From: an uncultured Lachnospiraceae bacterium
Lineage (GTDB): Bacteria > Bacillota > Clostridia > Lachnospirales > Lachnospiraceae
Direction: 5' to 3'
DNA length: 63,778 nt
Assembly (NCBI GenBank): GCA_902789175.1
Contig: CADANF010000009.1
Coordinates: forward strand, 1-63,778
The notes below the pieces were generated by a model that had not been told where the DNA came from, made no database searches, and was given only the letters and a program-made list of their open reading frames with translations. This document shows, piece by piece, positions 1 to 63,778 of this stretch. The position numbers were made by a program, and so were the translations under genes. Positions within the stretch are counted from its first letter, which is position 1; each line of letters opens with the position of its first letter.

Positions 1-79
1 TTCCATGGTTTTTTACCTCCACGGAAAAGGATATCACTCTTAGTGGAAACCTACATTTTTATTTTCCACTTTTACGACA
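1..79 (-). mobile_element. End of a putative IS21-type insertion sequence (runs off left edge)
   Basis: Read on the minus strand, the end at 79 starts TGTCGTAAAAGTGG, and related GTGGAAA/TTTCCAC words recur inside (about 41-70). At 20-15 there is a GGAGGT ribosome binding site followed after 8 nt by ATG (6-4), so a minus-strand gene starts here and leaves the window after two codons. A TGT terminus, repeated subterminal words and a transposase gene starting close to the end fit IS21-family elements; this family assignment is inference from about 80 bases. The neighbouring permease gene is missing its 5' part, as expected if this element inserted into it. Confidence 0.4.
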
Positions 80-88
80 TTTTTATAG

Positions 89-571
89 TATCATTTACAA
101 GAATTAGCGGCAGTAAATGTATTGTCATTATTTTTGGCTTATGGAAGCAAGGAAAAAGGCTTAGATTTAATATTTGAATGTGTTTTTACAAGTATTTACA
201 TAGTAATGCAATGTTTTATATTTTTCATACAATATGAAAAGAACACATATGTATTGATATATAAAAAAGAAAATTTTAGCAGATTAATAATTGAAAAAAT
301 AATTCATGCAAGCGTACTTTCATTACCATATTTGATTCTTAATGGATTTTTATATACATTTGCATCGGCAAACTATATGAATATAGTGATAATGATAGCG
401 GGATATTTAATATTTTTAATTGTTACTGTTATGCATATTCCATACTGGAGAAAAAAATATGGTAGTGAATTGTTAAGAGATAAAGACGAATTAAAATATA
501 TGATTCATATTATTTTTAGTTTGTTTGTTTTAATAATGTTTTTTAACATGAGAGGATTATTAAATGGATAA
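89..571 (+). pseudogene. Truncated membrane protein, C-terminal part of an ABC-type permease
   Basis: The frame is open from 89 (after TAG at 86-88) to the stop at 571. The first available start, TTG at 122, has no convincing ribosome binding site, and codons 89-121 already read like protein. About four hydrophobic segments are visible (roughly residues 20-40, 62-83, 88-107 and 127-143 from TTG 122). The 3' end overlaps the next ATPase gene by 8 bp, the usual coupling of permease and ATPase genes. I read it as the surviving C-terminal part of an immunity- or export-type ABC permease whose 5' half was displaced by the element at 1-79. The permease role is inferred from position and hydrophobicity; no family motif is visible. 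Confidence 0.5.
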
Positions 572-1460
572 AAAAGTATTAGAGATTATTAACTTAAATA
601 AAAGATATGGTGATAAAAGAATACTTAGTAATGCAAATATGACTGTCTATGAAGGAGATATTTATGGATTTGTGGGAAAAAATGGTGCTGGAAAAACAAC
701 ACTAATGAAAACATGTCTGGGTATTACAAATAAAGAGTCAGGAGAAATAAAATTCTTTAATAGTACAAACTATAACAAAAGAAAAAAAGTGGGGGCACTG
801 ATAGAAAATCCTGCTTTATACGAAGAAGTATCCGCTAGAAAAAATATGGAGTTATATGCGACCATTTTTGGAGAAGGTAAAAGAGAAATTGATGAAATAC
901 TTAAAATGGTTGGTTTATCAGAACATTCAAATAGAAAAGTAAAAAAATTTTCTTTAGGCATGAAGCAGAGATTAGGAATAGCGATAGCTTTATTAAATAG
1001 CCCAAAGTTTCTTATATTAGATGAGCCTATAAATGGATTGGATCCGGAAGGTATAGCAGAAATAAGAAAAATAATCATTGATTTAAATAGAAAAGAGAAA
1101 ATTACCTTTTTAATTTCAAGTCACTTATTGGATGAATTAGGTAAAATAGCAACCAGATATGGTTTTATTGCAAACGGAACAATTGAGGAGATGAAGGCTG
1201 AGGAACTCCAAGAAAAATGCAAAAATACTTTATGTATTGAAACCAGCTCGGATAAAACAAATCAGTTATTTGAGGACTTTAAGAAGAAATATAGAGAATT
1301 AGAGCCTAAGGTAAATAATAATATCATAGAAATGAGATATGTTGAAGAAACAGTACCTGGAATTGCAAGGTATATGAATAAAAATAATTACAATATTTAT
1401 TCAATTTTTCCTAAAAAAGAAAGTTTGGAAAAATATTTCTTAGAAAGGGTGGGAAAATAG
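564..1460 (+). CDS. ABC transporter ATP-binding protein, bacteriocin-immunity/export type
   Basis: 298-aa nucleotide-binding protein. Walker A GKNGAGKT is at residues 38-45, signature FSLGMKQ at 129-135 and Walker B LILDEP at 150-155, followed by a typical D-loop. A C-terminal extension of about 80 residues resembles that of BcrA/LanF-type ATPases that power antibiotic or lantibiotic export. It overlaps the upstream permease remnant by 8 bp, and its stop shares a base with the GTG start of the next permease, so the three are translationally coupled. It probably energises export of, or immunity to, a peptide; the substrate is not shown by the sequence, but the circular bacteriocin gene 1 kb downstream is the obvious candidate. 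The opposite-strand frame at 770-1078 is a shadow. Confidence 0.85.
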   Translation: MDKKVLEIINLNKRYGDKRILSNANMTVYEGDIYGFVGKNGAGKTTLMKTCLGITNKESGEIKFFNSTNYNKRKKVGALIENPALYEEVSARKNMELYATIFGEGKREIDEILKMVGLSEHSNRKVKKFSLGMKQRLGIAIALLNSPKFLILDEPINGLDPEGIAEIRKIIIDLNRKEKITFLISSHLLDELGKIATRYGFIANGTIEEMKAEELQEKCKNTLCIETSSDKTNQLFEDFKKKYRELEPKVNNNIIEMRYVEETVPGIARYMNKNNYNIYSIFPKKESLEKYFLERVGK

Positions 1461-2182
1461 TGTTTAAAATTACAAAATTTGAAGTGAAAAAAATTTTTAA
1501 TGGTAAGGCATTTGGTATATTATCTCTTATTCTCATTTTGCTTACTATTTTTACATTTATAGCATTGAGACATTCAAAAATAAGTGGAAATGAGTTGCTT
1601 TTTAATACATTTGCCAGTTCTGGAATAGAAATAATTCTTGCAATTATTATTCCAATAGTTATGTGTAGTGATTTTGAAAATAAGGCGTTTAGATTAATAA
1701 TAGGAAGAGGATTTACGAAAAATAAATATCTTTCAGGAAAAGTTTTAACAATTACTATTTTGACGATTGGTTTATCTTTAATTTCTTTATTTACAGCTGC
1801 TATTCTTTATTTGAAATCAGGCAAAACTGAGAAAATTACAAATTTATATATAGATAAAATAGCGCTTATATTGTTGGTTCAGCTAGGTTTTGCTTCAGTT
1901 TATATGGTAATAAGTCTGGTAGTAAAAAAGAAGGGCGGGGCGATAGCCTTAAACATTTTACTTCCGATGATGATTTCCCTCCTGCTTCCTCTTTTGGATA
2001 AATTATTAAAAAATGGAATGAAGAAAAGTATCAGTGGTTATTGGATAAGTTCAATTCCTCAAAAAATTGCTGATATGGGGACTTTGGATCAAAATACAAT
2101 AGAGATTTTTGTAGTTTTAATAATATATTGCATTATAGGGTATTTATTGAACAATATTTTAATAAGACGTACAGAAATCTAA
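1460..2182 (+). CDS. ABC-2 type permease, partner of the upstream ATPase
   Basis: 240 aa with about six hydrophobic spans (near residues 18-36, 53-70, 92-112, 134-154, 163-180 and 214-232), a short cytoplasmic N-terminus and the charged turn DFENKAFR after the second span, typical of ABC-2/LanE-LanG-like permeases. It starts with GTG, preceded by AGGGTGGG, and overlaps the ATPase stop by one base. With the ATPase at 564 it would form an exporter; the second permease gene of the set (89-571) is broken, so the transporter may be impaired or may work as a homodimeric permease. Bacteriocin self-protection is inferred from location. Confidence 0.75.
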   Translation: MFKITKFEVKKIFNGKAFGILSLILILLTIFTFIALRHSKISGNELLFNTFASSGIEIILAIIIPIVMCSDFENKAFRLIIGRGFTKNKYLSGKVLTITILTIGLSLISLFTAAILYLKSGKTEKITNLYIDKIALILLVQLGFASVYMVISLVVKKKGGAIALNILLPMMISLLLPLLDKLLKNGMKKSISGYWISSIPQKIADMGTLDQNTIEIFVVLIIYCIIGYLLNNILIRRTEI

Positions 2183-2438
2183 ATAATTTAGGGTGGTATA
2201 CGAGATGAAATGTTTAAAAAGAAAGGACATTAAGTAAAAATTGTAGGACGAAATAAGGTTATTATTGAAATATATGGTATATTACAGTGATTCACTGTTA
2301 TATAAAAGGACTCTATTTAATATTTAAATTCGCGAAAACCAATAGAGCCCTAACTTAAGATAGCACTTATAAAAGCACCGGTTAAAGTATACAGCTTTTT
2401 TAATAAGTGTAAATATTATTAGAAAAAGGAGATAAAAT
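2183..2438 (+). promoter_or_regulatory. Leader of the bacteriocin gene with an operator-like dyad and two hairpins
   Basis: This 256-nt gene-free stretch holds three nested structures. ACAGTG-ATT-CACTGT (2284-2298) is a perfect 6-bp dyad. GGACTCTATT (2308-2317) pairs with AATAGAGCCC (2341-2350) with one mismatch. CACTTAT plus AAAAGC (2364-2376) pairs with GCTTTT plus ATAAGTG (2394-2409), giving a long hairpin with a T run in its 3' arm. An AAAGGAG ribosome binding site (2425-2431) lies 7 nt before ATG 2439. I read the dyad as a possible repressor or response-regulator site and the last hairpin as a terminator for the upstream ABC genes or an attenuator for the bacteriocin gene. No clear -35/-10 pair is visible. 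Confidence 0.45.
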
Positions 2439-2660
2439 ATGTTAAAAATTGTTGAAGTATTAGGTGCATCTTGGGGAGTGGGTAGTCTGATATATGATTA
2501 TCTTACGGGAAGTGCTTGGTGGGCATGGATGATTGATGCAGGCTTTTTGGTTGCAGGAATTGTTTCTGGAGGAACAGCTGCATTAATGAAGCAGGCAGTA
2601 AAGATGGGTCTTAAACAGGCAATTAAAGGTTTAACAAAGAAAGCAGCAATTGCTTTATAA
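2439..2660 (+). CDS. Putative circular bacteriocin precursor (circularin A/uberolysin/AS-48 type)
   Basis: 73-aa cationic peptide. Most of the length is Gly/Ala/Ile/Leu-rich hydrophobic helix; residues 50-69 are strongly basic, and the C-terminus is KKAAIAL. In known circular bacteriocins the mature peptide commonly begins with Leu or Val after a short leader and ends in a hydrophobic, often aromatic residue (circularin A and AS-48 end in similar Ala/Ile-rich tails). By analogy the leader would be MLKIVEV and the mature ring L8 to L73, 66 residues; that cut is inference. The SGG...ALM stretch near residues 43-50 resembles the same part of circularin A. A strong ribosome binding site precedes it, and genes for a SpoIIM/DUF95 protein and a small ATPase follow, which is the hallmark context. 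It would insert into and permeabilise membranes of related bacteria. An unprocessed leaderless bacteriocin is the main alternative. Confidence 0.7.
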   Translation: MLKIVEVLGASWGVGSLIYDYLTGSAWWAWMIDAGFLVAGIVSGGTAALMKQAVKMGLKQAIKGLTKKAAIAL

Positions 2661-2669
2661 ATTAATAAA

Positions 2670-2700
2670 AAAGGACTGAGGGCTGTTTGACCTCAGTCTG
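2670..2700 (+). terminator. Intercistronic hairpin after the bacteriocin gene
   Basis: GACTGAGG (2674-2681) pairs perfectly with CCTCAGTC (2691-2698) around a 9-nt loop, with no T run after it. The 8-bp stem lies 13 nt downstream of the precursor stop and before the first membrane-protein gene. Such hairpins commonly stabilise the structural-gene message or reduce expression of downstream genes; full termination is unlikely without a U tract. Confidence 0.6.
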
Positions 2701-2722
2701 ATATTAGCTAAAAGGGAAAAAT

Positions 2723-3367
2723 ATGGGAAGATTAATAGGGATGTTTATCTGTTTGTATTTCTCAATTAATAAGAATATATTTTTTGAGAAGTATAAATTC
2801 ATTAAAATCAGTGATAATAAGAAAAATTCATTTTATATCATATGGTTTATTATAAAGAATTATCTGACAATCATGCTGGGGCTTGTTGTATTGTATCGCT
2901 TGTTTCAAAACAAACTATTGTGCGAGATTTTAATAATAGGCTTATTATTAAGTGAGTTGATAAGGATTGATTCGAATGATTGGAGATTGTTTGAACGAAA
3001 TGATTTTGCTATTGCAATTCCTCAGGCGTTTGAAAGAAGTATGATAGTATTGCTCGGAAATATCATGTATAAATTGATGATCAATACAAATCTGATACTT
3101 TATACAGTGCTACTCTGTTTTTTTGAGAGAGAGCATACAGTGAAAGTTGTTATAGCAGCTTCAATTTATTTTTTAGTATTCTGTATTTCGGAATGGTCGG
3201 TATTTTTTATAAGATATTCATCTTTAGAAATTAAGAAGATATATAGTTTTATTGGATATATTAAATCATTTATATTTAATGCGGCAGTCTTTTATCTTTT
3301 TTTTGAAATGGCAATCTTTTTTATAAAACTCGTGATAAATGGAGGAACTTCATATAATAGTTCATAA
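2723..3367 (+). CDS. Multi-spanning membrane protein of the circular bacteriocin locus (first part of a CirB-like unit?)
   Basis: 214 aa, about six hydrophobic segments, no soluble domain. It follows the precursor gene by 62 nt, the position held in circularin/uberolysin clusters by the large membrane protein (CirB/UblB, about 550 aa) required for maturation or secretion. This gene plus the next one (214 + 346 aa, overlapping by 29 bp) roughly add up to that size, so the pair may be a natural split or an old frameshift of a CirB-like protein. No recognisable motif was found; assignment rests on context. The start ATG 2723 is preceded by AAAGGGAAAAAT. Confidence 0.5.
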   Translation: MGRLIGMFICLYFSINKNIFFEKYKFIKISDNKKNSFYIIWFIIKNYLTIMLGLVVLYRLFQNKLLCEILIIGLLLSELIRIDSNDWRLFERNDFAIAIPQAFERSMIVLLGNIMYKLMINTNLILYTVLLCFFEREHTVKVVIAASIYFLVFCISEWSVFFIRYSSLEIKKIYSFIGYIKSFIFNAAVFYLFFEMAIFFIKLVINGGTSYNSS

Positions 3368-4379
3368 AATAATGGGACTTTTATCGGATTATTTTACTAT
3401 TATACTTGCGGTTATAATTGTTATAACTGTGGTGAATTTAGTTGTATATGTGCTTGCTCTTAAGAGGATTAATGAAAATTATTATATTTATAAAGATGAA
3501 AGCAGATATATAATAAAAAACTTTTTTATATTGAGATTATTTTTAGCTATAGCAAAAAAAATAGGCAGGTCCAGTGTGCTTGTTGAAAAAGAATTTTTTT
3601 TATTTGCAGACATATATAAATATAATTATGCTAATGCATGGTATGTGTATTTAGCTGACAGGTCTATTGCTATTCTACTTGCGATTGTTACTGTCATGTA
3701 TAGACATTCTTTTTTAGGGGCAGGATTTGTATTGATGGGACTTATTCCATGTTTTTTCATTCTTGATATAAGTTCAGCTGTTTCTGTAAAGCTGATTGCA
3801 AATATGTCTCTTATTGCAGATAGAAATACAGTGATGATAGCTAATACAAATGGGATTGATATAAAAAATATACTAAAAAGCAAACTGGAGTTTTTCTATA
3901 TAATAAAATCTTTTAATATCATTATTTATTTTGTAATAAGCAATATTATAATGAATTTTTTTAATGGAAATTTTTATGTGATGATTGGTGTGAACCTGCT
4001 TAATGTAATGGTTTTAATAATGATGCCGAAAAATTATCTGATCAATAATTTAATCTATACCAGAATGGATTATAAAGACTACAGGCAGTTTTTGGATGAA
4101 TCACAGATTCTGGATGTGGGAGTAAATGACTTTTTGCCAATAAATATTCTTTTTAAGATTATCTCGACTGTAGTAATGCTCGTATTAGCAACTTTTGTAT
4201 TAAAGTCATTTATAAAGTTTGATATTCCTCCTTTAATTATTTATCTCCTAATTGTAATGTCATATTTGATAACGATTCCTGTATGCTCAAAAGTGATGAA
4301 GAGAATAGGTAGAAATATCATAGATTTTATAGAAAGGGGGAATTATTCTGCAGATTTTGCAAAAATATTTAAAGAATAA
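3339..4379 (+). CDS. Multi-spanning membrane protein of the circular bacteriocin locus (second part of a CirB-like unit?)
   Basis: 346 aa with roughly eight hydrophobic spans and a cytoplasmic-looking charged region near residues 45-90. The GGAGG that could serve as ribosome binding site lies inside codons 1-2 of this frame, not upstream, so ATG 3339 is probably reached by coupling to the preceding gene, with which it overlaps by 29 bp; ATG 3372 is a weaker alternative. Its end overlaps the SpoIIM-like gene by 23 bp. The role in bacteriocin maturation, cyclisation or export is inferred from context only. Confidence 0.5.
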   Translation: MEELHIIVHKIMGLLSDYFTIILAVIIVITVVNLVVYVLALKRINENYYIYKDESRYIIKNFFILRLFLAIAKKIGRSSVLVEKEFFLFADIYKYNYANAWYVYLADRSIAILLAIVTVMYRHSFLGAGFVLMGLIPCFFILDISSAVSVKLIANMSLIADRNTVMIANTNGIDIKNILKSKLEFFYIIKSFNIIIYFVISNIIMNFFNGNFYVMIGVNLLNVMVLIMMPKNYLINNLIYTRMDYKDYRQFLDESQILDVGVNDFLPINILFKIISTVVMLVLATFVLKSFIKFDIPPLIIYLLIVMSYLITIPVCSKVMKRIGRNIIDFIERGNYSADFAKIFKE

Positions 4380-4908
4380 AATGATATTAAAATTAGCTAT
4401 TATTCTATTTATAGTATCAGTGGGAATTATTTCATTTCTTTCCTTAAACGGCAATGAATTTATAAAACTAGATTTAAATTTGATCAATGAAAAAAATGTT
4501 GCATTTTGGCATGTATATAAATCAAATATGATATTGATCTGCAAGATTTTTTTCCTGGGAGTTACCACAATTTCTTTATACTCAATTTTTAGCTATGTTC
4601 AAAATATACTTAGTATTGGGATTATAGCAAATGGATTGGTAAATGAAGGATATGGTAGATTGGCTGCCAAAATGATCCCTCATGGGGCGATTGAATTTAT
4701 TGGTATATCTTTAGCGGTTTCAACGGTGATCTGGATTTGGATATTTATTATTAAAAACATAGTTAAAATTATTAAGTGCGAAGTTAGTGTAAAAGACGTG
4801 ATAAAAAAAATTATAGGAACAATGATAGTATTTTTGATGGTATGCAGTGTCGTTTTTGCTGTTGCAGGAATAATAGAAGTGATGGTTTCTCATTATAAAG
4901 TAATTTGA
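4357..4908 (+). CDS. SpoIIM/DUF95-family membrane protein of the circular bacteriocin locus
   Basis: 183 aa with about four or five transmembrane segments. The stretch MIPHGAIEFIGISLAV near residues 107-122 matches the conserved PHG-x-x-E-hydrophobic motif of stage II sporulation protein M/DUF95 proteins. Members of this family (As-48C, CirC, UblC) occur in the known circular bacteriocin clusters and are needed for production, secretion or immunity. The TTG 4357 start lies 16 nt from AAAGGGGG (4333-4340); CTG 4348 in the same frame has better spacing, so the true start is uncertain. It is followed at 22 nt by its partner ATPase. Confidence 0.7.
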   Translation: MQKYLKNKMILKLAIILFIVSVGIISFLSLNGNEFIKLDLNLINEKNVAFWHVYKSNMILICKIFFLGVTTISLYSIFSYVQNILSIGIIANGLVNEGYGRLAAKMIPHGAIEFIGISLAVSTVIWIWIFIIKNIVKIIKCEVSVKDVIKKIIGTMIVFLMVCSVVFAVAGIIEVMVSHYKVI

Positions 4909-4930
4909 CTGGTCGGAGGATTGTTAGAAG

Positions 4931-5575
4931 ATGAGTAAAGGGTTGATCAAGGTAAAAAATCTGACATATGGATATGAAGATGATCCGGTAATAAAAAATG
5001 TTTCGTTGGAGTTAAGATCAGGAGAAGTATTACTGTTGGAAGGTGAAAATGGCGCTGGAAAAACTACATTGTTAAAATGTATAACAAACGTACTTAATAG
5101 CGGAAAAGATGTATTTTATGAAGAAAAAGAAGTCTATAAGAATAAGAGGCTCATTAAAAATTTCTCATATGTTATGAGTGAAGATTATCTTTATGATTAT
5201 ATGACTATGGATGAAAATATAAAATTTTTTAAAAAACTATTTAAGGAAGATGCAGAATACTTAGATAGAGTTGAAGCTTTTGTAGAAAAATTAGGAATAA
5301 AGAGTTATAGGAATAAGCTTGTTAAAATATTGTCGCAGGGGACAAGAAATAAATTATTTATTGCCATCATGTTTTCAAAAAAACATTCAGTGCTTATTTT
5401 GGATGAGCCATTTACAGCACTGGATAAAGAAACGCAGAATGTGATTCTTCCTTGTGTTGAGGATTATAAAAATAGTGATGATAAAGCGGTTCTTATGGTT
5501 ACTCATATAGAACAGTTTAAGAGAATTGCAACAAGAAAATTTATTTTAAAGAGAGAGGCCAAAAATGGAGACTAG
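4931..5575 (+). CDS. ABC transporter ATP-binding protein of the circular bacteriocin locus (CirD-like)
   Basis: 214-aa stand-alone nucleotide-binding protein: Walker A GENGAGKT at residues 38-45, signature LSQGTRNK at 134-141, Walker B LILDEP at 155-160 and a switch His in MVTHIEQ. The small size and the position after a SpoIIM/DUF95 gene match As-48D/CirD/UblD, which together with the DUF95 protein are thought to export or help expel the peptide. AGGATTG precedes ATG 4931. Its stop overlaps the start of a 27-aa peptide gene by 11 bp. Confidence 0.8.
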   Translation: MSKGLIKVKNLTYGYEDDPVIKNVSLELRSGEVLLLEGENGAGKTTLLKCITNVLNSGKDVFYEEKEVYKNKRLIKNFSYVMSEDYLYDYMTMDENIKFFKKLFKEDAEYLDRVEAFVEKLGIKSYRNKLVKILSQGTRNKLFIAIMFSKKHSVLILDEPFTALDKETQNVILPCVEDYKNSDDKAVLMVTHIEQFKRIATRKFILKREAKNGD

Positions 5576-5648
5576 ATTAATAATAAGTGCTGTTTTATTG
5601 GTTTTATTTATAATAGCGGTTATATATTTTAAAAAAAATAAGGAATAA
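5565..5648 (+). CDS. 27-aa single-span peptide, candidate immunity peptide (CirE-like)
   Basis: ATG 5565 to TAA 5648 encodes a short N-terminus (METRLI), about 16 hydrophobic residues and the basic tail FKKNKE: a minimal single-membrane-span peptide with positive inside charge. It overlaps the 3' end of the ATPase gene by 11 bp; AGAGAGG (about 5550-5556) is a plausible ribosome binding site. Circularin A and uberolysin clusters end with a small cationic, one- or two-span immunity protein in this position (CirE about 49 aa). This one is shorter, so immunity is an inference from position and shape. Confidence 0.5.
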   Translation: METRLIISAVLLVLFIIAVIYFKKNKE

Positions 5649-5659
5649 TATTTAGACGA

Positions 5660-5730
5660 GGAAAAAATAGTAGTGGTTATTAGTTTGTATTTCTAAATTA
5701 ACGAGAAGTATAAATTAGTGATAAATAATA
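5660..5730 (+). pseudogene. Decayed duplicate of the 5' end of the 2723 membrane-protein gene
   Basis: GTTTGTATTTCTAAATTAA at 5683-5701 equals 2751-2769 with one mismatch. GAGAAGTATAAATT at 5703-5716 equals 2786-2799 exactly, and GTGATAA (5718-5724) equals 2811-2817. The copy has lost 16 and 11 nt between these blocks and has no open frame. The upstream GAGGAAAAAATAGTAG also resembles the region just before and at the start of the 2723 gene. This shows that part of the cluster was once duplicated, and that rearrangement, not only insertion, shaped the 3' end of the locus. Confidence 0.55.
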
Positions 5731-5907
5731 TAGAAGAAAGACTAACTATTAAAAGTCAAGCTCTAAAGTGACATTTTTTGAGTAAAGTACAGAAATGTAT
5801 TTTATATATAATTTGAACTCAATTGGAGTTCTATGAACTTTGAAAACTGCATGACAAAAAGAGCATCGTTGTAGGTTGTTCAAAAAAGGAGTATTGAGTT
5901 AGAAAAT

Positions 5908-7083
5908 TTAAGCAACTTTTATGTATTGCTGGTTTGTTTTTTCAAGATGATAAATGACTCGAACTAGCTTTTTTACAGCATGAGATAGGGCAACATTATA
6001 ATGCTTGCCTTCGGCTCGTTTCTTGGCTAGATATTCAGCAAATGTTGGATCCCAATGACAGACATATTTGGCGGCATTATATAGTGCATATCGCAAATAC
6101 CTGGAACCGCGTTTTTCCATGTGGGCGTAGGCACCATCTAGTTGTCCTGATTGATATGTAGATGGTGAGAAACCAGCATAAGCTATGATTTTATCGGGAG
6201 AATCAAAACGGTTGAAATCACCGATTTCAGCAATAATCATAGCTCCCATACGATAGTTAATACCTGGGATACTAAGGATTGGAGAATTGATTTCGTCCAT
6301 AATGATTTTGATTTCATTTTCGATTTCATCAATCTCAGAAGAAATCTCTTGGATGAGTTTAATTGTGTGTTTTAATTCTAAAGACTTTGCAGGCATGTTT
6401 GAACCAATGGAGTTTCTTGCAGCATCTCTAAAAGTGATTGCTGTTTCTCTACTATATCGACCTTTTGATGATTCAGAAAGCAGGTTTGTAAGTCTTGTAA
6501 GGTGAGCATTAGCTACTTGTTTAGCTCTGGGGAACTCAGAAAGCATTGCATAAACAGATGCTATATGAAGTGTTGGTACTAGCTTTTCTAATTCAGGAAA
6601 TAAGATACAGACAAGTCTGGAAATGGAAGACTTAAGCTTGGCACGTTCCTTAACTTTATCGAAACGATAACGAGTTAATGACTTTAATTCTTCGTTGTGG
6701 TAAGATGTGTCTGAGTAGGACTTTAAGTTCACATCAGACATTAGCATAGAAGCAATCGTGCGGGCATCTACTTTATCCGTTTTCGTCTGTCTAAGGCTTA
6801 GACTTTTTCTGTACAGATTTGTATGTAACGGATTGATAACATAGGCGGCCAAACCTTTATCAACGAGATATCCTAAAAGATTGTAACTATAGTGTCCAGT
6901 GGCTTCTAGCCCTACTTTTACTTTTGTTATATCTTCCATAACGGATTCAATTCTTTGATAAAGATTATTAAAACCATCTAGGTTATTTGTGATGGTAAAT
7001 GCTTTGAATAACACTTCTCCATCAGAGTTTGTTATAAAGCAATCATACTTATCCTTTGCAACATCAATTCCTACGTAAATCAT
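5908..7083 (-). CDS. IS110-family transposase (DEDD and serine recombinase)
   Basis: 391 aa, full length for the family. The N-terminal DEDD RuvC-like domain shows D7, E60 (GLEATG), D103 and D106 (KTDKVDA). The C-terminal Transposase_20 domain contains SIPGINYRMGA near 271-281 and STYQSGQ, whose S312 is the expected serine nucleophile. The gene starts at ATG 7083 with AGGAGATT upstream on the minus strand. IS110 elements transpose through a circular intermediate guided by a bridge RNA. The transposase is intact and could be active. It separates the bacteriocin operon from the sensor-kinase gene. Confidence 0.95.
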   Translation of the reverse strand: MIYVGIDVAKDKYDCFITNSDGEVLFKAFTITNNLDGFNNLYQRIESVMEDITKVKVGLEATGHYSYNLLGYLVDKGLAAYVINPLHTNLYRKSLSLRQTKTDKVDARTIASMLMSDVNLKSYSDTSYHNEELKSLTRYRFDKVKERAKLKSSISRLVCILFPELEKLVPTLHIASVYAMLSEFPRAKQVANAHLTRLTNLLSESSKGRYSRETAITFRDAARNSIGSNMPAKSLELKHTIKLIQEISSEIDEIENEIKIIMDEINSPILSIPGINYRMGAMIIAEIGDFNRFDSPDKIIAYAGFSPSTYQSGQLDGAYAHMEKRGSRYLRYALYNAAKYVCHWDPTFAEYLAKKRAEGKHYNVALSHAVKKLVRVIYHLEKTNQQYIKVA

Positions 7084-7089
7084 AATAAA

Positions 7090-7355
7090 TCTCCTTTGAA
7101 ATGTATTAATGCTGTTTTAGAACCACAGGGTGCTCCTTGCGATTGTAACCTCGTTCTAAATAAACCGTCATGCGGTATCTAACTGATTAACAAATGAACA
7201 AAGAGACTGTGGTTGGAGCCTTTCTTAAACCATCAAGTGGTAGGAGGTGTGAACCAATCCACAGCATCTCATATATCATAGTCGAACCTACGGAAGAGAT
7301 AAAGAAAAGACTATGATTGAATAGTTTTAAAGACCTTGGAGAGGGTCTCTAAAAA
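7090..7355 (-). ncRNA. Candidate IS110 bridge RNA
   Basis: The non-coding DNA upstream of the transposase has successive stem-loops with large internal loops. CTGTGGTTGG (7208-7217) pairs with CCAATCCACAG (7255-7265) with one bulge and encloses a further small ACCA/TGGT stem. CATAGTC (7278-7284) pairs with GACTATG (7310-7316) around a 25-nt loop. Smaller stems are ACCG..CGGT near 7168-7180 and AGACC..GGTCT near 7331-7348. Two guide-bearing internal loops on stems upstream of the recombinase gene is the layout of IS110 bridge RNAs. The boundaries and which loop reads donor or target cannot be fixed without the element ends. Confidence 0.5.
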
Positions 7356-7386
7356 CTACTACTACATAATACGAGGAAAATGTAAG

Positions 7387-7434
7387 ATGATATTATTTTC
7401 ATTATTCGATTGGTTTAAAGGATTAATTCCTTAA
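7387..7434 (+). CDS. 15-aa amphipathic peptide MILFSLFDWFKGLIP
   Basis: ATG 7387 is preceded by an ACGAGGAAAAT ribosome binding site (about 7370-7380), encodes 15 residues, ends TAA 7432-7434 and is followed within 14 nt by a strong intrinsic terminator. Spaced aromatic and aliphatic residues with single D and K side chains suggest a membrane-surface helix, like the N-terminal leader of AgrD precursors or a small PSM-type peptide. It sits directly upstream of an AgrC-like kinase gene. It has no cysteine or thiolactone region, so it is either a complete small peptide, a truncated AgrD remnant or a chance frame. Confidence 0.4.
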   Translation: MILFSLFDWFKGLIP

Positions 7435-7447
7435 ATCAAATATGAAC

Positions 7448-7475
7448 AAAAAGAGGCAGAATATGCCTCTTTTTT
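7448..7475 (+). terminator. Intrinsic terminator after the 15-aa peptide gene
   Basis: AAAAAGAGGCA (7448-7458) pairs with TGCCTCTTTTT (7464-7474) around a 5-nt loop, giving an 11-bp stem merging into a U tract. It isolates the short upstream transcript from the kinase gene. Confidence 0.85.
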
Positions 7476-7530
7476 ATTGACTGCAAAAATATAATGTGAG
7501 AAAATTCATATATTGAAAAGAGGGTTTAAA

Positions 7531-8853
7531 ATGTATTATCAATTATGGAATTATATTTACGGCTTTGAAGAGGTTTTAACGTATTTTTTATGCGATTATG
7601 CTATTGTAAAAGTGATTTTTAAAAGACCAATAAAAACTTTTTCTTTGATTATAATCATAAATATCTGTTGTATTATATTACTGAATAATTATTGTATGAG
7701 TGGAAATTTAATACGGATATATCCAGTCTTGATTGGATTGATAATTCCATTATTATCAAAAGAGGGATTTAATAAAAAAACTTTAATTTCTTGGCTTTTT
7801 ATTTTTATATCAGATATTTTTAACACCACAGTTTTGCTATTGGTGTCGTATCTGACAAAAGAAAATTTAGTCGATGGAAATTCATATAATGAGAAAAAAC
7901 TATTATATAGATGTTCATTTCTTTTAATAATTCTTTTAGTGTATATGATAAGAAAATGGAATAATTCTAAAAATGATTTATTTGAAGCCATGAATTATAG
8001 GCAATTTATTTTCTTGTTTTTTAATTTATTAAGTTGGATTGTTGTTTTCGTAATTTATGAAGACAAAATAAAAGAATCTAATTATGAGGGAATAAAAGAG
8101 CTGATGGTTAGTTTTGCGGCTCTTTTAGCACCGGTATTTAGTATAGTTTTAAGTATTATTTATAGTAATTCTGTAAAGAAAATATCTGCTTTGCAAGAAA
8201 AAGAAAAATGGGATCAGTTTTTTATGCAATCTCAAAAAAATCAAATTGAAGATATAATGCAAAGGGATAAAGAATTAAGAGCTTTCAGACATGACTACAG
8301 GTCACATATGATTGTAATAAAAGAATATGCAAAAAGAATATCAGAGGGAAATAAGGAAGATTCAGATAAGCTGTTTGATTATGTAAATAATTTTGAACTG
8401 AGCTATATTGATAAATATAATAATGTCACAACAGGGGTAACGGAATTGGACGCCATTGTTGGTGAATTAGCAAAAAGATGCGATCTGGAAAAGATTATAT
8501 TTGAAACCAAAGGACATCTTGTTATTCCATCAAATATAAAAATATATGATATTTGTGCGGTTGTATATAATTTACTTTTAAATGCAATAGAAGCATCAGA
8601 AAAGATTGAAGAAGAAAAAAGAAAAATAGATATAACATTTTCATATTTTAAAAATCATATATCCATTACCGTGCAAAATAGTTGTATATCCGGTAAAATG
8701 GCTGATTCCCAAATGTTTCTTTTTACAGATAAAGAAGATAAAGTAAATCATGGAATAGGAATCGAAAATGTCAGAAAAATGATAAATAAATATGGTGGAA
8801 AAGTTCTGTTTAATAATAAGGACGGCATATTTAAAGTAGAAGTGTATATATAA
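7531..8853 (+). CDS. AgrC/ComD-like (HPK10) peptide-sensing histidine kinase, orphan
   Basis: 440 aa from ATG 7531, chosen because AAAGAGGG (7517-7524) is correctly spaced; the in-frame TTG 7513 is not. About six N-terminal membrane spans (to about residue 215) are followed by a linker helix, an H box FRHDYRSH with His near 254, an N box NLLLNAIEAS near 348 and HGIGIENVR as GHKL G box. This layout is that of quorum-sensing kinases that bind secreted peptides. No response-regulator gene, AgrB or AgrD-type gene lies beside it; the only candidate ligand is the 15-aa peptide upstream. Its place in the bacteriocin island suggests control of bacteriocin expression, which is inference. Confidence 0.85.
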   Translation: MYYQLWNYIYGFEEVLTYFLCDYAIVKVIFKRPIKTFSLIIIINICCIILLNNYCMSGNLIRIYPVLIGLIIPLLSKEGFNKKTLISWLFIFISDIFNTTVLLLVSYLTKENLVDGNSYNEKKLLYRCSFLLIILLVYMIRKWNNSKNDLFEAMNYRQFIFLFFNLLSWIVVFVIYEDKIKESNYEGIKELMVSFAALLAPVFSIVLSIIYSNSVKKISALQEKEKWDQFFMQSQKNQIEDIMQRDKELRAFRHDYRSHMIVIKEYAKRISEGNKEDSDKLFDYVNNFELSYIDKYNNVTTGVTELDAIVGELAKRCDLEKIIFETKGHLVIPSNIKIYDICAVVYNLLLNAIEASEKIEEEKRKIDITFSYFKNHISITVQNSCISGKMADSQMFLFTDKEDKVNHGIGIENVRKMINKYGGKVLFNNKDGIFKVEVYI

Positions 8854-8855
8854 TA

Positions 8856-8884
8856 AAAGTCAGGTTTTTAGTCCTGACTTTTTG
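8856..8884 (+). terminator. Intrinsic terminator of the kinase gene
   Basis: AAAGTCAGG and CCTGACTTT form a 9-bp stem with an 8-nt loop and a following T run, directly after the kinase stop codon. It also lies just beyond the 3' end of rsmG on the other strand and could serve it in reverse. Confidence 0.85.
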
Positions 8885-8921
8885 TTGGAGCATATTAAAT
8901 GTTTATAAATGGATCGATGTT

Positions 8922-9644
8922 TTACAGTGGTTCTTTCTTTGCTGTACCAGCTTTTCTTGGATAAGCTTTAGGAGTTGGAGCAGTCTTTTTAACTACGATA
9001 AAACTTCTCTTAATATCAGAATCAGGAAGAGTTATTCTTATGTCTTCAACTATGTCGCCGTTGAGACATTTAAGGGCGTGGGAAGCATTAAGTATTTCTT
9101 CATCCACCTCGCCTGATTTATAGGAAATAAAGTAACCGTTCTTTTTAACAAAAGGAAGAGTATATTCAAGAAGTATAGGCAGGTTTGCTACAGCGCGGGA
9201 TACGGCTATATCAAAATGGTCCCGAAGTTCTTTATTTCTTCCACCTTCTTCTGCTCTTGAGTGGATGGCTTTAATATCTTTTAAACCAAGAGAAAGTATC
9301 ACTTCATTTAAAAAATTTACTCTCTTATTAAGAGAATCAAGAAGCACCACATCTAAATCTGGAAAAAGAATCTTAAGTGGAATGCCGGGAAAACCAGCTC
9401 CGGTACCAACGTCAATAAGTTTTAATTTTTTGTCTTTAAGACCGTCAACCTTTGTTACAGAAAAAACCATGGAAACACTATCTATAAAATGTTTTAAGAC
9501 CACATCTTCTTTTTCTGTTATTGCAGTAAGGTTCATGACCTTGTTCTTCTCAATCAGCATCTCATAATAGGTTTCAAACTGAGCAAGTTGTTTTTCGCTG
9601 ATTGGGTAGTTATTTTCATTGCAAAATGATTTTAATTTATTCAT
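8922..9644 (-). CDS. rsmG: 16S rRNA (guanine527-N7)-methyltransferase RsmG
   Basis: 240 aa, usual length for GidB/RsmG. It uses S-adenosylmethionine to methylate N7 of G527 in 16S rRNA. The SAM-binding motif DVGTGAGFPGIPLKILFPD lies near residues 77-95, followed by the acidic LLDSLNKR strand; SRAVANLP near residue 150 is also typical, and the early NLTAI motif is present near 38. The gene is often next to mnmG near the origin, but here the downstream neighbour is the bacteriocin island, so the island's right border probably lies between 8885 and 8922. Confidence 0.95.
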   Translation of the reverse strand: MNKLKSFCNENNYPISEKQLAQFETYYEMLIEKNKVMNLTAITEKEDVVLKHFIDSVSMVFSVTKVDGLKDKKLKLIDVGTGAGFPGIPLKILFPDLDVVLLDSLNKRVNFLNEVILSLGLKDIKAIHSRAEEGGRNKELRDHFDIAVSRAVANLPILLEYTLPFVKKNGYFISYKSGEVDEEILNASHALKCLNGDIVEDIRITLPDSDIKRSFIVVKKTAPTPKAYPRKAGTAKKEPL

Positions 9645-9828
9645 AAGAATCCCTTAATTTGATTTTTATATAAAAATGTTATATTATGCAAAGACGCATA
9701 TATTTTAATCATAGATTAAGATGTTTAAAAAATCAATCATATATGATATATTAAACTTTGAGCATATCGTTAATACTTATAAGTTTACTTAAGTATATAT
9801 ATAAATACGAAAGGTATAAAGTAATAGT

Positions 9829-10761
9829 ATGAATAATATGGAGCCAGTAAAGCCTACTCTTGTTGTAATGGCAGCAGGTCTTGGAAGTAGATTTGGTGGT
9901 CTTAAGCAGATCACAGCAGTAGATAAAAAGGGCCATGCTCTTATGGACTATGCTATATATGATGCTAAGAAAGCAGGTTTTGGTGATGTAGTTTTCATCA
10001 TCAGACAGGATTTTGCTGATGACTTTAAGAAGACAGTAGGAGACAGAGTAAGTAAGAATTTACCTGTTACATATGCTTATCAGGAACTTGAAATGCTTCC
10101 AGATGATATGAAGGTGCCTGAAGAAAGAAAAAAACCATGGGGAACTACTCATGCTCTTTTTTGTGCAAGAGAAGTACTTAAGGGAAAGAACTTCCTTACA
10201 GTAAATGCAGATGACTATTATGGATATGAATCATTTAAGCTGGCAGCAGATTTCCTTACAAAGGGAGGTGCTGATAGTTCTGAATATGGTATCATAGGTT
10301 ATGATGTAGTTAAGACTCTTACTGAAAATGGTACAGTATCAAGAGGAATCTGCAAGGTTGATAAAGATAATAATCTTGTAAGAATAGATGAAAGAAAAGA
10401 GATAAAGCTTGAGGATGGAAGAGGTTACTTTACTCTTGATGGAGGAAGAACTTATACACTTATACCACAGGATGCTGTAGCATCAATGAATATGTGGGCA
10501 TTTAGATCAGGTTTTATTGATGATATAACAGAGACATTCCCTGAAAGATTACGTAAGGGAATAGAAGAAAATCCTCTTAAATTTGAAGAGACACTTTCAG
10601 ATGCAGTTCAGGATATTCTTAACAGAGAAAAGGGTAATGTTAAGATCATAGCTTCTCCTGAAAAATGGTTTGGAATGACTTATAAGGAGGATATAGATGA
10701 GGTTAAAGAAAAGATTTCAGAATTAACTGAAGAAGGTGCATATCCAAGAGGGGATTGGTAA
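9829..10761 (+). CDS. NDP-sugar (nucleotidyl)transferase family protein
   Basis: 310 aa. The N-terminal Rossmann-like NTP-transferase signature MAAGLGSRFGGLKQ lies at about residues 12-25 and a metal-binding VNADDYYG near 125-132. The enzyme would transfer a nucleotide to a sugar-1-phosphate for cell-wall or polysaccharide precursors; the exact sugar cannot be read. The protein is not close to GalU or RmlA beyond the fold. GAAAGG at 9809-9814 is somewhat far from ATG 9829, and ATG 9838 is an alternative start. It is divergent from rsmG across a 184-nt gap. Confidence 0.75.
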   Translation: MNNMEPVKPTLVVMAAGLGSRFGGLKQITAVDKKGHALMDYAIYDAKKAGFGDVVFIIRQDFADDFKKTVGDRVSKNLPVTYAYQELEMLPDDMKVPEERKKPWGTTHALFCAREVLKGKNFLTVNADDYYGYESFKLAADFLTKGGADSSEYGIIGYDVVKTLTENGTVSRGICKVDKDNNLVRIDERKEIKLEDGRGYFTLDGGRTYTLIPQDAVASMNMWAFRSGFIDDITETFPERLRKGIEENPLKFEETLSDAVQDILNREKGNVKIIASPEKWFGMTYKEDIDEVKEKISELTEEGAYPRGDW

Positions 10762-10765
10762 AAAG

Positions 10766-11398
10766 ATGAATAAAGATAAACTGCCTTTCTATGAAAGAAA
10801 GATTTCATTTGTGATAATGAAGATTGCATATATATCAGGTGCTGTCCTGATAATAATGTCTCCATTTTTAAAATGGAAGAAGCTGGTTATCAAAACTGAT
10901 AAATATTCAAAGGGTAGTTATTCATTTTTTAATTGTGTAAAAAGCGGGATCAGCAGTTTAAAATACGGTTTTGATTTTTATAAGATAGTTCCTTGTTTTT
11001 TATTTCTATTGCTGATCTTAACAGGTTTTTATATGCTTTATGTGGCATTAAAAGATGTAGATATAATAAAAAGACCAGAAGAAAGTTCATTCTTTGTTGA
11101 CAGATTTACAAAGAAGTATAAATTTATATCAAGACTGATGGTTCTTCCATTAGTGATATTAGAATTGATATTATGTATAAAAACTAAAATGTATAGTATT
11201 CAGCTTGGTGAATATAAGGAAATGTATAATACATGGAAGTCCATTGTTGCACTGTCTGAACAACAGACTGGATATAAAAGCAGTATGAAAGTAAAGCTAT
11301 ATACACCATTTAGTTTTTATCTTATCATTTTTGGATTGATACTATTTATTGGCGGCTTTGCCTTTAAATATATCCTTGATACTTTAAATGAAGATTAA
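10766..11398 (+). CDS. Membrane protein of unknown function, four spans
   Basis: 210 aa from ATG 10766, just after the nucleotidyltransferase stop; an earlier in-frame start at 10736 would overlap that gene and lacks a ribosome binding site. Four hydrophobic segments are visible (about 20-38, 68-90, 126-142 and 183-203) with basic N-terminus and loops. No family is recognised. It is in the same transcription unit as the nucleotidyltransferase and ends at a strong bidirectional terminator. Confidence 0.65.
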   Translation: MNKDKLPFYERKISFVIMKIAYISGAVLIIMSPFLKWKKLVIKTDKYSKGSYSFFNCVKSGISSLKYGFDFYKIVPCFLFLLLILTGFYMLYVALKDVDIIKRPEESSFFVDRFTKKYKFISRLMVLPLVILELILCIKTKMYSIQLGEYKEMYNTWKSIVALSEQQTGYKSSMKVKLYTPFSFYLIIFGLILFIGGFAFKYILDTLNED

Positions 11399-11437
11399 AA
11401 AATTCCTCGAAGACGTTTTGCTTCGAGGAATTTTTTT
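11399..11437. terminator. Bidirectional intrinsic terminator
   Basis: AATTCCTCGAAG (11401-11412) pairs with CTTCGAGGAATT around an 8-nt loop, flanked by A and T runs on both sides. It serves the plus-strand membrane-protein gene and, in reverse, aroA. Confidence 0.9.
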
Positions 11438-12755
11438 AATGCATAAGAGATATAAAATGCTGATAAAAATCAGGATAGGATTTTGTTATTGAATATGGAT
11501 CTGTAATTGTTACAGGGCCTTTTGCTCTAATAGAAGCTATAGCAGTAGACATCGCCATACGATGATCATTTACGGAATCATTAATTGCTTCTTTAAAATC
11601 AGTAGTTCCGGTGATAAAAAGAGTATCATTTTTTTCTTCAATAGATACTCCAAAATTAAGCAGCATTGTCTTTATAGCTTCAACTCTATCACTCTCTTTT
11701 ATCCTAAGTCGCTCATAGTTGATTATCTTAGTGGTTCCTTTAGCAGCTGCGGCCAATACAGAAAGGACAGGAATAAGATCCGGTATATCATGAGCATCTA
11801 TAAATGAAGCCTTTAAGTCTTTTGGTATAACGGTTATATCATAAAGTCCGTTGCTATTTTGGTTTATCTCTATATCAGCTCCGAAATCGCGTAAGATATC
11901 GATTACTTTTTTATCTCCCTGGTCACTGTCTGGTGAAAGATCCATAACTGTTACACTTTCATTAGATAAGGCTCCGGCGCAAAGGAAAAATGCTGCATTG
12001 CTCCAGTCTCCTTCAACTTTTGTTATAGGAGATACCGGGTTATAAACCTGATTTCCTGGAATTAAAAATTCTCCAGGAGCATTTTCCATTATTTTTATAT
12101 TATATGAAGCAAGTACTGATAAAGTGATATTGATATAAGGACGGGAGGAGATCTCTCCTGTAACTTTTATCCTGCTGTCACCATTTAGTAATGGCAGTGC
12201 AAATAATAATCCGGTGATATACTGGGAAGAGATGTTTCCCGGTATCGTATATGTTCCGGGGCTTATATATCCTTTAGTTATCAAGGGAGAAATTCCCTGT
12301 TTGGAAAGAGTGGCTCCTTTATTTATCAGCTCTTCGTAAAGTGGTGAAAGTGGACGGGTTGTGAGACGGTTATGTGTTGTAATCTCACAGTCCATTCCAA
12401 GAGCAGTAACTATAGGAAGCATAAATCTCAGTGTGGAACCGCTTTCCCCGGCATCCATACTGTGGACCAAAGTATCTTTTTTAGACTTAGAGTATATATA
12501 AGGGATAGGTTTTATATCCAGATGATCATCATTTTTAGTGATCACAGCTCCAAGGTTTTTAAGGCAGGAAATGGTAGCTTCTATATCTTTAGAAGTCTCT
12601 TCAAGGATAAGTCTTGAAGGAGAAACAGAAAGAGCAGATGCGATAAGCAGTCTGTGGGCATGAGATTTAGAGGCTATTGCCTTTATCTTTCCACCAAAAT
12701 CATATGCAAATGTATTTAATGTAACGCTGTTTTTTTGTTTGATTATCTTTTCCAT
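11436..12755 (-). CDS. aroA: 3-phosphoshikimate 1-carboxyvinyltransferase (EPSP synthase)
   Basis: 439 aa. It condenses shikimate-3-phosphate with phosphoenolpyruvate in the chorismate pathway. Visible family motifs are KSHAHR near residue 30 (substrate-binding K/R), DAGESGSTLRF near 101-111 (PEP and phosphate binding), SSQYITGL near 176-183 and RIKESDRVEAI near 345. The DAGESGSTLR form in place of NAGTAMR marks a class II-like or divergent enzyme of the kind usually less sensitive to glyphosate; that is inference. It is downstream of tyrA with a 7-nt gap, so the two form an aromatic amino-acid operon read leftward. Confidence 0.93.
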   Translation of the reverse strand: MEKIIKQKNSVTLNTFAYDFGGKIKAIASKSHAHRLLIASALSVSPSRLILEETSKDIEATISCLKNLGAVITKNDDHLDIKPIPYIYSKSKKDTLVHSMDAGESGSTLRFMLPIVTALGMDCEITTHNRLTTRPLSPLYEELINKGATLSKQGISPLITKGYISPGTYTIPGNISSQYITGLLFALPLLNGDSRIKVTGEISSRPYINITLSVLASYNIKIMENAPGEFLIPGNQVYNPVSPITKVEGDWSNAAFFLCAGALSNESVTVMDLSPDSDQGDKKVIDILRDFGADIEINQNSNGLYDITVIPKDLKASFIDAHDIPDLIPVLSVLAAAAKGTTKIINYERLRIKESDRVEAIKTMLLNFGVSIEEKNDTLFITGTTDFKEAINDSVNDHRMAMSTAIASIRAKGPVTITDPYSITKSYPDFYQHFISLMH

Positions 12756-12762
12756 ATATTAA

Positions 12763-13626
12763 TTATTTTCCATCGACGGTTTCTTTAGCCATTTTTCCAT
12801 CATGAAGCAGCTGCCACATGGTATCAGCATCATTATCTATTAAAGCCTGTTTATATTCTAAAAGATATTTTGTTATATAATCAATTTCTTTAATGAGATT
12901 ATCTTTATTAAGAAGGAAAATCTCAGTCCACATGGTTTCATTTAACCAGGCAACACGGGTCATATCCTTATAGCTCCCTGCAGAAAATCCTTTATGTGCA
13001 AGAGCTGTAGGGCTTTTTATATAGGCATTTGATACGATATGAGCCATTTCTGATGTGAATGCAATCATCTCATCATGTCTTTCGGCAGAACATACAGTTA
13101 TCATACCAAAATCACAAGGCTTTAAAATAGAGGTAACACAGTCTATAAGTTCTTTATCTTCTAAATCTTCCGGGACTATGATCATGGATGCATCTTTAAA
13201 AAGTTTTCCTGTACTATATTTATAACCGGAATACTTTTTACCGGCCATAGGATGACCGCCTACAAAAGTAAATCCTGCTTCTTTTGCAATCTTAAAACAT
13301 TCCTGACACACAACTCGCTTTAATCCTCCGGTATCAATGACAATAGCATTTTTATTTATAAATGGAGCCATTTTTTTTACGAACTGGTTGATAGCAACTG
13401 GATACAAAGCAGGAATTATAAGATCACATTCTTTAATATTATCTTTATCAAGTTTTTTATCAAGAGTACCTTCTTTTATAGCAGCCTGAACTACATCATC
13501 ATTAAGGTCGGTACCATATACAGTAAGATTTCCATTTTCTTTAAAGGCTTTTGCAAATGAACCGCCTATAAGACCAAGGCCTGCGATTCCTACAGTTTTA
13601 ATTGTTTTCCTGTTAAAATGTGACAT
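12763..13626 (-). CDS. tyrA: Prephenate dehydrogenase
   Basis: 287 aa, the short form without ACT or chorismate mutase domain. It converts prephenate to 4-hydroxyphenylpyruvate with NAD(P)+ for tyrosine synthesis. The Rossmann motif GLGLIGGS is at about residues 16-23, GGHPMAGKKYSGY near 123-135, and the helical dimerisation domain contains HDEMIAFTSEMAHIV. It is first gene of the tyrA-aroA unit; no T-box or other riboswitch was recognised in the 248-nt upstream gap. Confidence 0.92.
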   Translation of the reverse strand: MSHFNRKTIKTVGIAGLGLIGGSFAKAFKENGNLTVYGTDLNDDVVQAAIKEGTLDKKLDKDNIKECDLIIPALYPVAINQFVKKMAPFINKNAIVIDTGGLKRVVCQECFKIAKEAGFTFVGGHPMAGKKYSGYKYSTGKLFKDASMIIVPEDLEDKELIDCVTSILKPCDFGMITVCSAERHDEMIAFTSEMAHIVSNAYIKSPTALAHKGFSAGSYKDMTRVAWLNETMWTEIFLLNKDNLIKEIDYITKYLLEYKQALIDNDADTMWQLLHDGKMAKETVDGK

Positions 13627-13874
13627 TATATTATTCCTCTCTGGCGATATATCATAGTTATATTATAACCTGAATGTCAAAATATACTTCTGACACAAGG
13701 ATTTCTTCCTTAAATAAACAAGAAAAAAGTCATAAAAATACTCTAATGCGTTAATGCGTTAAAGTCAAGAGCGGCTTTAATTATTTTAAAGGATAATATT
13801 TTGTGGTATTTGATTGATAAAAAAATCAGGATGTTATACGATAATAAATTAGTAATAAGAAAAGAGGAAATAGC
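13627..13874. promoter_or_regulatory. Divergent intergenic region with a short direct repeat
   Basis: The 248-nt gap between tyrA and the next gene must hold both promoters. A TAATGCGT-TAATGCGT direct repeat is seen around 13744-13758. No known riboswitch, T-box or hairpin terminator was found. Confidence 0.3.
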
Positions 13875-14279
13875 ATGATTCAAAATGTTGCTGCGGTTAT
13901 CGTGATGATCGTTTTTTTGGCTGAGCTTTATTTTTCAGCAGCCGGTGCGGCTCATAGAAAGAAAAAGATAATAAAGGGATGGAATAAAACAAGTGGAGTG
14001 ATAAGAGCTATCGAAAAAAAGAATGATCAGATGGCTAGAAAGAATTATACGGAGCTTACTATAGAAGGACCGGAGGGACGTACTGTATATGGAAAGGTGA
14101 GCAGTATGTTCAACATCTATGAGATAGGTGAAGAAGTCGAATTAATGGAAAAAGACGGATACCATAGATTTGTTGGAAATGATAGAGTTGACAGGAAGGG
14201 TAAGAAGGAACAGCTGATCGGTATCTTACCTATTATTGGCATAATTCTTATAGCTGGTATTTTAAGTATTATATTCTAG
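13875..14279 (+). CDS. Small membrane protein with two spans (DUF3592-like layout)
   Basis: 134 aa: a hydrophobic N-terminal span (about 5-24), a soluble middle domain with an alternating beta pattern (YTELTIEGPEGRTVYGKV near 55-72) and a C-terminal span (about 114-133). The arrangement resembles DUF3592-type proteins, which have a beta domain between two helices; function unknown. AAAGAGG precedes ATG 13875. The next small gene follows after 10 nt and is probably co-transcribed. Confidence 0.6.
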   Translation: MIQNVAAVIVMIVFLAELYFSAAGAAHRKKKIIKGWNKTSGVIRAIEKKNDQMARKNYTELTIEGPEGRTVYGKVSSMFNIYEIGEEVELMEKDGYHRFVGNDRVDRKGKKEQLIGILPIIGIILIAGILSIIF

Positions 14280-14289
14280 GGAGGCAGTT

Positions 14290-14514
14290 ATGGAGAAGAA
14301 TAAGGTAGTGAGAGCAAAGAAGATAAAAGGTTTAAAGAGTGTAAAAAAACCTGCTAAAGCTTTTGAAGAAAAAAAGTCAGTTAAAAAGCTTAGAAAATCT
14401 TATGAAAAAGCATTAAAAAAGGCCAGTCCGGAAAGGACACTTTCTTTAATTGCAGTTTTACTTACCGGTATCTTAACAGTTCTGGATTATATAGATAAAA
14501 AAAGCGATAAATAA
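14290..14514 (+). CDS. Small basic protein with C-terminal membrane span
   Basis: 74 aa. The first 48 residues are very lysine-rich with repeated KSVKK motifs, followed by one hydrophobic segment (about 53-67) and a short charged tail. GGGAGG lies just before ATG 14290. The protein could bind nucleic acid or acidic lipid at the membrane, but no family is recognised. Short length and Lys bias make function unassignable; ribosome binding site and spacing support a real gene. Confidence 0.6.
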   Translation: MEKNKVVRAKKIKGLKSVKKPAKAFEEKKSVKKLRKSYEKALKKASPERTLSLIAVLLTGILTVLDYIDKKSDK

Positions 14515-14553
14515 TACTGATTGATAATGAAAAAATAAGGGATTCTCTTAATC

Positions 14554-14582
14554 TTGCAGTTTTAATTGCCGGGTGTTAAAAT
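14554..14582 (+). promoter_or_regulatory. Promoter of ptb-buk
   Basis: TTGCAG (14554-14559) and TAAAAT (14577-14582) are separated by exactly 17 nt, 76 nt before the ptb start. Confidence 0.55.
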
Positions 14583-14658
14583 ATTGCTAGTTTTTCGCTT
14601 TAAAGATAATAATCTCTGCAAAAATGCAGGGCATAAGTATAGAAAGGAATTTATTAAA

Positions 14659-15585
14659 ATGAGTAAGAGTTTTGACGAGTTAGTAGCAAAAGCCGCAGCT
14701 GTTGAAAAGAAGAAGGTTTCAGTAGCAGTGGCACAGGATGATGAAGTACTTTTAGCTGTAAAGGCAGCAAAGGAAAAGGGAATCGCTGATTCAATCCTTG
14801 TTGGTGATGCAGATGAAATTAAGAAGATAGCTGATAACATCGGTATGAACCTTGCTGATTACGAAGTTATAGATGTTAAGGATAAGATTGAAGCTGCTCA
14901 TGAAGCAGTTAAGCTTGTTCACGATGGTAAGGCAGATATGTACATGAAGGGTCTTATCGATACTAAGGATTTCCTTAAGAGTGTACTTGATAAGGAAGTT
15001 GGACTTAGAAGCGGCAGACCACTTTCACATGTATGCGTATTTGAGATGGAAGGTGTTGATCATCTCCTTTTCCTTTCAGACGTTGCATTTGTTCCATATC
15101 CAACACTTGAGGATAAGGCAAATATCATCAGAAATACAGTAGAGATCTGCGAAGCTTGTGGTGTTCTTAATCCAAAGGTTGCTCCACTTGCAGCAGTTGA
15201 AGTAGTAAATCCTAAGATGCCTGAGACAGTTGAGGCTGATCAGTTACGTCAGATGAATGAAAATGGTGAGATTGAAGGCTGCATCGTTGATGGACCTCTT
15301 TCACTTGACCTTGCTACATGCCCAGAGGCTGCTAAGCATAAGGGAGCTACAGGCCGTAAGATCGTAGGAGATGCAGATGTGCTTCTGTTCCCTAACATTC
15401 ATGCTGGTAACATCCTTTATAAGGGACTTGTTCATTTTGCAAATGTTAAGAACGGTAATCTTATTACAGGTACAGCTGCTCCAGTTATTCTTACTTCACG
15501 TTCAGATTCATTTGAAGTAAAGGTTAACTCTCTTGCACTTGGTGCTCTTGTAGCGGATTCTCTTAAGAAAAACGCAAATAAATAA
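14659..15585 (+). CDS. ptb: Phosphate butyryltransferase
   Basis: 308 aa from ATG 14659, which has GAAAGGA 9 nt upstream; a longer in-frame start at 14566 would begin upstream of and run through the promoter region. It converts butyryl-CoA and phosphate to butyryl phosphate. The PTA/PTB fold is seen with MKGLIDTKDFLKSVL near 97-111 and the conserved C-terminal PVILTSRSDS (phosphate/CoA binding). Directly followed by butyrate kinase after 19 nt, which separates it from acetyl-type Pta. Together they give ATP by substrate-level phosphorylation in butyrate fermentation. Confidence 0.93.
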   Translation: MSKSFDELVAKAAAVEKKKVSVAVAQDDEVLLAVKAAKEKGIADSILVGDADEIKKIADNIGMNLADYEVIDVKDKIEAAHEAVKLVHDGKADMYMKGLIDTKDFLKSVLDKEVGLRSGRPLSHVCVFEMEGVDHLLFLSDVAFVPYPTLEDKANIIRNTVEICEACGVLNPKVAPLAAVEVVNPKMPETVEADQLRQMNENGEIEGCIVDGPLSLDLATCPEAAKHKGATGRKIVGDADVLLFPNIHAGNILYKGLVHFANVKNGNLITGTAAPVILTSRSDSFEVKVNSLALGALVADSLKKNANK

Positions 15586-15604
15586 TTATTATATGGAGGG
15601 AAAT

Positions 15605-16672
15605 ATGGCAATTAAGTCACTTATCATTAACCCTGGTTCAACTTCAACAAAACTTGGTGTTTTTGAAGATGAAGAACTTATTATGGACGAGACTCTTCGT
15701 CATTCAACAGAAGAGATCGCCCAGTATCCAAATATCATAGCTCAGAAGGATTTCAGAAAGAATATCATTCTTGATTTCCTTAAAGATAAGAATATTGATG
15801 TTAATTCATTTAATGTTATAGTTGGACGTGGCGGAATAGTTAAGCCAATTCCAGGTGGTACATATGAAGTTACAGATGCACTTATAAAGGATCTTACAGA
15901 GGCTAAGCGTGGTGAGCATGCTTCTAACCTTGGTGGTATCATAGCAAAAGAGATCGCTGATTCAATCGGCGTTAAGGCTTATATCGTAGATCCAGTTGCA
16001 GTTGATGAACTTGAGCCAATCGCTCGTATTTCAGGTATTCCTGAAATTGAAAGAGGTTCTATCGATCATCCACTTAACCAGAAGGCTATGGGTAGAAGAT
16101 ATGCCAAGGAAGTTGGAAAGAAGTATGAGGACCTTAATCTTATAATCGTTCACCTTGGTGGTGGTACATCTTGCGGATGCCATGATCATGGAAAGATGGT
16201 AGATGTATTTGCAGCATTTAATGGTGATGGAGCATTTTCACCAGAGAGAGCAAATGCTGTTCCTCCACTTTCACTTGTTGAAATGTGCTTCTCAGGTAAG
16301 TATACAGAAGCTGAGATGAAGAAGAAGATCATCGGTAACGGTGGTTTCAATGCATATCTTGGAACAAATGATGCAAGAGAGATAATGAAGCGTATCGATG
16401 AAGGTGATGAAAAGGCCAGCCTTGTAATGAACGCATTCATCTATCAGCTTGCTAAAAATATTGGTGCTATGGCAGCAGTACTTAAGGGCCATGTAGATCA
16501 GATAATTGTAACAGGCGGAATTGCTTATAACGTTAGAATTACTGATAAGATTAGTGAATATGTAAGTTTTATTGCTCCTGTAACAGTATATCCAGGAGAA
16601 GCTGAACTTCTTGCGCTTGCACAGGGAGCTATTCGTGTTATGAATGGTGAAGAGGAAGCTAAGATTTACTAA
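15605..16672 (+). CDS. buk: Butyrate kinase
   Basis: 355 aa from ATG 15605, which sits 4-5 nt after GGAGGG; ATG 15593 precedes the ribosome binding site and is rejected. It transfers phosphate from butyryl phosphate to ADP, releasing butyrate. ASKHA acetate-kinase fold: phosphate-1 motif INPGSTSTK near residues 7-15, VHLGGGTSCG near 182-191 and the adenosine motif IIVTGGIAYN near 299-308. Operon with ptb. Presence of buk, not only a butyryl-CoA transferase, is typical of Butyrivibrio fibrisolvens- and Coprococcus-like lines. Confidence 0.94.
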   Translation: MAIKSLIINPGSTSTKLGVFEDEELIMDETLRHSTEEIAQYPNIIAQKDFRKNIILDFLKDKNIDVNSFNVIVGRGGIVKPIPGGTYEVTDALIKDLTEAKRGEHASNLGGIIAKEIADSIGVKAYIVDPVAVDELEPIARISGIPEIERGSIDHPLNQKAMGRRYAKEVGKKYEDLNLIIVHLGGGTSCGCHDHGKMVDVFAAFNGDGAFSPERANAVPPLSLVEMCFSGKYTEAEMKKKIIGNGGFNAYLGTNDAREIMKRIDEGDEKASLVMNAFIYQLAKNIGAMAAVLKGHVDQIIVTGGIAYNVRITDKISEYVSFIAPVTVYPGEAELLALAQGAIRVMNGEEEAKIY

Positions 16673-16687
16673 AATATGGGGATATTT

Positions 16688-16713
16688 CTGCCATGGTTTA
16701 AAGACCATGGCAG
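16688..16713 (+). terminator. Terminator-like hairpin after buk
   Basis: CTGCCATGGT and ACCATGGCAG form a perfect 10-bp stem with a 6-nt loop, followed by TTTAATATT, a weak T tract. Probably ends the ptb-buk message. Confidence 0.7.
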
Positions 16714-16768
16714 TTTAATATTATGTGAAATACTCACATCATGAAAATTTTTTTGGGAAAGGGAAACA

Positions 16769-19504
16769 ATGGAGAACAATAATTTTCAGGATCCAAATGG
16801 ATTTAATCCATACCAGGATCCAAACACTTTTAACCCACAGCAGGATCCAAATGGATTCAATCCACAGATGAATCAGTATCAGGATCCAAATGCTTATAAT
16901 CAGCAGATGAATCAGTATCAGGATCCAAATGCATTTAATCAGCAGATGAATCAGTATCAGGATCCAAATGCATTTAATCAGCAGATGAATCAGTATCAGG
17001 ATCCAAATACATTTAACCAGCAGACAAATCAGTATCAGGATCCAAATGCATTTAACCAGCAGACAAATCAGTATCAGGATCCAAATGTATTTAATCAGCA
17101 GGCAGGCTCATACCAGGATTCAAATGCATTTAATCAGCAGGCAGGCTCCTATCAGGATTCAAATGCATTTAATCAGCAGATAGATTCAAATGCATTTAAT
17201 CAGCAGACTGGCTCATACCAGAATCCAAATGCATTTAATCAGCAGATAGATTCAAATGCATTCAATCAGCAGGCTGGCTCATATCAGGATCCAAATGCAT
17301 TCAATCCACAGATGAATCAGTATCAGGATCCAAGCCAGCAGCAGTATACAAGCCCTTTTAATCCAATTCCACAGGAACCAGCAAAGGCCCCTAAGAAGAT
17401 GTCAAAAAAGGCAAAGGTTACACTTTTCAGTATTCTTGGTGTGATCGCAGCTTTAGTAGTTGTTGCTGCAGTACTTCTTTTAACAGTATTCTCTCCAAAG
17501 AAGAGATTAAGAAAAGCAGTTGAAGCTACAGCAAATGTAAACAGACAGGTTTCAGCATCACCATTAAATGAAGCTCTTGGAGCTGATAAGATCTCAAAAG
17601 AGATGCTTAAGAATGGTGGAATGGCAAGATTCGGTCTAACATTTAAAGAGATTGATGGTACAAATTTCTATAATTCAGGTTTTGATTCAACTTGTGTTCT
17701 TGATAGACAGAATAAGAAGTTATCAGCTGATATAGAATTTGTAAGTGATGATAAGACACTTGGTGACATTGTACTTCTTGCAGATGAGGATAAGACTTAT
17801 CTTACACTTAAAGATGTTGTCAAGGGATACATCGCATTTGATAACAAGAATGTCATCAGCAAATATAATAATTCTGTATTTGCAACTGAATCAGGTAAGA
17901 AGATCGAAGGCGTTCAGGATTTTGATCTTGATTACTTTGGAGGAGATTCAAAGGATCTTAGTGCAGAAGTAGAGAAAAAGGCTAAAGAGTTTTCAGATAA
18001 GATCTGGAGTGAATCAAAGGTTAAGTTTAAGGGATTTAAGAAGAGAGAACTTGGTGGTAAAAAGGTAACATGCCAGAAGTTCGTAGCAACAGTCCCAGAA
18101 GAAGTAATTGAAGAGCTCATCGCTGATGGCCTTGATGATTATGCTGATCTTATGAAGCAGGAAGCATTTGCAGCAGCATTTGCTCAGGCTGGAACAAGTC
18201 CAGAAGATATTCAGGAAATCATTGATGAAGCTAAGGGACAGATTAAGCAGCTTATCACAGATGATTTAGATATTGAAGTTTATACATATAAGGGTGTTGT
18301 TGCTGAATATGTTATAAACACTAAGGTATCTATCGTTAAGGTAAAAGTTGATGTTAAGCATACAGGTACAGATGATATCCTTTCAGCTACAGAAGTAGAT
18401 TATGAAGTATCTGCATCAGGAGTTAAGGTAACAGGTAATATCTCATACGGCAGCAATAAGGTTAAGGAAGGTATCAATACATTTGGTAAATTCAGTGTAA
18501 ATGTTCCAGATTATGGTGAGATTAATGCTGAATATGATCAGACATATAATACAAAAGAAGGAACTATCACAGGCTCAGGAAAGATAGTTGCTCTTGATGA
18601 TGAAGTGATGTCATTAAATGTAAATGGTACAGTTGAAGTTGAAAAAGGAAAGTCTTTCTTAGTAGACTTAAATGATATTTCAGTAGAAGTTGATGATGTT
18701 GAAGCAAAGTTTGGAATGAAGATCGGCATGGGCGTTCTTTCAAGTGATGTAAAGCCGGCTGAAGTTGACTCAAACTTAAAGGTTATCAATGTCTTTGAAG
18801 CATCAGTAGATGACCTTCAGGAGTTCGTAATGGACAACGAAGACAGCATTACTGACTGGATCATGAGCATTTCAGATAATCCATTATTTAAAGATATTTA
18901 TGGAACTGGAAGCTATGGTAAAGATTACGGTAAAGAGGACAAGAAGGATAAAGACAAAGAAGATCCTACTACTGAAACTACAACAGCAAAAGAAAAAACA
19001 ACTGAACCTGCAACAGAAGATAATTCTAAAGAAATAGAATATCTCCTTGAGTATGAAAAAAAAGCAGAATTTATTGCTGAACCAGGTAAGCCTCTTGATC
19101 TTGGAGCAGGCTACACTGTAACAGTCGATAGTTTTGAAGCTGTAGACCAGAGAGATCCAGAATATAATGAGGAATGCCCAAATCCAGGTGCTGTATACGT
19201 TTTAACTTATACAGTAAAGAATGATAGCTGGGAAGATCCAAATGGAAACTGGGACGGTGTTTATGTAAGTATTGGTAACTGGGACTTCCTTGATAAGGAT
19301 AACAATTTGGGTGAGTACTATTATCTTACTAATTTTACTTATAGTTATTCTGATCAGGTAAAAAAAGGTGAATCTGCTCAGTTTAATGCGGTTATTGCTT
19401 GTAAGGGAGCGCCTACATCAGGAAGATTTATTGTATCTCTTCAGGATGCTGATGGACATTATAAAAACTGTGTAATTAAAGTTGAGCCTACAAAGAAAAA
19501 ATAA
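16769..19504 (+). CDS. Large membrane-anchored protein with N-terminal Q/N-rich tandem repeats
   Basis: 911 aa. Residues 1-190 are a run of 13-residue units of the type QDPNAFNQQMNQY; a Pro/Lys linker follows, then one membrane span at about 216-238 after a basic patch, and an extracellular part of about 670 residues. The latter has a beta-rich middle, a Thr/Glu/Lys linker around residues 728-755 and a C-terminal domain (about 770-908) resembling DUF4352/telokin-like folds. With the positive patch before the span, the repeats should face the cytoplasm. No enzyme motif is visible; it could be an envelope sensor or scaffold. AAAGGGAAAC precedes ATG 16769. Related repeat-bearing proteins occur in Lachnospiraceae (general knowledge, not checked). 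Confidence 0.7.
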   Translation: MENNNFQDPNGFNPYQDPNTFNPQQDPNGFNPQMNQYQDPNAYNQQMNQYQDPNAFNQQMNQYQDPNAFNQQMNQYQDPNTFNQQTNQYQDPNAFNQQTNQYQDPNVFNQQAGSYQDSNAFNQQAGSYQDSNAFNQQIDSNAFNQQTGSYQNPNAFNQQIDSNAFNQQAGSYQDPNAFNPQMNQYQDPSQQQYTSPFNPIPQEPAKAPKKMSKKAKVTLFSILGVIAALVVVAAVLLLTVFSPKKRLRKAVEATANVNRQVSASPLNEALGADKISKEMLKNGGMARFGLTFKEIDGTNFYNSGFDSTCVLDRQNKKLSADIEFVSDDKTLGDIVLLADEDKTYLTLKDVVKGYIAFDNKNVISKYNNSVFATESGKKIEGVQDFDLDYFGGDSKDLSAEVEKKAKEFSDKIWSESKVKFKGFKKRELGGKKVTCQKFVATVPEEVIEELIADGLDDYADLMKQEAFAAAFAQAGTSPEDIQEIIDEAKGQIKQLITDDLDIEVYTYKGVVAEYVINTKVSIVKVKVDVKHTGTDDILSATEVDYEVSASGVKVTGNISYGSNKVKEGINTFGKFSVNVPDYGEINAEYDQTYNTKEGTITGSGKIVALDDEVMSLNVNGTVEVEKGKSFLVDLNDISVEVDDVEAKFGMKIGMGVLSSDVKPAEVDSNLKVINVFEASVDDLQEFVMDNEDSITDWIMSISDNPLFKDIYGTGSYGKDYGKEDKKDKDKEDPTTETTTAKEKTTEPATEDNSKEIEYLLEYEKKAEFIAEPGKPLDLGAGYTVTVDSFEAVDQRDPEYNEECPNPGAVYVLTYTVKNDSWEDPNGNWDGVYVSIGNWDFLDKDNNLGEYYYLTNFTYSYSDQVKKGESAQFNAVIACKGAPTSGRFIVSLQDADGHYKNCVIKVEPTKKK
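16786..17335 (+). repeat. Coding tandem repeats, 39-nt unit
   Basis: The unit CAGGATCCAAATGCATTTAATCAGCAG plus a 12-nt variable part recurs at least ten times, with near-identical neighbouring copies around 16880-17090 and shorter, more diverged ones (AGSYQDS, QQIDS) after 17100. Length variation by slippage or recombination is likely between strains. Confidence 0.9.
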
Positions 19505-19549
19505 GAGTTTACACTAAATAATTATAAGGATTAACAAACAGGTCATATC

Positions 19550-20368
19550 ATGGAAAAAATAATGATTAAAAATGTCTGTTTTGGAGATTATATTCCTAAG
19601 GTCTGCGTCCCAATCGTGGGACGCAACAGGGAAGAAATCTTAGGACAGGCACAGCTCATTAGAACTGAATCAGATATTTTGGCGAAGAAGTTTAGCGGCG
19701 ATGAAGCAATCAATTTATCGGTGATCGAATTTAGAGCAGACTTTTATGATGAGGTCACAAGCTGCATTAGCTTAAAGAAGATGATAAAAGAGATCAGGGA
19801 TATCTTCCCTGAAAAACTGCTTCTTTTCACTTATAGAAGTGAAGAAGAAGGAGGAGAATTACGTCATGACAGAGCTGAAGGCATGATTGCTGATATTCAG
19901 GAAAATGCCATAAATAGTGGAAATATAGACATGGTAGATATAGAACTTATGTCTGGAAATTATAACGTGGCAAGACTCGCGGCAAGAGCTCATGAAAAAG
20001 GAGTAGCAACAGTTATTTCTTATCATAACTTTGATGAAACTCCACATGATGGCAGATTAGAAAGGTATCTGTGGACTATGGAGCAATTAGGCGGAGATAT
20101 CCTTAAGATAGCAGTAAAACCTAAAAATGAGATTGATGTTGAGAGAATGATCGATCTTACTGAAAGAGCAGCAAAGGGAAAAATGATACAGAATAATGTT
20201 ACAAAGCCTATTGCTATAATCTCTATGGATGAGCTTGGTAGACGGACACGAACAATGGGAAGAAAAACTGGAAGTTGCCTTACATTTTCATATGTAGGTG
20301 ACGGCAGCGCACCTGGACAGATTGAATTATTAGATATGTACAAGGAATTAGGTGCTAAATTAATATAA
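19550..20368 (+). CDS. aroD: 3-dehydroquinate dehydratase, type I
   Basis: 272 aa, class I size. It dehydrates 3-dehydroquinate to 3-dehydroshikimate through a Schiff base. The catalytic His is H159 in ISYHNFDETP and the Schiff-base Lys is K186 in GDILKIAVKP; EFRADF near 62-67 is the substrate-binding strand. The ribosome binding site is weak (AAGGA 19 nt upstream); ATG 19562 is an alternative start. A single-gene unit with its own terminator; other shikimate genes (aroA, tyrA) lie 6 kb away on the other strand. Confidence 0.93.
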   Translation: MEKIMIKNVCFGDYIPKVCVPIVGRNREEILGQAQLIRTESDILAKKFSGDEAINLSVIEFRADFYDEVTSCISLKKMIKEIRDIFPEKLLLFTYRSEEEGGELRHDRAEGMIADIQENAINSGNIDMVDIELMSGNYNVARLAARAHEKGVATVISYHNFDETPHDGRLERYLWTMEQLGGDILKIAVKPKNEIDVERMIDLTERAAKGKMIQNNVTKPIAIISMDELGRRTRTMGRKTGSCLTFSYVGDGSAPGQIELLDMYKELGAKLI

Positions 20369-20380
20369 TAATGGTATGAT

Positions 20381-20416
20381 AAAAAAACCGATGTGAAATT
20401 CACATCGGTTTTTCTT
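20381..20416. terminator. Bidirectional terminator between aroD and the Gfo/Idh gene
   Basis: AACCGATGTG (20386-20395) pairs with CACATCGGTT (20401-20410) around AAATT, with A and T runs on either side. Confidence 0.9.
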
Positions 20417-20463
20417 TTAAAGTATAAATCCCTTTATATATATTTTTGTCTGAATTCTTAGTC

Positions 20464-21474
20464 TTAGTTTTCTCTTTTCTCAAGTTCTTCTTCTCCAGGA
20501 AGAGGGAAGAACATACCCCAGGATTTTCTGAAGTTATCAAAAAGTGAGATATTAGCAAGGATCGCACCGTGAGAGTGTTCCATATTTTCAATCTTTCCAG
20601 TTATGATAGATTTTCTTGATGAAAGGAATTCATATTCATAACCGCTGATCTGACCTTCGGGTGGATTGATCTCCTGAAGAACTTCGCCCTTTGAACTATA
20701 GAAAGTTACTTTATCCATTGAGTTGATGCCTTCAATTTCAACATAACCTTTTGTACCGTTGATAGTCATACGGTTTGAAAGCTGGTTGATAGCTGAGATG
20801 AAGATAGTAGCTGTTCTACCCTGTGGATAATTGATAACAAATGTATCCTGAGCATCAAGATTAGTATTAAACTTAACATTTGAAGAAATCATTGAAACAG
20901 GTGGCATAGGTAAGGTTGAGAGTGTTGCCGCAAATGGATAAAGTCCAAGATCAAGAAGGGCACCACCAGCAAGCTCAGGTTTAAGTATGCGTTCTTTATG
21001 ACCTACATTATAACCAAAAGATGAAGTAACAAATCTTACATCACCGATAACACCTTTTCTTATACCATCAAGAGTAACAAAAAACTGAGGCATGAAACGT
21101 GTCCAAAGCGCTTCACCACAGAAAACATTTTTTTCTTTAGCTAAATCTAAAACTTCTTTAGCAGTAGCTGCGTTATAAGAAAATGGCTTCTCAACAAGAA
21201 CAGGCTTATTGGCATTGATACAAAGCTTGGCTAAATCAGCATGAGTAGAATTTACTGTAGCAACATAAACAAGCTCTATATCTGGATCTTTAGTAAGTTC
21301 TTCGTAAGATCCATAGCTTTTTTCAATTTCAAATTCTTTTGCGAATTCATCAGCTTTTTCCTTATCGCGAGATGCAACAGCTGCAATAGAAAATCCATCG
21401 AGTTTTTTTAATGTATCAGCTATTTTATGAGCGATACTACCAGTTCCCATAATACCAACGTTAAATGAAATCAT
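20464..21474 (-). CDS. Gfo/Idh/MocA family NAD(P)-dependent oxidoreductase
   Basis: 336 aa. The N-terminal dinucleotide-binding motif GIMGTGSIA is at about residues 7-15 and the conserved EKPFS near 95-99, typical of the family; the C-terminal alpha/beta domain carries GGALLDLGLYP near 171-181. Members oxidise or reduce sugars, inositol or dihydrodiols; the substrate is not predictable here. It is a monocistronic, minus-strand gene divergent from the ABC exporter pair. Confidence 0.85.
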   Translation of the reverse strand: MISFNVGIMGTGSIAHKIADTLKKLDGFSIAAVASRDKEKADEFAKEFEIEKSYGSYEELTKDPDIELVYVATVNSTHADLAKLCINANKPVLVEKPFSYNAATAKEVLDLAKEKNVFCGEALWTRFMPQFFVTLDGIRKGVIGDVRFVTSSFGYNVGHKERILKPELAGGALLDLGLYPFAATLSTLPMPPVSMISSNVKFNTNLDAQDTFVINYPQGRTATIFISAINQLSNRMTINGTKGYVEIEGINSMDKVTFYSSKGEVLQEINPPEGQISGYEYEFLSSRKSIITGKIENMEHSHGAILANISLFDNFRKSWGMFFPLPGEEELEKREN

Positions 21475-21536
21475 TGTGTCTCCTCCGTACGTAAAAACTG
21501 TATTTAATTATAGTGTATTAGAAATTTTTTGTAAAT

Positions 21537-21581
21537 GTGAACATTATTTCACTTGATTTTAGGTAGCATACAATCTAATAT
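21537..21581 (+). promoter_or_regulatory. Promoter and dyad upstream of the ABC exporter operon
   Basis: TTGATT (21553-21558) and TAATAT (21576-21581) are spaced by 17 nt. Immediately upstream is GTGAA-N6-TTCAC (21537-21552), a perfect 5-bp dyad that could be an operator shared with the divergent oxidoreductase gene. Confidence 0.45.
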
Positions 21582-21615
21582 TAATATGACACTTTATCTA
21601 ACTAGGAGAAGCAAA

Positions 21616-23385
21616 ATGATCAAAACAATGTCAAAACACATAGGCGAATTTAAGAAAGAATCCATACTTACGCCTGTATTTATGATAGGAGAGGTTATAT
21701 TTGAAACACTTATCCCTTTTATCATGGGTATGATCATTGATATCATTAATAGTGAATCTCCGGATATGAAGCTGATACTCATTTATGGGTTCATCATGCT
21801 TTTACTTGCCGGAGGAGGACTATGGGTTGGTATCATGGGTGGTAAAACAGGTGCAAAAGCTTCTGCCGGTTTTGCCAGAAATTTAAGAAGAGCAATGTAT
21901 AGAAAGATACAGAGTTTTTCATTTGCGAATATTGATAAGTTGTCATCAGCAAGTCTCGTAACCCGAATGACAACAGATGTTACCAATGTTCAAAATGCAT
22001 ATCAGATGATACTTCGTATGTGCACAAGAGCACCTGCAAGTTTACTTATTTCCATGACTTTTGCATTTATCATCAGGGCAAGAGTTGCTGCAATATATCT
22101 TGTTGCAGTTATAATCTTAGGTCTTGGAATAGCATTGATAATAAAGAATGCTACAAAATACTTTGTTCAGGCCTTTCCTAAGTATGATGAATTAAATGAA
22201 AAAGTACAGGAAAATGTTACAGCTATAAGAGTTGTTAAGGGTTTTGTAAGAGAAGACTTTGAAGAAAATAAGTTTACAAAAGCAAGTTTAAATATCTATA
22301 AGATATTTGTTAAGGCTGAAGCCATGACAACATTTATGATGCCATTGATGCAGCTTACAATATATGGAAGTATACTTCTTGTATGCTGGACAGGTGCAAA
22401 GCTTATTGTGAAGGAATTTGGACATGTTGGAGGACTTTCAACAGGAAATCTTACAAGTCTTCTTACATACTGTATGAGTATCCTTATGAGTCTTATGATG
22501 CTTTCTATCGTATTTATCATGATCACAATGAGTGAAGCATCAGCAAAACGAATTGTTGAGGTTTTAGAAGAAGAACCTACTATCACAAATCCTGAAAATC
22601 CTGTTATGGAAGTAAAGGATGGATCTATTGAATTTAATAATGTTATATTCAGATATAATGATAAATCTGAAAAACCTGTATTGGATAATATAAATATCTC
22701 TATTGAATCAGGTGAAACAATAGGTATAATAGGTGGAACTGGTAGTTCAAAAACTAGTCTGGTTAATCTCATCAGCCGACTTTATGATGTAAGTCAGGGA
22801 GAAGTAAAGGTTGGTGGAGTTAATGTAAAAGACTATGATCTTACAACTTTAAGAAATAGTGTAAGTGTAGTACTTCAGAAGAACGTGCTTTTTTCAGGGA
22901 CCATTTTAGAGAACTTAAGATGGGGAGATAAAAATGCATCTCTTGAAGAAGTAAAGAAGGCATGTAAAGTTGCATGTGCAGATGAATTTATAGACAGAAT
23001 GCCGGAAGGATATGATACAGTGATATCTCAGGGCGGAACTAATGTATCAGGCGGACAGAAGCAGAGACTTTGTATCGCAAGAGCATTACTTAAGAAACCT
23101 GCAGTTCTTATCCTTGATGACAGTACAAGTGCTGTTGATACTGCAACAGATGCAAAAATTAAAAAGGCTCTTAGGGAAGACATTCCAAAGACCACAAAGA
23201 TCATCATTGCTCAGAGAATTTCCTCTGTTCAGGACTCAGATCGTATAATCGTTATGGATCAGGGAAAGATAAATGGATTTGGAACTCATGAAGAATTGCT
23301 TAAAGGTAATGACATTTATAGAGAAGTTTATGAGTCACAGACAAAAGGACGAGGAGACTTTGATGAAGTAGGAGGTGATAAATAA
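21616..23385 (+). CDS. ABC exporter half-transporter, degenerate catalytic site subunit
   Basis: 589 aa from ATG 21616 (AGGAGAAG ribosome binding site; an earlier in-frame start at 21553 overlaps the promoter). Six-span exporter domain to about residue 325, then the nucleotide-binding domain: Walker A GGTGSSKT at 373-380, signature VSGGQKQR and Walker B LILDDSTS, where D502 replaces the catalytic Glu. Such an Asp is the mark of the degenerate half of heterodimeric exporters (BmrC/D, TM287/288 type). Its stop overlaps the start of the partner gene. Substrates are probably drugs, peptides or lipids. Confidence 0.9.
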   Translation: MIKTMSKHIGEFKKESILTPVFMIGEVIFETLIPFIMGMIIDIINSESPDMKLILIYGFIMLLLAGGGLWVGIMGGKTGAKASAGFARNLRRAMYRKIQSFSFANIDKLSSASLVTRMTTDVTNVQNAYQMILRMCTRAPASLLISMTFAFIIRARVAAIYLVAVIILGLGIALIIKNATKYFVQAFPKYDELNEKVQENVTAIRVVKGFVREDFEENKFTKASLNIYKIFVKAEAMTTFMMPLMQLTIYGSILLVCWTGAKLIVKEFGHVGGLSTGNLTSLLTYCMSILMSLMMLSIVFIMITMSEASAKRIVEVLEEEPTITNPENPVMEVKDGSIEFNNVIFRYNDKSEKPVLDNINISIESGETIGIIGGTGSSKTSLVNLISRLYDVSQGEVKVGGVNVKDYDLTTLRNSVSVVLQKNVLFSGTILENLRWGDKNASLEEVKKACKVACADEFIDRMPEGYDTVISQGGTNVSGGQKQRLCIARALLKKPAVLILDDSTSAVDTATDAKIKKALREDIPKTTKIIIAQRISSVQDSDRIIVMDQGKINGFGTHEELLKGNDIYREVYESQTKGRGDFDEVGGDK

Positions 23386-25286
23386 TGCCAGCACCAGGAG
23401 GAAGAGTACCAAGAGGCATGAAAAGCCCGGTAACAGATCCTAAGGCAGTTATGAAACGCCTTCTAGGTTATTTATTTAAATATTACAAAATTCAGTTGAT
23501 ACTTGTATTTATATGTATCATAATAAGTGTACTTGCTAACCTGCAGGGAACAATGTTTATTCAGGTGCTTATCGATGATTACATAGTGCCATTGATCAAA
23601 TCTGAGAATCCGGATTTCTCAATGCTTAAGAATAAGATTTTCAGTGTTGCGGCATTTTATGCAGTAGGTGTAATAGCCACATTTACATATGGAAGAATCA
23701 TGGTATATGTTACTCAGGGATTTATGATGCATCTTAGAAATGACATGTTCACTCATATGGAGAGACTGCCGATAAGATACTTTGATTCTCATCAGCATGG
23801 TGATATCATGTCGATGTATACAAATGATATTGATACATTAAGACAGATGGTAAGCCAGTCAATACCACAGTTATTTTCAAGTACTATTAATATCATAGGC
23901 GTGCTTGTATGTATGATAATCCTTAACATTCCACTTACACTTTTAACATTACTTATGGTGTTTGGAATGCTTGCTGTGACTAAGAGAATTTCTAAAATGT
24001 CAGGAAAATATTTCATGGCACAGCAAAAAGATATTGGAAAAGCAAATGGTTATATCGAAGAAATGATGGCAGGCCAGAAAGTAGTTAAGGTCTTCTGTCA
24101 TGAAGATGAAAGTATTGAAAAGTTTGATGAGATAAATGATCAGCTTTTTGATAGCGCATATAACGCGAACATGTATGCAAATGTGCTTATGCCAACAACA
24201 GCACAGATGGGAAATCTCTCATATGTTATATGTACAGTAGTTGGTGCAGCACTTGCTATATCCGGCATATCAGGACTCACCCTTGGAAGCCTTGCAAGTT
24301 TCCTTCAATATAATAAAGGATTCAATATGCCGATAAACCAGGTTTCAATGCAGCTTAATTCAATAATCATGGCTCTTGCCGGAGCAGACAGGATCTTTAA
24401 GCTTCTTGATGAAAAAGAAGAAATTGATGAAGGATATGTTACACTTGTAAATGCACAAAAGTCATCTGACGGAGAACTAAAAGAAACTGAAAAGAGAACA
24501 AATGTCTGGGCCTGGAAACATGAACACCAGGCAGATAAGAGCGTAGATTATAAGAGACTTGAAGGCGACATTGTAATGGATGATGTGGATTTTGGTTATG
24601 TTGATAATAAGATAGTTCTTCATAATGTAACCTTACATGCAACTCCGGGACAAAAGATTGCTTTCGTAGGCTCAACGGGAGCTGGAAAAACAACCATTAC
24701 AAATCTTATTAATCGTTTTTATGACATTCAGGATGGAAAGATCAGATATGATGGAATAAACGTAAATAAGATAAAAAAGGGAGATTTAAGAAGATCTCTC
24801 GGACTTGTACTTCAGGAAACACATCTTTTTTCCACAACAGTTATGGAAAATATAAGATATGGCAGACTGGATGCAACAGATGAGGAATGCATAAAAGCAG
24901 CGAAACTTGCAAATGCCGACGATTTTATAAGGCAATTACCTGAAGGATATGATACAATATTAGCAAGTGATGGCGGAAATCTAAGTCAAGGTCAGAGACA
25001 GCTGCTTGCCATAGCAAGAGCAGCAGTCGCAGATCCCCCTGCTTTGATACTTGATGAAGCAACCTCATCTATAGATACCCGTACTGAGAAGATAGTTCAG
25101 GAGGGTATGGACAAATTAATGAGTGGTAGAACTACATTTGTTATCGCACACAGACTTTCTACAGTTAAAAATTCAGATTGTATTATGGTTCTTGAACAGG
25201 GAAAGATAATTGAACGAGGAACCCATGATGAATTATTAGCTAAGAAAGGTAAGTATTATCAGTTATATACCGGACTTTCTGCTTGA
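23385..25286 (+). CDS. ABC exporter half-transporter, catalytic subunit
   Basis: 633 aa. Six membrane spans to about residue 345, an inserted charged linker around 350-390, then a canonical nucleotide-binding domain: Walker A GSTGAGKT at 429-436, signature LSQGQRQ, Walker B LILDEATS with catalytic E558 and the switch His in IAHRLS. It pairs with the preceding gene (TAATG stop/start overlap) as a heterodimer with one active and one degenerate ATP site. An OhrR-like regulator and a thioredoxin-reductase-like gene follow. Confidence 0.92.
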   Translation: MPAPGGRVPRGMKSPVTDPKAVMKRLLGYLFKYYKIQLILVFICIIISVLANLQGTMFIQVLIDDYIVPLIKSENPDFSMLKNKIFSVAAFYAVGVIATFTYGRIMVYVTQGFMMHLRNDMFTHMERLPIRYFDSHQHGDIMSMYTNDIDTLRQMVSQSIPQLFSSTINIIGVLVCMIILNIPLTLLTLLMVFGMLAVTKRISKMSGKYFMAQQKDIGKANGYIEEMMAGQKVVKVFCHEDESIEKFDEINDQLFDSAYNANMYANVLMPTTAQMGNLSYVICTVVGAALAISGISGLTLGSLASFLQYNKGFNMPINQVSMQLNSIIMALAGADRIFKLLDEKEEIDEGYVTLVNAQKSSDGELKETEKRTNVWAWKHEHQADKSVDYKRLEGDIVMDDVDFGYVDNKIVLHNVTLHATPGQKIAFVGSTGAGKTTITNLINRFYDIQDGKIRYDGINVNKIKKGDLRRSLGLVLQETHLFSTTVMENIRYGRLDATDEECIKAAKLANADDFIRQLPEGYDTILASDGGNLSQGQRQLLAIARAAVADPPALILDEATSSIDTRTEKIVQEGMDKLMSGRTTFVIAHRLSTVKNSDCIMVLEQGKIIERGTHDELLAKKGKYYQLYTGLSA

Positions 25287-25317
25287 TTATTAAATAATTG
25301 GATCGATGCTTATATTC

Positions 25318-25339
25318 TGTAAGTTCTAAAAACTTTACA
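25318..25339 (+). promoter_or_regulatory. Imperfect dyad upstream of the MarR/OhrR-like gene
   Basis: TGTAAGTT (25318-25325) faces AACTTTACA (25331-25339), an inverted repeat with a one-base bulge, 25 nt before the regulator start. MarR-family proteins usually bind such AT-rich dyads in their own promoters, so autoregulation is plausible. Confidence 0.4.
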
Positions 25340-25364
25340 AAAAATAATATTTAGAGGAGTTATT

Positions 25365-25799
25365 ATGAGTAAATACGATTGTTTAAAAATTGAAAACCAG
25401 TTATGTTTTCCACTTTATGCTTGTGCAAAGGAAATAGTAAGAAAGTACAGACCTTTCCTTTCAAAATATGATCTTACATATACTCAGTATATTGTAATGA
25501 TGGTACTTTGGGATGAGGATAAGACAAATGTAACTAATCTTGGGGATAGAGTATTTCTTGATTCAGGAACTCTTACACCGGTATTAAAGAAGCTTGAACA
25601 AAAAGGGTTTATCAATAGAAAAAGAGCATTCATGGACGAAAGAAATCGTGTTCTCGAATTAACAGATAAGGGAAAGGCTCTTCAGGATGAAGTAAAGGGT
25701 GTTCCAGATGAAATGCGTAAATGCATGGGACTTGATGAAGGAGAGGCTAAGACATTATATAAACTGTTATATAAGATCCTTGCAAATATAGAGGAATAG
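25365..25799 (+). CDS. MarR-family transcriptional regulator, OhrR-like
   Basis: 144 aa winged-helix repressor. The N-terminal ENQLCFPLYAC contains Cys14, at the place of the peroxide-sensing cysteine of OhrR (LCFxLY motif), plus C6 and C20. Recognition helix near DSGTLTPVLKKLE (about 64-76) and wing around RKRAFMDERNR. Oxidation of the Cys by organic peroxide would release DNA. AGAGGAG precedes ATG 25365. It is 78 nt after the ABC exporter and 11 nt before a thioredoxin-reductase-like gene, suggesting redox-linked control of this set; no ohr gene is present here. Confidence 0.85.
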   Translation: MSKYDCLKIENQLCFPLYACAKEIVRKYRPFLSKYDLTYTQYIVMMVLWDEDKTNVTNLGDRVFLDSGTLTPVLKKLEQKGFINRKRAFMDERNRVLELTDKGKALQDEVKGVPDEMRKCMGLDEGEAKTLYKLLYKILANIEE

Positions 25800-25810
25800 T
25801 TAAAGATAAA

Positions 25811-26716
25811 ATGACAGATGTTATTATAATAGGTGCAGGTCCAGCCGGACTTGCAGCTGCAATATATGTTGAAAGATCTGGAAAAGAGGCTCTCTTATTG
25901 GAAGCAGGCTCTTTCGGTGGTCAGATAATAAATACACCAGAGATTGAAAATTATCCTGGAATTAAAAAGATCAGTGGATTCGATTTTGCCATGTCTTTAT
26001 ATGAACAGGCTACAGGTCTTGGTGCAAAGATAATATATGAAAAAGCTGATGGGATAGAAGATAAGGGTGAATTAAAAACAGTACATACTGAATCAGGTAA
26101 TTTTTATGATGCAAAGGCTGTGATAATCGCTACTGGTGCAAAAAATCGTCATCTCATGCTTGATAAAGAAGAAGAATTTACAGGTAAAGGCATTTCTTAC
26201 TGTGCTACCTGTGATGGAGCTTTTTTTAAAGGAAAAGAAGTGGCGGTAAATGGTGGCGGAAATACGGCTATTGAAGACGCTTTATTCTTATCGAATTATT
26301 GCAGTAAAGTTTATATCATTCATAGACGTGAAGAATTTAGAGGAGAATCGTCATCTTTAGAAATGTTAAAGAATAAAGAGAATGTGACCTTCGTACTGAA
26401 TTCTAATATCATAAAGATCCTTGGTGAAGACAGACTCACTGGGATAAGAGTTAAGAATAATAAAACTGAAGAAGAAAAAGATATAGATATTTCAGGATTG
26501 TTTATAGCAATTGGACAGGAGCCGGATAATAAAGGCTTTAAAAATGTTGCAGATATTAATGAGGCAGGTTATGTTATTGCCACAGAAGAGCTAAAAACAA
26601 AAACTCCAGGAATATTTACAGCAGGAGACTGCAGAATTAAAGAAGTGCGCCAGCTTGCAACAGCTGTTTCAGATGGTGCAGTGGCAGGACTAAAAGCATG
26701 TCAGTATATTAAGTAA
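25811..26716 (+). CDS. Thioredoxin reductase-like flavoprotein
   Basis: 301 aa, the size of bacterial low-molecular-weight thioredoxin reductase. FAD-binding GAGPAGLAAA near residues 8-17, redox-active C131-A-T-C134 followed by DGAFF, NADP-binding GGGNTAIEDA near 153-162 and C-terminal GIFTAGDCR for FAD. It reduces thioredoxin or a related protein using NADPH. It probably shares the transcript of the OhrR-like gene 11 nt upstream. Without a nearby trxA the partner is unknown, hence no firm gene symbol. Confidence 0.88.
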   Translation: MTDVIIIGAGPAGLAAAIYVERSGKEALLLEAGSFGGQIINTPEIENYPGIKKISGFDFAMSLYEQATGLGAKIIYEKADGIEDKGELKTVHTESGNFYDAKAVIIATGAKNRHLMLDKEEEFTGKGISYCATCDGAFFKGKEVAVNGGGNTAIEDALFLSNYCSKVYIIHRREEFRGESSSLEMLKNKENVTFVLNSNIIKILGEDRLTGIRVKNNKTEEEKDIDISGLFIAIGQEPDNKGFKNVADINEAGYVIATEELKTKTPGIFTAGDCRIKEVRQLATAVSDGAVAGLKACQYIK

Positions 26717-26722
26717 ATATCA

Positions 26723-26766
26723 CAGGTCTAGTATTGAGGGAAACTTATTATTAGGCCTGTTTTTTA
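26723..26766 (+). terminator. Intrinsic terminator of the trxB-like gene
   Basis: ACAGGTCTA pairs with TAGGCCTGT (one G-U pair) across a 20-nt loop, followed by TTTTTTAC. Confidence 0.7.
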
Positions 26767-26839
26767 CTTTACAAAACGTCTTTTGGAATCTATTATAGAT
26801 AAAGTTGTATTTTATTAATAGAAAATTGGAGGAATAATA

Positions 26840-28033
26840 ATGGATACGCTCAGTATTTTAAGAGACCTTGCCATTATCATAATAGCAACAAAATCGTTTG
26901 GACTTTTAGCGAGAAGATGTAAGGCTCCGCAGGTAGCAGGAGAGATAATAGCGGGGTTACTTATCGGACCGTCAGTTATGGGAATTGTACATAGCAGTGG
27001 ATTCCTTTCAGGTATGGCAGAAATAGGTGTTATTCTTCTTATGTTTTCTGCTGGACTTGGAACAAATATTCAGCAGCTTAAAAAATCAGGGATCAAAGCT
27101 ACACTTATAGCCTGCTTTGGTGTTGTGGTGCCACTTATCGGTGGAACGATCCTTTTTATGTGTTTTTATGGATTTGCACCATTTGGAAGTGAAAAATTCC
27201 TTCATGCAGTCTTTATCGGAACCATACTTACTGCTACATCAGTTAGTATAACTGTCCAGGCTCTTCGTGAATTAGGCAAGATATCAACAGAAGTTGGTAC
27301 TACCATCATGAGCGCAGCAATTATAGATGATGTAATTGGTATCCTTGTACTTACAGGTGTTATAAGTCTGAAAGACCCATCAAGTAATCTTGGTATGGTA
27401 GCTGTTAAGACAGTACTCTTCTTTATGCTTGCTGCTGTAGTGGGATATGGTGTGTTCCTTATCATGAAACAGCTTGATCAGAGATATCCACATACAAGAC
27501 GAATCCCGATCCTTGGGCTTGCAATGGCATTTGCACTTTCATATGTTGCGGATAAATATTTTGGAGTAGCAGATATCACAGGTGCTTATTGTGCTGGTGT
27601 TATACTTAGTTCTCTTGATGATTCATCTTATATTGAAAGAAAGATGGATATAAATTCATATATGATCTTTGGACCGGTATTTTTTGCAAGTATAGGTCTG
27701 CAGACTAATTTGAAAGAGATAGATACTACGGTTCTCTTATTTGCAGCATGCTTTGTAGTTGTAGGTCTTTTTACAAAGATCTTGGGATGTGGTTTTATGT
27801 CAAAACTTCTTAAGTATAATAATACCGATTCTTTAAAGATTGGAGTAGGTATGATGACCAGAGGAGAAGTTGCTCTTATCGTTGCACAGCGTGGCCTTAA
27901 AGCAGGAATGATGGAGAGTAAGTTTTTTACAGCAGTTATACTTCTTATCATAACAAGTTCTATCATTACACCAATAATATTAAAGGCTATATATAATCAT
28001 GATGAGAAACATCTTAAAAAGGTAAGTAAATAA
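26840..28033 (+). CDS. CPA2-family monovalent cation:proton antiporter
   Basis: 397 aa with 12-13 hydrophobic spans and no C-terminal TrkA-N domain. The CPA2 features PQVAGEIIAGLLIGPS near residues 31-46, TSVSITVQALRELGK near 132-146 and the conserved double-acid SAAIIDDVIGIL (DD near 162-163, ion binding) are visible. It would exchange Na+ or K+ for protons across the membrane. GGAGGAATAAT precedes ATG 26840. Single-gene unit between two terminators. Confidence 0.9.
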   Translation: MDTLSILRDLAIIIIATKSFGLLARRCKAPQVAGEIIAGLLIGPSVMGIVHSSGFLSGMAEIGVILLMFSAGLGTNIQQLKKSGIKATLIACFGVVVPLIGGTILFMCFYGFAPFGSEKFLHAVFIGTILTATSVSITVQALRELGKISTEVGTTIMSAAIIDDVIGILVLTGVISLKDPSSNLGMVAVKTVLFFMLAAVVGYGVFLIMKQLDQRYPHTRRIPILGLAMAFALSYVADKYFGVADITGAYCAGVILSSLDDSSYIERKMDINSYMIFGPVFFASIGLQTNLKEIDTTVLLFAACFVVVGLFTKILGCGFMSKLLKYNNTDSLKIGVGMMTRGEVALIVAQRGLKAGMMESKFFTAVILLIITSSIITPIILKAIYNHDEKHLKKVSK

Positions 28034-28048
28034 AAATCACGGGATAAG

Positions 28049-28079
28049 AAATAGACAGGTTTTCCTGTCTATTTTTTTT
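28049..28079 (+). terminator. Intrinsic terminator after the antiporter gene
   Basis: AATAGACAGG-TTTT-CCTGTCTATT, a 10-bp perfect stem with an 8-T tail. Confidence 0.92.
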
Positions 28080-28139
28080 AAGTTTTTTTTAAGTTTAAGA
28101 TTATATAGTAAATCCATCAAGAGAAGAAAGGGTGTTTAA

Positions 28140-28937
28140 ATGAGTGATTTTCAGGATGTATTTAAAAGAAAAGAAGTAAAATATCTCCTTTCCTATGAAC
28201 AGTATAAAGATCTTAGAAATTTTCTAAAGGGATATGCCGAAGTTGATGGATATGGAGAAACAGATATTTTAAATATATATTATGACACAGAAAAATTCGA
28301 CGTGATACAGACTTCTTTAGATAAGCCGTTATATAAAGAAAAATTAAGACTAAGAAGTTATGGTACAGCATCAGAAGATAGTAAAAGTTTTATAGAAATA
28401 AAGAAGAAGTTTGATGGAATAGTTTATAAAAGAAGAATATCAGCGCCATATAAGACAGCTGTGGATTACTTAAATGGAGAAAAAGAGGCGCTTTTAGATA
28501 GATCCCAGATACGACGTGAAATAGATAGCTTTTTAGAAATGTATCCGGGAATAGCTCCTAAGATGGCAATCTGTTATAAAAGGATTGCCATGGCAGGAGT
28601 AGAAGATCCTAAACTTAGGATAACTTTTGATAAGGACATAACCTGGAGGACTAAGGATCTGTCGCTAAAGAAAGGTAATTATGGCAGAGAAATATTAGAG
28701 AAAGGACAGCATCTTATGGAAGTAAAGATTGGAAATGCATTTCCAATAGAACTTTCTAAAATGTTTAGTGAATTAGGTATATTTCCTATATCTTTTTCAA
28801 AATATGGAAGAGGTTATCTGGAAATGATAGGAATAGAAAGAGAAGAAGAAATGGTAAAAGAATATGAAAAAGAAAAGAGTTTTATCTACAGTGAAAGAAG
28901 AGAGAGATTAAAAAGAGGAGGTGCATGCTATGCTTAG
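28140..28937 (+). CDS. VTC-domain protein (polyphosphate polymerase-like)
   Basis: 265 aa single VTC domain (triphosphate tunnel metalloenzyme fold). Basic tunnel residues appear as FKRKEVKYLL near 8-18, KEKLRLRSYG near 66-75 and IEIKKKFDGIVYKRR near 85-99, with the acidic LMEVKIG near 199-205 for metal binding. Eukaryotic VTC4 makes polyphosphate from ATP; bacterial single-domain forms are less well studied. It overlaps by 8 bp with the DUF4956 membrane gene, a very common pairing, so the two likely form one membrane-associated enzyme system. Confidence 0.88.
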   Translation: MSDFQDVFKRKEVKYLLSYEQYKDLRNFLKGYAEVDGYGETDILNIYYDTEKFDVIQTSLDKPLYKEKLRLRSYGTASEDSKSFIEIKKKFDGIVYKRRISAPYKTAVDYLNGEKEALLDRSQIRREIDSFLEMYPGIAPKMAICYKRIAMAGVEDPKLRITFDKDITWRTKDLSLKKGNYGREILEKGQHLMEVKIGNAFPIELSKMFSELGIFPISFSKYGRGYLEMIGIEREEEMVKEYEKEKSFIYSERRERLKRGGACYA

Positions 28938-29607
28938 TATTTTTGAAACGATTTTTACAACAACCCAGTTAACCGGAGAACAGCTTCTTATAGCATCTCT
29001 TACATCCATACTCTGTGGCCTGTTTGTTGCTTTTATATATAGGATCAATAATCAGTGTTCAAAGAGTTTTCTTATAAGTCTCGTAGTCCTTCCTGCAATA
29101 GTACAGATAGTTATAATGATGGTAAATGGAAATATAGGTGCCGGTGTTGCTGTGGCTGGAGCTTTCAGTCTGGTAAGATTCAGATCTGCGGCTGGTAAAG
29201 GTCAGGAAATATCTGCAATATTCCTTGTAATGGCAGTAGGACTTGCAACCGGCATGGGTTATATCGGAATGGCAGTTTTAGCTGCGGTCTGCATTTCTGT
29301 TATCATGCTGATCCTTACTGTAGCAGATTTCAGCAGCATGAAGAAGGAAGAGCGTATTCTTAAGATACAGGTTCCTGAGAATCTTGATTTTGAAGGTAAA
29401 TTTGATGAGATATTAAGTAAATATCTTATTTCATATGAACTTGAAGAAGTAAAAACTGCTAATATGGGTAGTTTATATAAACTTAGATACAGGGTCCTTC
29501 TTAGTAAAGGAACTTCTGTAAAGGAAATGGTGGATGAACTTAGAACAAAGAATGGTAACCTTGAGATAGCTCTTCAAAGACCTATTTCCCAGTCTGATGA
29601 GCTTTAA
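28930..29607 (+). CDS. DUF4956 membrane protein, partner of the VTC protein
   Basis: 225 aa from ATG 28930, with AGAGGAGG at about 28914-28921; GTG 28921 lies on the ribosome binding site and is rejected. Four hydrophobic spans (about 17-36, 48-67, 72-90 and 98-135) with the GAFSLVRFRS motif near 80-89 conserved in this family, then a cytoplasmic domain of about 80 residues. Overlap with the VTC gene implies coupled translation. The role as membrane anchor or polyphosphate channel is inferred. Confidence 0.85.
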   Translation: MLSIFETIFTTTQLTGEQLLIASLTSILCGLFVAFIYRINNQCSKSFLISLVVLPAIVQIVIMMVNGNIGAGVAVAGAFSLVRFRSAAGKGQEISAIFLVMAVGLATGMGYIGMAVLAAVCISVIMLILTVADFSSMKKEERILKIQVPENLDFEGKFDEILSKYLISYELEEVKTANMGSLYKLRYRVLLSKGTSVKEMVDELRTKNGNLEIALQRPISQSDEL

Positions 29608-29735
29608 AACCCTCCCCCCATCATATATAGATATAGGCTGGCCCTCGGGTGCCAGCCCTCCCCCCACCCCTCCCATTAAATATAGGCTGGCGCGAGTCGC
29701 CAGCCCTTCATAAAAAAGCCCTCATAAAATTTTCT
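29608..29735. repeat. GC-rich double hairpin repeat
   Basis: Two tandem units each consist of a C-rich tract (CCCTCCCCCCA), an AT spacer ending ATATA and a hairpin. Hairpin 1 is GGCTGGC (29636-29642) with GCCAGCC (29651-29657); hairpin 2 is GGCTGGCG (29685-29692) with CGCCAGCC (29698-29705). The stems are identical but the loops differ, as in REP-like elements or paired structural RNAs. Such G+C content is very unlike the surrounding AT-rich DNA. It is downstream of the DUF4956 gene and may affect its message end. Confidence 0.75.
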
Positions 29736-29739
29736 ATAT

Positions 29740-29783
29740 AACCCTTGGTTTAATGATTTTGTTAAACCAGGGGTTTCTTTTTT
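29740..29783 (+). terminator. Intrinsic terminator of the VTC-DUF4956 unit
   Basis: ACCCTTGGTTTAA (29741-29753) pairs with TTAAACCAGGGGT (29762-29774), followed by TTCTTTTTT; 13-bp stem with one G-U pair. Confidence 0.9.
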
Positions 29784-29870
29784 GGCTAATGATCAAAGAA
29801 AGTGATTTGTTAACGTGCATCAGTAGGCATAATGCAACATAAAGAAGAAAAAATACGTAGAAAATTTACT

Positions 29871-29917
29871 AAAATAGACAAAAAAAGTGTCTATTTTGTG
29901 TCATAATGTGGTATACT
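29871..29917 (+). promoter_or_regulatory. Promoter with perfect operator-like dyad before the HAD gene
   Basis: AAAATAGACA (29871-29880) and TGTCTATTTT (29888-29897) form a perfect 10-bp inverted repeat over the expected -35 region; TATACT (29912-29917) with preceding TGG is an extended -10. Binding of a dimeric regulator to the dyad would block the promoter. No T run follows, so it is unlikely to be a terminator. Confidence 0.5.
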
Positions 29918-29951
29918 CAAACAGAATGTTCAATGAAATAAGAGGGAAGAT

Positions 29952-30785
29952 ATGAAGAAAAAACTTCTTGTGCTGGATATTGATGGCACACTGACAAATT
30001 CGAAAAAAGAAATAACTCCAAAAACAAAAGAAAAGATCAAGGAAATACTTGAACTTGGACATATGGTGATGATCGCTTCAGGCCGGCCAACTCCGGGAGT
30101 TCAGCGTTATGTAGATGAGCTGGAACTTAAAAAATATGGTGGCTATACCATAACATTTAACGGAGCAAGGGTTGTTGACTGTGCCACTGGAGAAGATATC
30201 TATGAGCACAGGCTTCCTAGAAAATATGTGGAAGGCATATATCGTTATGCCAAAGAACATGAGATGGGCATTGGAACATATTCAAAAGATATGGACAAGG
30301 GAACATTTCCACAGATTTATGCTGCAGATAAAATAACCAAATTCTTAAGATTAGAATCTGATCTTACAGGTTTATCTATAGCTGCAGTAAAGGATTTCGT
30401 GAATGTCATTGATTATGATCCATATAAACTTTTAATGACTGATAATCCTCAGGTTTCGGAAAAGCATATGTTAGAACTTCAGGAAATATATGGAGATGAA
30501 TTAAATATCTTACGTTCAGAACCATTTTTTGTTGAAGTAATGGCTAAGGGAATAGATAAGGCAACTACTCTTGCAAAGATAATAGGACCGCTTGGTATTG
30601 AATATGAGAATACCATTTGCTGCGGAGATGGATTTAATGACATTTCCATGGTGAGATATGCAGCGGTAGGTGTTGCAATGGAAAATGCGCAGGAAGCAGT
30701 TAAAGAGGCTGCTAACTATATTACTGCTTCAAATGATAATGATGGAATAGCAGAAGTAATAGATAAATTTATATTAAATGAATGA
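29952..30785 (+). CDS. Cof-type HAD-IIB sugar phosphatase family protein
   Basis: 277 aa. HAD motif I LDIDGTLTNS (nucleophile Asp near 8), motif II MIASGRPTPG near 41-50, motif III Lys near 198 (ATTLAKI context) and motif IV CCGDGFNDISM near 220-230, with the IIB cap between. Cof-type enzymes hydrolyse phosphosugars, nucleotide phosphates or flavin precursors; substrate not predictable. Monocistronic before the V-ATPase operon. Confidence 0.9.
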   Translation: MKKKLLVLDIDGTLTNSKKEITPKTKEKIKEILELGHMVMIASGRPTPGVQRYVDELELKKYGGYTITFNGARVVDCATGEDIYEHRLPRKYVEGIYRYAKEHEMGIGTYSKDMDKGTFPQIYAADKITKFLRLESDLTGLSIAAVKDFVNVIDYDPYKLLMTDNPQVSEKHMLELQEIYGDELNILRSEPFFVEVMAKGIDKATTLAKIIGPLGIEYENTICCGDGFNDISMVRYAAVGVAMENAQEAVKEAANYITASNDNDGIAEVIDKFILNE

Positions 30786-30859
30786 TCGCCCCAGGAATAA
30801 AAGGTAACAGATAAGGCTTTTTGTGGTAATGAGGGTAACATTTAGCGGGTTTTGTACCA

Positions 30860-30924
30860 TTGAATCACATATTATCCTGAAACTATAATGGAACATGTGG
30901 TTTTTATATAGAGTTTAACTCTAA
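30860..30924 (+). promoter_or_regulatory. Promoter of the V-ATPase operon with downstream palindrome
   Basis: TTGAAT (30860-30865) and TATAAT (30884-30889) have 18-nt spacing. The palindrome TAGAGTTTAACTCTA (30910-30924) follows about 20 nt after the -10 and could be an operator or a small leader hairpin. Confidence 0.6.
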
Positions 30925-30947
30925 ATAAAAGTAAAGGAGTGAGACAG

Positions 30948-31256
30948 GTGATCTTAGATGCAATGAATGCAGTTGGTACTGCAGAAAAAGCAGCTGATGA
31001 AAAGCTTGAGGCAGCAAGAGAAGAAGCTGGAAAGATTATTAGTAAGGCTAAAGAAGAAGCTGACAAGTTAATCAAAGATGCTAGAAAAAAAGCTCAGGCT
31101 GACAAAGAGAAAGATTTAGAGAATCTTGAGAAGAAGAGAGAAGAACATCTTCTTTCAGCCAGAAAAGATGCTGATCAAAAAGCAGCAGAATTAAAAAAGA
31201 AAGCCGGCAGTAAAGAAGAAGCTGCTATAGATGCAGTCATAACTGCTTGTTTATAA
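30948..31256 (+). CDS. V-type ATP synthase subunit G/H (peripheral stalk)
   Basis: 102 aa from GTG 30948, chosen because AAAGGAG (30933-30939) is 8 nt upstream; GTG 30939 lies inside it. Almost entirely heptad-rich helix (AEKAADEKLEAAREEAGKI), as in the peripheral stalk subunit that pairs with subunit E. First gene of the operon, a position typical of the G/H (NtpF/AhaH) subunit. Sequence alone is low in information, so identification leans on the operon. Confidence 0.8.
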   Translation: MILDAMNAVGTAEKAADEKLEAAREEAGKIISKAKEEADKLIKDARKKAQADKEKDLENLEKKREEHLLSARKDADQKAAELKKKAGSKEEAAIDAVITACL

Positions 31257-31284
31257 AAAAGAATAGGAAAGGCAGGTATTTTCA

Positions 31285-33787
<2,503 letters not shown>

Positions 33788-33810
33788 TAAGGATCAATAG
33801 GAGAAAAAGT

Positions 33811-34401
33811 ATGGCAGGAATAGAAAAAATAACTGAAGCAATTGCTTTAGATGCTGAAAAGAAGGCTGCCGAGATTATTGAAACAGCAAAAAAAGAAGCA
33901 GAAGCAATTTTAAATAATGCTAAAGAAGAGTGCCGTATATTTTCAGAAGAGCAGAAGGCTGTAAGAGAAAAGGCTGAAAAGATTGAAGATGGAAGAACCG
34001 CTTCTCAAAAAGAACAGGTTTTAAAACTTCGTATCTTAAAAGAAAAACAGGAGATCATCGAGTCAGTTCTCGCTAAGGCAAAAGATAAGCTCCTTAACAA
34101 GTCAGATTCAGATTATACTGAATTACTTCTTTCAATGATAGAGAAATCAGCATTAGGAGAAAAGGGTGAAGTATTGCTGAATAAGAAGGATAAGTCCAGA
34201 GTGTCTGTTGACTTTATTGAAAGAGCTGACGAAATAGCAAAGAAAAAAGGTGGAAGCCTCACAATGTCTAATGAAGAAGTAGATATTGATGGAGGACTTG
34301 TCCTTAGATATGGACGAATCGAGATCAATTCCTCAATTGAATCAGTGTTCGATGAAAATAGAGAGCATTTAGTGGATGTAGTAAATAAGGTTCTTTGGTA
34401 A
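33811..34401 (+). CDS. ntpE: V-type ATP synthase subunit E (peripheral stalk)
   Basis: 196 aa. Long N-terminal helix (about 1-100) with Ala/Lys/Glu heptads, then a mixed alpha/beta head with the DGGLVLRYGRIEINSS pattern near 160-175, which is typical of subunit E. It joins subunit G/H to hold the catalytic head. ATAGGAG precedes ATG 33811; the C gene follows after 13 nt. Confidence 0.92.
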   Translation: MAGIEKITEAIALDAEKKAAEIIETAKKEAEAILNNAKEECRIFSEEQKAVREKAEKIEDGRTASQKEQVLKLRILKEKQEIIESVLAKAKDKLLNKSDSDYTELLLSMIEKSALGEKGEVLLNKKDKSRVSVDFIERADEIAKKKGGSLTMSNEEVDIDGGLVLRYGRIEINSSIESVFDENREHLVDVVNKVLW

Positions 34402-34414
34402 AGGAGAAGGCGAT

Positions 34415-35386
34415 ATGAAGAATGCAGATTATATATATGCAGTTGCCAGTATCCGTGTAAAAGAAAAGTCACTTCTTTCCGATACAGATATCCAGACACT
34501 TATCGGAATGAAGGATAAAAAAGATATACTCCAGTTTATAAAAGAAAAAGGCTGGGGCAGTGATTCTTCAGAAAATGATATAGATAAAGTTTTTTCAGCA
34601 GAAGAGAAAAAAGTAGGAAATATCCTTGAAAGTCTTAAAGTTGATGAATCCATAATAGATGTGCTTTCTTATGATAAGAAATATCATAATCTTAAGGCTG
34701 CCATAAAGGAAGTGTGCACAGCGAATGAAGATATGAAGGCTTTTTATAGCTTAGATGATCTTTCAGGCGAAATGCTTCTTAAGGTCCTTAAGGAAAATGA
34801 TTATGAAAAGCTTCCGGAGCATATGAGAAAGGTTGCAGCTAAAGCAAAGGAATTAATGCTTACTACAAGAGATGGCCAGAGATTGGATATCATGGTAGAC
34901 AGAGCCTGTCTTGATGCAACAGAAGCAGTGGCAAAGCAATCTAGGGATAAATTCATTTCTGATTATGCGGAATCAAAGGTTGCAATGGCTGATATTAAGA
35001 TTGCTGTAAGAGCAGCATCTACAAAGAGAAAAAGAAGCTTCCTTGAGGAAGCACTTGCTCCCTGTCAGTCACTGGATGTATCAAAACTTGCAGATGCAGC
35101 AGCCGACAGCCTTGAAGCTGTATATAGCTTCCTTGAAAAGAAAGGTTATGGTGATGCTGTAAATGCCATCAAGGAATCATATTCCTCATTTGAAAAATGG
35201 TGCGATGACCATATTATGTCAGGTCTTATGGGAGAAAAGCATAATACTATGGGAAGTGGTCCTGTAGTTGCTTATTATCTCGCAAGACAAAATGAGATAA
35301 GAACAGTAAGAATCATCGTAACAGCAAAAGAGAATGGATTCCCTGAGGAAACCATAAGAGAAAGGGTAAGGAAGATGTATGGATAA
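34415..35386 (+). CDS. ntpC: V-type ATP synthase subunit C (rotor-ring socket)
   Basis: 323 aa, all-helical V-ATPase subunit C/d family (AC39-like). ASIRVKEKSLLS near 11-22 and the C-terminal NEIRTVRIIVTAKENGFPEETIRERVRKMYG region are characteristic (the NEIRxxRxI motif). It couples the central stalk D/F to the K ring. Overlaps the F gene by 8 bp. Confidence 0.92.
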   Translation: MKNADYIYAVASIRVKEKSLLSDTDIQTLIGMKDKKDILQFIKEKGWGSDSSENDIDKVFSAEEKKVGNILESLKVDESIIDVLSYDKKYHNLKAAIKEVCTANEDMKAFYSLDDLSGEMLLKVLKENDYEKLPEHMRKVAAKAKELMLTTRDGQRLDIMVDRACLDATEAVAKQSRDKFISDYAESKVAMADIKIAVRAASTKRKRSFLEEALAPCQSLDVSKLADAAADSLEAVYSFLEKKGYGDAVNAIKESYSSFEKWCDDHIMSGLMGEKHNTMGSGPVVAYYLARQNEIRTVRIIVTAKENGFPEETIRERVRKMYG

Positions 35387-35705
35387 TAAGATTGCAGTTC
35401 TTGGTGATTATGATTCCATTTATGGATTTGCTGCACTGGGACTTGATACATTTCCAGTTGATGATCCCGAAGAGGCATCAAGAATGCTTAAAAGCCTTAC
35501 CAGCAGCGGATACGGAATAATATACGTTACAGAAGAAACAGCTTCAGTACTTACAAAGGAAATAGCTAAATATAAAGAAATGATGACTCCGGCCATCATC
35601 CTTATTCCTGGTGTAAAGGGAAATACAGGTGAAGGGCTTAGAGGAGTTCATAAATCAGTTGAGCAGGCAGTTGGATCAGACATTCTGTTCAATGGAAAAG
35701 ATTAA
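35379..35705 (+). CDS. ntpG: V-type ATP synthase subunit F (central stalk)
   Basis: 108 aa small Rossmann-like subunit: AVLGDYDSIYGFAALGLDTF at the N-terminus and GYGIIYVTEETASVL near 48-62 are family motifs. It binds subunit D in the rotor. The name NtpG is used for the F subunit in Enterococcus; AtpF-type names vary. Start overlaps the C gene end. Confidence 0.9.
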   Translation: MDNKIAVLGDYDSIYGFAALGLDTFPVDDPEEASRMLKSLTSSGYGIIYVTEETASVLTKEIAKYKEMMTPAIILIPGVKGNTGEGLRGVHKSVEQAVGSDILFNGKD

Positions 35706-35726
35706 TAGGAAGGAGATTAAAGCTCC

Positions 35727-37496
35727 ATGAGCGTAGTTGGACAGATTAAAAAAGTAGCAGGACCTCTGGTAATTGCCACAGGAATGCGAAATGCTGATAT
35801 GTATGACGTTGTTCGTGTTAGTAAAGAACGTCTTATCGGCGAGATAATAGAGATGCACGGTGACGAAGCATCAATCCAGGTATATGAAGAGACATCAGGT
35901 CTTGGACCTGGTGAACCTGTAGAAGATACAGAGGCTCCACTTTCAGTTGAACTTGGACCTGGTCTTATAGGTTCTATATATGATGGTATTCAGAGACCGC
36001 TTACAAAGATACTTGAATCAACAAATTCAAATCTTCTTGCAAGAGGTATCGATGTTCCATCAATTGACAGAGAGGCTAAGTGGGAGTTTAAAGCCACAGC
36101 GAATGTTGGTGAAGAAGTTGAGGCGGGAGATATCATAGGAACAGTTGAAGAGACATCAGTTGTTCTTCATAAGATCATGGTTCCTTATGGTATTTCAGGT
36201 AAGATCAAATCAATAAAAAGCGGAACATATACAGTTGAAGAGACTGTATGTGTTGTAGAAACAGATAAAGGTGATAAGGAGCTTACTTTAATGCAGAAGT
36301 GGCCTGTACGTCGTGGACGTCCATATTTAAAGAAGCTTCCACCAAAGACTCCTCTTGTAACAGGACAAAGAGTTATTGATGCTTTCTTCCCTATTGCAAA
36401 GGGCGGTGTTGCAGCTATCCCTGGACCATTCGGATCAGGAAAGACAGTTACACAGCATCAGTTAGCTAAATGGGCAGATGCAGATATCGTTGTTTATATC
36501 GGATGCGGAGAACGTGGAAATGAAATGACAGACGTTCTTAATGAGTTCCCGGAACTTAAGGATCCAAAGACAGGAGAGTCTCTCATGAAGAGAACTATCC
36601 TTATCGCAAATACATCAGATATGCCTGTAGCAGCCCGTGAAGCATCTATTTATACAGGTATCACATTAGCTGAGTATTTCAGAGATATGGGTTATTCAGT
36701 AGCTCTTATGGCAGACTCAACAAGCCGTTGGGCAGAAGCACTTCGTGAAATGTCCGGTCGTCTTGAAGAAATGCCAGGTGAAGAAGGATATCCAGCATAT
36801 CTTGCTTCACGTCTTGCTCAGTTCTATGAAAGAGCAGGACATGTTGTTGCTCTTGGTAAAGACAAAAGGGAAGGTGCACTTTCAGCTATCGGTGCCGTAT
36901 CTCCTCCAGGTGGTGATATTTCAGAACCGGTATCTCAGGCTACACTTCGTATAGTTAAGGTATTCTGGTCACTGGATTCATCTCTTGCATATCAGAGACA
37001 TTTCCCGGCTATCAACTGGCTGAATTCATATTCGCTTTATCTTGATGATATGGGTGAATGGTTTGATAAGAATGTTGATTCAGAGTGGATGCCTCTTAGA
37101 CAGGAACTTATGGCTTTACTTCAGGAAGAAGCATCTCTTAATGAGATCGTTAAGATGGTAGGTATGGATGCATTATCTCCAGCTGACCGTCTTAAGATGG
37201 AAGCTGCAAGATCTATACGTGAAGACTTCCTTCACCAGAATTCATTTGATGAGATAGATACTTATACATCAATGAAGAAGCAGTTCTATATGATGAAGTT
37301 AGTACATCTCTTCTATGAAGAGGGTAATAAGGTCCTTAAAGACGGAGCAAGTATCAATAGTGTAGTTAAAATGAAGACTCGTGAAGATATCGGTCGTTTC
37401 AAATATACAGAAGAGAAAGATATTGACGCAAAATATAAAGAAGTTCATGATGCAGTAGTCCGTGAAGCTGCAAGTCTTGTTGGAAAGGAGGAGTGA
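35727..37496 (+). CDS. ntpA: V-type ATP synthase catalytic subunit A
   Basis: 589 aa, full length. Hydrolyses or makes ATP at the A-B interface. P-loop GPFGSGKT at 233-240, the catalytic [12 protein letters not shown] near 254-265, [31 protein letters not shown] and the A-type nonhomologous insertion (about 115-185). AGGAGATT precedes ATG 35727. Stop overlaps the ribosome binding site of the B gene. Confidence 0.97.
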
Positions 37497-37498
37497 TC

Positions 37499-38869
37499 AT
37501 GCCAAAGGAATATCGTACAATACAGGAAGTAGCCGGACCTCTTATGCTTGTTAAAGGTGTTGAAGATGTAAAGTACAATGAGATCGGCGAGATTGAACTT
37601 TCTAACGGAGAAAAGAGAAGATGTAAGGTTCTTGAGATTAATGGAACCGATGCATTAGTTCAGCTTTTCGAAGCTTCAACTGGTATCAACTTAGAAAGTA
37701 GTAAGGTTAGATTCCTTGGACATACAATGGAACTGGGGGTATCGGGAGATATGCTCGGTCGTGTCTTTGATGGACTTGGAAGAACAATAGATAACGGACC
37801 AGAGATAATCCCTGATGCAAGAATGGATATAAATGGTCTTCCAATGAATCCTGCAGCAAGATCTTATCCTTCAGAATTCATTGAAACCGGGGTATCGGCT
37901 ATTGATGGTCTTAATACTTTAGTTCGTGGACAGAAGCTGCCAATATTCTCAGCTTCAGGTCTTCCACATGCCCAGCTTGCTGCTCAGATTGCAAGACAGG
38001 CAAAGGTAAAAGGAACAGACGAACAGTTCGCCGTAGTATTTGCTGCTATGGGTATTACATTCGAAGAGGCTCATTTCTTTGAGGAATCATTCCGTGAAAG
38101 TGGTGCCATCGACAGAACTGTACTTTTTATAAATCTCGCAAATGATCCGGCGGTTGAACGTATAGCTACACCTCATATGGCACTTACTGCAGCCGAATAT
38201 CTTGCTTTTGAAAAGGACATGCATGTTCTCGTTATCATGACAGATATCACTAACTACGCAGATGCACTTCGTGAAGTATCAGCTGCCAGAAAGGAAGTTC
38301 CTGGACGTAGAGGTTATCCTGGTTACATGTACACTGACCTTGCTCAGATGTATGAGAGAGCAGGACGTCAGAGAGGTAAGAATGGTTCTATAACACTTAT
38401 TCCTATCCTTACAATGCCGGAAGATGATAAGACACATCCAATTCCTGACTTGACAGGATATATCACAGAGGGACAGATCATCCTTTCACGTGAACTTTAT
38501 CGTAAGGGTATCACCCCTCCTATCGATGTTCTTCCATCACTTTCTCGTCTTAAGGATAAGGGTATCGGTGAAGGAAAGACCAGAAAAGACCATGCGGCTA
38601 CCATGAACCAGCTTTTTGCTGCATATGCCCGTGGTAAGGAAGCTAAGGAACTTATGGTCATCCTTGGTGAAGCAGCGCTTACAGATATTGACCTTCTCTA
38701 TGCTAAGTTCGCTGATGCATTTGAAAAGGAATATGTATCTCAGGGATACAGAGCAGACAGAGATATTGAAGAGACTCTTAATATTGGATGGGATCTTCTT
38801 CGTCTGCTTCCTAGATCAGAACTTAAGAGAATTAATGATAAGATGCTCGATGAGTATTATGACAAATAA
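37499..38869 (+). CDS. ntpB: V-type ATP synthase subunit B (non-catalytic)
   Basis: 456 aa from ATG 37499, with GGAGGAG (37487-37493) upstream; GTG 37493 lies in the ribosome binding site. It lacks a P-loop lysine as expected for B ([15 protein letters not shown] in its place), and contains [13 protein letters not shown] and [17 protein letters not shown] motifs near 212 and 345. Pairs with A to form the hexameric head. Confidence 0.96.
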
Positions 38870-38880
38870 GGAGGGATAGG

Positions 38881-39543
38881 ATGGCATCTGTACAGGTAAA
38901 TCCTACCCGAATGGAGCTCACCCGTCTTAAGAAAAAACTTGGAACAGCAGTTAAGGGCCATAGACTTCTTAAGGATAAAAGAGATGAGCTTATGAGAGAG
39001 TTCCTTGAACTTGTTAAGGTTGATATGGAACTCAGAAAGAAAGTCGAGGCAGGGATAAAGGCTGCCAATAGCAATTTTGTACTTGCTAAGGCAGGAATGT
39101 CTGATGAGATTCTTCGTACATCACTTATGGCACCTAAACAGGAAGCTAGCCTTATTCAGGGGAAAAAGAATGTTATGAGTGTCGATATACCGGTCTTTGA
39201 TTTTAAGATGAAGTCCGCCGATGAAAATGATATCTATTCTTACGGTTATGCGTATACATCAGGTGATTTGGATGATGCAGTCACATCACTTGCTGATATC
39301 TTTCCGGATATGTTAAAACTTGCAGAAGTTGAAAAATCATGTCAGCTTATGGCGGCAGAGATCGAAAAGACGAGACGAAGAGTTAATGCTCTTGAACATG
39401 TTATAATTCCTGAGACAAAGGAAGGAATCAGATATATCACCATGAAGCTGGATGAGAACGAGAGAAGTACTCAGGTCAGACTGATGAAGGTGAAGAGCAT
39501 GATGCTTGAACAGGCTCATCATTATAAAGAAAAAGACAATTAA
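38881..39543 (+). CDS. ntpD: V-type ATP synthase subunit D (central rotor axle)
   Basis: 220 aa: long N- and C-terminal helices forming a coiled coil. The N-terminus NPTRMELTRLKKKLGTAVKG and the C-terminal RRRVNALEHVIIPETKEGIRYI are diagnostic. Last gene of the operon, 11 nt after B; GGAGGGATAGG serves as ribosome binding site. A terminator follows at 39569. Confidence 0.96.
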   Translation: MASVQVNPTRMELTRLKKKLGTAVKGHRLLKDKRDELMREFLELVKVDMELRKKVEAGIKAANSNFVLAKAGMSDEILRTSLMAPKQEASLIQGKKNVMSVDIPVFDFKMKSADENDIYSYGYAYTSGDLDDAVTSLADIFPDMLKLAEVEKSCQLMAAEIEKTRRRVNALEHVIIPETKEGIRYITMKLDENERSTQVRLMKVKSMMLEQAHHYKEKDN

Positions 39544-39568
39544 AGTCTTATAATAAGAATAAAAGAAA

Positions 39569-39604
39569 GAGTCTGTAGTTCATGATTGCAGACTCTCTTT
39601 TTAT
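39569..39604 (+). terminator. Terminator of the V-ATPase operon
   Basis: AGAGTCTG pairs with CAGACTCT around a 13-nt loop with internal pairing, followed by CTTTTTA. It sits 26 nt after the D subunit stop. Confidence 0.88.
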
Positions 39605-39675
39605 GTTATAAAATGTAGAGGATTTTAGTTTTTTTGAAGGAACTGAAAAAATATGGGAAAAGGAGTTTTTTAATT

Positions 39676-41586
39676 TTGAAGAAATTCGAGTTAAAGAAAG
39701 TTACAGCTGTGATACTCGCAGCGTCCATGATGCTTGGATTAAGTGGCTGTGGCAAGAAAAAAGAAAAAGAAACAACAGAGAGCGTTGTAACAACAGAGGC
39801 AACTACCGCTACAGAGGAGCCAACAGAGGAAGTACATTCAGGGGAAGCTACTCTTGACAGGACTTTTGTAGATATGAAATTTGCCAGTAAAGATAATGAG
39901 GAATTCAATAAATTCCTTGATGATTATTTTAAAGAAGCTGTTACAGCTGATACATTATCATATAATTATCTTGTAAAAGATGGCAGTAAGTTTGGAGTAG
40001 AACCTCCAGTTGCAACCGTGGGTGATGCAGATCTTAGCGAAGATGCATTTAAAAAGGAAAAAGAAGAAACAGAAAAGAAATTAGATGAACTTCATAAGTT
40101 TAAGGATGCAAAGCTTACAGAAGCACAGTATATTGATTATCTCTGGTTAGAATCAAGCTTAGAAGATAACCTTTATACATATGAGTATAGACAGTTCTAT
40201 GAGCCATTTTCATATATGAGAGGCTTCCAGGGAAATATTGGTACTAACTTAACTCATTATAGATTTGATGATAAGAAGGATGTTGAGGACTACATCGCAG
40301 TCCTTGGACAGATCCCTGGCTATGTTCAGTCTATGATCGACTTTGAAAATGAGAAGGCAGCTGCCGGTTTTATGATGAGTGATGAAAACATTGATGCGGT
40401 GATCGAGCAGTGTGACGAATTCCTTGCAAATGAAGGTGATGAACATTTCCTTATTACATGCTTCAATGATAACCTTGATAAGGTTGATTTCCTTACAGAT
40501 GCTGAAAAAGAGGATTTTAAGAAGAAAGATGCAGAAGCTGTAAAGAAATACATTTTACCTACATTTCACAATATCAAGGACAGTATGGCAAAGCTTAAAG
40601 GTACTGGTAAAAATGATTCAGGTATGTGCGGATATGGAGATGAGGGTATCGAGTATTATAAGCATCTTCTTAAGGTATATACCGGTTCAGAGAAGACACC
40701 TGAAGAAATGATAGATGACCTTGAAACAAGACAGAAGAAAGCAATCTCTGCCCTTGGTGTTTTAGTAACAGTTAATCCTGATGCGTATTCATATTTTTCA
40801 GAAAATTATGACACACTTTTTGATGCAGAGAAAGATAAAGAACCTCGTGAAATGATCGATGGTCTTATGAATGATTATATGGCTCAGTATCCAAGAATGA
40901 ATAAGATCAATTATGATGTTGACTATCTTCCAAAGAGTCTTGAAGAAGTAATGGGTTCTACACTTGCATATTACATGTCTCCTGCTATTGATGATCAGGA
41001 TCATAACATCATCAGAGTAAATGGTAAGAATACAGATACACTTTGGAATACACTCGCTCACGAAGGTTGTCCTGGTCATATGTATCAGAACGCATATTTC
41101 ATGTCAACTAACCCACATCCAGTAAGATCACTTGGAAATGAGTTAGGTTATATGGAAGGCTGGGCTGTTTATTCAAGTTATGAAGCGATGTACTTATATG
41201 ACTTTGGCGGTTCAGAATATAAGAAGGAACTTGGAAAGATTTCAGTAATAAATGAAAGTCTGGGTTACTTATTGTATGGAAGAATCGATCTTGGAGTTAA
41301 CTACGAAGGATGGACAGTTGAAGATGTTTCAGATTATATGACATCAAGCGGATTCGGTTCTGACGGAGTAGAGGAAATATTTAAAATAGTTAAGGGTGAT
41401 CCTGCAGTATATCTCAGCTATTCAATGGGTTATTATGAAATGCTTGAGCAAAGAGAAAAGGCAGAAGATTATCTTGGAGATAAGTTTGACCCTATCGCCT
41501 TCCATAAGGTAGTTCTTGACGCAGGTCCTGTTAAGTATGATGTGCTCACAAAAGTAGTTGATAAATACATCATTGAAAAACAGTAA
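39676..41586 (+). CDS. DUF885-family lipoprotein, putative zinc carboxypeptidase-like enzyme
   Basis: 636 aa from TTG 39676, 10 nt after AAAAGGAG; an in-frame start at 39634 would push the signal peptide 14 residues inward. Signal peptide with lipobox LSGC (Cys near residue 24), a Thr/Glu linker (about 30-55), then the DUF885 domain. The HEGCPGH motif near 462-468 and the downstream Glu in GYMEGWAVYSS (about 491) match the gluzincin-like zinc site of this family. Probably hydrolyses peptides at the outer membrane face. Single gene. Confidence 0.85.
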   Translation: MKKFELKKVTAVILAASMMLGLSGCGKKKEKETTESVVTTEATTATEEPTEEVHSGEATLDRTFVDMKFASKDNEEFNKFLDDYFKEAVTADTLSYNYLVKDGSKFGVEPPVATVGDADLSEDAFKKEKEETEKKLDELHKFKDAKLTEAQYIDYLWLESSLEDNLYTYEYRQFYEPFSYMRGFQGNIGTNLTHYRFDDKKDVEDYIAVLGQIPGYVQSMIDFENEKAAAGFMMSDENIDAVIEQCDEFLANEGDEHFLITCFNDNLDKVDFLTDAEKEDFKKKDAEAVKKYILPTFHNIKDSMAKLKGTGKNDSGMCGYGDEGIEYYKHLLKVYTGSEKTPEEMIDDLETRQKKAISALGVLVTVNPDAYSYFSENYDTLFDAEKDKEPREMIDGLMNDYMAQYPRMNKINYDVDYLPKSLEEVMGSTLAYYMSPAIDDQDHNIIRVNGKNTDTLWNTLAHEGCPGHMYQNAYFMSTNPHPVRSLGNELGYMEGWAVYSSYEAMYLYDFGGSEYKKELGKISVINESLGYLLYGRIDLGVNYEGWTVEDVSDYMTSSGFGSDGVEEIFKIVKGDPAVYLSYSMGYYEMLEQREKAEDYLGDKFDPIAFHKVVLDAGPVKYDVLTKVVDKYIIEKQ

Positions 41587-41656
41587 CAGGTTGTAATTTA
41601 TACGCTGAAAGTAGCCATTTTTGGGACAATTTTGCTGTTTTGGTACTGTTGTCGTA

Positions 41657-41685
41657 TTGATTTTAAAGTTTCTAATGGTTATAAT
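41657..41685 (+). promoter_or_regulatory. Promoter of pckA
   Basis: TTGATT (41657-41662) and consensus TATAAT (41680-41685) with 17-nt spacing. The 5' leader of about 80 nt holds a tiny GGGG-ACAAT-CCCC hairpin (41712-41724). Confidence 0.65.
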
Positions 41686-41769
41686 TAGGTTCGGTATATG
41701 AAACTCGATAGGGGACAATCCCCAAAGAAAGTTTTAAATATAAAAATAAAAAGAAAGAGGTTTAGTTTA

Positions 41770-43383
41770 ATGGCAAACATCGATTTAACAAAGTATGGCA
41801 TTACAGGAACAACTGAGGTTGTTTACAATCCTTCTTATGAATTATTATTCGAGGAAGAGACAAAAGAAGGTCTCGAAGGATACGAAGTTGGTCAGAACAC
41901 AGAACTTGATACAGTTAATGTTATGACAGGTGTATTCACAGGCCGTTCACCTAAAGATAAGTATATCGTTATGGATGAGAACTCAAAAGACACTGTATGG
42001 TGGACTTCAGATGAGTATAAGAACGATAACCATCCAATGACAGAAGAGACATGGGCAACAGTTAAGGAACTTGCTAAGAAAGAACTTTCTAACAAGAGAC
42101 TTTTCGTAGTTGATGCATTCTGCGGTGCTAACGCTGATACAAGAATGGCAGTTAGATTCATCGTTGAAGTTGCTTGGCAGGCACATTTCGTAAAGAACAT
42201 GTTCATCGTTCCTACAGAAGAAGAGCTTGCTAACTTCGAGCCAGATTTCGTAGTTTACAATGCTTCAAAGGCTAAGGTTGAAAACTATGCTGAGCTTGGT
42301 CTTAACTCAGAGACATGCGTAGCATTTAACATCACAAGCCGTGAGCAGGTTATCATCAATACATGGTATGGCGGAGAAATGAAGAAGGGTATGTTCTCAA
42401 TGATGAACTACTATCTTCCACTTAAGGGTATTGCTTCAATGCACTGCTCAGCTAACTGCGATATGGAAGGAAAGCACACAGCTATCTTCTTTGGTCTTTC
42501 AGGAACAGGTAAGACAACACTTTCAACAGATCCAAAGCGTCGTCTTATCGGTGATGATGAGCACGGTTGGGATGACAACGGTGTATTCAACTTCGAAGGT
42601 GGTTGCTATGCTAAGGTTATCGGACTTGATAAGGAGTCTGAGCCAGATATCTACAATGCAATCAAGAGAAATGCTCTTCTTGAGAACGTAACAGTAGCTG
42701 CTGATGGAAAGATTGATTTCGATGATAAGAGCGTTACAGAGAATACTCGTGTATCATATCCTATCTCACACATCAATAACATTGCTGCTGAAGTAAATAA
42801 GGTTTCAGCTGGTCCTGCTGCTGAGAACGTAATCTTCCTTTCAGCTGATGCATTTGGAGTACTTCCACCAGTATCAATCCTTACACCAGAGCAGACAAAG
42901 TACTACTTCCTTTCAGGATTCACAGCTAAGCTTGCTGGTACAGAGCGTGGTATCACAGAGCCAACTCCTACATTCTCAGCTTGCTTCGGTCAGGCATTCC
43001 TTGAGCTTCATCCTACAAAGTACGCTGAAGAGCTCGTTAAGAAGATGGAAGCAAATGGCGCTAAGGCTTACCTTGTAAATACAGGTTGGAACGGAACAGG
43101 AAAGAGAATCACAATTAAGGATACACGTGGTATCATTGATGCAATCCTTAACGGCGATATCAAGACTGCTCCTACAAAGAAGATTCCTATGTTCGATTTC
43201 GAAGTTCCTACAGAACTTCCAGGAGTTGATCCTAAGATTCTTGATCCTAGAGATACATATGCTGATGCTTCAGAGTGGGAAGCAAAGGCTAAGGATCTTG
43301 CTGAGAGATTCCAGAAGAACTTTGTTAAGTACACAACAAATGAAGCTGGTAAGGCCCTTGTTGCTGCAGGTCCTCAGTTATAA
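41770..43383 (+). CDS. pckA: Phosphoenolpyruvate carboxykinase (ATP)
   Basis: 537 aa from ATG 41770, 9 nt after AAAGAGG; an in-frame ATG at 41698 lies in the leader. Interconverts oxaloacetate plus ATP and PEP plus CO2; in rumen succinate or butyrate formers it often runs toward oxaloacetate to gain ATP. P-loop GLSGTGKT at 242-249, the PEPCK signature [12 protein letters not shown] following and GRSPKDK near 57-63 for substrate binding. Strong promoter and very biased codons suggest high expression. Confidence 0.97.
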
Positions 43384-43404
43384 TAAAAACTGAATTTTAA
43401 TATA

Positions 43405-43441
43405 AAAGCCGCGGATGGTTAAACACATCCGCGGTTTTTTA
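43405..43441 (+). terminator. Intrinsic terminator of pckA
   Basis: CCGCGGATG pairs with CATCCGCGG around an 8-nt loop, followed by six T. Strong GC-rich stem. Confidence 0.93.
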
Positions 43442-43587
43442 CGTCCAGAGTTGAATTTTATTAATTATCGCACACAGGTGACTTTAACCTTAAGAGGTTT
43501 CATTTGTGCATATAACTTTATTTTTTTAAGCAAAAATTATAGATTTTGCTAAAAATTAAAGAAAATAGTGGAAAAACAAAATTTTCG

Positions 43588-43596
43588 TGATATAAT
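43588..43596 (+). promoter_or_regulatory. Extended -10 promoter of the aminotransferase gene
   Basis: TGATATAAT with TATAAT at 43591-43596 forms an extended -10 element; the -35 position (GTGGAA) is weak. It lies 45 nt before ATG 43641. The rest of the 257-nt gap shows only an AT-rich stretch without clear structure. Confidence 0.5.
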
Positions 43597-43640
43597 GCGA
43601 AAAGTAGTAATATAAAAATTTAGTCAGGAGTGGAAAAGAT

Positions 43641-44930
43641 ATGAAAGCATACAGAGATATGACAAGAGAAGAACTTGGTATCGAGATTGAAGCCCTTAAA
43701 AAGGAATATAAGAGATTCCAGGATATGGACCTTTCACTTGATATGAGTCGCGGAAAGCCTTGCCGTGAGCAGCTTGACCTTTCTATGGGACTTATGGACG
43801 CTCTTAATTCATCAGCAGATCTTATTTGCGAAGATGGAACAGATTGCCGTAATTATGGAGTACTTACAGGTATCAATGAAGCTAAGGTGCTTATTGGTGA
43901 TATGATGGAGAACAATCCGGATAATATCATTATCTATGGCAACTCATCTCTTAATGTTATGTATGATACTGTTGCTCGTGCTTTCACACACGGTATCATG
44001 GGAAATACACCATGGTGCAAACTTGATAAAGTTAAGTGGTTATGTCCAGTTCCTGGTTATGATAGACATTTTGGAATCACAGAGTATTTCGGAATAGAAA
44101 TGATTCCAGTTCCTATGTCGGAAAATGGTCCTGATATGGATATGGTAGAAAAGCTTGTTTCAGAAGATGAAGCAATCAAAGGTATCTGGTGCGTACCTAA
44201 GTATTCAAATCCTCAGGGATACTCATATAGCGATGAGACTGTAAGACGTTTTGCAAGACTTAAGCCTGCAGCAAAGGATTTCAGAATCTTCTGGGATAAT
44301 GCATATGGCATCCATCATCTTTATGATGATAAGCAGGATTACCTTATTGAGATCCTTGCAGAGTGTAAGAGAGCAGGAAATCCTGATATGGTTTATAAAT
44401 TTGCTTCAACATCTAAGATCACATTCCCAGGAAGTGGTATCGCAGCTCTTGCAACTTCACTTAATAACCTTGAGGATATCATGGGTCAGATGACACACCA
44501 GACTATCGGACATGATAAGGTAAATCAGCTCCGTCACGTAAGATTCTTCACAGATATTCACGGAATGACAGAACATATGAAGAAGCATGCCGATATCATC
44601 AGACCTAAGTTTGAAGCAGTAGAAAAGATTTTTGATGAGAACTTAGAAGGACTTGGCATTGGTACATGGACAAAGCCAAGAGGAGGTTATTTCATCAGTT
44701 TTGATGCATTAGACGGATGTGCTAAGGCAATTGTAAATAAGGCTAAGAAAGCCGGTGTTAAGATGACAGGTGCCGGTGCAACATGGCCATATGGCAAGGA
44801 TCCACATGATTCAAATATCCGTGTAGCTCCAACGTATCCATCAATAGAAGATTTAAAGACAGCAGCAACACTCTTTACAGTATGTGTAAGACTTGTATCT
44901 GCTGAGAAGATTTTTTCAGAGATGAACTAA
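43641..44930 (+). CDS. Pyridoxal-phosphate aminotransferase, aspartate aminotransferase type (PF12897-like)
   Basis: 429 aa fold-type I enzyme. The PLP Lys is K259 in STSKITFPGSG, preceded by the FWDNAYGIHH strand with Asp for the PLP ring near residue 218. The N-terminal DMSRGKPCREQLDLS near 34-48 and the long C-terminal end are typical of a clade annotated as aspartate aminotransferase that differs from AspC. It probably makes aspartate from oxaloacetate, consistent with its place next to pckA, which could supply oxaloacetate. GTCAGGAGTGG precedes ATG 43641. Confidence 0.85.
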   Translation: MKAYRDMTREELGIEIEALKKEYKRFQDMDLSLDMSRGKPCREQLDLSMGLMDALNSSADLICEDGTDCRNYGVLTGINEAKVLIGDMMENNPDNIIIYGNSSLNVMYDTVARAFTHGIMGNTPWCKLDKVKWLCPVPGYDRHFGITEYFGIEMIPVPMSENGPDMDMVEKLVSEDEAIKGIWCVPKYSNPQGYSYSDETVRRFARLKPAAKDFRIFWDNAYGIHHLYDDKQDYLIEILAECKRAGNPDMVYKFASTSKITFPGSGIAALATSLNNLEDIMGQMTHQTIGHDKVNQLRHVRFFTDIHGMTEHMKKHADIIRPKFEAVEKIFDENLEGLGIGTWTKPRGGYFISFDALDGCAKAIVNKAKKAGVKMTGAGATWPYGKDPHDSNIRVAPTYPSIEDLKTAATLFTVCVRLVSAEKIFSEMN

Positions 44931-44960
44931 ACAATTGATGCAAAAAGGTACGCGGACGGA

Positions 44961-45030
44961 CGCAAAAATAGTTTATACGCAAAAGTAAATCCCTCAGCGG
45001 GCTAAACATGCCCTTTGAGGGATTTCTTTT
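44961..45030 (+). repeat. Hairpin repeat family, copy 1 (also acts as terminator)
   Basis: CGCAAAAATAG (44961-44971) followed by AAATCCCTCAGCGGGC-TAAACAT-GCCCTTTGAGGGATTTC (44987-45026) and TTTT. The sequence matches copy 2 at 46075-46140 in inverted orientation over about 65 nt, and the hairpin of copy 3 at 63409-63458. The stem is about 16 bp with a small mismatch, the loop holds CTAAACATG. The following 270 nt to the pseudogene hold no gene that I can see. Confidence 0.7.
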
Positions 45031-45301
45031 GCTTGCTATTTTGCGTCAGGCTTTTTTGCTTGCTATTTACAACAGAGTTAAATAAGAGTATATCATCTTA
45101 TGAATGTGGTTCGGGGAGAAAATCCCTTTTTTTGTTGCTTTTTTAATAATAGGATTTCTTCTGGGTAAAAATACTGGATTTTGTAAGAAGTCTGTTAAAA
45201 AGTTTTTTGTTTTATAAGCGTTGGTTAGATGCTTATATTTCTTAATGTGATATTCAATAAAATGAATATAAAGAAACTATATTAAAGGAGACACGAAGAA
45301 A

Positions 45302-46090
45302 GTGAGAAGACGATTTAAAAAACAGGTTGCGATAATACTCGCAGGCCTTATTTTTCCGGGGGGTGTAACAGCCGGGTTCTAGCGGATGATGGAAATACTA
45401 CCGATCCAAATGGAAACTCTGCTGTAACATCCAAGGAAGATGATGGCGATTCAAAAGAAAAAGGCTGGCATGAAGATGCTGTAAGATCTGGAATATATTT
45501 TAGATGCATATTGTGGTTGGGCTGGAGATCTTCAAACGGTTATGGTAGATACAAAACACGTTCTCGGAGATAATGCGGCTTATGACTCTTTTAAGGCTGT
45601 GATGAAAGATTTAATAGGCTGTGATGAAAATACTATTTATGAAAAATATCCCGAATTAGTAGAAACAAAGTGTCACTTTCCAATTCCTGATGTTTATGCA
45701 GATGTAGATGCTGCTAATATTTTTGAATTGTTAACTGACAGAGATGCCGATGGAGAATCATTGGGGGGTGTATTAAAGGATTATTATTCGAAAGGTTATA
45801 GAAATAGATTCACTCAATTTAAGGCTAACAGTTATGATGAAGTGAATGTAAAACAATTTACAGAAATACATGGCGGGGAAAATGCTTACATGGCTTTGAA
45901 AGAAACCGGTGTGGTTGAAGAAGTGATTGATGCCGGAGTATGTCCGATGGTGGTATTATTAGTGGAGTTAGCTAATAGTAAAAAAGGTGAATGTTTTATT
46001 GTATGGTCACTTTTTAAATATGATATAGTGCAAAATGAGCAAAAAGTAACAAAATGGTATAAATTCAATGCAGAAGAGTCCTCACAAAGG
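45302..46090 (+). pseudogene. Frameshifted lipoprotein gene of unknown function
   Basis: AAAGGAG (45284-45290) and GTG 45302 start a signal peptide (RRRFKKQVAIILAGLIF). A six-G run at 45358-45363 then throws the frame: the continuation CNSRVLADDGNTTDPNGNS, which supplies the lipobox Cys, is in the next frame from 45364. A second shift near 45485-45495 returns to the first frame for LEYILDAYCGWAGDLQTV and about 180 more residues. The C-terminus breaks off at hairpin repeat copy 2 around 46080; the formally open reading beyond it, to 46333, is repeat DNA. Two shifts plus a truncated end argue for decay. No family is recognised. Confidence 0.7.
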
Positions 46091-46140
46091 GCATGTTTAG
46101 TCCGCTGTGGGGACTCTTTCGCGTACCAACTATTTTTGCG
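46075..46140 (-). repeat. Hairpin repeat family, copy 2 (inverted to copy 1)
   Basis: Read on the minus strand: CGCAAAAATAGTTGGTACGC, then GAGTCCCCACAGCGGACTAAAC and ATGCCCTTTGTGAGGACTC. It shares CAGCGG-CTAAACATGCCCTTTG and the upstream CGCAAAAATAGTT block with copy 1. It is placed exactly at the 3' break of the pseudogene, so the pair brackets the gene in opposite orientation. Confidence 0.7.
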
Positions 46141-46204
46141 TTCCTTTGCGTTCCTTTGCGTTCCTTTGCGTCCCTTTGCGTCCCTTTGCGTTCCTTTGCG
46201 ACCG
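46135..46204 (+). repeat. 10-bp tandem repeat TTTGCGTTCC
   Basis: Six to seven copies of TTTGCGTTCC or TTTGCGTCCC in a row, joined directly to copy 2 of the hairpin repeat, whose own edge (TTTTTGCG) looks like the seed of the array. Reading frames across it are artefacts. From here to the next gene at 46359 I see nothing but AT-rich DNA with a short ATATTCAGGAT.. duplication near 46280-46308. Confidence 0.85.
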
Positions 46205-46358
46205 TTTTGTGTCATTTTCGCCCTCTTTGTAGAAAGAATTGGTTGCAAATGTTATAATATGACCGACTGTATTAATATAATATTCAGGATGTATATAATA
46301 TTCAGGATTAATATAATAATTACAAATGAATAAAAGTGTATATAAAACGAGGTAGACG

Positions 46359-47108
46359 ATGAGACTAGATATAGTTTATGAAGATGAATATATGATTGCT
46401 GTTATAAAGCCTTATGGTGTTCCTTCTCAGGCTGATCACTCAAATGAAGAGGATATGCTTTCTAGAGTTAAGAATTATCTTTTTGAGACTTCAGACAGCG
46501 GCGAGGAGCCTTATCTTGCAGTTATAAACAGACTGGATCGTCCGGTATCCGGAATTATCCTTTTTGCAAAGGATGAACAGACTGCAGCAGCGCTTTCTGA
46601 TATGATCCAGGACAGGCAGATAGATAAATATTACCAGGCGGTAGTTATGGGAGAACCTGATGAACCTGAAGGTGATTTTTCAGATTATTTGATAGCAGAT
46701 AAGAAGACAAATATGTCTAAAATTGTGTCAAAAGATACAAAGGGGGCGAAGAAGGCGGAGCTTTCATATGAAGTGCTTGACGGACTTGATACGGATATAG
46801 GACCTCTTACATACCTTCTTATACAGCTCCATACGGGAAGACATCATCAGATTCGATGCCAGTTAGCTTATCATGGAATGCCAATCTATGGAGACCAGAA
46901 ATACGGTAAAAAAATAAAGAGCTCTTCAAACAATAAGGGAGCAAAGAATAGCAAAGGAAAAGATAAAAAGAAATCAGGGGCTATTAGAGAAATTGGACTT
47001 TATTCCACAAGAATAGAGTTTACTCATCCTGTGACAGGAGAAGAGATTGTTCTTCACAGGGAGCCGGAAGGTCAGGCATTTGATGAAATAGATGATGAGG
47101 AATTTTAA
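46359..47108 (+). CDS. RluA-family pseudouridine synthase
   Basis: 249 aa. The catalytic Asp is D60 in NRLDRPVSG (family HRLDRxTSG; here Asn replaces His). QLHTGRHHQIRCQLAYHGMP near 155-174 and GDQKYG follow as in RluA/RluD. A Lys/Ser-rich insertion at about 187-207 is low complexity. No S4 domain, so more like RluA/TruC-type enzymes; the target rRNA or tRNA uridine is not predictable. The stop lies just before the cca start. Confidence 0.88.
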   Translation: MRLDIVYEDEYMIAVIKPYGVPSQADHSNEEDMLSRVKNYLFETSDSGEEPYLAVINRLDRPVSGIILFAKDEQTAAALSDMIQDRQIDKYYQAVVMGEPDEPEGDFSDYLIADKKTNMSKIVSKDTKGAKKAELSYEVLDGLDTDIGPLTYLLIQLHTGRHHQIRCQLAYHGMPIYGDQKYGKKIKSSSNNKGAKNSKGKDKKKSGAIREIGLYSTRIEFTHPVTGEEIVLHREPEGQAFDEIDDEEF

Positions 47109-47109
47109 T

Positions 47110-48450
47110 ATGATAGAGATTAATATTCCTGAAAATGTTGAATATATTATAAGCCACCTGGAAGAAGCTGGATTTGAAGCTTATGCTGTAGGCGGTTGTA
47201 TAAGAGATAGCCTCTTGGGAAGAAATCCTGCGGATTGGGATATTACTACATCTGCAATGCCTGAAGAAGTAAAGAAACTCTTTAAGATAACCATAGATAC
47301 AGGAATCCAGCATGGAACAGTTACTGTGCTTTTAGACCATGTGGGATATGAAGTTACTACTTATAGAGTTGACGGGAAATATACTGATCACAGAAGACCG
47401 GATCAGGTATCATTTACAAGGAATCTGTCTGAGGACTTAAAGAGAAGAGATTTTACCATAAATGCCATGGCTTATAACAGGTCAAAGGGGCTGGTAGATC
47501 TTTATGGCGGAATAGAGGATCTAAAATATAAGATCATTCGTTGTGTAGGAAATCCCGACGAAAGATTTGATGAAGATGCTCTAAGGATCATGAGGGCTGT
47601 AAGATTTGCGGCTCAGTTAGGATTTAACATTGATAGTGAGACTAAAAAAGCTGTTACAAAACATGCTGAAGAATTAAAAAATGTAAGCGCTGAACGTATT
47701 GAAACAGAGCTTACAAAGCTTCTTTTATCAAAGCATCCTGAAGAGGTTGAAGAACTCTATGATCTGGGGATAACTAAGGTTATCCTGCCTGAATTTGATG
47801 AGTGTATGGAGACTCAGCAGAACACACCATATCATTTGTATGATGTGGGACATCATATAATAGAAGTGCTAAAAAATGTACCTGCCACCAAAGTGCTTCG
47901 TTATGCCGCCCTTTTCCACGACATTGGAAAACCGGAAGTACGCACTACCGATGAAAATGGAGTGGATCATTTTAAAGGGCATAATGAAGTATCAGAAAAG
48001 ATGGCAGGAAAGATCTTAAAGCGTCTTAAAATGGATAATGCTACCATAAATGATGTTAAACGTATAGTGCTTTGGCATGATTATGGAATTTATGGTGGTA
48101 TAAAGAAGAATACCTTGAGACGTGCATTAAATAAAATGGGTCCGGAGTATTTTGACAGCTATATCATAATAAGAAAGGCTGATATGGCGGGACAGAGTGA
48201 TTATAAGGCGGCTGAAAAACAGGAAAGACTTGATGAGATTATAAAAATGCATGATAAGATCATTGCTGACAATGATGCACTTTCGCTTAAGGATCTTAAG
48301 ATCGGAGGAAAAGACCTTATGGATATTGGGGTTGATAAGGGGCCGATGATCGGAAAAATCTTAAACTCATTATTAGACTGTGTTATGGATGAGCCAGGTC
48401 TTAACGAAAAGGAGAAACTTATAGAGATTGTTAAAAAAGAGTGGCTCTAA
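47110..48450 (+). CDS. cca: CCA tRNA nucleotidyltransferase with HD domain
   Basis: 446 aa from ATG 47110, with GAGGAA 7 nt upstream; ATG 47092 inside the rluA-like gene lacks a ribosome binding site. Adds or repairs the 3' CCA of tRNA. Pol-beta head VGGCIRDSLLG near 23-33 with metal-binding DWD in the following strand, RRDFTINAMAY near 117 and an HD phosphohydrolase domain (LFHDIGKP near 269-276, RIVLWHDYG near 314). Coupled to the pseudouridine synthase gene by a 1-nt gap. Confidence 0.94.
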   Translation: MIEINIPENVEYIISHLEEAGFEAYAVGGCIRDSLLGRNPADWDITTSAMPEEVKKLFKITIDTGIQHGTVTVLLDHVGYEVTTYRVDGKYTDHRRPDQVSFTRNLSEDLKRRDFTINAMAYNRSKGLVDLYGGIEDLKYKIIRCVGNPDERFDEDALRIMRAVRFAAQLGFNIDSETKKAVTKHAEELKNVSAERIETELTKLLLSKHPEEVEELYDLGITKVILPEFDECMETQQNTPYHLYDVGHHIIEVLKNVPATKVLRYAALFHDIGKPEVRTTDENGVDHFKGHNEVSEKMAGKILKRLKMDNATINDVKRIVLWHDYGIYGGIKKNTLRRALNKMGPEYFDSYIIIRKADMAGQSDYKAAEKQERLDEIIKMHDKIIADNDALSLKDLKIGGKDLMDIGVDKGPMIGKILNSLLDCVMDEPGLNEKEKLIEIVKKEWL

Positions 48451-48455
48451 AAGGT

Positions 48456-48484
48456 TTTACAAACACCTGAGATTAATGTATAAT
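48456..48484 (+). promoter_or_regulatory. Promoter of the phosphohexomutase gene
   Basis: TTTACA (48456-48461) and TATAAT (48479-48484), 17-nt spacing, 67 nt before ATG 48552. Confidence 0.65.
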
Positions 48485-48551
48485 ACAGGCTGATTTAGAA
48501 AAAATGTATGTGGGGCATTAGTGAAGAAATACCTAGATACGGAGGAAAGAT

Positions 48552-50288
48552 ATGTCAGATTACATGAAAGCATATGAAGAGTGGATCAATAATTCATTTT
48601 TCGATGAAGAAACAAAGAAAGAATTAGAAGCAATCAAGGCAGATGAAAAAGAGATCAGAGAAAGGTTCTCATGTGATCTTGAATTCGGTACAGCTGGTCT
48701 TAGAGGCATCATTGGTGCTGGTACAAACCGTATGAATGATTATGTAGTTGCAAGAGCTACACAGGGACTTGCCAATTACATCATTAAATGTAACGGACAG
48801 GACCGTGGCGTTGCTATTGCTTATGATTCAAGAAATTTCTCTCCTGAATTTGCTGATATTGCAGCTCGCGTACTTGCAGCTAATGGTATCAAAGCATACA
48901 GATTTGATACACTTCGCCCTACACCAGAATTATCATTTGCAGTAAGACATTTTAATTGCATTGCTGGTATTAATATCACAGCCAGCCATAACCCGGCTAA
49001 GTATAATGGTTATAAGGTTTACTGGGAAGATGGCGCACAGATTACACCTCCTCATGATACAGGAATCATGGATGAGGTTAAGGCAATCTCAGTTACAGAT
49101 GCAAAGATCATCTCTAAGGAAGAAGCAGAAGCTAAGGGACTTTACATCACAATCGGAACAGAAGTTGATGATGTTTACTGCAAGGAAGTTGAAAAGCAGG
49201 TAATCCATCAGGATACTATTGATAAGTATGCCAAGGAATTAAAGGTTGTATATACACCTCTTCATGGTACAGGTAATGTGCTTGTAAGACGTGTATTAAA
49301 GGAGCTTGGATTTGAGAATGTTTATGTAGTAGAGGAACAGGAAAAGCCGGATGGTAACTTCCCTACAGTTCCATATCCAAATCCTGAAGCAAGAGAGGCA
49401 TTTGAGCTTGCTCTTAACTTAGCAAAGGAGAAGGATGCAGATCTCGTTCTTGCTACTGACCCTGATGCAGACAGACTTGGTGTATATGTAAAGGACACAA
49501 AGTCTGGTGAATATAAGTGCCTTACAGGAAATATGTCAGGAAGCCTTCTTGCTGAATATGAGATCAGCCAGACCGCTGCTGTTAAGGGACTTCCAGCAGA
49601 CGGAAAGCTTGTAAAGACTATTGTTACTACAAATCTTGCTGACATGGTAGCCAGAGCTTATAACGTTGAGCTTGAAGAGTGTCTTACAGGATTTAAGTAT
49701 ATCGGACAGAGAATCCTTAATTATGAGACAACCGGTGTTGGAACATATCTCTTTGGTTTTGAAGAGAGTTATGGATGCCTTATCGGAACATATGCAAGAG
49801 ATAAGGATGCAGTTGTAGCTACTATGGCTCTTTGCGAAGCTGCTACATATTATAAGTCACTTGGAAAGACTCTCTGGGATGCTATGGTTGATATGTATGA
49901 GAAGTATGGCTACTGGAAGGACGCCATCACTACTATCACTATGGAAGGTCTCGATGGAATCGCTAAGATAAGGAGCATCATGACAGCTCTCAGAAATACA
50001 GAGATCAGTGAGATTGCCGGATACGAGGTACTTAAGGCACGTGACTATTCAAATGACACAATTAAGGATGTTAAGACTGGAAATGTTACACCAACTGGAC
50101 TTCCAAGTTCAAATGTTCTTTATTATGATCTTTCAGATGACGCATGGCTTTGTGTAAGACCTTCAGGTACAGAGCCAAAGATTAAGTTCTACTATGGAGT
50201 TAAGGGAACATCACTTGCAGATGCTGATAAGAAGTCAGATGATTTTGCTAAGGCAGTTCAGGAAATGATCGACAAATTAGATGTTTAG
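48552..50288 (+). CDS. Phosphoglucomutase/phosphomannomutase (alpha-D-phosphohexomutase)
   Basis: 578 aa, the length of PgcA/PGM2-type enzymes. The phosphoserine is S145 in TASHNP (143-148), the metal loop is TDPDADRLG near 301-309, the sugar-binding loop GFEESYG near 403-409 and the phosphate loop RPSGTEPKIK near 537-546. It interconverts hexose 1- and 6-phosphates. GGAGGAAAGAT precedes ATG 48552. Single gene with own promoter and terminator; GlcP versus ManP preference not resolvable. Confidence 0.94.
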   Translation: MSDYMKAYEEWINNSFFDEETKKELEAIKADEKEIRERFSCDLEFGTAGLRGIIGAGTNRMNDYVVARATQGLANYIIKCNGQDRGVAIAYDSRNFSPEFADIAARVLAANGIKAYRFDTLRPTPELSFAVRHFNCIAGINITASHNPAKYNGYKVYWEDGAQITPPHDTGIMDEVKAISVTDAKIISKEEAEAKGLYITIGTEVDDVYCKEVEKQVIHQDTIDKYAKELKVVYTPLHGTGNVLVRRVLKELGFENVYVVEEQEKPDGNFPTVPYPNPEAREAFELALNLAKEKDADLVLATDPDADRLGVYVKDTKSGEYKCLTGNMSGSLLAEYEISQTAAVKGLPADGKLVKTIVTTNLADMVARAYNVELEECLTGFKYIGQRILNYETTGVGTYLFGFEESYGCLIGTYARDKDAVVATMALCEAATYYKSLGKTLWDAMVDMYEKYGYWKDAITTITMEGLDGIAKIRSIMTALRNTEISEIAGYEVLKARDYSNDTIKDVKTGNVTPTGLPSSNVLYYDLSDDAWLCVRPSGTEPKIKFYYGVKGTSLADADKKSDDFAKAVQEMIDKLDV

Positions 50289-50295
50289 TATACAA

Positions 50296-50331
50296 AAAAC
50301 CTCCACGACTGATGTTCGTGGAGGTCTTTTA
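50296..50331. terminator. Bidirectional terminator after the phosphohexomutase gene
   Basis: ACCTCCACGA pairs with TCGTGGAGGT around a 7-nt loop, followed by CTTTTA; on the minus strand AAAAAC-type flank also serves the AAA+ gene that ends at 50337. Confidence 0.9.
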
Positions 50332-50336
50332 ATTAT

Positions 50337-51821
50337 TTACAATTCTTCATCTGGTAAGGAATCTTGAGGAAGTTCTTCTTCCACATCCTTTTTTGTAAGA
50401 GTCTTAAGCTGGGCATCGGTTACTTCACTTAAAGTTACAAGGCGGGATGCCTGTCTTTCGATACATCTTTCAAGATAGTTTCTTACTTCACGGGCATTGG
50501 CAAAATTTTCATCATGCTTTAAAGCTCTTTTTGTAAGATAATCAAGTATATATTCGGCAGCGGCCTTATTAGGAGTATAGTCCTGCTTTTTTGACATGGA
50601 TAAGAATATCTTATTAAGCTCTTCACCGGAATAATCGCTGAAGAAGATGTTCTTATTAAATCTGGATTTAAGGCCAGGATTTGATTCAACAAATTCCGCC
50701 ATTAGATCTGTGTAACCGGCAACAATTACGACCAAGTCGTCTCTGTTATCTTCCATTCTTTTAAGAAGAGTATCTACAGCTTCCTGACCGAAGTCCTTGG
50801 TGTCCTTACCTGCTGTAAGAGTATAAGCTTCATCGATAAAGAGGATTCCTCCGATGGCTGAATCGATAACTTCTGCTGTCTTTGCAGCGGTTTGACCGAT
50901 ATAACCTACAACAAGATCAGATCTGTCAACTTCTACTAACTGTCCCTGGCTTACAACACCAAGCTTCTTATAAATCTTTGCCAGGAGACGGGCAACAGTG
51001 GTTTTACCTGTTCCGGGATTGCCTGAAAATACCATATGAAGAGTAATATCTGGCTGCTTCATATCTCTTTCTTTTCTCATGTTTTTAATCTTGATGAGAT
51101 TAATCAGATTATAGAGATCATTTTTTACAGCATCAAGTCCAATGAGAGAATTGAGTTCTTCAAGATAATCTTCCAGAGTCTTATCATCCTCTTCTTCAGT
51201 AATTATAGGCTTTCCGTCTGAAGTTTTATTTTTAGCGGTGGCATACATTTTTCCGCTTATATCATTGCGGTTTTTGGCGGATTTAATAGTGGAAGCAGAA
51301 ATAGGTTCATTTGGTTTTCCGGTATTATAAAGGTTGCAATCTCTTAGATAATTATAGATTGTATTCATATAATTGGTAAGATTACCAACCTCGATAGTTG
51401 TAGAACCATTATCAGCAATGAATTCAGCCCCCATCTCATCAAATAATTCAGCGTACGCTTTGGCACTGGCTTTACCGTTTTCATCACGGACAGATTTGCC
51501 TGAAAGATCATACTTTGCAAAATATGTAAGAGATCTAGGAACTGTATTGATAAATTCCTTGCTTAAACACCTTTCATATCTGAATGAAAGAAATTTGTCT
51601 TTTGTCATATACATTGAAAGATAATTCATAACAAATTCAACATCAAAATTTATATTGGCATTCAGTGGCTCATATAAAAAGCAGAGATACTGGAGCATAT
51701 CAAACTTAAGCATATCGCGGATCGACATTGTTCCTTCAGGAACAATACCGCTGGTTGTAATTTCATCTGCTTTTTTATACATGACATCAATTCTTTTTTT
51801 TAGTTCTGTATTAGTTATCAT
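50337..51821 (-). CDS. AAA+ ATPase, CbbX/SpoVK-like
   Basis: 494 aa. The N-terminal 200 residues have no recognised fold. The AAA+ core starts at LNSLIGLDAVKNDL (about 228-241) with Walker A GNPGTGKT at 267-274, Walker B ILFIDEAYT near 324-332 and the Arg finger region NPGLKSRFNKNIFF near 375-388. CbbX/SpoVK AAA proteins remodel protein partners, rubisco in CbbX and spore-coat related in SpoVK; the target here is unknown. Neither rubisco nor sporulation genes flank it. Confidence 0.85.
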   Translation of the reverse strand: MITNTELKKRIDVMYKKADEITTSGIVPEGTMSIRDMLKFDMLQYLCFLYEPLNANINFDVEFVMNYLSMYMTKDKFLSFRYERCLSKEFINTVPRSLTYFAKYDLSGKSVRDENGKASAKAYAELFDEMGAEFIADNGSTTIEVGNLTNYMNTIYNYLRDCNLYNTGKPNEPISASTIKSAKNRNDISGKMYATAKNKTSDGKPIITEEEDDKTLEDYLEELNSLIGLDAVKNDLYNLINLIKIKNMRKERDMKQPDITLHMVFSGNPGTGKTTVARLLAKIYKKLGVVSQGQLVEVDRSDLVVGYIGQTAAKTAEVIDSAIGGILFIDEAYTLTAGKDTKDFGQEAVDTLLKRMEDNRDDLVVIVAGYTDLMAEFVESNPGLKSRFNKNIFFSDYSGEELNKIFLSMSKKQDYTPNKAAAEYILDYLTKRALKHDENFANAREVRNYLERCIERQASRLVTLSEVTDAQLKTLTKKDVEEELPQDSLPDEEL

Positions 51822-51946
51822 TTTATCCCCTTTAACCCAATGATTAATTTTCTAAAAAACATAAGAATATCCTAAATATAGCATATTACGGATAAAAATT
51901 CATTATAGTTTCCTGCACTTATAGATTAAATTTAGATTAAAATAGT

Positions 51947-52819
51947 TCATGACTTAGCTTTAATTTTTAAGGTGTAGTGCCATTTTATTATGGCGATACC
52001 GATTATTATGCCATAGCCTATGAATGATAAAAGATCAGGTAATTCGCCAAAGAAGAAAAAGCCCAGTATGGCAGCAAATAAAACCTGGGAATAATCATAA
52101 ACAGATATTTCCGCGGCAGGGGCATAACTATATGCGGCAGTGATATTCAGCTGTCCTATCATGGCAAAGGTGCCTGATAAAAGTAAGAATACAAACTGCT
52201 TTAAGCTCATTGGAACCCAGTAGATTATCATAAAGGGCAGAGTTACCATGGACGAGAAAAGTGAAAAGCACATGACTACAACAGGACCGCGTTCTCCATT
52301 TCGGGTAACTCTTCTGACGAACGAGTAAGCTGTACCGGCAGCAAATCCTCCAAACAATCCAACAAAAGCAGGAAGGCTTGCGAGTCCAGCAGATGGTTTG
52401 ACTATTAAGACAGCACCAAGAAATGCTACGATGATAGAGAACCATTCTACCTTATCAGGGATCTCTTTTAATATAAAAATGGACATAAGCATGGCAAAAA
52501 ATGGTGACATTTTATTAAGCATATTTGCATCCGCAAGGCCAAGTCTGTCGATGGCCCAGAAGTTAGCGATAAGGCCGGCTGTGCCGAAGAAACTGCGGAA
52601 AAAGAGGCTGGGATAACTTTGTTTTTTTATATGAAATTTTTCTTTTGATCTGGAAAGCATGATTACAGACAGAAATAAAGCGACAATATTTCTGAAAAAA
52701 GCTTTCTCCATAGTAGGCAGGTCTCCGGCAAGTTTTAAAAAAAGAGTCATAAGAGAAAAGCCGAAGGCAGCAATAAGTATATGTATTATCCCGAGTTTTG
52801 AATTTTTTTCTTTAATCAT
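51947..52819 (-). CDS. EamA/DMT-family transporter
   Basis: 290 aa with ten hydrophobic spans in two EamA repeats. The N-terminal repeat contains KAFFRNIVALFLS near 39-51 and the second starts around residue 150. Drug/metabolite transporters of this family export amino acids, nucleosides or other small molecules; no substrate is indicated. Minus-strand single gene; the 125-nt gap to the AAA+ gene start shows nothing notable. Confidence 0.88.
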   Translation of the reverse strand: MIKEKNSKLGIIHILIAAFGFSLMTLFLKLAGDLPTMEKAFFRNIVALFLSVIMLSRSKEKFHIKKQSYPSLFFRSFFGTAGLIANFWAIDRLGLADANMLNKMSPFFAMLMSIFILKEIPDKVEWFSIIVAFLGAVLIVKPSAGLASLPAFVGLFGGFAAGTAYSFVRRVTRNGERGPVVVMCFSLFSSMVTLPFMIIYWVPMSLKQFVFLLLSGTFAMIGQLNITAAYSYAPAAEISVYDYSQVLFAAILGFFFFGELPDLLSFIGYGIIIGIAIIKWHYTLKIKAKS

Positions 52820-52972
52820 TTCTATTGATTCCTTATTATGATGTGTAGTTTATGGTATTAAGACATTGTATAACTATAAACAAAAATTTTCTATAAAGTT
52901 TTTCTATAAAGGGTTAGCAAAAAAAATATGTGGATTCCAAAGATTAATATTAATGCTCCGGCAATAAAGACT

Positions 52973-53003
52973 AAAAAAGCACTTTTAAAGAGTGCTTTTT
53001 TTT
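52973..53003. terminator. Terminator-like hairpin upstream of hisA
   Basis: AAAAAAGCACT pairs with AGTGCTTTTTT around TTTAA, 11-bp stem flanked by A and T runs. No plus-strand gene precedes it within 2.6 kb, so it is either an attenuator in the hisA leader, a block to antisense readthrough, or a relic. A TTTCTATAAAG direct repeat lies at about 52888-52911. The remainder of the 232-nt gap has no gene. Confidence 0.6.
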
Positions 53004-53051
53004 ATGATTAGTTGTAATATAGTAACATATGATTTTTGAAAGGAAGATAAT

Positions 53052-53831
53052 ATGAAATTCAGACCTTGTATAGATATTCATGATGGAAATGTTACCCAGA
53101 TAGTTGGCGGAAGCTTGAGTGATACAGAAGGTGCAACAAAGAACTTTGTATCAAAGGCCGGCGGAGCTTTCTATGGCTGGATGTATAAGAGTTATAATCT
53201 TAAGGGCGGACATATCATAATGCTTAACCCTTCAGGAACTCCGGAATATGAGATGGATATGAAAGAAGCAGAGGCGGCACTTCATGCATATATGAATGGA
53301 TTTATGGTGGGTGGCGGAGTTACTGTTGACAACGCAAGACATTTTATAATACAGGGTGCAAGCCATGTTATCGTTACTTCTTATGTGTTTAAGGATGGAA
53401 AGATAAATTACGAAAACCTTGATAAAATGGTAAGGGAAGTAGGTAAGGAACATCTGGTATTAGATCTTTCCTGCAGAAAGAAAGATGGAAAGTATTATAT
53501 AGTTACGGACAGGTGGCAGAAGTTTACTGATACAGAAGTAACAATAGAGACATTAAAAGAATTGGAAAAATATGCAGCAGAATATCTTATTCATGCTGTT
53601 GATGTTGAAGGAAAGAAAGCAGGAATTGATGAAGAACTTATAAGTATGCTGGGAGAGTATGAAGGTATCCCGGTAACTTATGCAGGGGGAGTCAGTTCAT
53701 TTGAAGATCTTAAAAAAGTTAAAGAACTTGGAAAGTCAAGAGTTGATGTTACTATTGGAAGTGCACTTTCACTATTTGGTGGAGATATGCAGCTGGAAGA
53801 CGTATTGAAGTTTATAAACGAAGAACAATAG
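53052..53831 (+). CDS. hisA: HisA-type ProFAR isomerase, eukaryotic-like form
   Basis: 259 aa TIM barrel. Catalyses the Amadori rearrangement of ProFAR to PRFAR in histidine synthesis. The N-terminus FRPCIDIHDGNVTQIVGGSL with catalytic Asp near 8, GGGVTVDNA near 91-99 and YAGGVSSFEDL near 210-220 match the form known from yeast His6 and plants, which differs from standard bacterial HisA. It stands alone, away from other his genes, with GAAAGGAAG before ATG 53052; the YfhO-type gene follows after 20 nt. Confidence 0.88.
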   Translation: MKFRPCIDIHDGNVTQIVGGSLSDTEGATKNFVSKAGGAFYGWMYKSYNLKGGHIIMLNPSGTPEYEMDMKEAEAALHAYMNGFMVGGGVTVDNARHFIIQGASHVIVTSYVFKDGKINYENLDKMVREVGKEHLVLDLSCRKKDGKYYIVTDRWQKFTDTEVTIETLKELEKYAAEYLIHAVDVEGKKAGIDEELISMLGEYEGIPVTYAGGVSSFEDLKKVKELGKSRVDVTIGSALSLFGGDMQLEDVLKFINEEQ

Positions 53832-53851
53832 ACAGCAAGGATGGGCATAAT

Positions 53852-56497
53852 ATGGGGAAAATGGAGAAGATAAAAGTATTTATAGTTAATAAATTCAGCA
53901 AAGAAAAAAGGAAGGATTTCCTTTTCAGAAACTGGGCATCACTGTTATCTTTTGGGGTGGTAGCGGTGTTTATGCTCATAGTAATGATAGTTGGGAATGT
54001 TGCACCTTTTGGAACAAATGCATTTACAAAGGTTGACAGCATTCATCAATATATTCCATTTATGGCGGATTATCAAAGCAAGCTTAAGGAGGGCGGAAGT
54101 TTCCTTTATACCTGGAAGGTGGGGGGAGGCATTAATTTTATGTCCCTTTTACTTTATTATCTTGCGAGTCCGCTTAATCTTATTCTTATATTTTTCTCAA
54201 AAGAAGGAACAACGGCAGCTTTTTCAATACTCGTAGCTTTTAAAATAGCATTTAGCGCCTGGGCATTTACTTATATGCTCTCAAGAAGAAAGAAGAAGCC
54301 GGAGAATAATTTCTTAATGGCATCTTTCGGCCTTTTATATGCGCTGAATAATTATGTAGTAGGTTATTCCTGGAATATCATGTGGATGGATTGCATAATG
54401 GTCCTTCCTTTGGTGATCCTTGGATATGAGAGAATGATAAGATCAAAGGATATAAGACTTTATGTCCTTTCACTTTTCTATGTCCTTTATTGCAATTATT
54501 ATATTGCTTTTATAATCTGTATTTTTCTTGTCCTGTGGTTTTTTGCTACGGGGCATAGGAATATCAAAGGCTTTTTTACAGATGGGATAAGATTTGCCTG
54601 TTCTTCGCTTCTTGCAGCGGGACTTGCAGCATTTTCTCTTATAACTGCGTATTTTGCTATAATGAAGACTGCATCAGCTAAGTTCCAGCTTCCAAAGTTT
54701 GAATATTATGGCAGTTTTATAGAGCAGTGGAAGAAAGCAATCTTTTTAACTCCATATATAAATGCAGATAATTTTGATGGAAAGATCAATATTTATGCAG
54801 GAACTATCGCAGTTTTTGGAATGTTACTTTTCATGCTTAGCAATAGGATACCTTTAGCTGAAAGGATAAGAAAAGGGATTCTTATAGTAATACTTCTCTT
54901 TTCCTTCAATACAAAAATGTTGAATTATATATGGCATGGTTTCCATGATCAGTATGGTATCCCGAATAGATTTTCAATCGTATTTATATTTACGGAGCTT
55001 TATATAAGTTATATTGCTCTTGCAAAATTAAAGCAGACAGATCTGTGGCGTGTGGTCACAACCATAATAATTTCCTATGTTTTACTTATTATTGCAATAG
55101 TTAAGACGGATATAGGAGATTATATTCCTGAAAAAACAGTGGCATTGGTATCATTTATCCTGATCACTTTATATTCCGCTACTATTTTAGTGAGAAAATC
55201 AGGAAAGATAAAAAGTTATTTTACCACTCTTGCTTTATCAATATTAATAACCATAGAAATCATCACTTCTGCTGCGTTAGGTATCAAAAAAAATGATGTT
55301 GCATCAGCAGGTTATTATCAAAAATATACTGAGGAAATGGAAAGGGCTGTTAATTCTGTAAATATATATTCGGCTGCAAAAGGTTATGGATTAGTAAGAA
55401 GTGATATGTCATCTCATATAATGTTGGATGAAACGACATATAATGGCATGAATTCCATTGGAACATTTTGTTCCACAGTAAGAGGGGACATGGTGGATTT
55501 TGCAAATGATATAGGATTATATACAGGAGCCAATGAATATCTTTTCTATGGCGGAAATCCATTTGTAAATGACATACTGGGAGTTAGATTTGTATATAAC
55601 AGGATTGGAGAATTCTATGGTGCAGAAAAATTAGAAGAATGTTGTTATGAAAATGAAATAGTAAGGGTTTATGAAAATAAAAATGCACTGCCTATAGCCT
55701 ATGGTGCAGGGCATAATGTAATTGCCTGGCAGGAGGCTGAGACTTCTTCAACACCGGGTAAGAAGTTAAATGAATTAGCCAGACTTATGTCAGGTATAGA
55801 TGAACCGATATTTACTCTTAATGGAGAAGAATATGAGGTGGATGCTGAGAACTGCACAGTAAGGCTTGATAAAGAAAATAGCAGGCTTATACATTATAAG
55901 AATGCAAATAAGGATTCAATAATTACAATATCTTATACAGTAAAGCATGGCGGCAGAAGTCTTGCTAATATCAGGGGCAGCGGTATAAAGGAGGTTGATT
56001 ACCTTGTAAATGATATGCAGAAAGCATCTGACAGATATCAGAGTCAGTTATTTGATATGGGTGAAGTGAAAGTTGGAGACAGGATAACTTTTAATATAAA
56101 ACTTTCATCTTATGCAAAGCAAGAAGGATCCATAGGACTTTATATAAGTAAATGCAATATGGATGTGGAAGAAAAAGTAATAGAGAAGCTTCAGAAAAAT
56201 GCAATGAAGGTGACGTACTACTCAGATGATTCAATAGAGGGAGATATTAATCTAAATGAAGAACAGATCCTTTTTACTTCTATTCCCTATGATGAGGGAT
56301 GGCATATCTACTCAGACGGAAAAGAAGTTAATACTGTGAAGGTGGCAGAAGGTCTACTGGGGGCAAATATTGGTGAAGGAAAACACCATATTATAATGAA
56401 ATATATGCCACAGGGACTAATGGAAGGTGGAATCATCAGTATGATTTCCTTAATCATTTTCACAATTATGTGCATAAGATACAAAAAACATAGTTAA
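53852..56497 (+). CDS. YfhO-family polytopic membrane protein
   Basis: 881 aa: 12-13 membrane spans to about residue 480, then an extracellular beta-rich region of about 370 residues and a final span (about 855-875). VDSIHQYIPFMADYQSKL near 58-75 includes the acidic residue after the first span that is conserved in YfhO/GT-C-like proteins, and WKVGGGINF follows. YfhO proteins are linked to glycosylation of lipoteichoic acid in Bacillus; a polymer-modifying glycosyltransferase role is likely. GGATGGGCATAAT precedes ATG 53852. Confidence 0.85.
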   Translation: MGKMEKIKVFIVNKFSKEKRKDFLFRNWASLLSFGVVAVFMLIVMIVGNVAPFGTNAFTKVDSIHQYIPFMADYQSKLKEGGSFLYTWKVGGGINFMSLLLYYLASPLNLILIFFSKEGTTAAFSILVAFKIAFSAWAFTYMLSRRKKKPENNFLMASFGLLYALNNYVVGYSWNIMWMDCIMVLPLVILGYERMIRSKDIRLYVLSLFYVLYCNYYIAFIICIFLVLWFFATGHRNIKGFFTDGIRFACSSLLAAGLAAFSLITAYFAIMKTASAKFQLPKFEYYGSFIEQWKKAIFLTPYINADNFDGKINIYAGTIAVFGMLLFMLSNRIPLAERIRKGILIVILLFSFNTKMLNYIWHGFHDQYGIPNRFSIVFIFTELYISYIALAKLKQTDLWRVVTTIIISYVLLIIAIVKTDIGDYIPEKTVALVSFILITLYSATILVRKSGKIKSYFTTLALSILITIEIITSAALGIKKNDVASAGYYQKYTEEMERAVNSVNIYSAAKGYGLVRSDMSSHIMLDETTYNGMNSIGTFCSTVRGDMVDFANDIGLYTGANEYLFYGGNPFVNDILGVRFVYNRIGEFYGAEKLEECCYENEIVRVYENKNALPIAYGAGHNVIAWQEAETSSTPGKKLNELARLMSGIDEPIFTLNGEEYEVDAENCTVRLDKENSRLIHYKNANKDSIITISYTVKHGGRSLANIRGSGIKEVDYLVNDMQKASDRYQSQLFDMGEVKVGDRITFNIKLSSYAKQEGSIGLYISKCNMDVEEKVIEKLQKNAMKVTYYSDDSIEGDINLNEEQILFTSIPYDEGWHIYSDGKEVNTVKVAEGLLGANIGEGKHHIIMKYMPQGLMEGGIISMISLIIFTIMCIRYKKHS

Positions 56498-56525
56498 AAA
56501 TATACATATTTTACAAAGAAAGCCA

Positions 56526-56554
56526 TTGAACAAATAGAAATAATATAGTAATAT
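56526..56554 (+). promoter_or_regulatory. Promoter of the hybrid kinase gene
   Basis: TTGAAC (56526-56531) and TAATAT (56549-56554) with 17-nt spacing in the 128-nt gap before ATG 56626. Confidence 0.5.
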
Positions 56555-56625
56555 TATATATTAGGGAATAGAAAAATGTGCATGTTTGTACAAATTAGCT
56601 CAAAAGATCTTATTGGAGGGGTTAT

Positions 56626-58395
56626 ATGAACAAGTTGAATGATTTGGAGCCACGTAAGCTTGCTTTTCTGGCAGCAGTATTTATAGCGATATTGGGAATT
56701 GTGAGTGTTGTATCCAATAGCAAGATTATTGGAATAATTATGTTGGTTATTCAGACGGCACTTGTATTTGCTCTAATTTTCACTATATTTGGAGAAAAAA
56801 AAGGTAAAGCCGAATCAAAAAATGAAAAATATCATAAATTGTTTATGAATCTTCCTATTGGTTTTGCTCAGGCAAAGATTTTGACGGATCCGACGGGTGA
56901 AGTATTGGGATATCAGATAGTTGATACCAATCAGACTTTTGGATCATATTTTGGGATTGATAGTGAAGATTGTCAGGATAAGGTTTTAGGTAACAGTAAC
57001 ACAGAAGTACTTACTGATATCAATGCTTGGTTTACAGCATATAATACATCCGGAACAAAACAGGGAGACCTGATGGATGTAGAGATTACTATGGAGAAGC
57101 TTGGCAAGGTATTCAATACAGTAATGTATAAATCAGAAGCTGATTATATCAATATGGTAGTAATCGATGTAACGGAGCAGAAAGAGACAGAAGCAAAGCT
57201 TTCAAAGGCAATCAAGGACGCAAATGCAGCCTATAAGACACAGGCCGAATTCCTTGCAAATATGAGCCATGAGATCCGTACTCCTATTAATGGTATTCTG
57301 GGTATGATCCAGCTTACACTTATGGCTGATGATCTTCAGGCGGATTATAGAGATAATCTTCTTACTGCTAAAAACTGTGCAGATAATCTCCTCAGACTTA
57401 TCAATGATATCCTTGATATCAGTAAGCTTGAGGCAGGAAAATACAAGATCAAAGAAGAAATATGCGATATCAAATCAGCTATCGAAGAGACAGTTGCAGC
57501 TCAGGTTCCTACAGCTGACAACAAAGGAATTGCTCTTGATCTTAGTTTTGGTAACAATATTCCAAAACTCGTTAAAGCTGACGAACAGCGTATACAGCAG
57601 GTACTTAACTGCCTCCTTTCAAATGCTATCAAATTCACATCTGATGGTGGTGTAAGAGTTAAGGTTGCAGCAATTGATGATGTGGATGACAAGGTAACGC
57701 TCAGAATGGCGGTAGCCGATACAGGTATTGGTATTTCAGATGCCAATATGAGCAAGCTCTTTATCCGTTTCTCACAGGTTGATGGATCAGATACAAGAAA
57801 ATATGGTGGATCAGGTCTTGGACTTGTTATCTCAAAACAGATAACAGAACTTATGGGAGGAAATATCACAGTACAGAGTAAAGAGGGAATTGGATCAACA
57901 TTTATTGCTGAGATTCCTCTTAAGGTTGTTAAGGCTGCTGAAATTAAGAAGTCCGAAGAGGTTGTTGTAGAAGATGACGGACTTGCAGCATTTTCAATCA
58001 ATAATCCAAGTGGAAAGAATGCTCGTATCCTTGTAGCTGAAGATGAACCTGTTAATCAGCAGGTTATCGGTAAACTCCTTGGTATGGCAGGTTTTTCATA
58101 TGATATAGCTGATAATGGTCAGAAGGCCGTTGAACTTTATAAAGAAAAAGATTATGATGCGGCGTTGTTTGATGTACAGATGCCAGTTATGGATGGTATC
58201 GCAGCTACTCAGGAAATAAGAAAGCTAGAGCTTCAGAATAAGAAGAAGAGACTTCCTATTATTGCAGTAACTGCAAGAGCAATGTTTGGTGACAAGGAAA
58301 GAGTTCTTGAGAACCAGTTAGATGATTACATTGCAAAGCCATATAATCTGAATACAATTGTTGACACACTTAATAAATACATTTCTAAGGAATAG
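56626..58395 (+). CDS. Hybrid sensor histidine kinase/response regulator
   Basis: 589 aa. Two N-terminal membrane spans (about 11-29 and 33-51), a PAS-like domain (about 68-185), HisKA with the phospho-His H215 in MSHEIRTPINGIL, HATPase_c with N box LLSNAIKFTS and G boxes DTGIGIS and GSGLGL, then a C-terminal receiver with D516 in FDVQMPVMDG. No HPt or output domain, so it should feed a separate phosphorelay partner outside the window. Signal unknown. GGAGGGGTTAT precedes ATG 56626. Confidence 0.93.
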   Translation: MNKLNDLEPRKLAFLAAVFIAILGIVSVVSNSKIIGIIMLVIQTALVFALIFTIFGEKKGKAESKNEKYHKLFMNLPIGFAQAKILTDPTGEVLGYQIVDTNQTFGSYFGIDSEDCQDKVLGNSNTEVLTDINAWFTAYNTSGTKQGDLMDVEITMEKLGKVFNTVMYKSEADYINMVVIDVTEQKETEAKLSKAIKDANAAYKTQAEFLANMSHEIRTPINGILGMIQLTLMADDLQADYRDNLLTAKNCADNLLRLINDILDISKLEAGKYKIKEEICDIKSAIEETVAAQVPTADNKGIALDLSFGNNIPKLVKADEQRIQQVLNCLLSNAIKFTSDGGVRVKVAAIDDVDDKVTLRMAVADTGIGISDANMSKLFIRFSQVDGSDTRKYGGSGLGLVISKQITELMGGNITVQSKEGIGSTFIAEIPLKVVKAAEIKKSEEVVVEDDGLAAFSINNPSGKNARILVAEDEPVNQQVIGKLLGMAGFSYDIADNGQKAVELYKEKDYDAALFDVQMPVMDGIAATQEIRKLELQNKKKRLPIIAVTARAMFGDKERVLENQLDDYIAKPYNLNTIVDTLNKYISKE

Positions 58396-58444
58396 AAATG
58401 GCCTCCTGCAATTAGGATTGTGTCACCTTAGTATTACTTATGGG

Positions 58445-58517
58445 TTGACAAAAGAAACCTCACTTATTATACTTACACTGTTTAGAAAAAATGTAAGTAG
58501 TAAGTGAGGTTTTTTTT
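58445..58517 (+). promoter_or_regulatory. Terminator hairpin with a promoter embedded in its 5' arm
   Basis: AAACCTCACTTA (58455-58466) pairs with TAAGTGAGGTTT (58501-58512) and CTTACA (58472-58477) with TGTAAG (58492-58497), followed by a run of T reaching the next ATG at 58518: a terminator for upstream transcripts. The same DNA holds TTGACA (58445-58450), 17 nt, TATACT (58468-58473). Transcripts from that promoter should start near 58480 and lack the 5' arm, leaving the GTGAGG ribosome binding site (58503-58509) unpaired. Confidence 0.7.
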
Positions 58518-59888
58518 ATGGCAAATACAGTATTATTATTGCTTATAGTTTTGTACATGACAGGACTGATTGCCTTAGGTGCATATGATTCAAGAAAGGC
58601 AAAGACATTTAAAGAGTATGCTGTTGCAGGAAAGAATCAGAATACATATAAAGTCTGTATGACGACTCTTGCGACAATAGTAGGTGCATCAGCTACTACA
58701 GGACTAGTTGACACAACTTATAAGATTGGTTTTCCTGCAATGTGGTGGCTTATTTTTGGTGCATTAGGTCTTATATTACAGGCTTTTCTTATATCAAAAA
58801 AGGTAAGGGGACTTGATGCAGATACTCTTCCGGATGTGGCGAGAATTCTTGTGGGAAGAAAAGCAGAGGTTCTTATTGCGTTGTCCATAGTTATTTCATG
58901 GGTAGCAGTAGTTGCAGGTCAGCTGGTGGCATTAAACGGTATCATGTCGATTGTTTTAGGAAGCAATTCCAAAATGAACTTTGTTATTGCTTCAATAGTG
59001 GTTATTATATATACCATATTAGGAGGACAAATGTCCGTTGTAAAAACAGATGCGATCCAATATATCATAATATTTGTTGGAATCATGGCAACATTTATAT
59101 ATCTTATATTTATAAATAAAAGTAATGTTGGACTGATAACAAGTAATATTGAACTTTTAAATGAGGGATATAAGCCTATAAATCTCTTTACGCAGTTCTT
59201 TATCATCGGAGGTGTTTATTTCCTGGGGCCTGATATCATATCCAGAAATCTGATATCTAAAGACGAAAAGACGGCTAAGAAATCTGCACTTTTTGCAGCC
59301 GCAGGACTTTTGGTATTTACAGTATTTATCATCTTTATAGGAATGTGGGCAAGATATAATGTGTTACAGGAAGATGCAGGAGAAGGATCTAAACTGATCT
59401 ATGTTATACAAAATAATCTTCCAAAGCCAGTGGCTTATATAATGATAATAGCGATCCTTTCAGCAATTCTTTCTTCAACTGATACCTGTATGATCAATGC
59501 ATCATCTATCTTTGTAAAAGATATCCTGAAAAAAGACAGTATAAAGCTTATAAGGATAACAGTTTTTATCATCGGAATTGCAGCTATGGGTATGGCATAT
59601 AATGGAAATGATATAATTAAAATACTTAATGCAGCATATTCTATTTATACTCCAGGAGTAATCTTCCCGCTTTTCATTGCTATATGCGCATATAAAAAGA
59701 AGGATTTAAGAAAGAGAGTGTGGCTATTTGCTGTTATAATGGGCGGACTCTTTGGTCTTGCAGGAGCTGTTATAAAATTAGTGAATGCAGGTTTTCCGGA
59801 TTATAAAAAGGATTATTTATCACTTATTGGAATGGGAGTATCACTTGTTCTTGCGCTGACTTCTGTGAAATGGAAAACAAAAAAATAA
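58518..59888 (+). CDS. Sodium:solute symporter (SSS family)
   Basis: 456 aa with about 13 hydrophobic spans. The N-terminal YAVAGKNQNTYKVCMTTLATIVGASATTGLVDT region (about 34-66), GPDIISRNLISKDEKTAKKS near 237-256 and AILSAILSSTDTCMINAS near 313-330 (the Na2-site Ser/Thr pair in SSTDT) match the family. It would import a solute with Na+, which suits the Na+-type V-ATPase. The start codon directly follows the T run of the hairpin. Substrate unknown; neighbour is a CytX-like transporter. Confidence 0.88.
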   Translation: MANTVLLLLIVLYMTGLIALGAYDSRKAKTFKEYAVAGKNQNTYKVCMTTLATIVGASATTGLVDTTYKIGFPAMWWLIFGALGLILQAFLISKKVRGLDADTLPDVARILVGRKAEVLIALSIVISWVAVVAGQLVALNGIMSIVLGSNSKMNFVIASIVVIIYTILGGQMSVVKTDAIQYIIIFVGIMATFIYLIFINKSNVGLITSNIELLNEGYKPINLFTQFFIIGGVYFLGPDIISRNLISKDEKTAKKSALFAAAGLLVFTVFIIFIGMWARYNVLQEDAGEGSKLIYVIQNNLPKPVAYIMIIAILSAILSSTDTCMINASSIFVKDILKKDSIKLIRITVFIIGIAAMGMAYNGNDIIKILNAAYSIYTPGVIFPLFIAICAYKKKDLRKRVWLFAVIMGGLFGLAGAVIKLVNAGFPDYKKDYLSLIGMGVSLVLALTSVKWKTKK

Positions 59889-59955
59889 ATAATAAATAAA
59901 ACTGGTATTATTAAAATATTTCAAATTGAACATTTTAATATAATCAGATCATTAA

Positions 59956-60009
59956 TATAATGTCCCCTAATAAAAGCTTTTAAAAAAGATTTAGAAAGGG
60001 GACTTTTTT
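59956..60009 (+). promoter_or_regulatory. Second hairpin with embedded -10 before a transporter gene
   Basis: GTCCCCT (59962-59968) pairs with AGGGGAC (59997-60003), then six T and ATG 60010. TATAAT (59956-59961) abuts the 5' arm, with a weak -35 (TTTTAA) 17 nt upstream, so a transcript from it would begin at about 59968 and miss the arm. The ribosome binding site AAAGGGGA is inside the 3' arm. Same logic as at 58445-58517. Confidence 0.55.
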
Positions 60010-61251
60010 ATGTTTCAGATATCACTTATCTGGTTTGGAGCAGCGGTTTCGCTGGCGGAGATACTCACTGGCGCATTACTTTCAAGTCTTGGACTTTGGA
60101 AAGGATTATCAGTAATAGTCTTAGGCCATCTTATTGGAGGAGTCTTATTATTTTTAGCGGGTTATATAGGGGTTAAAAGCAAAAAAGGATCTATGAGCTC
60201 GGTTGCTTTTTCGTTTGGAAGATATGGAAGCATATTTTTTAGTATCATGAATATCGTTCAGCTGGTAGGCTGGCAGGGGATAATGATATTTGATGCCGGG
60301 GTATCTGCTGAGGGAATTTTTTCCATAGGATACAAGTGGTGGTGCCTTATAGTTGGAATCCTTACAGTAGTATGGATTGTTTTAGGAAAATTCAGAAATA
60401 AATTAAATATCATAGTAATGTCTCTTCTTATAATTCTTACTGTAGTGCTAACCTTTGTTATACTTACAGGCCGTACCGGAGGTTTAGTTTCGGCACAAGG
60501 CGGTGGAGCAGAAAAGATATCATTTGGACAAGGGCTGGAATTATCTATTGCTATGCCTGTTTCATGGATTCCAATGATCGCAGATTATACTCATAAAGCA
60601 AATAAGCCAGGAAAGACTGCATTTGTTGCAGTTGCAGTTTATAGTATAGCTAGTGCATGGATGTATTCTATTGGTTTACTTGCTGCTATATTTACAAATG
60701 AGACAAGGGTAGACCAGATAATGCTTAAAGCAGGACTTGGAGCTGCGGGACTTTTTATCATTGTATTCTCATGCATTACAACAAATTTTATAGATGCATT
60801 TTCCTGTAACCAGTCAGCATTTGCACTTTTACCTGAAAAAAAGGAAGAAAATAGAGAGAAAAGAAGTAAATTAAGGCAGAATATAAGAAAAAATATACCA
60901 GGTATTGTGGATACAATAATAGGAACAGTAGGTGCAGTTATTTTTCAGATGGATAAAATGTCAGGATTTTTATACTTTATCGGTTCTATATTTGCACCTA
61001 TGATCTCAGTTCAGATTGCCGATTTCTTTATCCTTAGAAGAAATAAAGAAAAAAGTGAAGATGAAAAGATTGATATCATTGCTATCATTTCCTGGCTTGC
61101 AGGTTTTATAACTTACAGGATCCTTATGAGAAAGGATTATTTACTTGGCAATACAATTCCTGCTATGATTATAACAATAGTTATAACTACAGCATTAAGG
61201 ACAGTGGTGATGCTGGTAAATAATAAGAAAAGATCTGCAGTGGCTGTGTAA
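60010..61251 (+). CDS. NCS1-family permease, CytX-like (hydroxymethylpyrimidine or cytosine)
   Basis: 413 aa, about 12 spans. The N-terminus SLIWFGAAVSLAEILTGALL and GHLIGGVLLFLAGYIG near 38-53 follow the CytX pattern; NIVQLVGWQGIMIFDAG near 81-97 and SIAMPVSWIPMIADYTHKA near 182-200 carry NCS1 substrate-site residues. CytX proteins import thiamine-precursor pyrimidines and are often under a TPP riboswitch; none is found here. The acid or Lys-rich loop near 278-300 is a linker. Confidence 0.8.
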   Translation: MFQISLIWFGAAVSLAEILTGALLSSLGLWKGLSVIVLGHLIGGVLLFLAGYIGVKSKKGSMSSVAFSFGRYGSIFFSIMNIVQLVGWQGIMIFDAGVSAEGIFSIGYKWWCLIVGILTVVWIVLGKFRNKLNIIVMSLLIILTVVLTFVILTGRTGGLVSAQGGGAEKISFGQGLELSIAMPVSWIPMIADYTHKANKPGKTAFVAVAVYSIASAWMYSIGLLAAIFTNETRVDQIMLKAGLGAAGLFIIVFSCITTNFIDAFSCNQSAFALLPEKKEENREKRSKLRQNIRKNIPGIVDTIIGTVGAVIFQMDKMSGFLYFIGSIFAPMISVQIADFFILRRNKEKSEDEKIDIIAIISWLAGFITYRILMRKDYLLGNTIPAMIITIVITTALRTVVMLVNNKKRSAVAV

Positions 61252-61283
61252 ATCTGTTAAGGCTTTAAGAAAATGAGGTTAAG

Positions 61284-62027
61284 ATGATAATTTATGTTGA
61301 AGATAAGAGACGGATGGAGGAAGCTGTCTCACTTTCAAAAAAGATAAATGCTACGGTGGTTGATATAGAGCCACCTAAGGAAGAACTGGTTGTAAAATAT
61401 TCAAAGGATAAAGTTGCATTAACTGCCGATGGAATGGAAATGACTGGTGATTTTCTTAGAATGGTAAAACGTGTCGAAAAAGACAGGTGGCAGCATGAAT
61501 TATTAGTCAAAGCTGCAAGATTTAAAGACCAAACTGAAGGACTTACTCTTATGGACTGCACAGCGGGACTTGGAGAGGATTCACTGCTTTTAGCAGCTGC
61601 AGGTTTTAATGTTAAGTTATTTGAAAGAAATTATGTGATAGCGGCACTTCTTAAAAGTGGACTTAGACGGGGACAAAAAATTCCAGAATTGAAAAGTGCC
61701 ATATTACGTATGAAAGTATATGAAGGAAACAGCATTGATGAATTAAGAAGGATTAAAGATGGAGCAGGAGAAGTTCCGGATGTTATATATCTTGATCCTA
61801 TGTTTCCCGGAAGACAGAAAAGTGCGCTTATTAAGAAAAAATTCCAGTTGGTTCATCAACTGGAAGGACAAAATATGGATGAGAATGATCTTATCCAGGC
61901 TGCAATAGATGTGCATCCAAGAAAAATCGTGATAAAGCGTCCTCCTAAGGGGCCATATCTGGGAGGAATAAAACCTGGATATTCTATAGAGGGGAAAGCA
62001 GTAAGATTTGACTGCATAATAGTATAG
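61284..62027 (+). CDS. RsmJ-like class I SAM methyltransferase
   Basis: 247 aa. SAM motif LMDCTAGLGEDSLLLAAAG near 90-108, acidic FERNYVIAALL near 113-123 and catalytic-type DPMFPGRQKSALIKKK near 171-186 match the RsmJ/DUF548 family, which makes m2G1516 in E. coli 16S rRNA. C-terminal VIKRPPKGP is also typical. An RNA guanine-N2 target is likely; the exact site in a Firmicute is inference. TGAGGTTAAG precedes ATG 61284. Confidence 0.8.
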   Translation: MIIYVEDKRRMEEAVSLSKKINATVVDIEPPKEELVVKYSKDKVALTADGMEMTGDFLRMVKRVEKDRWQHELLVKAARFKDQTEGLTLMDCTAGLGEDSLLLAAAGFNVKLFERNYVIAALLKSGLRRGQKIPELKSAILRMKVYEGNSIDELRRIKDGAGEVPDVIYLDPMFPGRQKSALIKKKFQLVHQLEGQNMDENDLIQAAIDVHPRKIVIKRPPKGPYLGGIKPGYSIEGKAVRFDCIIV

Positions 62028-62079
62028 GACATAAAAAACAGGGGAGAAATGAAGGCTGGATGGAAAGCAAGGATATATT

Positions 62080-62559
62080 ATGTCAAAAAAACTTTGCCTG
62101 GCGGTAAGCCTTATACTTGTTATATTATCGCTCTTCACCATATTTATATTTAAGTCTATAAATAAAGGTGAAACAGATGATCAATCTAAGTTAGTAGTGG
62201 TATCTCCGCATCCAACTGAGTTTATGATCCCTTTGATACAGGAATTCGAGAATGAGACCGGAATCAGTGTTGAACTCAGAAGTTATGGAACAAAAGAGGC
62301 AATAGAATACATTACTAAAGATGAATTCACCTGTTTTTCTAATGTACCAAGTGTGATCGTTGTTAATAAAGATATCATTGGAGATATCAAGGGAATCGTA
62401 AGATATTCCTGCTTCATGGGTGCTTATCAGGACTATCATGTTCAGGTAGGAAATAGTCTTGTTAAGATTCAGGAATATAATCCTAAGAATAAAAAGATTT
62501 ACAAAGTAGGAGATACAGCTTTCCTTAATTTTGAAGAAAATACTCTTTATGCCTTATAA
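62080..62559 (+). pseudogene. Deletion chimera: iron-type substrate-binding protein N-terminus joined to ABC ATPase TOBE domain
   Basis: 159 aa in one frame. Residues 1-25 form a signal or anchor helix, 35-75 read like the start of a Fe3+-type binding protein (KLVVVSPHPTEFMIPLIQEF..ETGISVE), but from about 85-95 the sequence becomes the C-terminal TOBE domain of an FbpC/PotA-type ATPase (GIVRYSCFMGAYQDYHVQVG, then KVGDTAFLNFEENTLYAL). An internal deletion that joined the first gene (binding protein) to the end of the last gene (ATPase) of a transport operon explains this, with permease and ATPase core lost. It cannot transport anything alone. Confidence 0.65.
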
Positions 62560-62672
62560 AGTCATCAAAAAATGAAATGATACCGATAGCAAAAAAGGAG
62601 TCAAAAGACATCTGTGTCATGATATAATAAAGATATATATTGGGGATCATTTTAAATAGCAGAGAGGAGAGG

Positions 62673-63377
62673 ATGGCAATGAGTATTGGGGAAGCTATTA
62701 AATTTTTAGAAAGTCCTATAGATGTTGCAGTTGCTCTAAGACTTGTCATAGCTACTCTCTTTGGAAGTCTGATAGGCTGGGAGAGAGTTGTTAAGAGACA
62801 CAGCGCAGGAATAAAAACATTTGCGCTGGTAAGTCTAGGATCAGCCATAGCTACATCACTTAATATCTTTCTTGCTATGGAGCCGGGGCTTAGTGCTGAT
62901 GTAAGCCGAATTCCTGCCGGGGTTGTAAGTGGAATAGGATTTCTCGGAGCCGGAACAATTCTTGTAACAGGCAGAAAACAGATAAAAGGTCTTACTACTG
63001 CCGCAACATTATGGGTTACTGCCTGTATGGGAATGGCCATCGGAGGCGGTTATCTGATAATAGGAATCACATGTTTTTGCTTAGTCATGATATCTAATGT
63101 GGTTCTTCTTAATCTTAGTAAGGTAGTAGAAGAATATAGCAAGTATGTAAGCCTTTACATTGAAGTAGAAAAAAATGGCGGCGTAAAAATGCTGAATAAA
63201 TGGATAGCGGATCAGGGTATCACATTAAGCAGTATGACAAAGAGCAAAGAGAAAACCCTCCAGCCAAGTCATGCGGCCTTAATTGTAGATCTTGATTTTG
63301 ATACAAAAACATCACATAAAGAACTGATAAGAAAACTTAACACCCTGGATTATGTAGGGTATGTTGAGGAGATATAG
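62673..63377 (+). CDS. MgtC/SapB-family membrane protein
   Basis: 235 aa from ATG 62673 (ATG 62679 is equally possible; AGAGGAGAGG lies just upstream). Four to five spans to about residue 150, with LFGSLIGWERVVKRHSAGIKTFALVSLGSA near 28-57, GFLGAGTILVTGRKQIKGLTTAATLWVTACMGMAIG near 88-123, the MgtC/SapB signature, and an ACT-like cytoplasmic domain of about 85 residues. MgtC proteins affect Mg2+ homeostasis and F-type ATP synthase in pathogens; in commensals the role is unclear. Confidence 0.9.
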   Translation: MAMSIGEAIKFLESPIDVAVALRLVIATLFGSLIGWERVVKRHSAGIKTFALVSLGSAIATSLNIFLAMEPGLSADVSRIPAGVVSGIGFLGAGTILVTGRKQIKGLTTAATLWVTACMGMAIGGGYLIIGITCFCLVMISNVVLLNLSKVVEEYSKYVSLYIEVEKNGGVKMLNKWIADQGITLSSMTKSKEKTLQPSHAALIVDLDFDTKTSHKELIRKLNTLDYVGYVEEI

Positions 63378-63408
63378 AAAAAACGGATGACAAAATAAAA
63401 AGAACACT

Positions 63409-63458
63409 CAAGAAATTCCTCCAACGGGCTAAAAATATGCCTTTTGGGGGATTTTTTT
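63409..63458 (+). repeat. Hairpin repeat family, copy 3 (terminator of the mgtC-like gene)
   Basis: AAATTCCTCCAACGGGC-TAAAAATAT-GCCTTTTGGGGGATTTTTTT: stem CCTCCAACGGGC with GCCTTTTGGGGG (some G-U pairs), followed by seven T. Shares CGGGCTAAA-ATGCC-TTTG-GG with copies 1 and 2. Confidence 0.75.
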
Positions 63459-63469
63459 CTAAAGGAAAA

Positions 63470-63528
63470 TTGACAATGATTATCCGCGGTGTTAACATGA
63501 TCCTGTATATTGAATGGAAACGTTTTCG
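63470..63528 (+). promoter_or_regulatory. Promoter and LacI/CcpA-type operator before a secreted-protein gene
   Basis: TTGACA (63470-63475), 17 nt, TAACAT (63493-63498). The sequence TGGAAACGTTTTCG (63515-63528) lies just after the expected start site and fits the LacI-family or catabolite-responsive palindrome (TG.AAACGTTTTC.) in all but its outer bases. Binding there would act as a roadblock. Confidence 0.5.
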
Positions 63529-63577
63529 GAAAATTTCCCATATATGCAATAATTTAATTATTTATGGGGAAAATAAA

Positions 63578-63778
63578 ATGAAAAAATGTAGATTGGTTGC
63601 AGTCACTTTAGTAGTGGCATTATTTTTGACGTGTTTTAATGTTTGGATAACTCCCAGGGAGGTAAGGGCATCCGAAGCGCTAAGTAAAAGAAAAGCAGAT
63701 ATTATAGAAAAATCTGCGGATTATCTATATTCCAATGGTGGAAAGGAAAATGGTTCTTTTTATATAAATTCAAGGCTG
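63578..63778 (+). CDS. Secreted protein, N-terminal part (runs off right edge)
   Basis: 67 codons from ATG 63578, with GGGGA 7 nt upstream. Classic signal peptide: MKKCRLV, a hydrophobic core (about 8-18), then a likely signal peptidase I site after VRA near residue 31. The mature start SEALSKRKADIIEKSADYL is charged and helical, followed by a Gly/Asn-rich turn. No domain can be assigned from this length. A CcpA-like site in its leader suggests sugar-responsive expression, hence possibly a polysaccharide-degrading or binding protein (inference). Confidence 0.75.
   Translation, partial: MKKCRLVAVTLVVALFLTCFNVWITPREVRASEALSKRKADIIEKSADYLYSNGGKENGSFYINSRL

Follow-up and report, generated by a model that had tools for sequence, protein, structure and literature searches.

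The question raised by this locus is whether a set of genes on the forward strand of the window, the 63,778-nt stretch of DNA from an uncultured Lachnospiraceae bacterium analysed here, encodes a circular bacteriocin, and what lies in front of its precursor gene. The cluster is probably a divergent circular bacteriocin locus that includes maturation, export and immunity proteins, with a precursor mRNA that would start with a structured leader (Table 1). All of the elements that the first-pass annotation had listed, namely a 73-aa cationic precursor, a hairpin, two membrane proteins, a SpoIIM/DUF95 protein, an ABC ATPase and a 27-aa peptide, were recovered from the open reading frames and Pfam searches, and the tight packing that it described is reflected in ORF overlaps of 29, 23 and 11 nt and remaining gaps of 62 and 22 nt. 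The span given for the cluster, 2439..5648, holds the genes, but the leader RNA (140 nt, 2278-2417), located upstream of the precursor gene, falls outside it. Upstream of the precursor ATG (2439) lies AAAAAGGAG, and no U-run follows the hairpin between A and B (2674-2698).

Table 1. Features of the candidate circular bacteriocin locus (positions in the window).
Feature	Position	Strand	Basis or remarks
ABC ATPase of accessory (self-protection type) transporter	564..1460	+	NCBIfam TIGR03740
Probable permease partner of the 564..1460 ATPase	1460..2182	+	Weak matches only
P0 hairpin of leader RNA	2278..2304	+	Free fold of window leader
P1 (2307-2351) and P2/P3 (2363-2410) of leader RNA	2304..2417	+	Covariance models R1 and R2
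Precursor gene A, 73 aa	2439..2660	+	ATG ORF; ends KKAAIAL; predicted leader MLK, predicted ring I4-L73
Perfect 8-bp hairpin between A and B	2673..2699 (paired part 2674-2698)	+	Seen in sequence
N-terminal part of large membrane protein B, 214 aa	2723..3367	+	Hydrophobic; 35% identity with L023 protein
C-terminal part of B, 346 aa	3339..4379	+	Hydrophobic; separate overlapping frame
SpoIIM/DUF95 protein C, 183 aa	4357..4908	+	TTG start; PHGAIE motif; PF01944
ABC ATPase D, 214 aa	4931..5575	+	PF00005
Candidate immunity peptide E, 27 aa, single-span, cationic	5565..5648	+	Same place in L006

Protein C matches SpoIIM above the Pfam cut-off (PF01944, E 2.9e-12, 47.3 bits, cut-off 26.9) as well as a profile of seven C proteins from circular bacteriocin loci (E 7.1e-14, 8 proteins searched), while ATPase D matches ABC_tran (PF00005, E 9.8e-26) and has a membrane partner in B, which is homologous to single proteins of ~562 aa in relatives. 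In eight of nine loci retrieved for their TIGR03651-type precursors, a precursor, a membrane protein of 423-602 aa, SpoIIM and an ATPase of 198-232 aa follow each other in that order, with PF01944 above cut-off in all eight and the precursor partial in two of them; by gene order and SpoIIM match, the window locus hence has the circular bacteriocin architecture that had been proposed for it. Profile comparison found no significant sequence match between B and the B proteins of these loci. The 27-aa peptide has no family above cut-off in NCBIfam or Pfam, is identical by eye to its L006 counterpart at 22 of 27 residues, and fits a small cationic hydrophobic immunity protein in composition and position. 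Upstream, the accessory ATPase has the lantibiotic protection family TIGR03740 as its best NCBIfam match (230.7 bits, below the cut-off of 309.75), and its permease candidate reaches PF12730 (E 0.0096) and PmtD (E 0.04), each below cut-off. From these named families we infer that the locus would provide circularisation, export, immunity and antibacterial activity.

Among known systems, circularin A, uberolysin and AS-48 (TIGR03651) share with the window locus the gene order precursor-B-SpoIIM-ATPase, a cationic core (here of a predicted 70 aa), a short leader peptide and a core start that aligns with AS-48 residue 1, but the window locus differs in its precursor without a model match, B in two frames, the C-terminal Leu, the 27-aa putative immunity peptide and the structured RNA leader. 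Butyrivibriocin comes from a rumen Butyrivibrio. The butyrivibriocin AR10/gassericin A group, whose members are likewise circular bacteriocins linked to SpoIIM, has a lower pI and long leader peptides according to the accessible text of one review (PMC6131525), in contrast to the window precursor with its pI of 9.7 and no long leader peptide.

The two polytopic membrane proteins of the first-pass annotation exist as two frames that correspond to halves of one protein in relatives (562 aa in G970, 564 aa in G261): the N-terminal part is 35% identical to residues 5-214 and the C-terminal part 38% identical to residues 227-564 of the single 564-aa L023 protein. B is a single frame in G970, G261 and the stretch of it that L006 contains, whereas the window has it in two overlapping frames owing to the absence of 26 bp that L006 possesses, the difference being located between short GATAA direct repeats; L006 carries the C-terminal part at 91% identity and in the same reading frame as the end of the first part. 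Since B is split relative to all three relatives seen, the machine may be impaired, and the locus could be decaying, with an intact precursor, a split B that no longer works, no ring, and genes kept for immunity only. The relatives' loci would fit such decay, as A survives only as a remnant in L006, whose B and C also carry lesions, and could not be recognised in G970 or G261, the latter also missing part of C. On the other hand, neither the precursor nor its leader is damaged, each B frame stays uninterrupted (~640 bp for the first, ~1040 bp for the second), their 29-nt overlap resembles translational coupling, and the second B part has a dN/dS of 0.26 against L006, though much of this may predate the split. 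The corresponding values are 0.30 for the SpoIIM gene (5' part) and 0.20 for the ATPase gene, and against G970, with dS saturated, 0.19 and 0.16, respectively; by these comparisons with relatives, C, D and the C-terminal half of B are under purifying selection. We consider decay unlikely, while production of the ring is uncertain.

For the precursor, no curated model fits: it had no match to TIGR03651 (hmmscan at E<=1; genome search at E<=0.001) and no useful match in NCBIfam, Pfam or PDB, the best Pfam match being a weak one to the holin family PF16079 (E 0.031, below cut-off). A match to circular bacteriocin profiles, suggested earlier as a check, thus fails in curated libraries, and only a self-built profile of nine precursors from TIGR03651-type loci ranks the window precursor first, among 243 small ORFs (E 0.008; only 0.064 in a larger set of frames). 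These nine were kept from 13 TIGR03651 matches by leaving out four in frames of 472-481 aa, and include L017, below cut-off and partial, and L014, also partial. Composition shuffles scored as high as the precursor in 2 of 1,999 and 36 of 19,999 cases, the reversed peptide reached -0.6 bits, and hhalign against the nine-precursor profile gave a weak match (7% probability, E 0.0051). The precursor can be aligned over its full length with circular precursors, and shares its length and the start ML..LG with L010, which lies above the TIGR03651 cut-off. Across 397 genomes of the family, a search with the precursor returned, besides itself, two weak matches, both within longer frames (184 and 603 aa) that are unrelated, and plasmids yielded nothing beyond E 9 matches. 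A viral contig picked by DNA pattern was rejected, as it encodes no precursor relative; the second half of B was absent from the plasmids and viral contigs searched, and ATPase D from the viral contigs searched.

In the family profile, AS-48 residue 1 falls on I4, giving a predicted 3-aa leader peptide MLK and a 70-aa ring, while the carnocyclin chain would place the start of the ring one residue after I4. The AS-48 alignment favours the predicted ring I4-L73 over L8-L73, the ring proposed at first, whose start at L8 found no support. Either version is cationic, as had been claimed (pI 9.53 and charge +3 for I4-L73, pI 9.8 for L8-L73), and I4-L73 has the high pI and net positive charge that serve as the criterion for circular bacteriocin group I. 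The C-terminal residue of the precursor is Leu, not aromatic, and carnocyclin A ends in Leu. Circularin A requires an aromatic C-terminal residue, as described in the accessible text of PMC10028692. The missing match to circular profiles and the weak holin match would suit a leaderless linear bacteriocin or another cationic membrane peptide that forms no ring; against this stand the full-length alignment with circular precursors and the SpoIIM gene, which is present in all circular bacteriocin clusters according to the portions available of PMC6131525 and PMC8659200, and we regard a linear product as improbable.

The second part of the question concerns the leader RNA. P1-P3 of the window match model R1 with 98.6 bits (E 1.1e-18), the window being one of the six sequences from which R1 was built, and the leader models found 36 distinct matches in the family, 10 of them in this genome. 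The alignment comprises 32 copies, leaving out G982:C92, whose sequence duplicates that of the window copy, and G000:C30, G000:C20 and G982:C99, which are truncated or weak. Compensatory changes occur at 14 of the 22 pairs, with a count of further pair types not above shuffles, and 94.1% of cells pair in 17 copies from ten other genera, none used for the model. Of 31 copies tested, 29 have a P0 hairpin above the shuffle level (k<=9 of 200; 5/200 in the window itself), its stem sequence differing between copies while pairing is kept. The aligned sequences show a conserved RNA structure; base pairing of the P1 loop with the P2 loop, considered by eye, was inconsistent and was dropped. Like other cis-regulatory RNAs in Rfam, the leader is short, conserved, structured and ahead of coding regions, but a scan of the 32 copies with Rfam 15 gave no family matching P1-P3; the sole match in the window leader region was a chance-level one to mir-5 (E 1.2, 2249-2305), overlapping P0. 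Literature searches did not find the leader RNA.

Most copies stand directly before small exported-peptide genes, including two circular-type, seven double-glycine and many secreted ones of unknown family. The leader RNA is also shared by L022, a second small peptide linked to SpoIIM in this genome. The leader-linked secreted peptides searched had no family match. Some of the small secreted proteins were taken for lactococcin-972-like, our own label based on apparent signal peptides, size and some neighbouring genes, of which one matched TIGR01654 (E 1.9e-4) and one TIGR03608 (218 bits), both below cut-off, while six other neighbouring membrane proteins searched matched no bacteriocin family. 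Leader patterns had no exact match in viral contigs, and blastn detected neither the window leader nor the L084 leader in plasmids, nor the L084 leader in phages.

A c-di-GMP-I aptamer precedes 7 of the 32 aligned leaders, all in five genera other than that of the window, and at E<=1 the window leader and the 14 other leaders from its genus showed no such aptamer. The c-di-GMP-I riboswitch (RF01051, RF03167) is likewise a structured 5' leader, but an RNA separate from the leader described here, with its own U-run. In five copies, aptamer and U-run end 70-113 nt upstream of the leader with no ATG-started ORF of >=30 aa in between, and P0-P2 would therefore be transcribed there. A reading of the leader as a DNA-level element instead, namely an inverted-repeat operator or promoter, would agree with its location upstream of genes, a P0 5' arm that by eye resembles a -10 box in several copies and the unexceptional count of further pair types, but is very improbable in view of these five copies, the pairing kept at 14 of 22 pairs while stem sequences change, and the ~110 nt of P1 and P2 together with conserved loops, unlike an operator. 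On balance, we favour the view that the leader represents a new class of structured RNA acting in cis. It would co-ordinate bacteriocins from unrelated classes (circular, double-glycine and presumed lactococcin-972-like) in at least 11 genera of the family, and may be a ligand- or RNA-binding switch in its own right, in some genera stacked behind a c-di-GMP-I riboswitch.

In the proposed mechanism, transcription would enter from upstream and P0, P1 and P2/P3 would fold; we infer that the leader, common to other exported-peptide genes of the genome, would switch expression of the peptide gene or tune its level, leading to joint expression of the set. The 73-aa precursor would then be made, and a membrane complex of the SpoIIM protein, split B and the ATPase may cut the short leader peptide (probably MLK), join I4 to L73 and export the ring, with the 27-aa peptide and the upstream ABC transporter shielding the producer.

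Circularin-like peptides from Lachnospiraceae have already been reported in silico (PMC13289728, in its accessible part), and this cluster contributes a divergent, probably circular peptide that current models do not cover. The regulation of circular bacteriocins was described as largely unknown so far in the available text of a 2018 review (PMC6131525), and the common RNA leader would offer a concrete, mutable element for testing how they are switched on. As only one of 24 leader-linked products reached E<0.001 in Pfam, itself below its cut-off, the leader also offers a route to exported-peptide genes missed by profile searches, and the tandem arrangement with aptamers seen in other genera suggests that c-di-GMP may be connected to antagonism.

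Every element that the first-pass annotation had listed for the window cluster was found in its place, with three overlapping junctions in the compact gene set, and Pfam bore out both the SpoIIM domain and the ATPase. The two membrane proteins are likewise present, and their 214-aa and 346-aa ORFs are halves of one protein, B. In a 564-aa protein of genome G261, residues 5–214 align with the 214-aa half (35% identity) and residues 227–564 with the 346-aa half (38% identity), and the congener G970 encodes a 562-aa protein, followed by a SpoIIM protein and an ATPase. In locus L006, from the MAG Eubacterium sp. RGIG507, the second half of B is 91% identical to that of the window and shares one frame with the end of the first half; 26 bp of the L006 gene are missing from the window, the difference sitting between short GATAA repeats. 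Because B is a single protein in G261 and G970, lies in one frame in L006 and lacks 26 bp in the window, it is split in the window, perhaps recently. The comparison with L006 gives dN/dS values of 0.26 (second half of B), 0.30 (SpoIIM gene, 5' part only) and 0.20 (ATPase gene); the one with G970, where dS is saturated, gives 0.19 for the SpoIIM gene and 0.16 for the ATPase gene. L006 is damaged, and the dN/dS values may therefore reflect past selection.

The precursor (A) had no match among curated models. The circularin A/uberolysin/AS-48 precursor model TIGR03651 matched in 2 of 291 genomes of the class (2 over cut-off) and in 10 of 299 genomes of the phylum (5 over cut-off), and nine precursors of the 13 matches were kept (L009 to L017; L014 and L017 partial) and their flanking DNA fetched. 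The order precursor, single B-like protein of 423–602 aa, SpoIIM and ATPase is found in eight of the nine loci (L025–L032, the partial precursors being those of L029 and L032), with an extra ORF separating SpoIIM from ATPase in L028, and all eight SpoIIM proteins passed the Pfam cut-off; in L024, no ORF of at least 120 aa occupies the SpoIIM place among the ORFs listed. When a profile built from these nine sequences was run on 243 small ORFs taken from contig C47 and the window, the window peptide came out first (E 0.008) and a 64-aa peptide of C47 second (E 0.24); 36 of 19,999 shuffles scored at least as well as the window peptide. It again came first among all frames of at least 30 aa from eleven loci (E 0.064), and its hhalign comparison with the profile was weak. 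The ring had been proposed to start at L8; in the family alignment, residue 1 of the AS-48 and NKR-5-3B PDB chains falls instead on I4, so that, judged from sequence, the precursor likely has the leader MLK and a ring of 70 aa, and the shorter carnocyclin chain would have the ring begin at the following residue. According to PMC10028692, a charged residue often closes the short leaders of known circular bacteriocins. For the Hungate collection, PMC13289728 reports 10 circular clusters, 9 of them from Lachnospiraceae, presumably also the family of the window, and one circular peptide that shares 75.7% identity with circularin A. The window cluster is probably a circular bacteriocin locus, a divergent one whose membrane protein is split.

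On C47, a contig of the same genome, the Gly/Ala-rich cationic 64-aa peptide has a SpoIIM gene (64 bits) downstream, and a LytR/AgrA-like regulator and a GHKL histidine kinase upstream. The SpoIIM gene passes into foreign sequence at the contig end. Contig G982:C92 terminates in this sequence too, where its A gene starts, which makes a mobile element likely. In L006, counterparts of the C47 genes directly precede the remnant of a window-type cluster, shrunk by internal deletions and a frameshift. The orthologous gene set of G970 adjoins two regulatory genes and is without a recognisable precursor gene. After the window cluster comes a gene for a transposase, which scores above the cut-off of NF033542 (208.6 bits), and then a sensor kinase gene, whose product shares 35% identity over 268 residues with the kinase next to the G970 gene set; the ORFs listed as far as position 9644 include no response regulator.

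Coordinates of features in the window and in related loci
Sequence	Feature	Position
Window	Leader RNA	2278–2417
Window	Hairpin P0	2278–2304
Window	Hairpin P1	2307–2351
Window	Hairpins P2/P3	2363–2410
Window	Precursor gene A, 73 aa	2439–2660
Window	IS110-family transposase gene	5908–7083
Window	Sensor kinase gene	7513–8853
L022 (G000:C47, window's genome)	64-aa peptide gene	9043–9234
L022 (G000:C47, window's genome)	SpoIIM gene	9308–9805
L006 (nearest named relative)	Two SpoIIM clusters, head to tail	1–8309
L054 (G970:C30)	B–SpoIIM–ATPase set, response regulator, histidine kinase	5327–10460
L059 (G978:C208)	Leader, 83-aa hydrophobic peptide with GGG motif, radical SAM protein	1414–2780

The C47 peptide gene carries the same RNA leader as window A, the sequences before the two being 88% identical, and the sequence before A is repeated in the genome over up to 170 bp. 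Six aligned copies, including the window, fold alike (22 pairs, compensatory changes in 4) and gave the covariance model R1. Of 61 genomes of the genus searched with R1, 4 contained matches at E ≤ 0.01, 19 in total; the window's genome accounts for 10 (C20 weak, E 0.005; C30 broken). A second model, R2, returned 17 matches in the same four genomes; in the family, it matched at E ≤ 0.001 in 11 of 363 genomes, each representing a different genus, and 17 of 25 family matches lie outside the window's genome. Rfam yielded no family apart from a chance-level mir-5 hit over P0, and the papers listed in searches of an open-access library included none on a structured leader common to bacteriocin genes; the word "bacteriocin" is absent from the main text of the RNA-discovery papers PMC8040213, PMC11109978 and PMC8632094, whose supplements could list the motif unnamed.

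The leader is well supported as a structure. Among 15 aligned copies, 92.1% of cells are paired (30–50% in slid controls) and 9 of 22 pairs show two-sided changes, with none of 500 shuffles as high on either count; further pair types, one of five measures, fell below the shuffles (15 vs 17.1). Folded freely, these copies form P0, P1 and P2 (z −2.0 to −7.1), P2 of the C208 copy in a shifted register; window 2280–2450 folded alone reaches a z of only −1.4. For 32 copies, in an alignment fitted to the covariance model, 93.2% of cells pair (slid controls 32–48%), 14 of 22 pairs show two-sided changes, in 81 cells vs 23.6 in shuffles, and further pair types do not outnumber those of the shuffles (27 vs 25.7). 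Outside the model, 17 copies from ten other genera have 94.1% of cells paired (351/373) and two-sided changes in 13 of 22 pairs. The free minimum-energy fold holds at least 14 model pairs in 29 of the 32 copies; L059, L096 and L097 retain P1 only, and L100 P2/P3 only. P0 exceeds its shuffles in 29 of 31 copies.

A c-di-GMP-I type aptamer lies on the same strand upstream of the leader, in tandem with it, at seven of the 32 loci; these belong to five genera, none of them that of the window. Four aptamers (L085, L086, L094, L095) passed the gathering score of RF01051, and those of L087, L091 and L099 match RF03167 (E 2e-10 to 1.3e-7) under the gathering score. In five loci, a U-run follows the aptamer and the gap to the leader is 70–113 nt, with no ATG-started ORF of at least 30 aa between; in the other two, whose gaps measure 282 and 556 nt, the intervening DNA holds an ORF or the remnant of one. 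Once released by the aptamer, transcription would traverse P0–P2, which argues that the leader is RNA. At 15 leaders of the window's genus, no such aptamer was found at E ≤ 1.

By a permissive test, 26 of 32 leaders are followed within 33 nt by a start codon that has a ribosome-binding-like sequence. By inspection, two of the 32 copies precede circular-type peptides (window and C47), seven precede peptides with double-glycine leaders and 16 precede small proteins of less than 160 aa that appear to be secreted, one of which is cut short; three more precede longer secreted proteins, and four are without a clear intact gene. Bacteriocin_IIc matches two peptides (E 4.8e-4 and 0.039), both under cut-off. 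Two further matches at leader loci, likewise under cut-off, are to a membrane protein associated with bacteriocins (E 1.9e-4) and to an ABC ATPase of bacteriocin type; a Peptidase_C39 domain (E 6.9e-27) lies downstream of one peptide. The 83-aa GGG peptide of L059 is possibly a modified peptide. In a Pfam search of 24 of the 32 products, one alone reached E < 0.001, and because independent support for bacteriocin identity is limited, we infer at most that the secreted class is bacteriocin-like, just as we infer the function of the leader. As a probable circular bacteriocin locus, the window cluster is useful and no surprise; that the leader RNA marks genes for small exported peptides is well supported.
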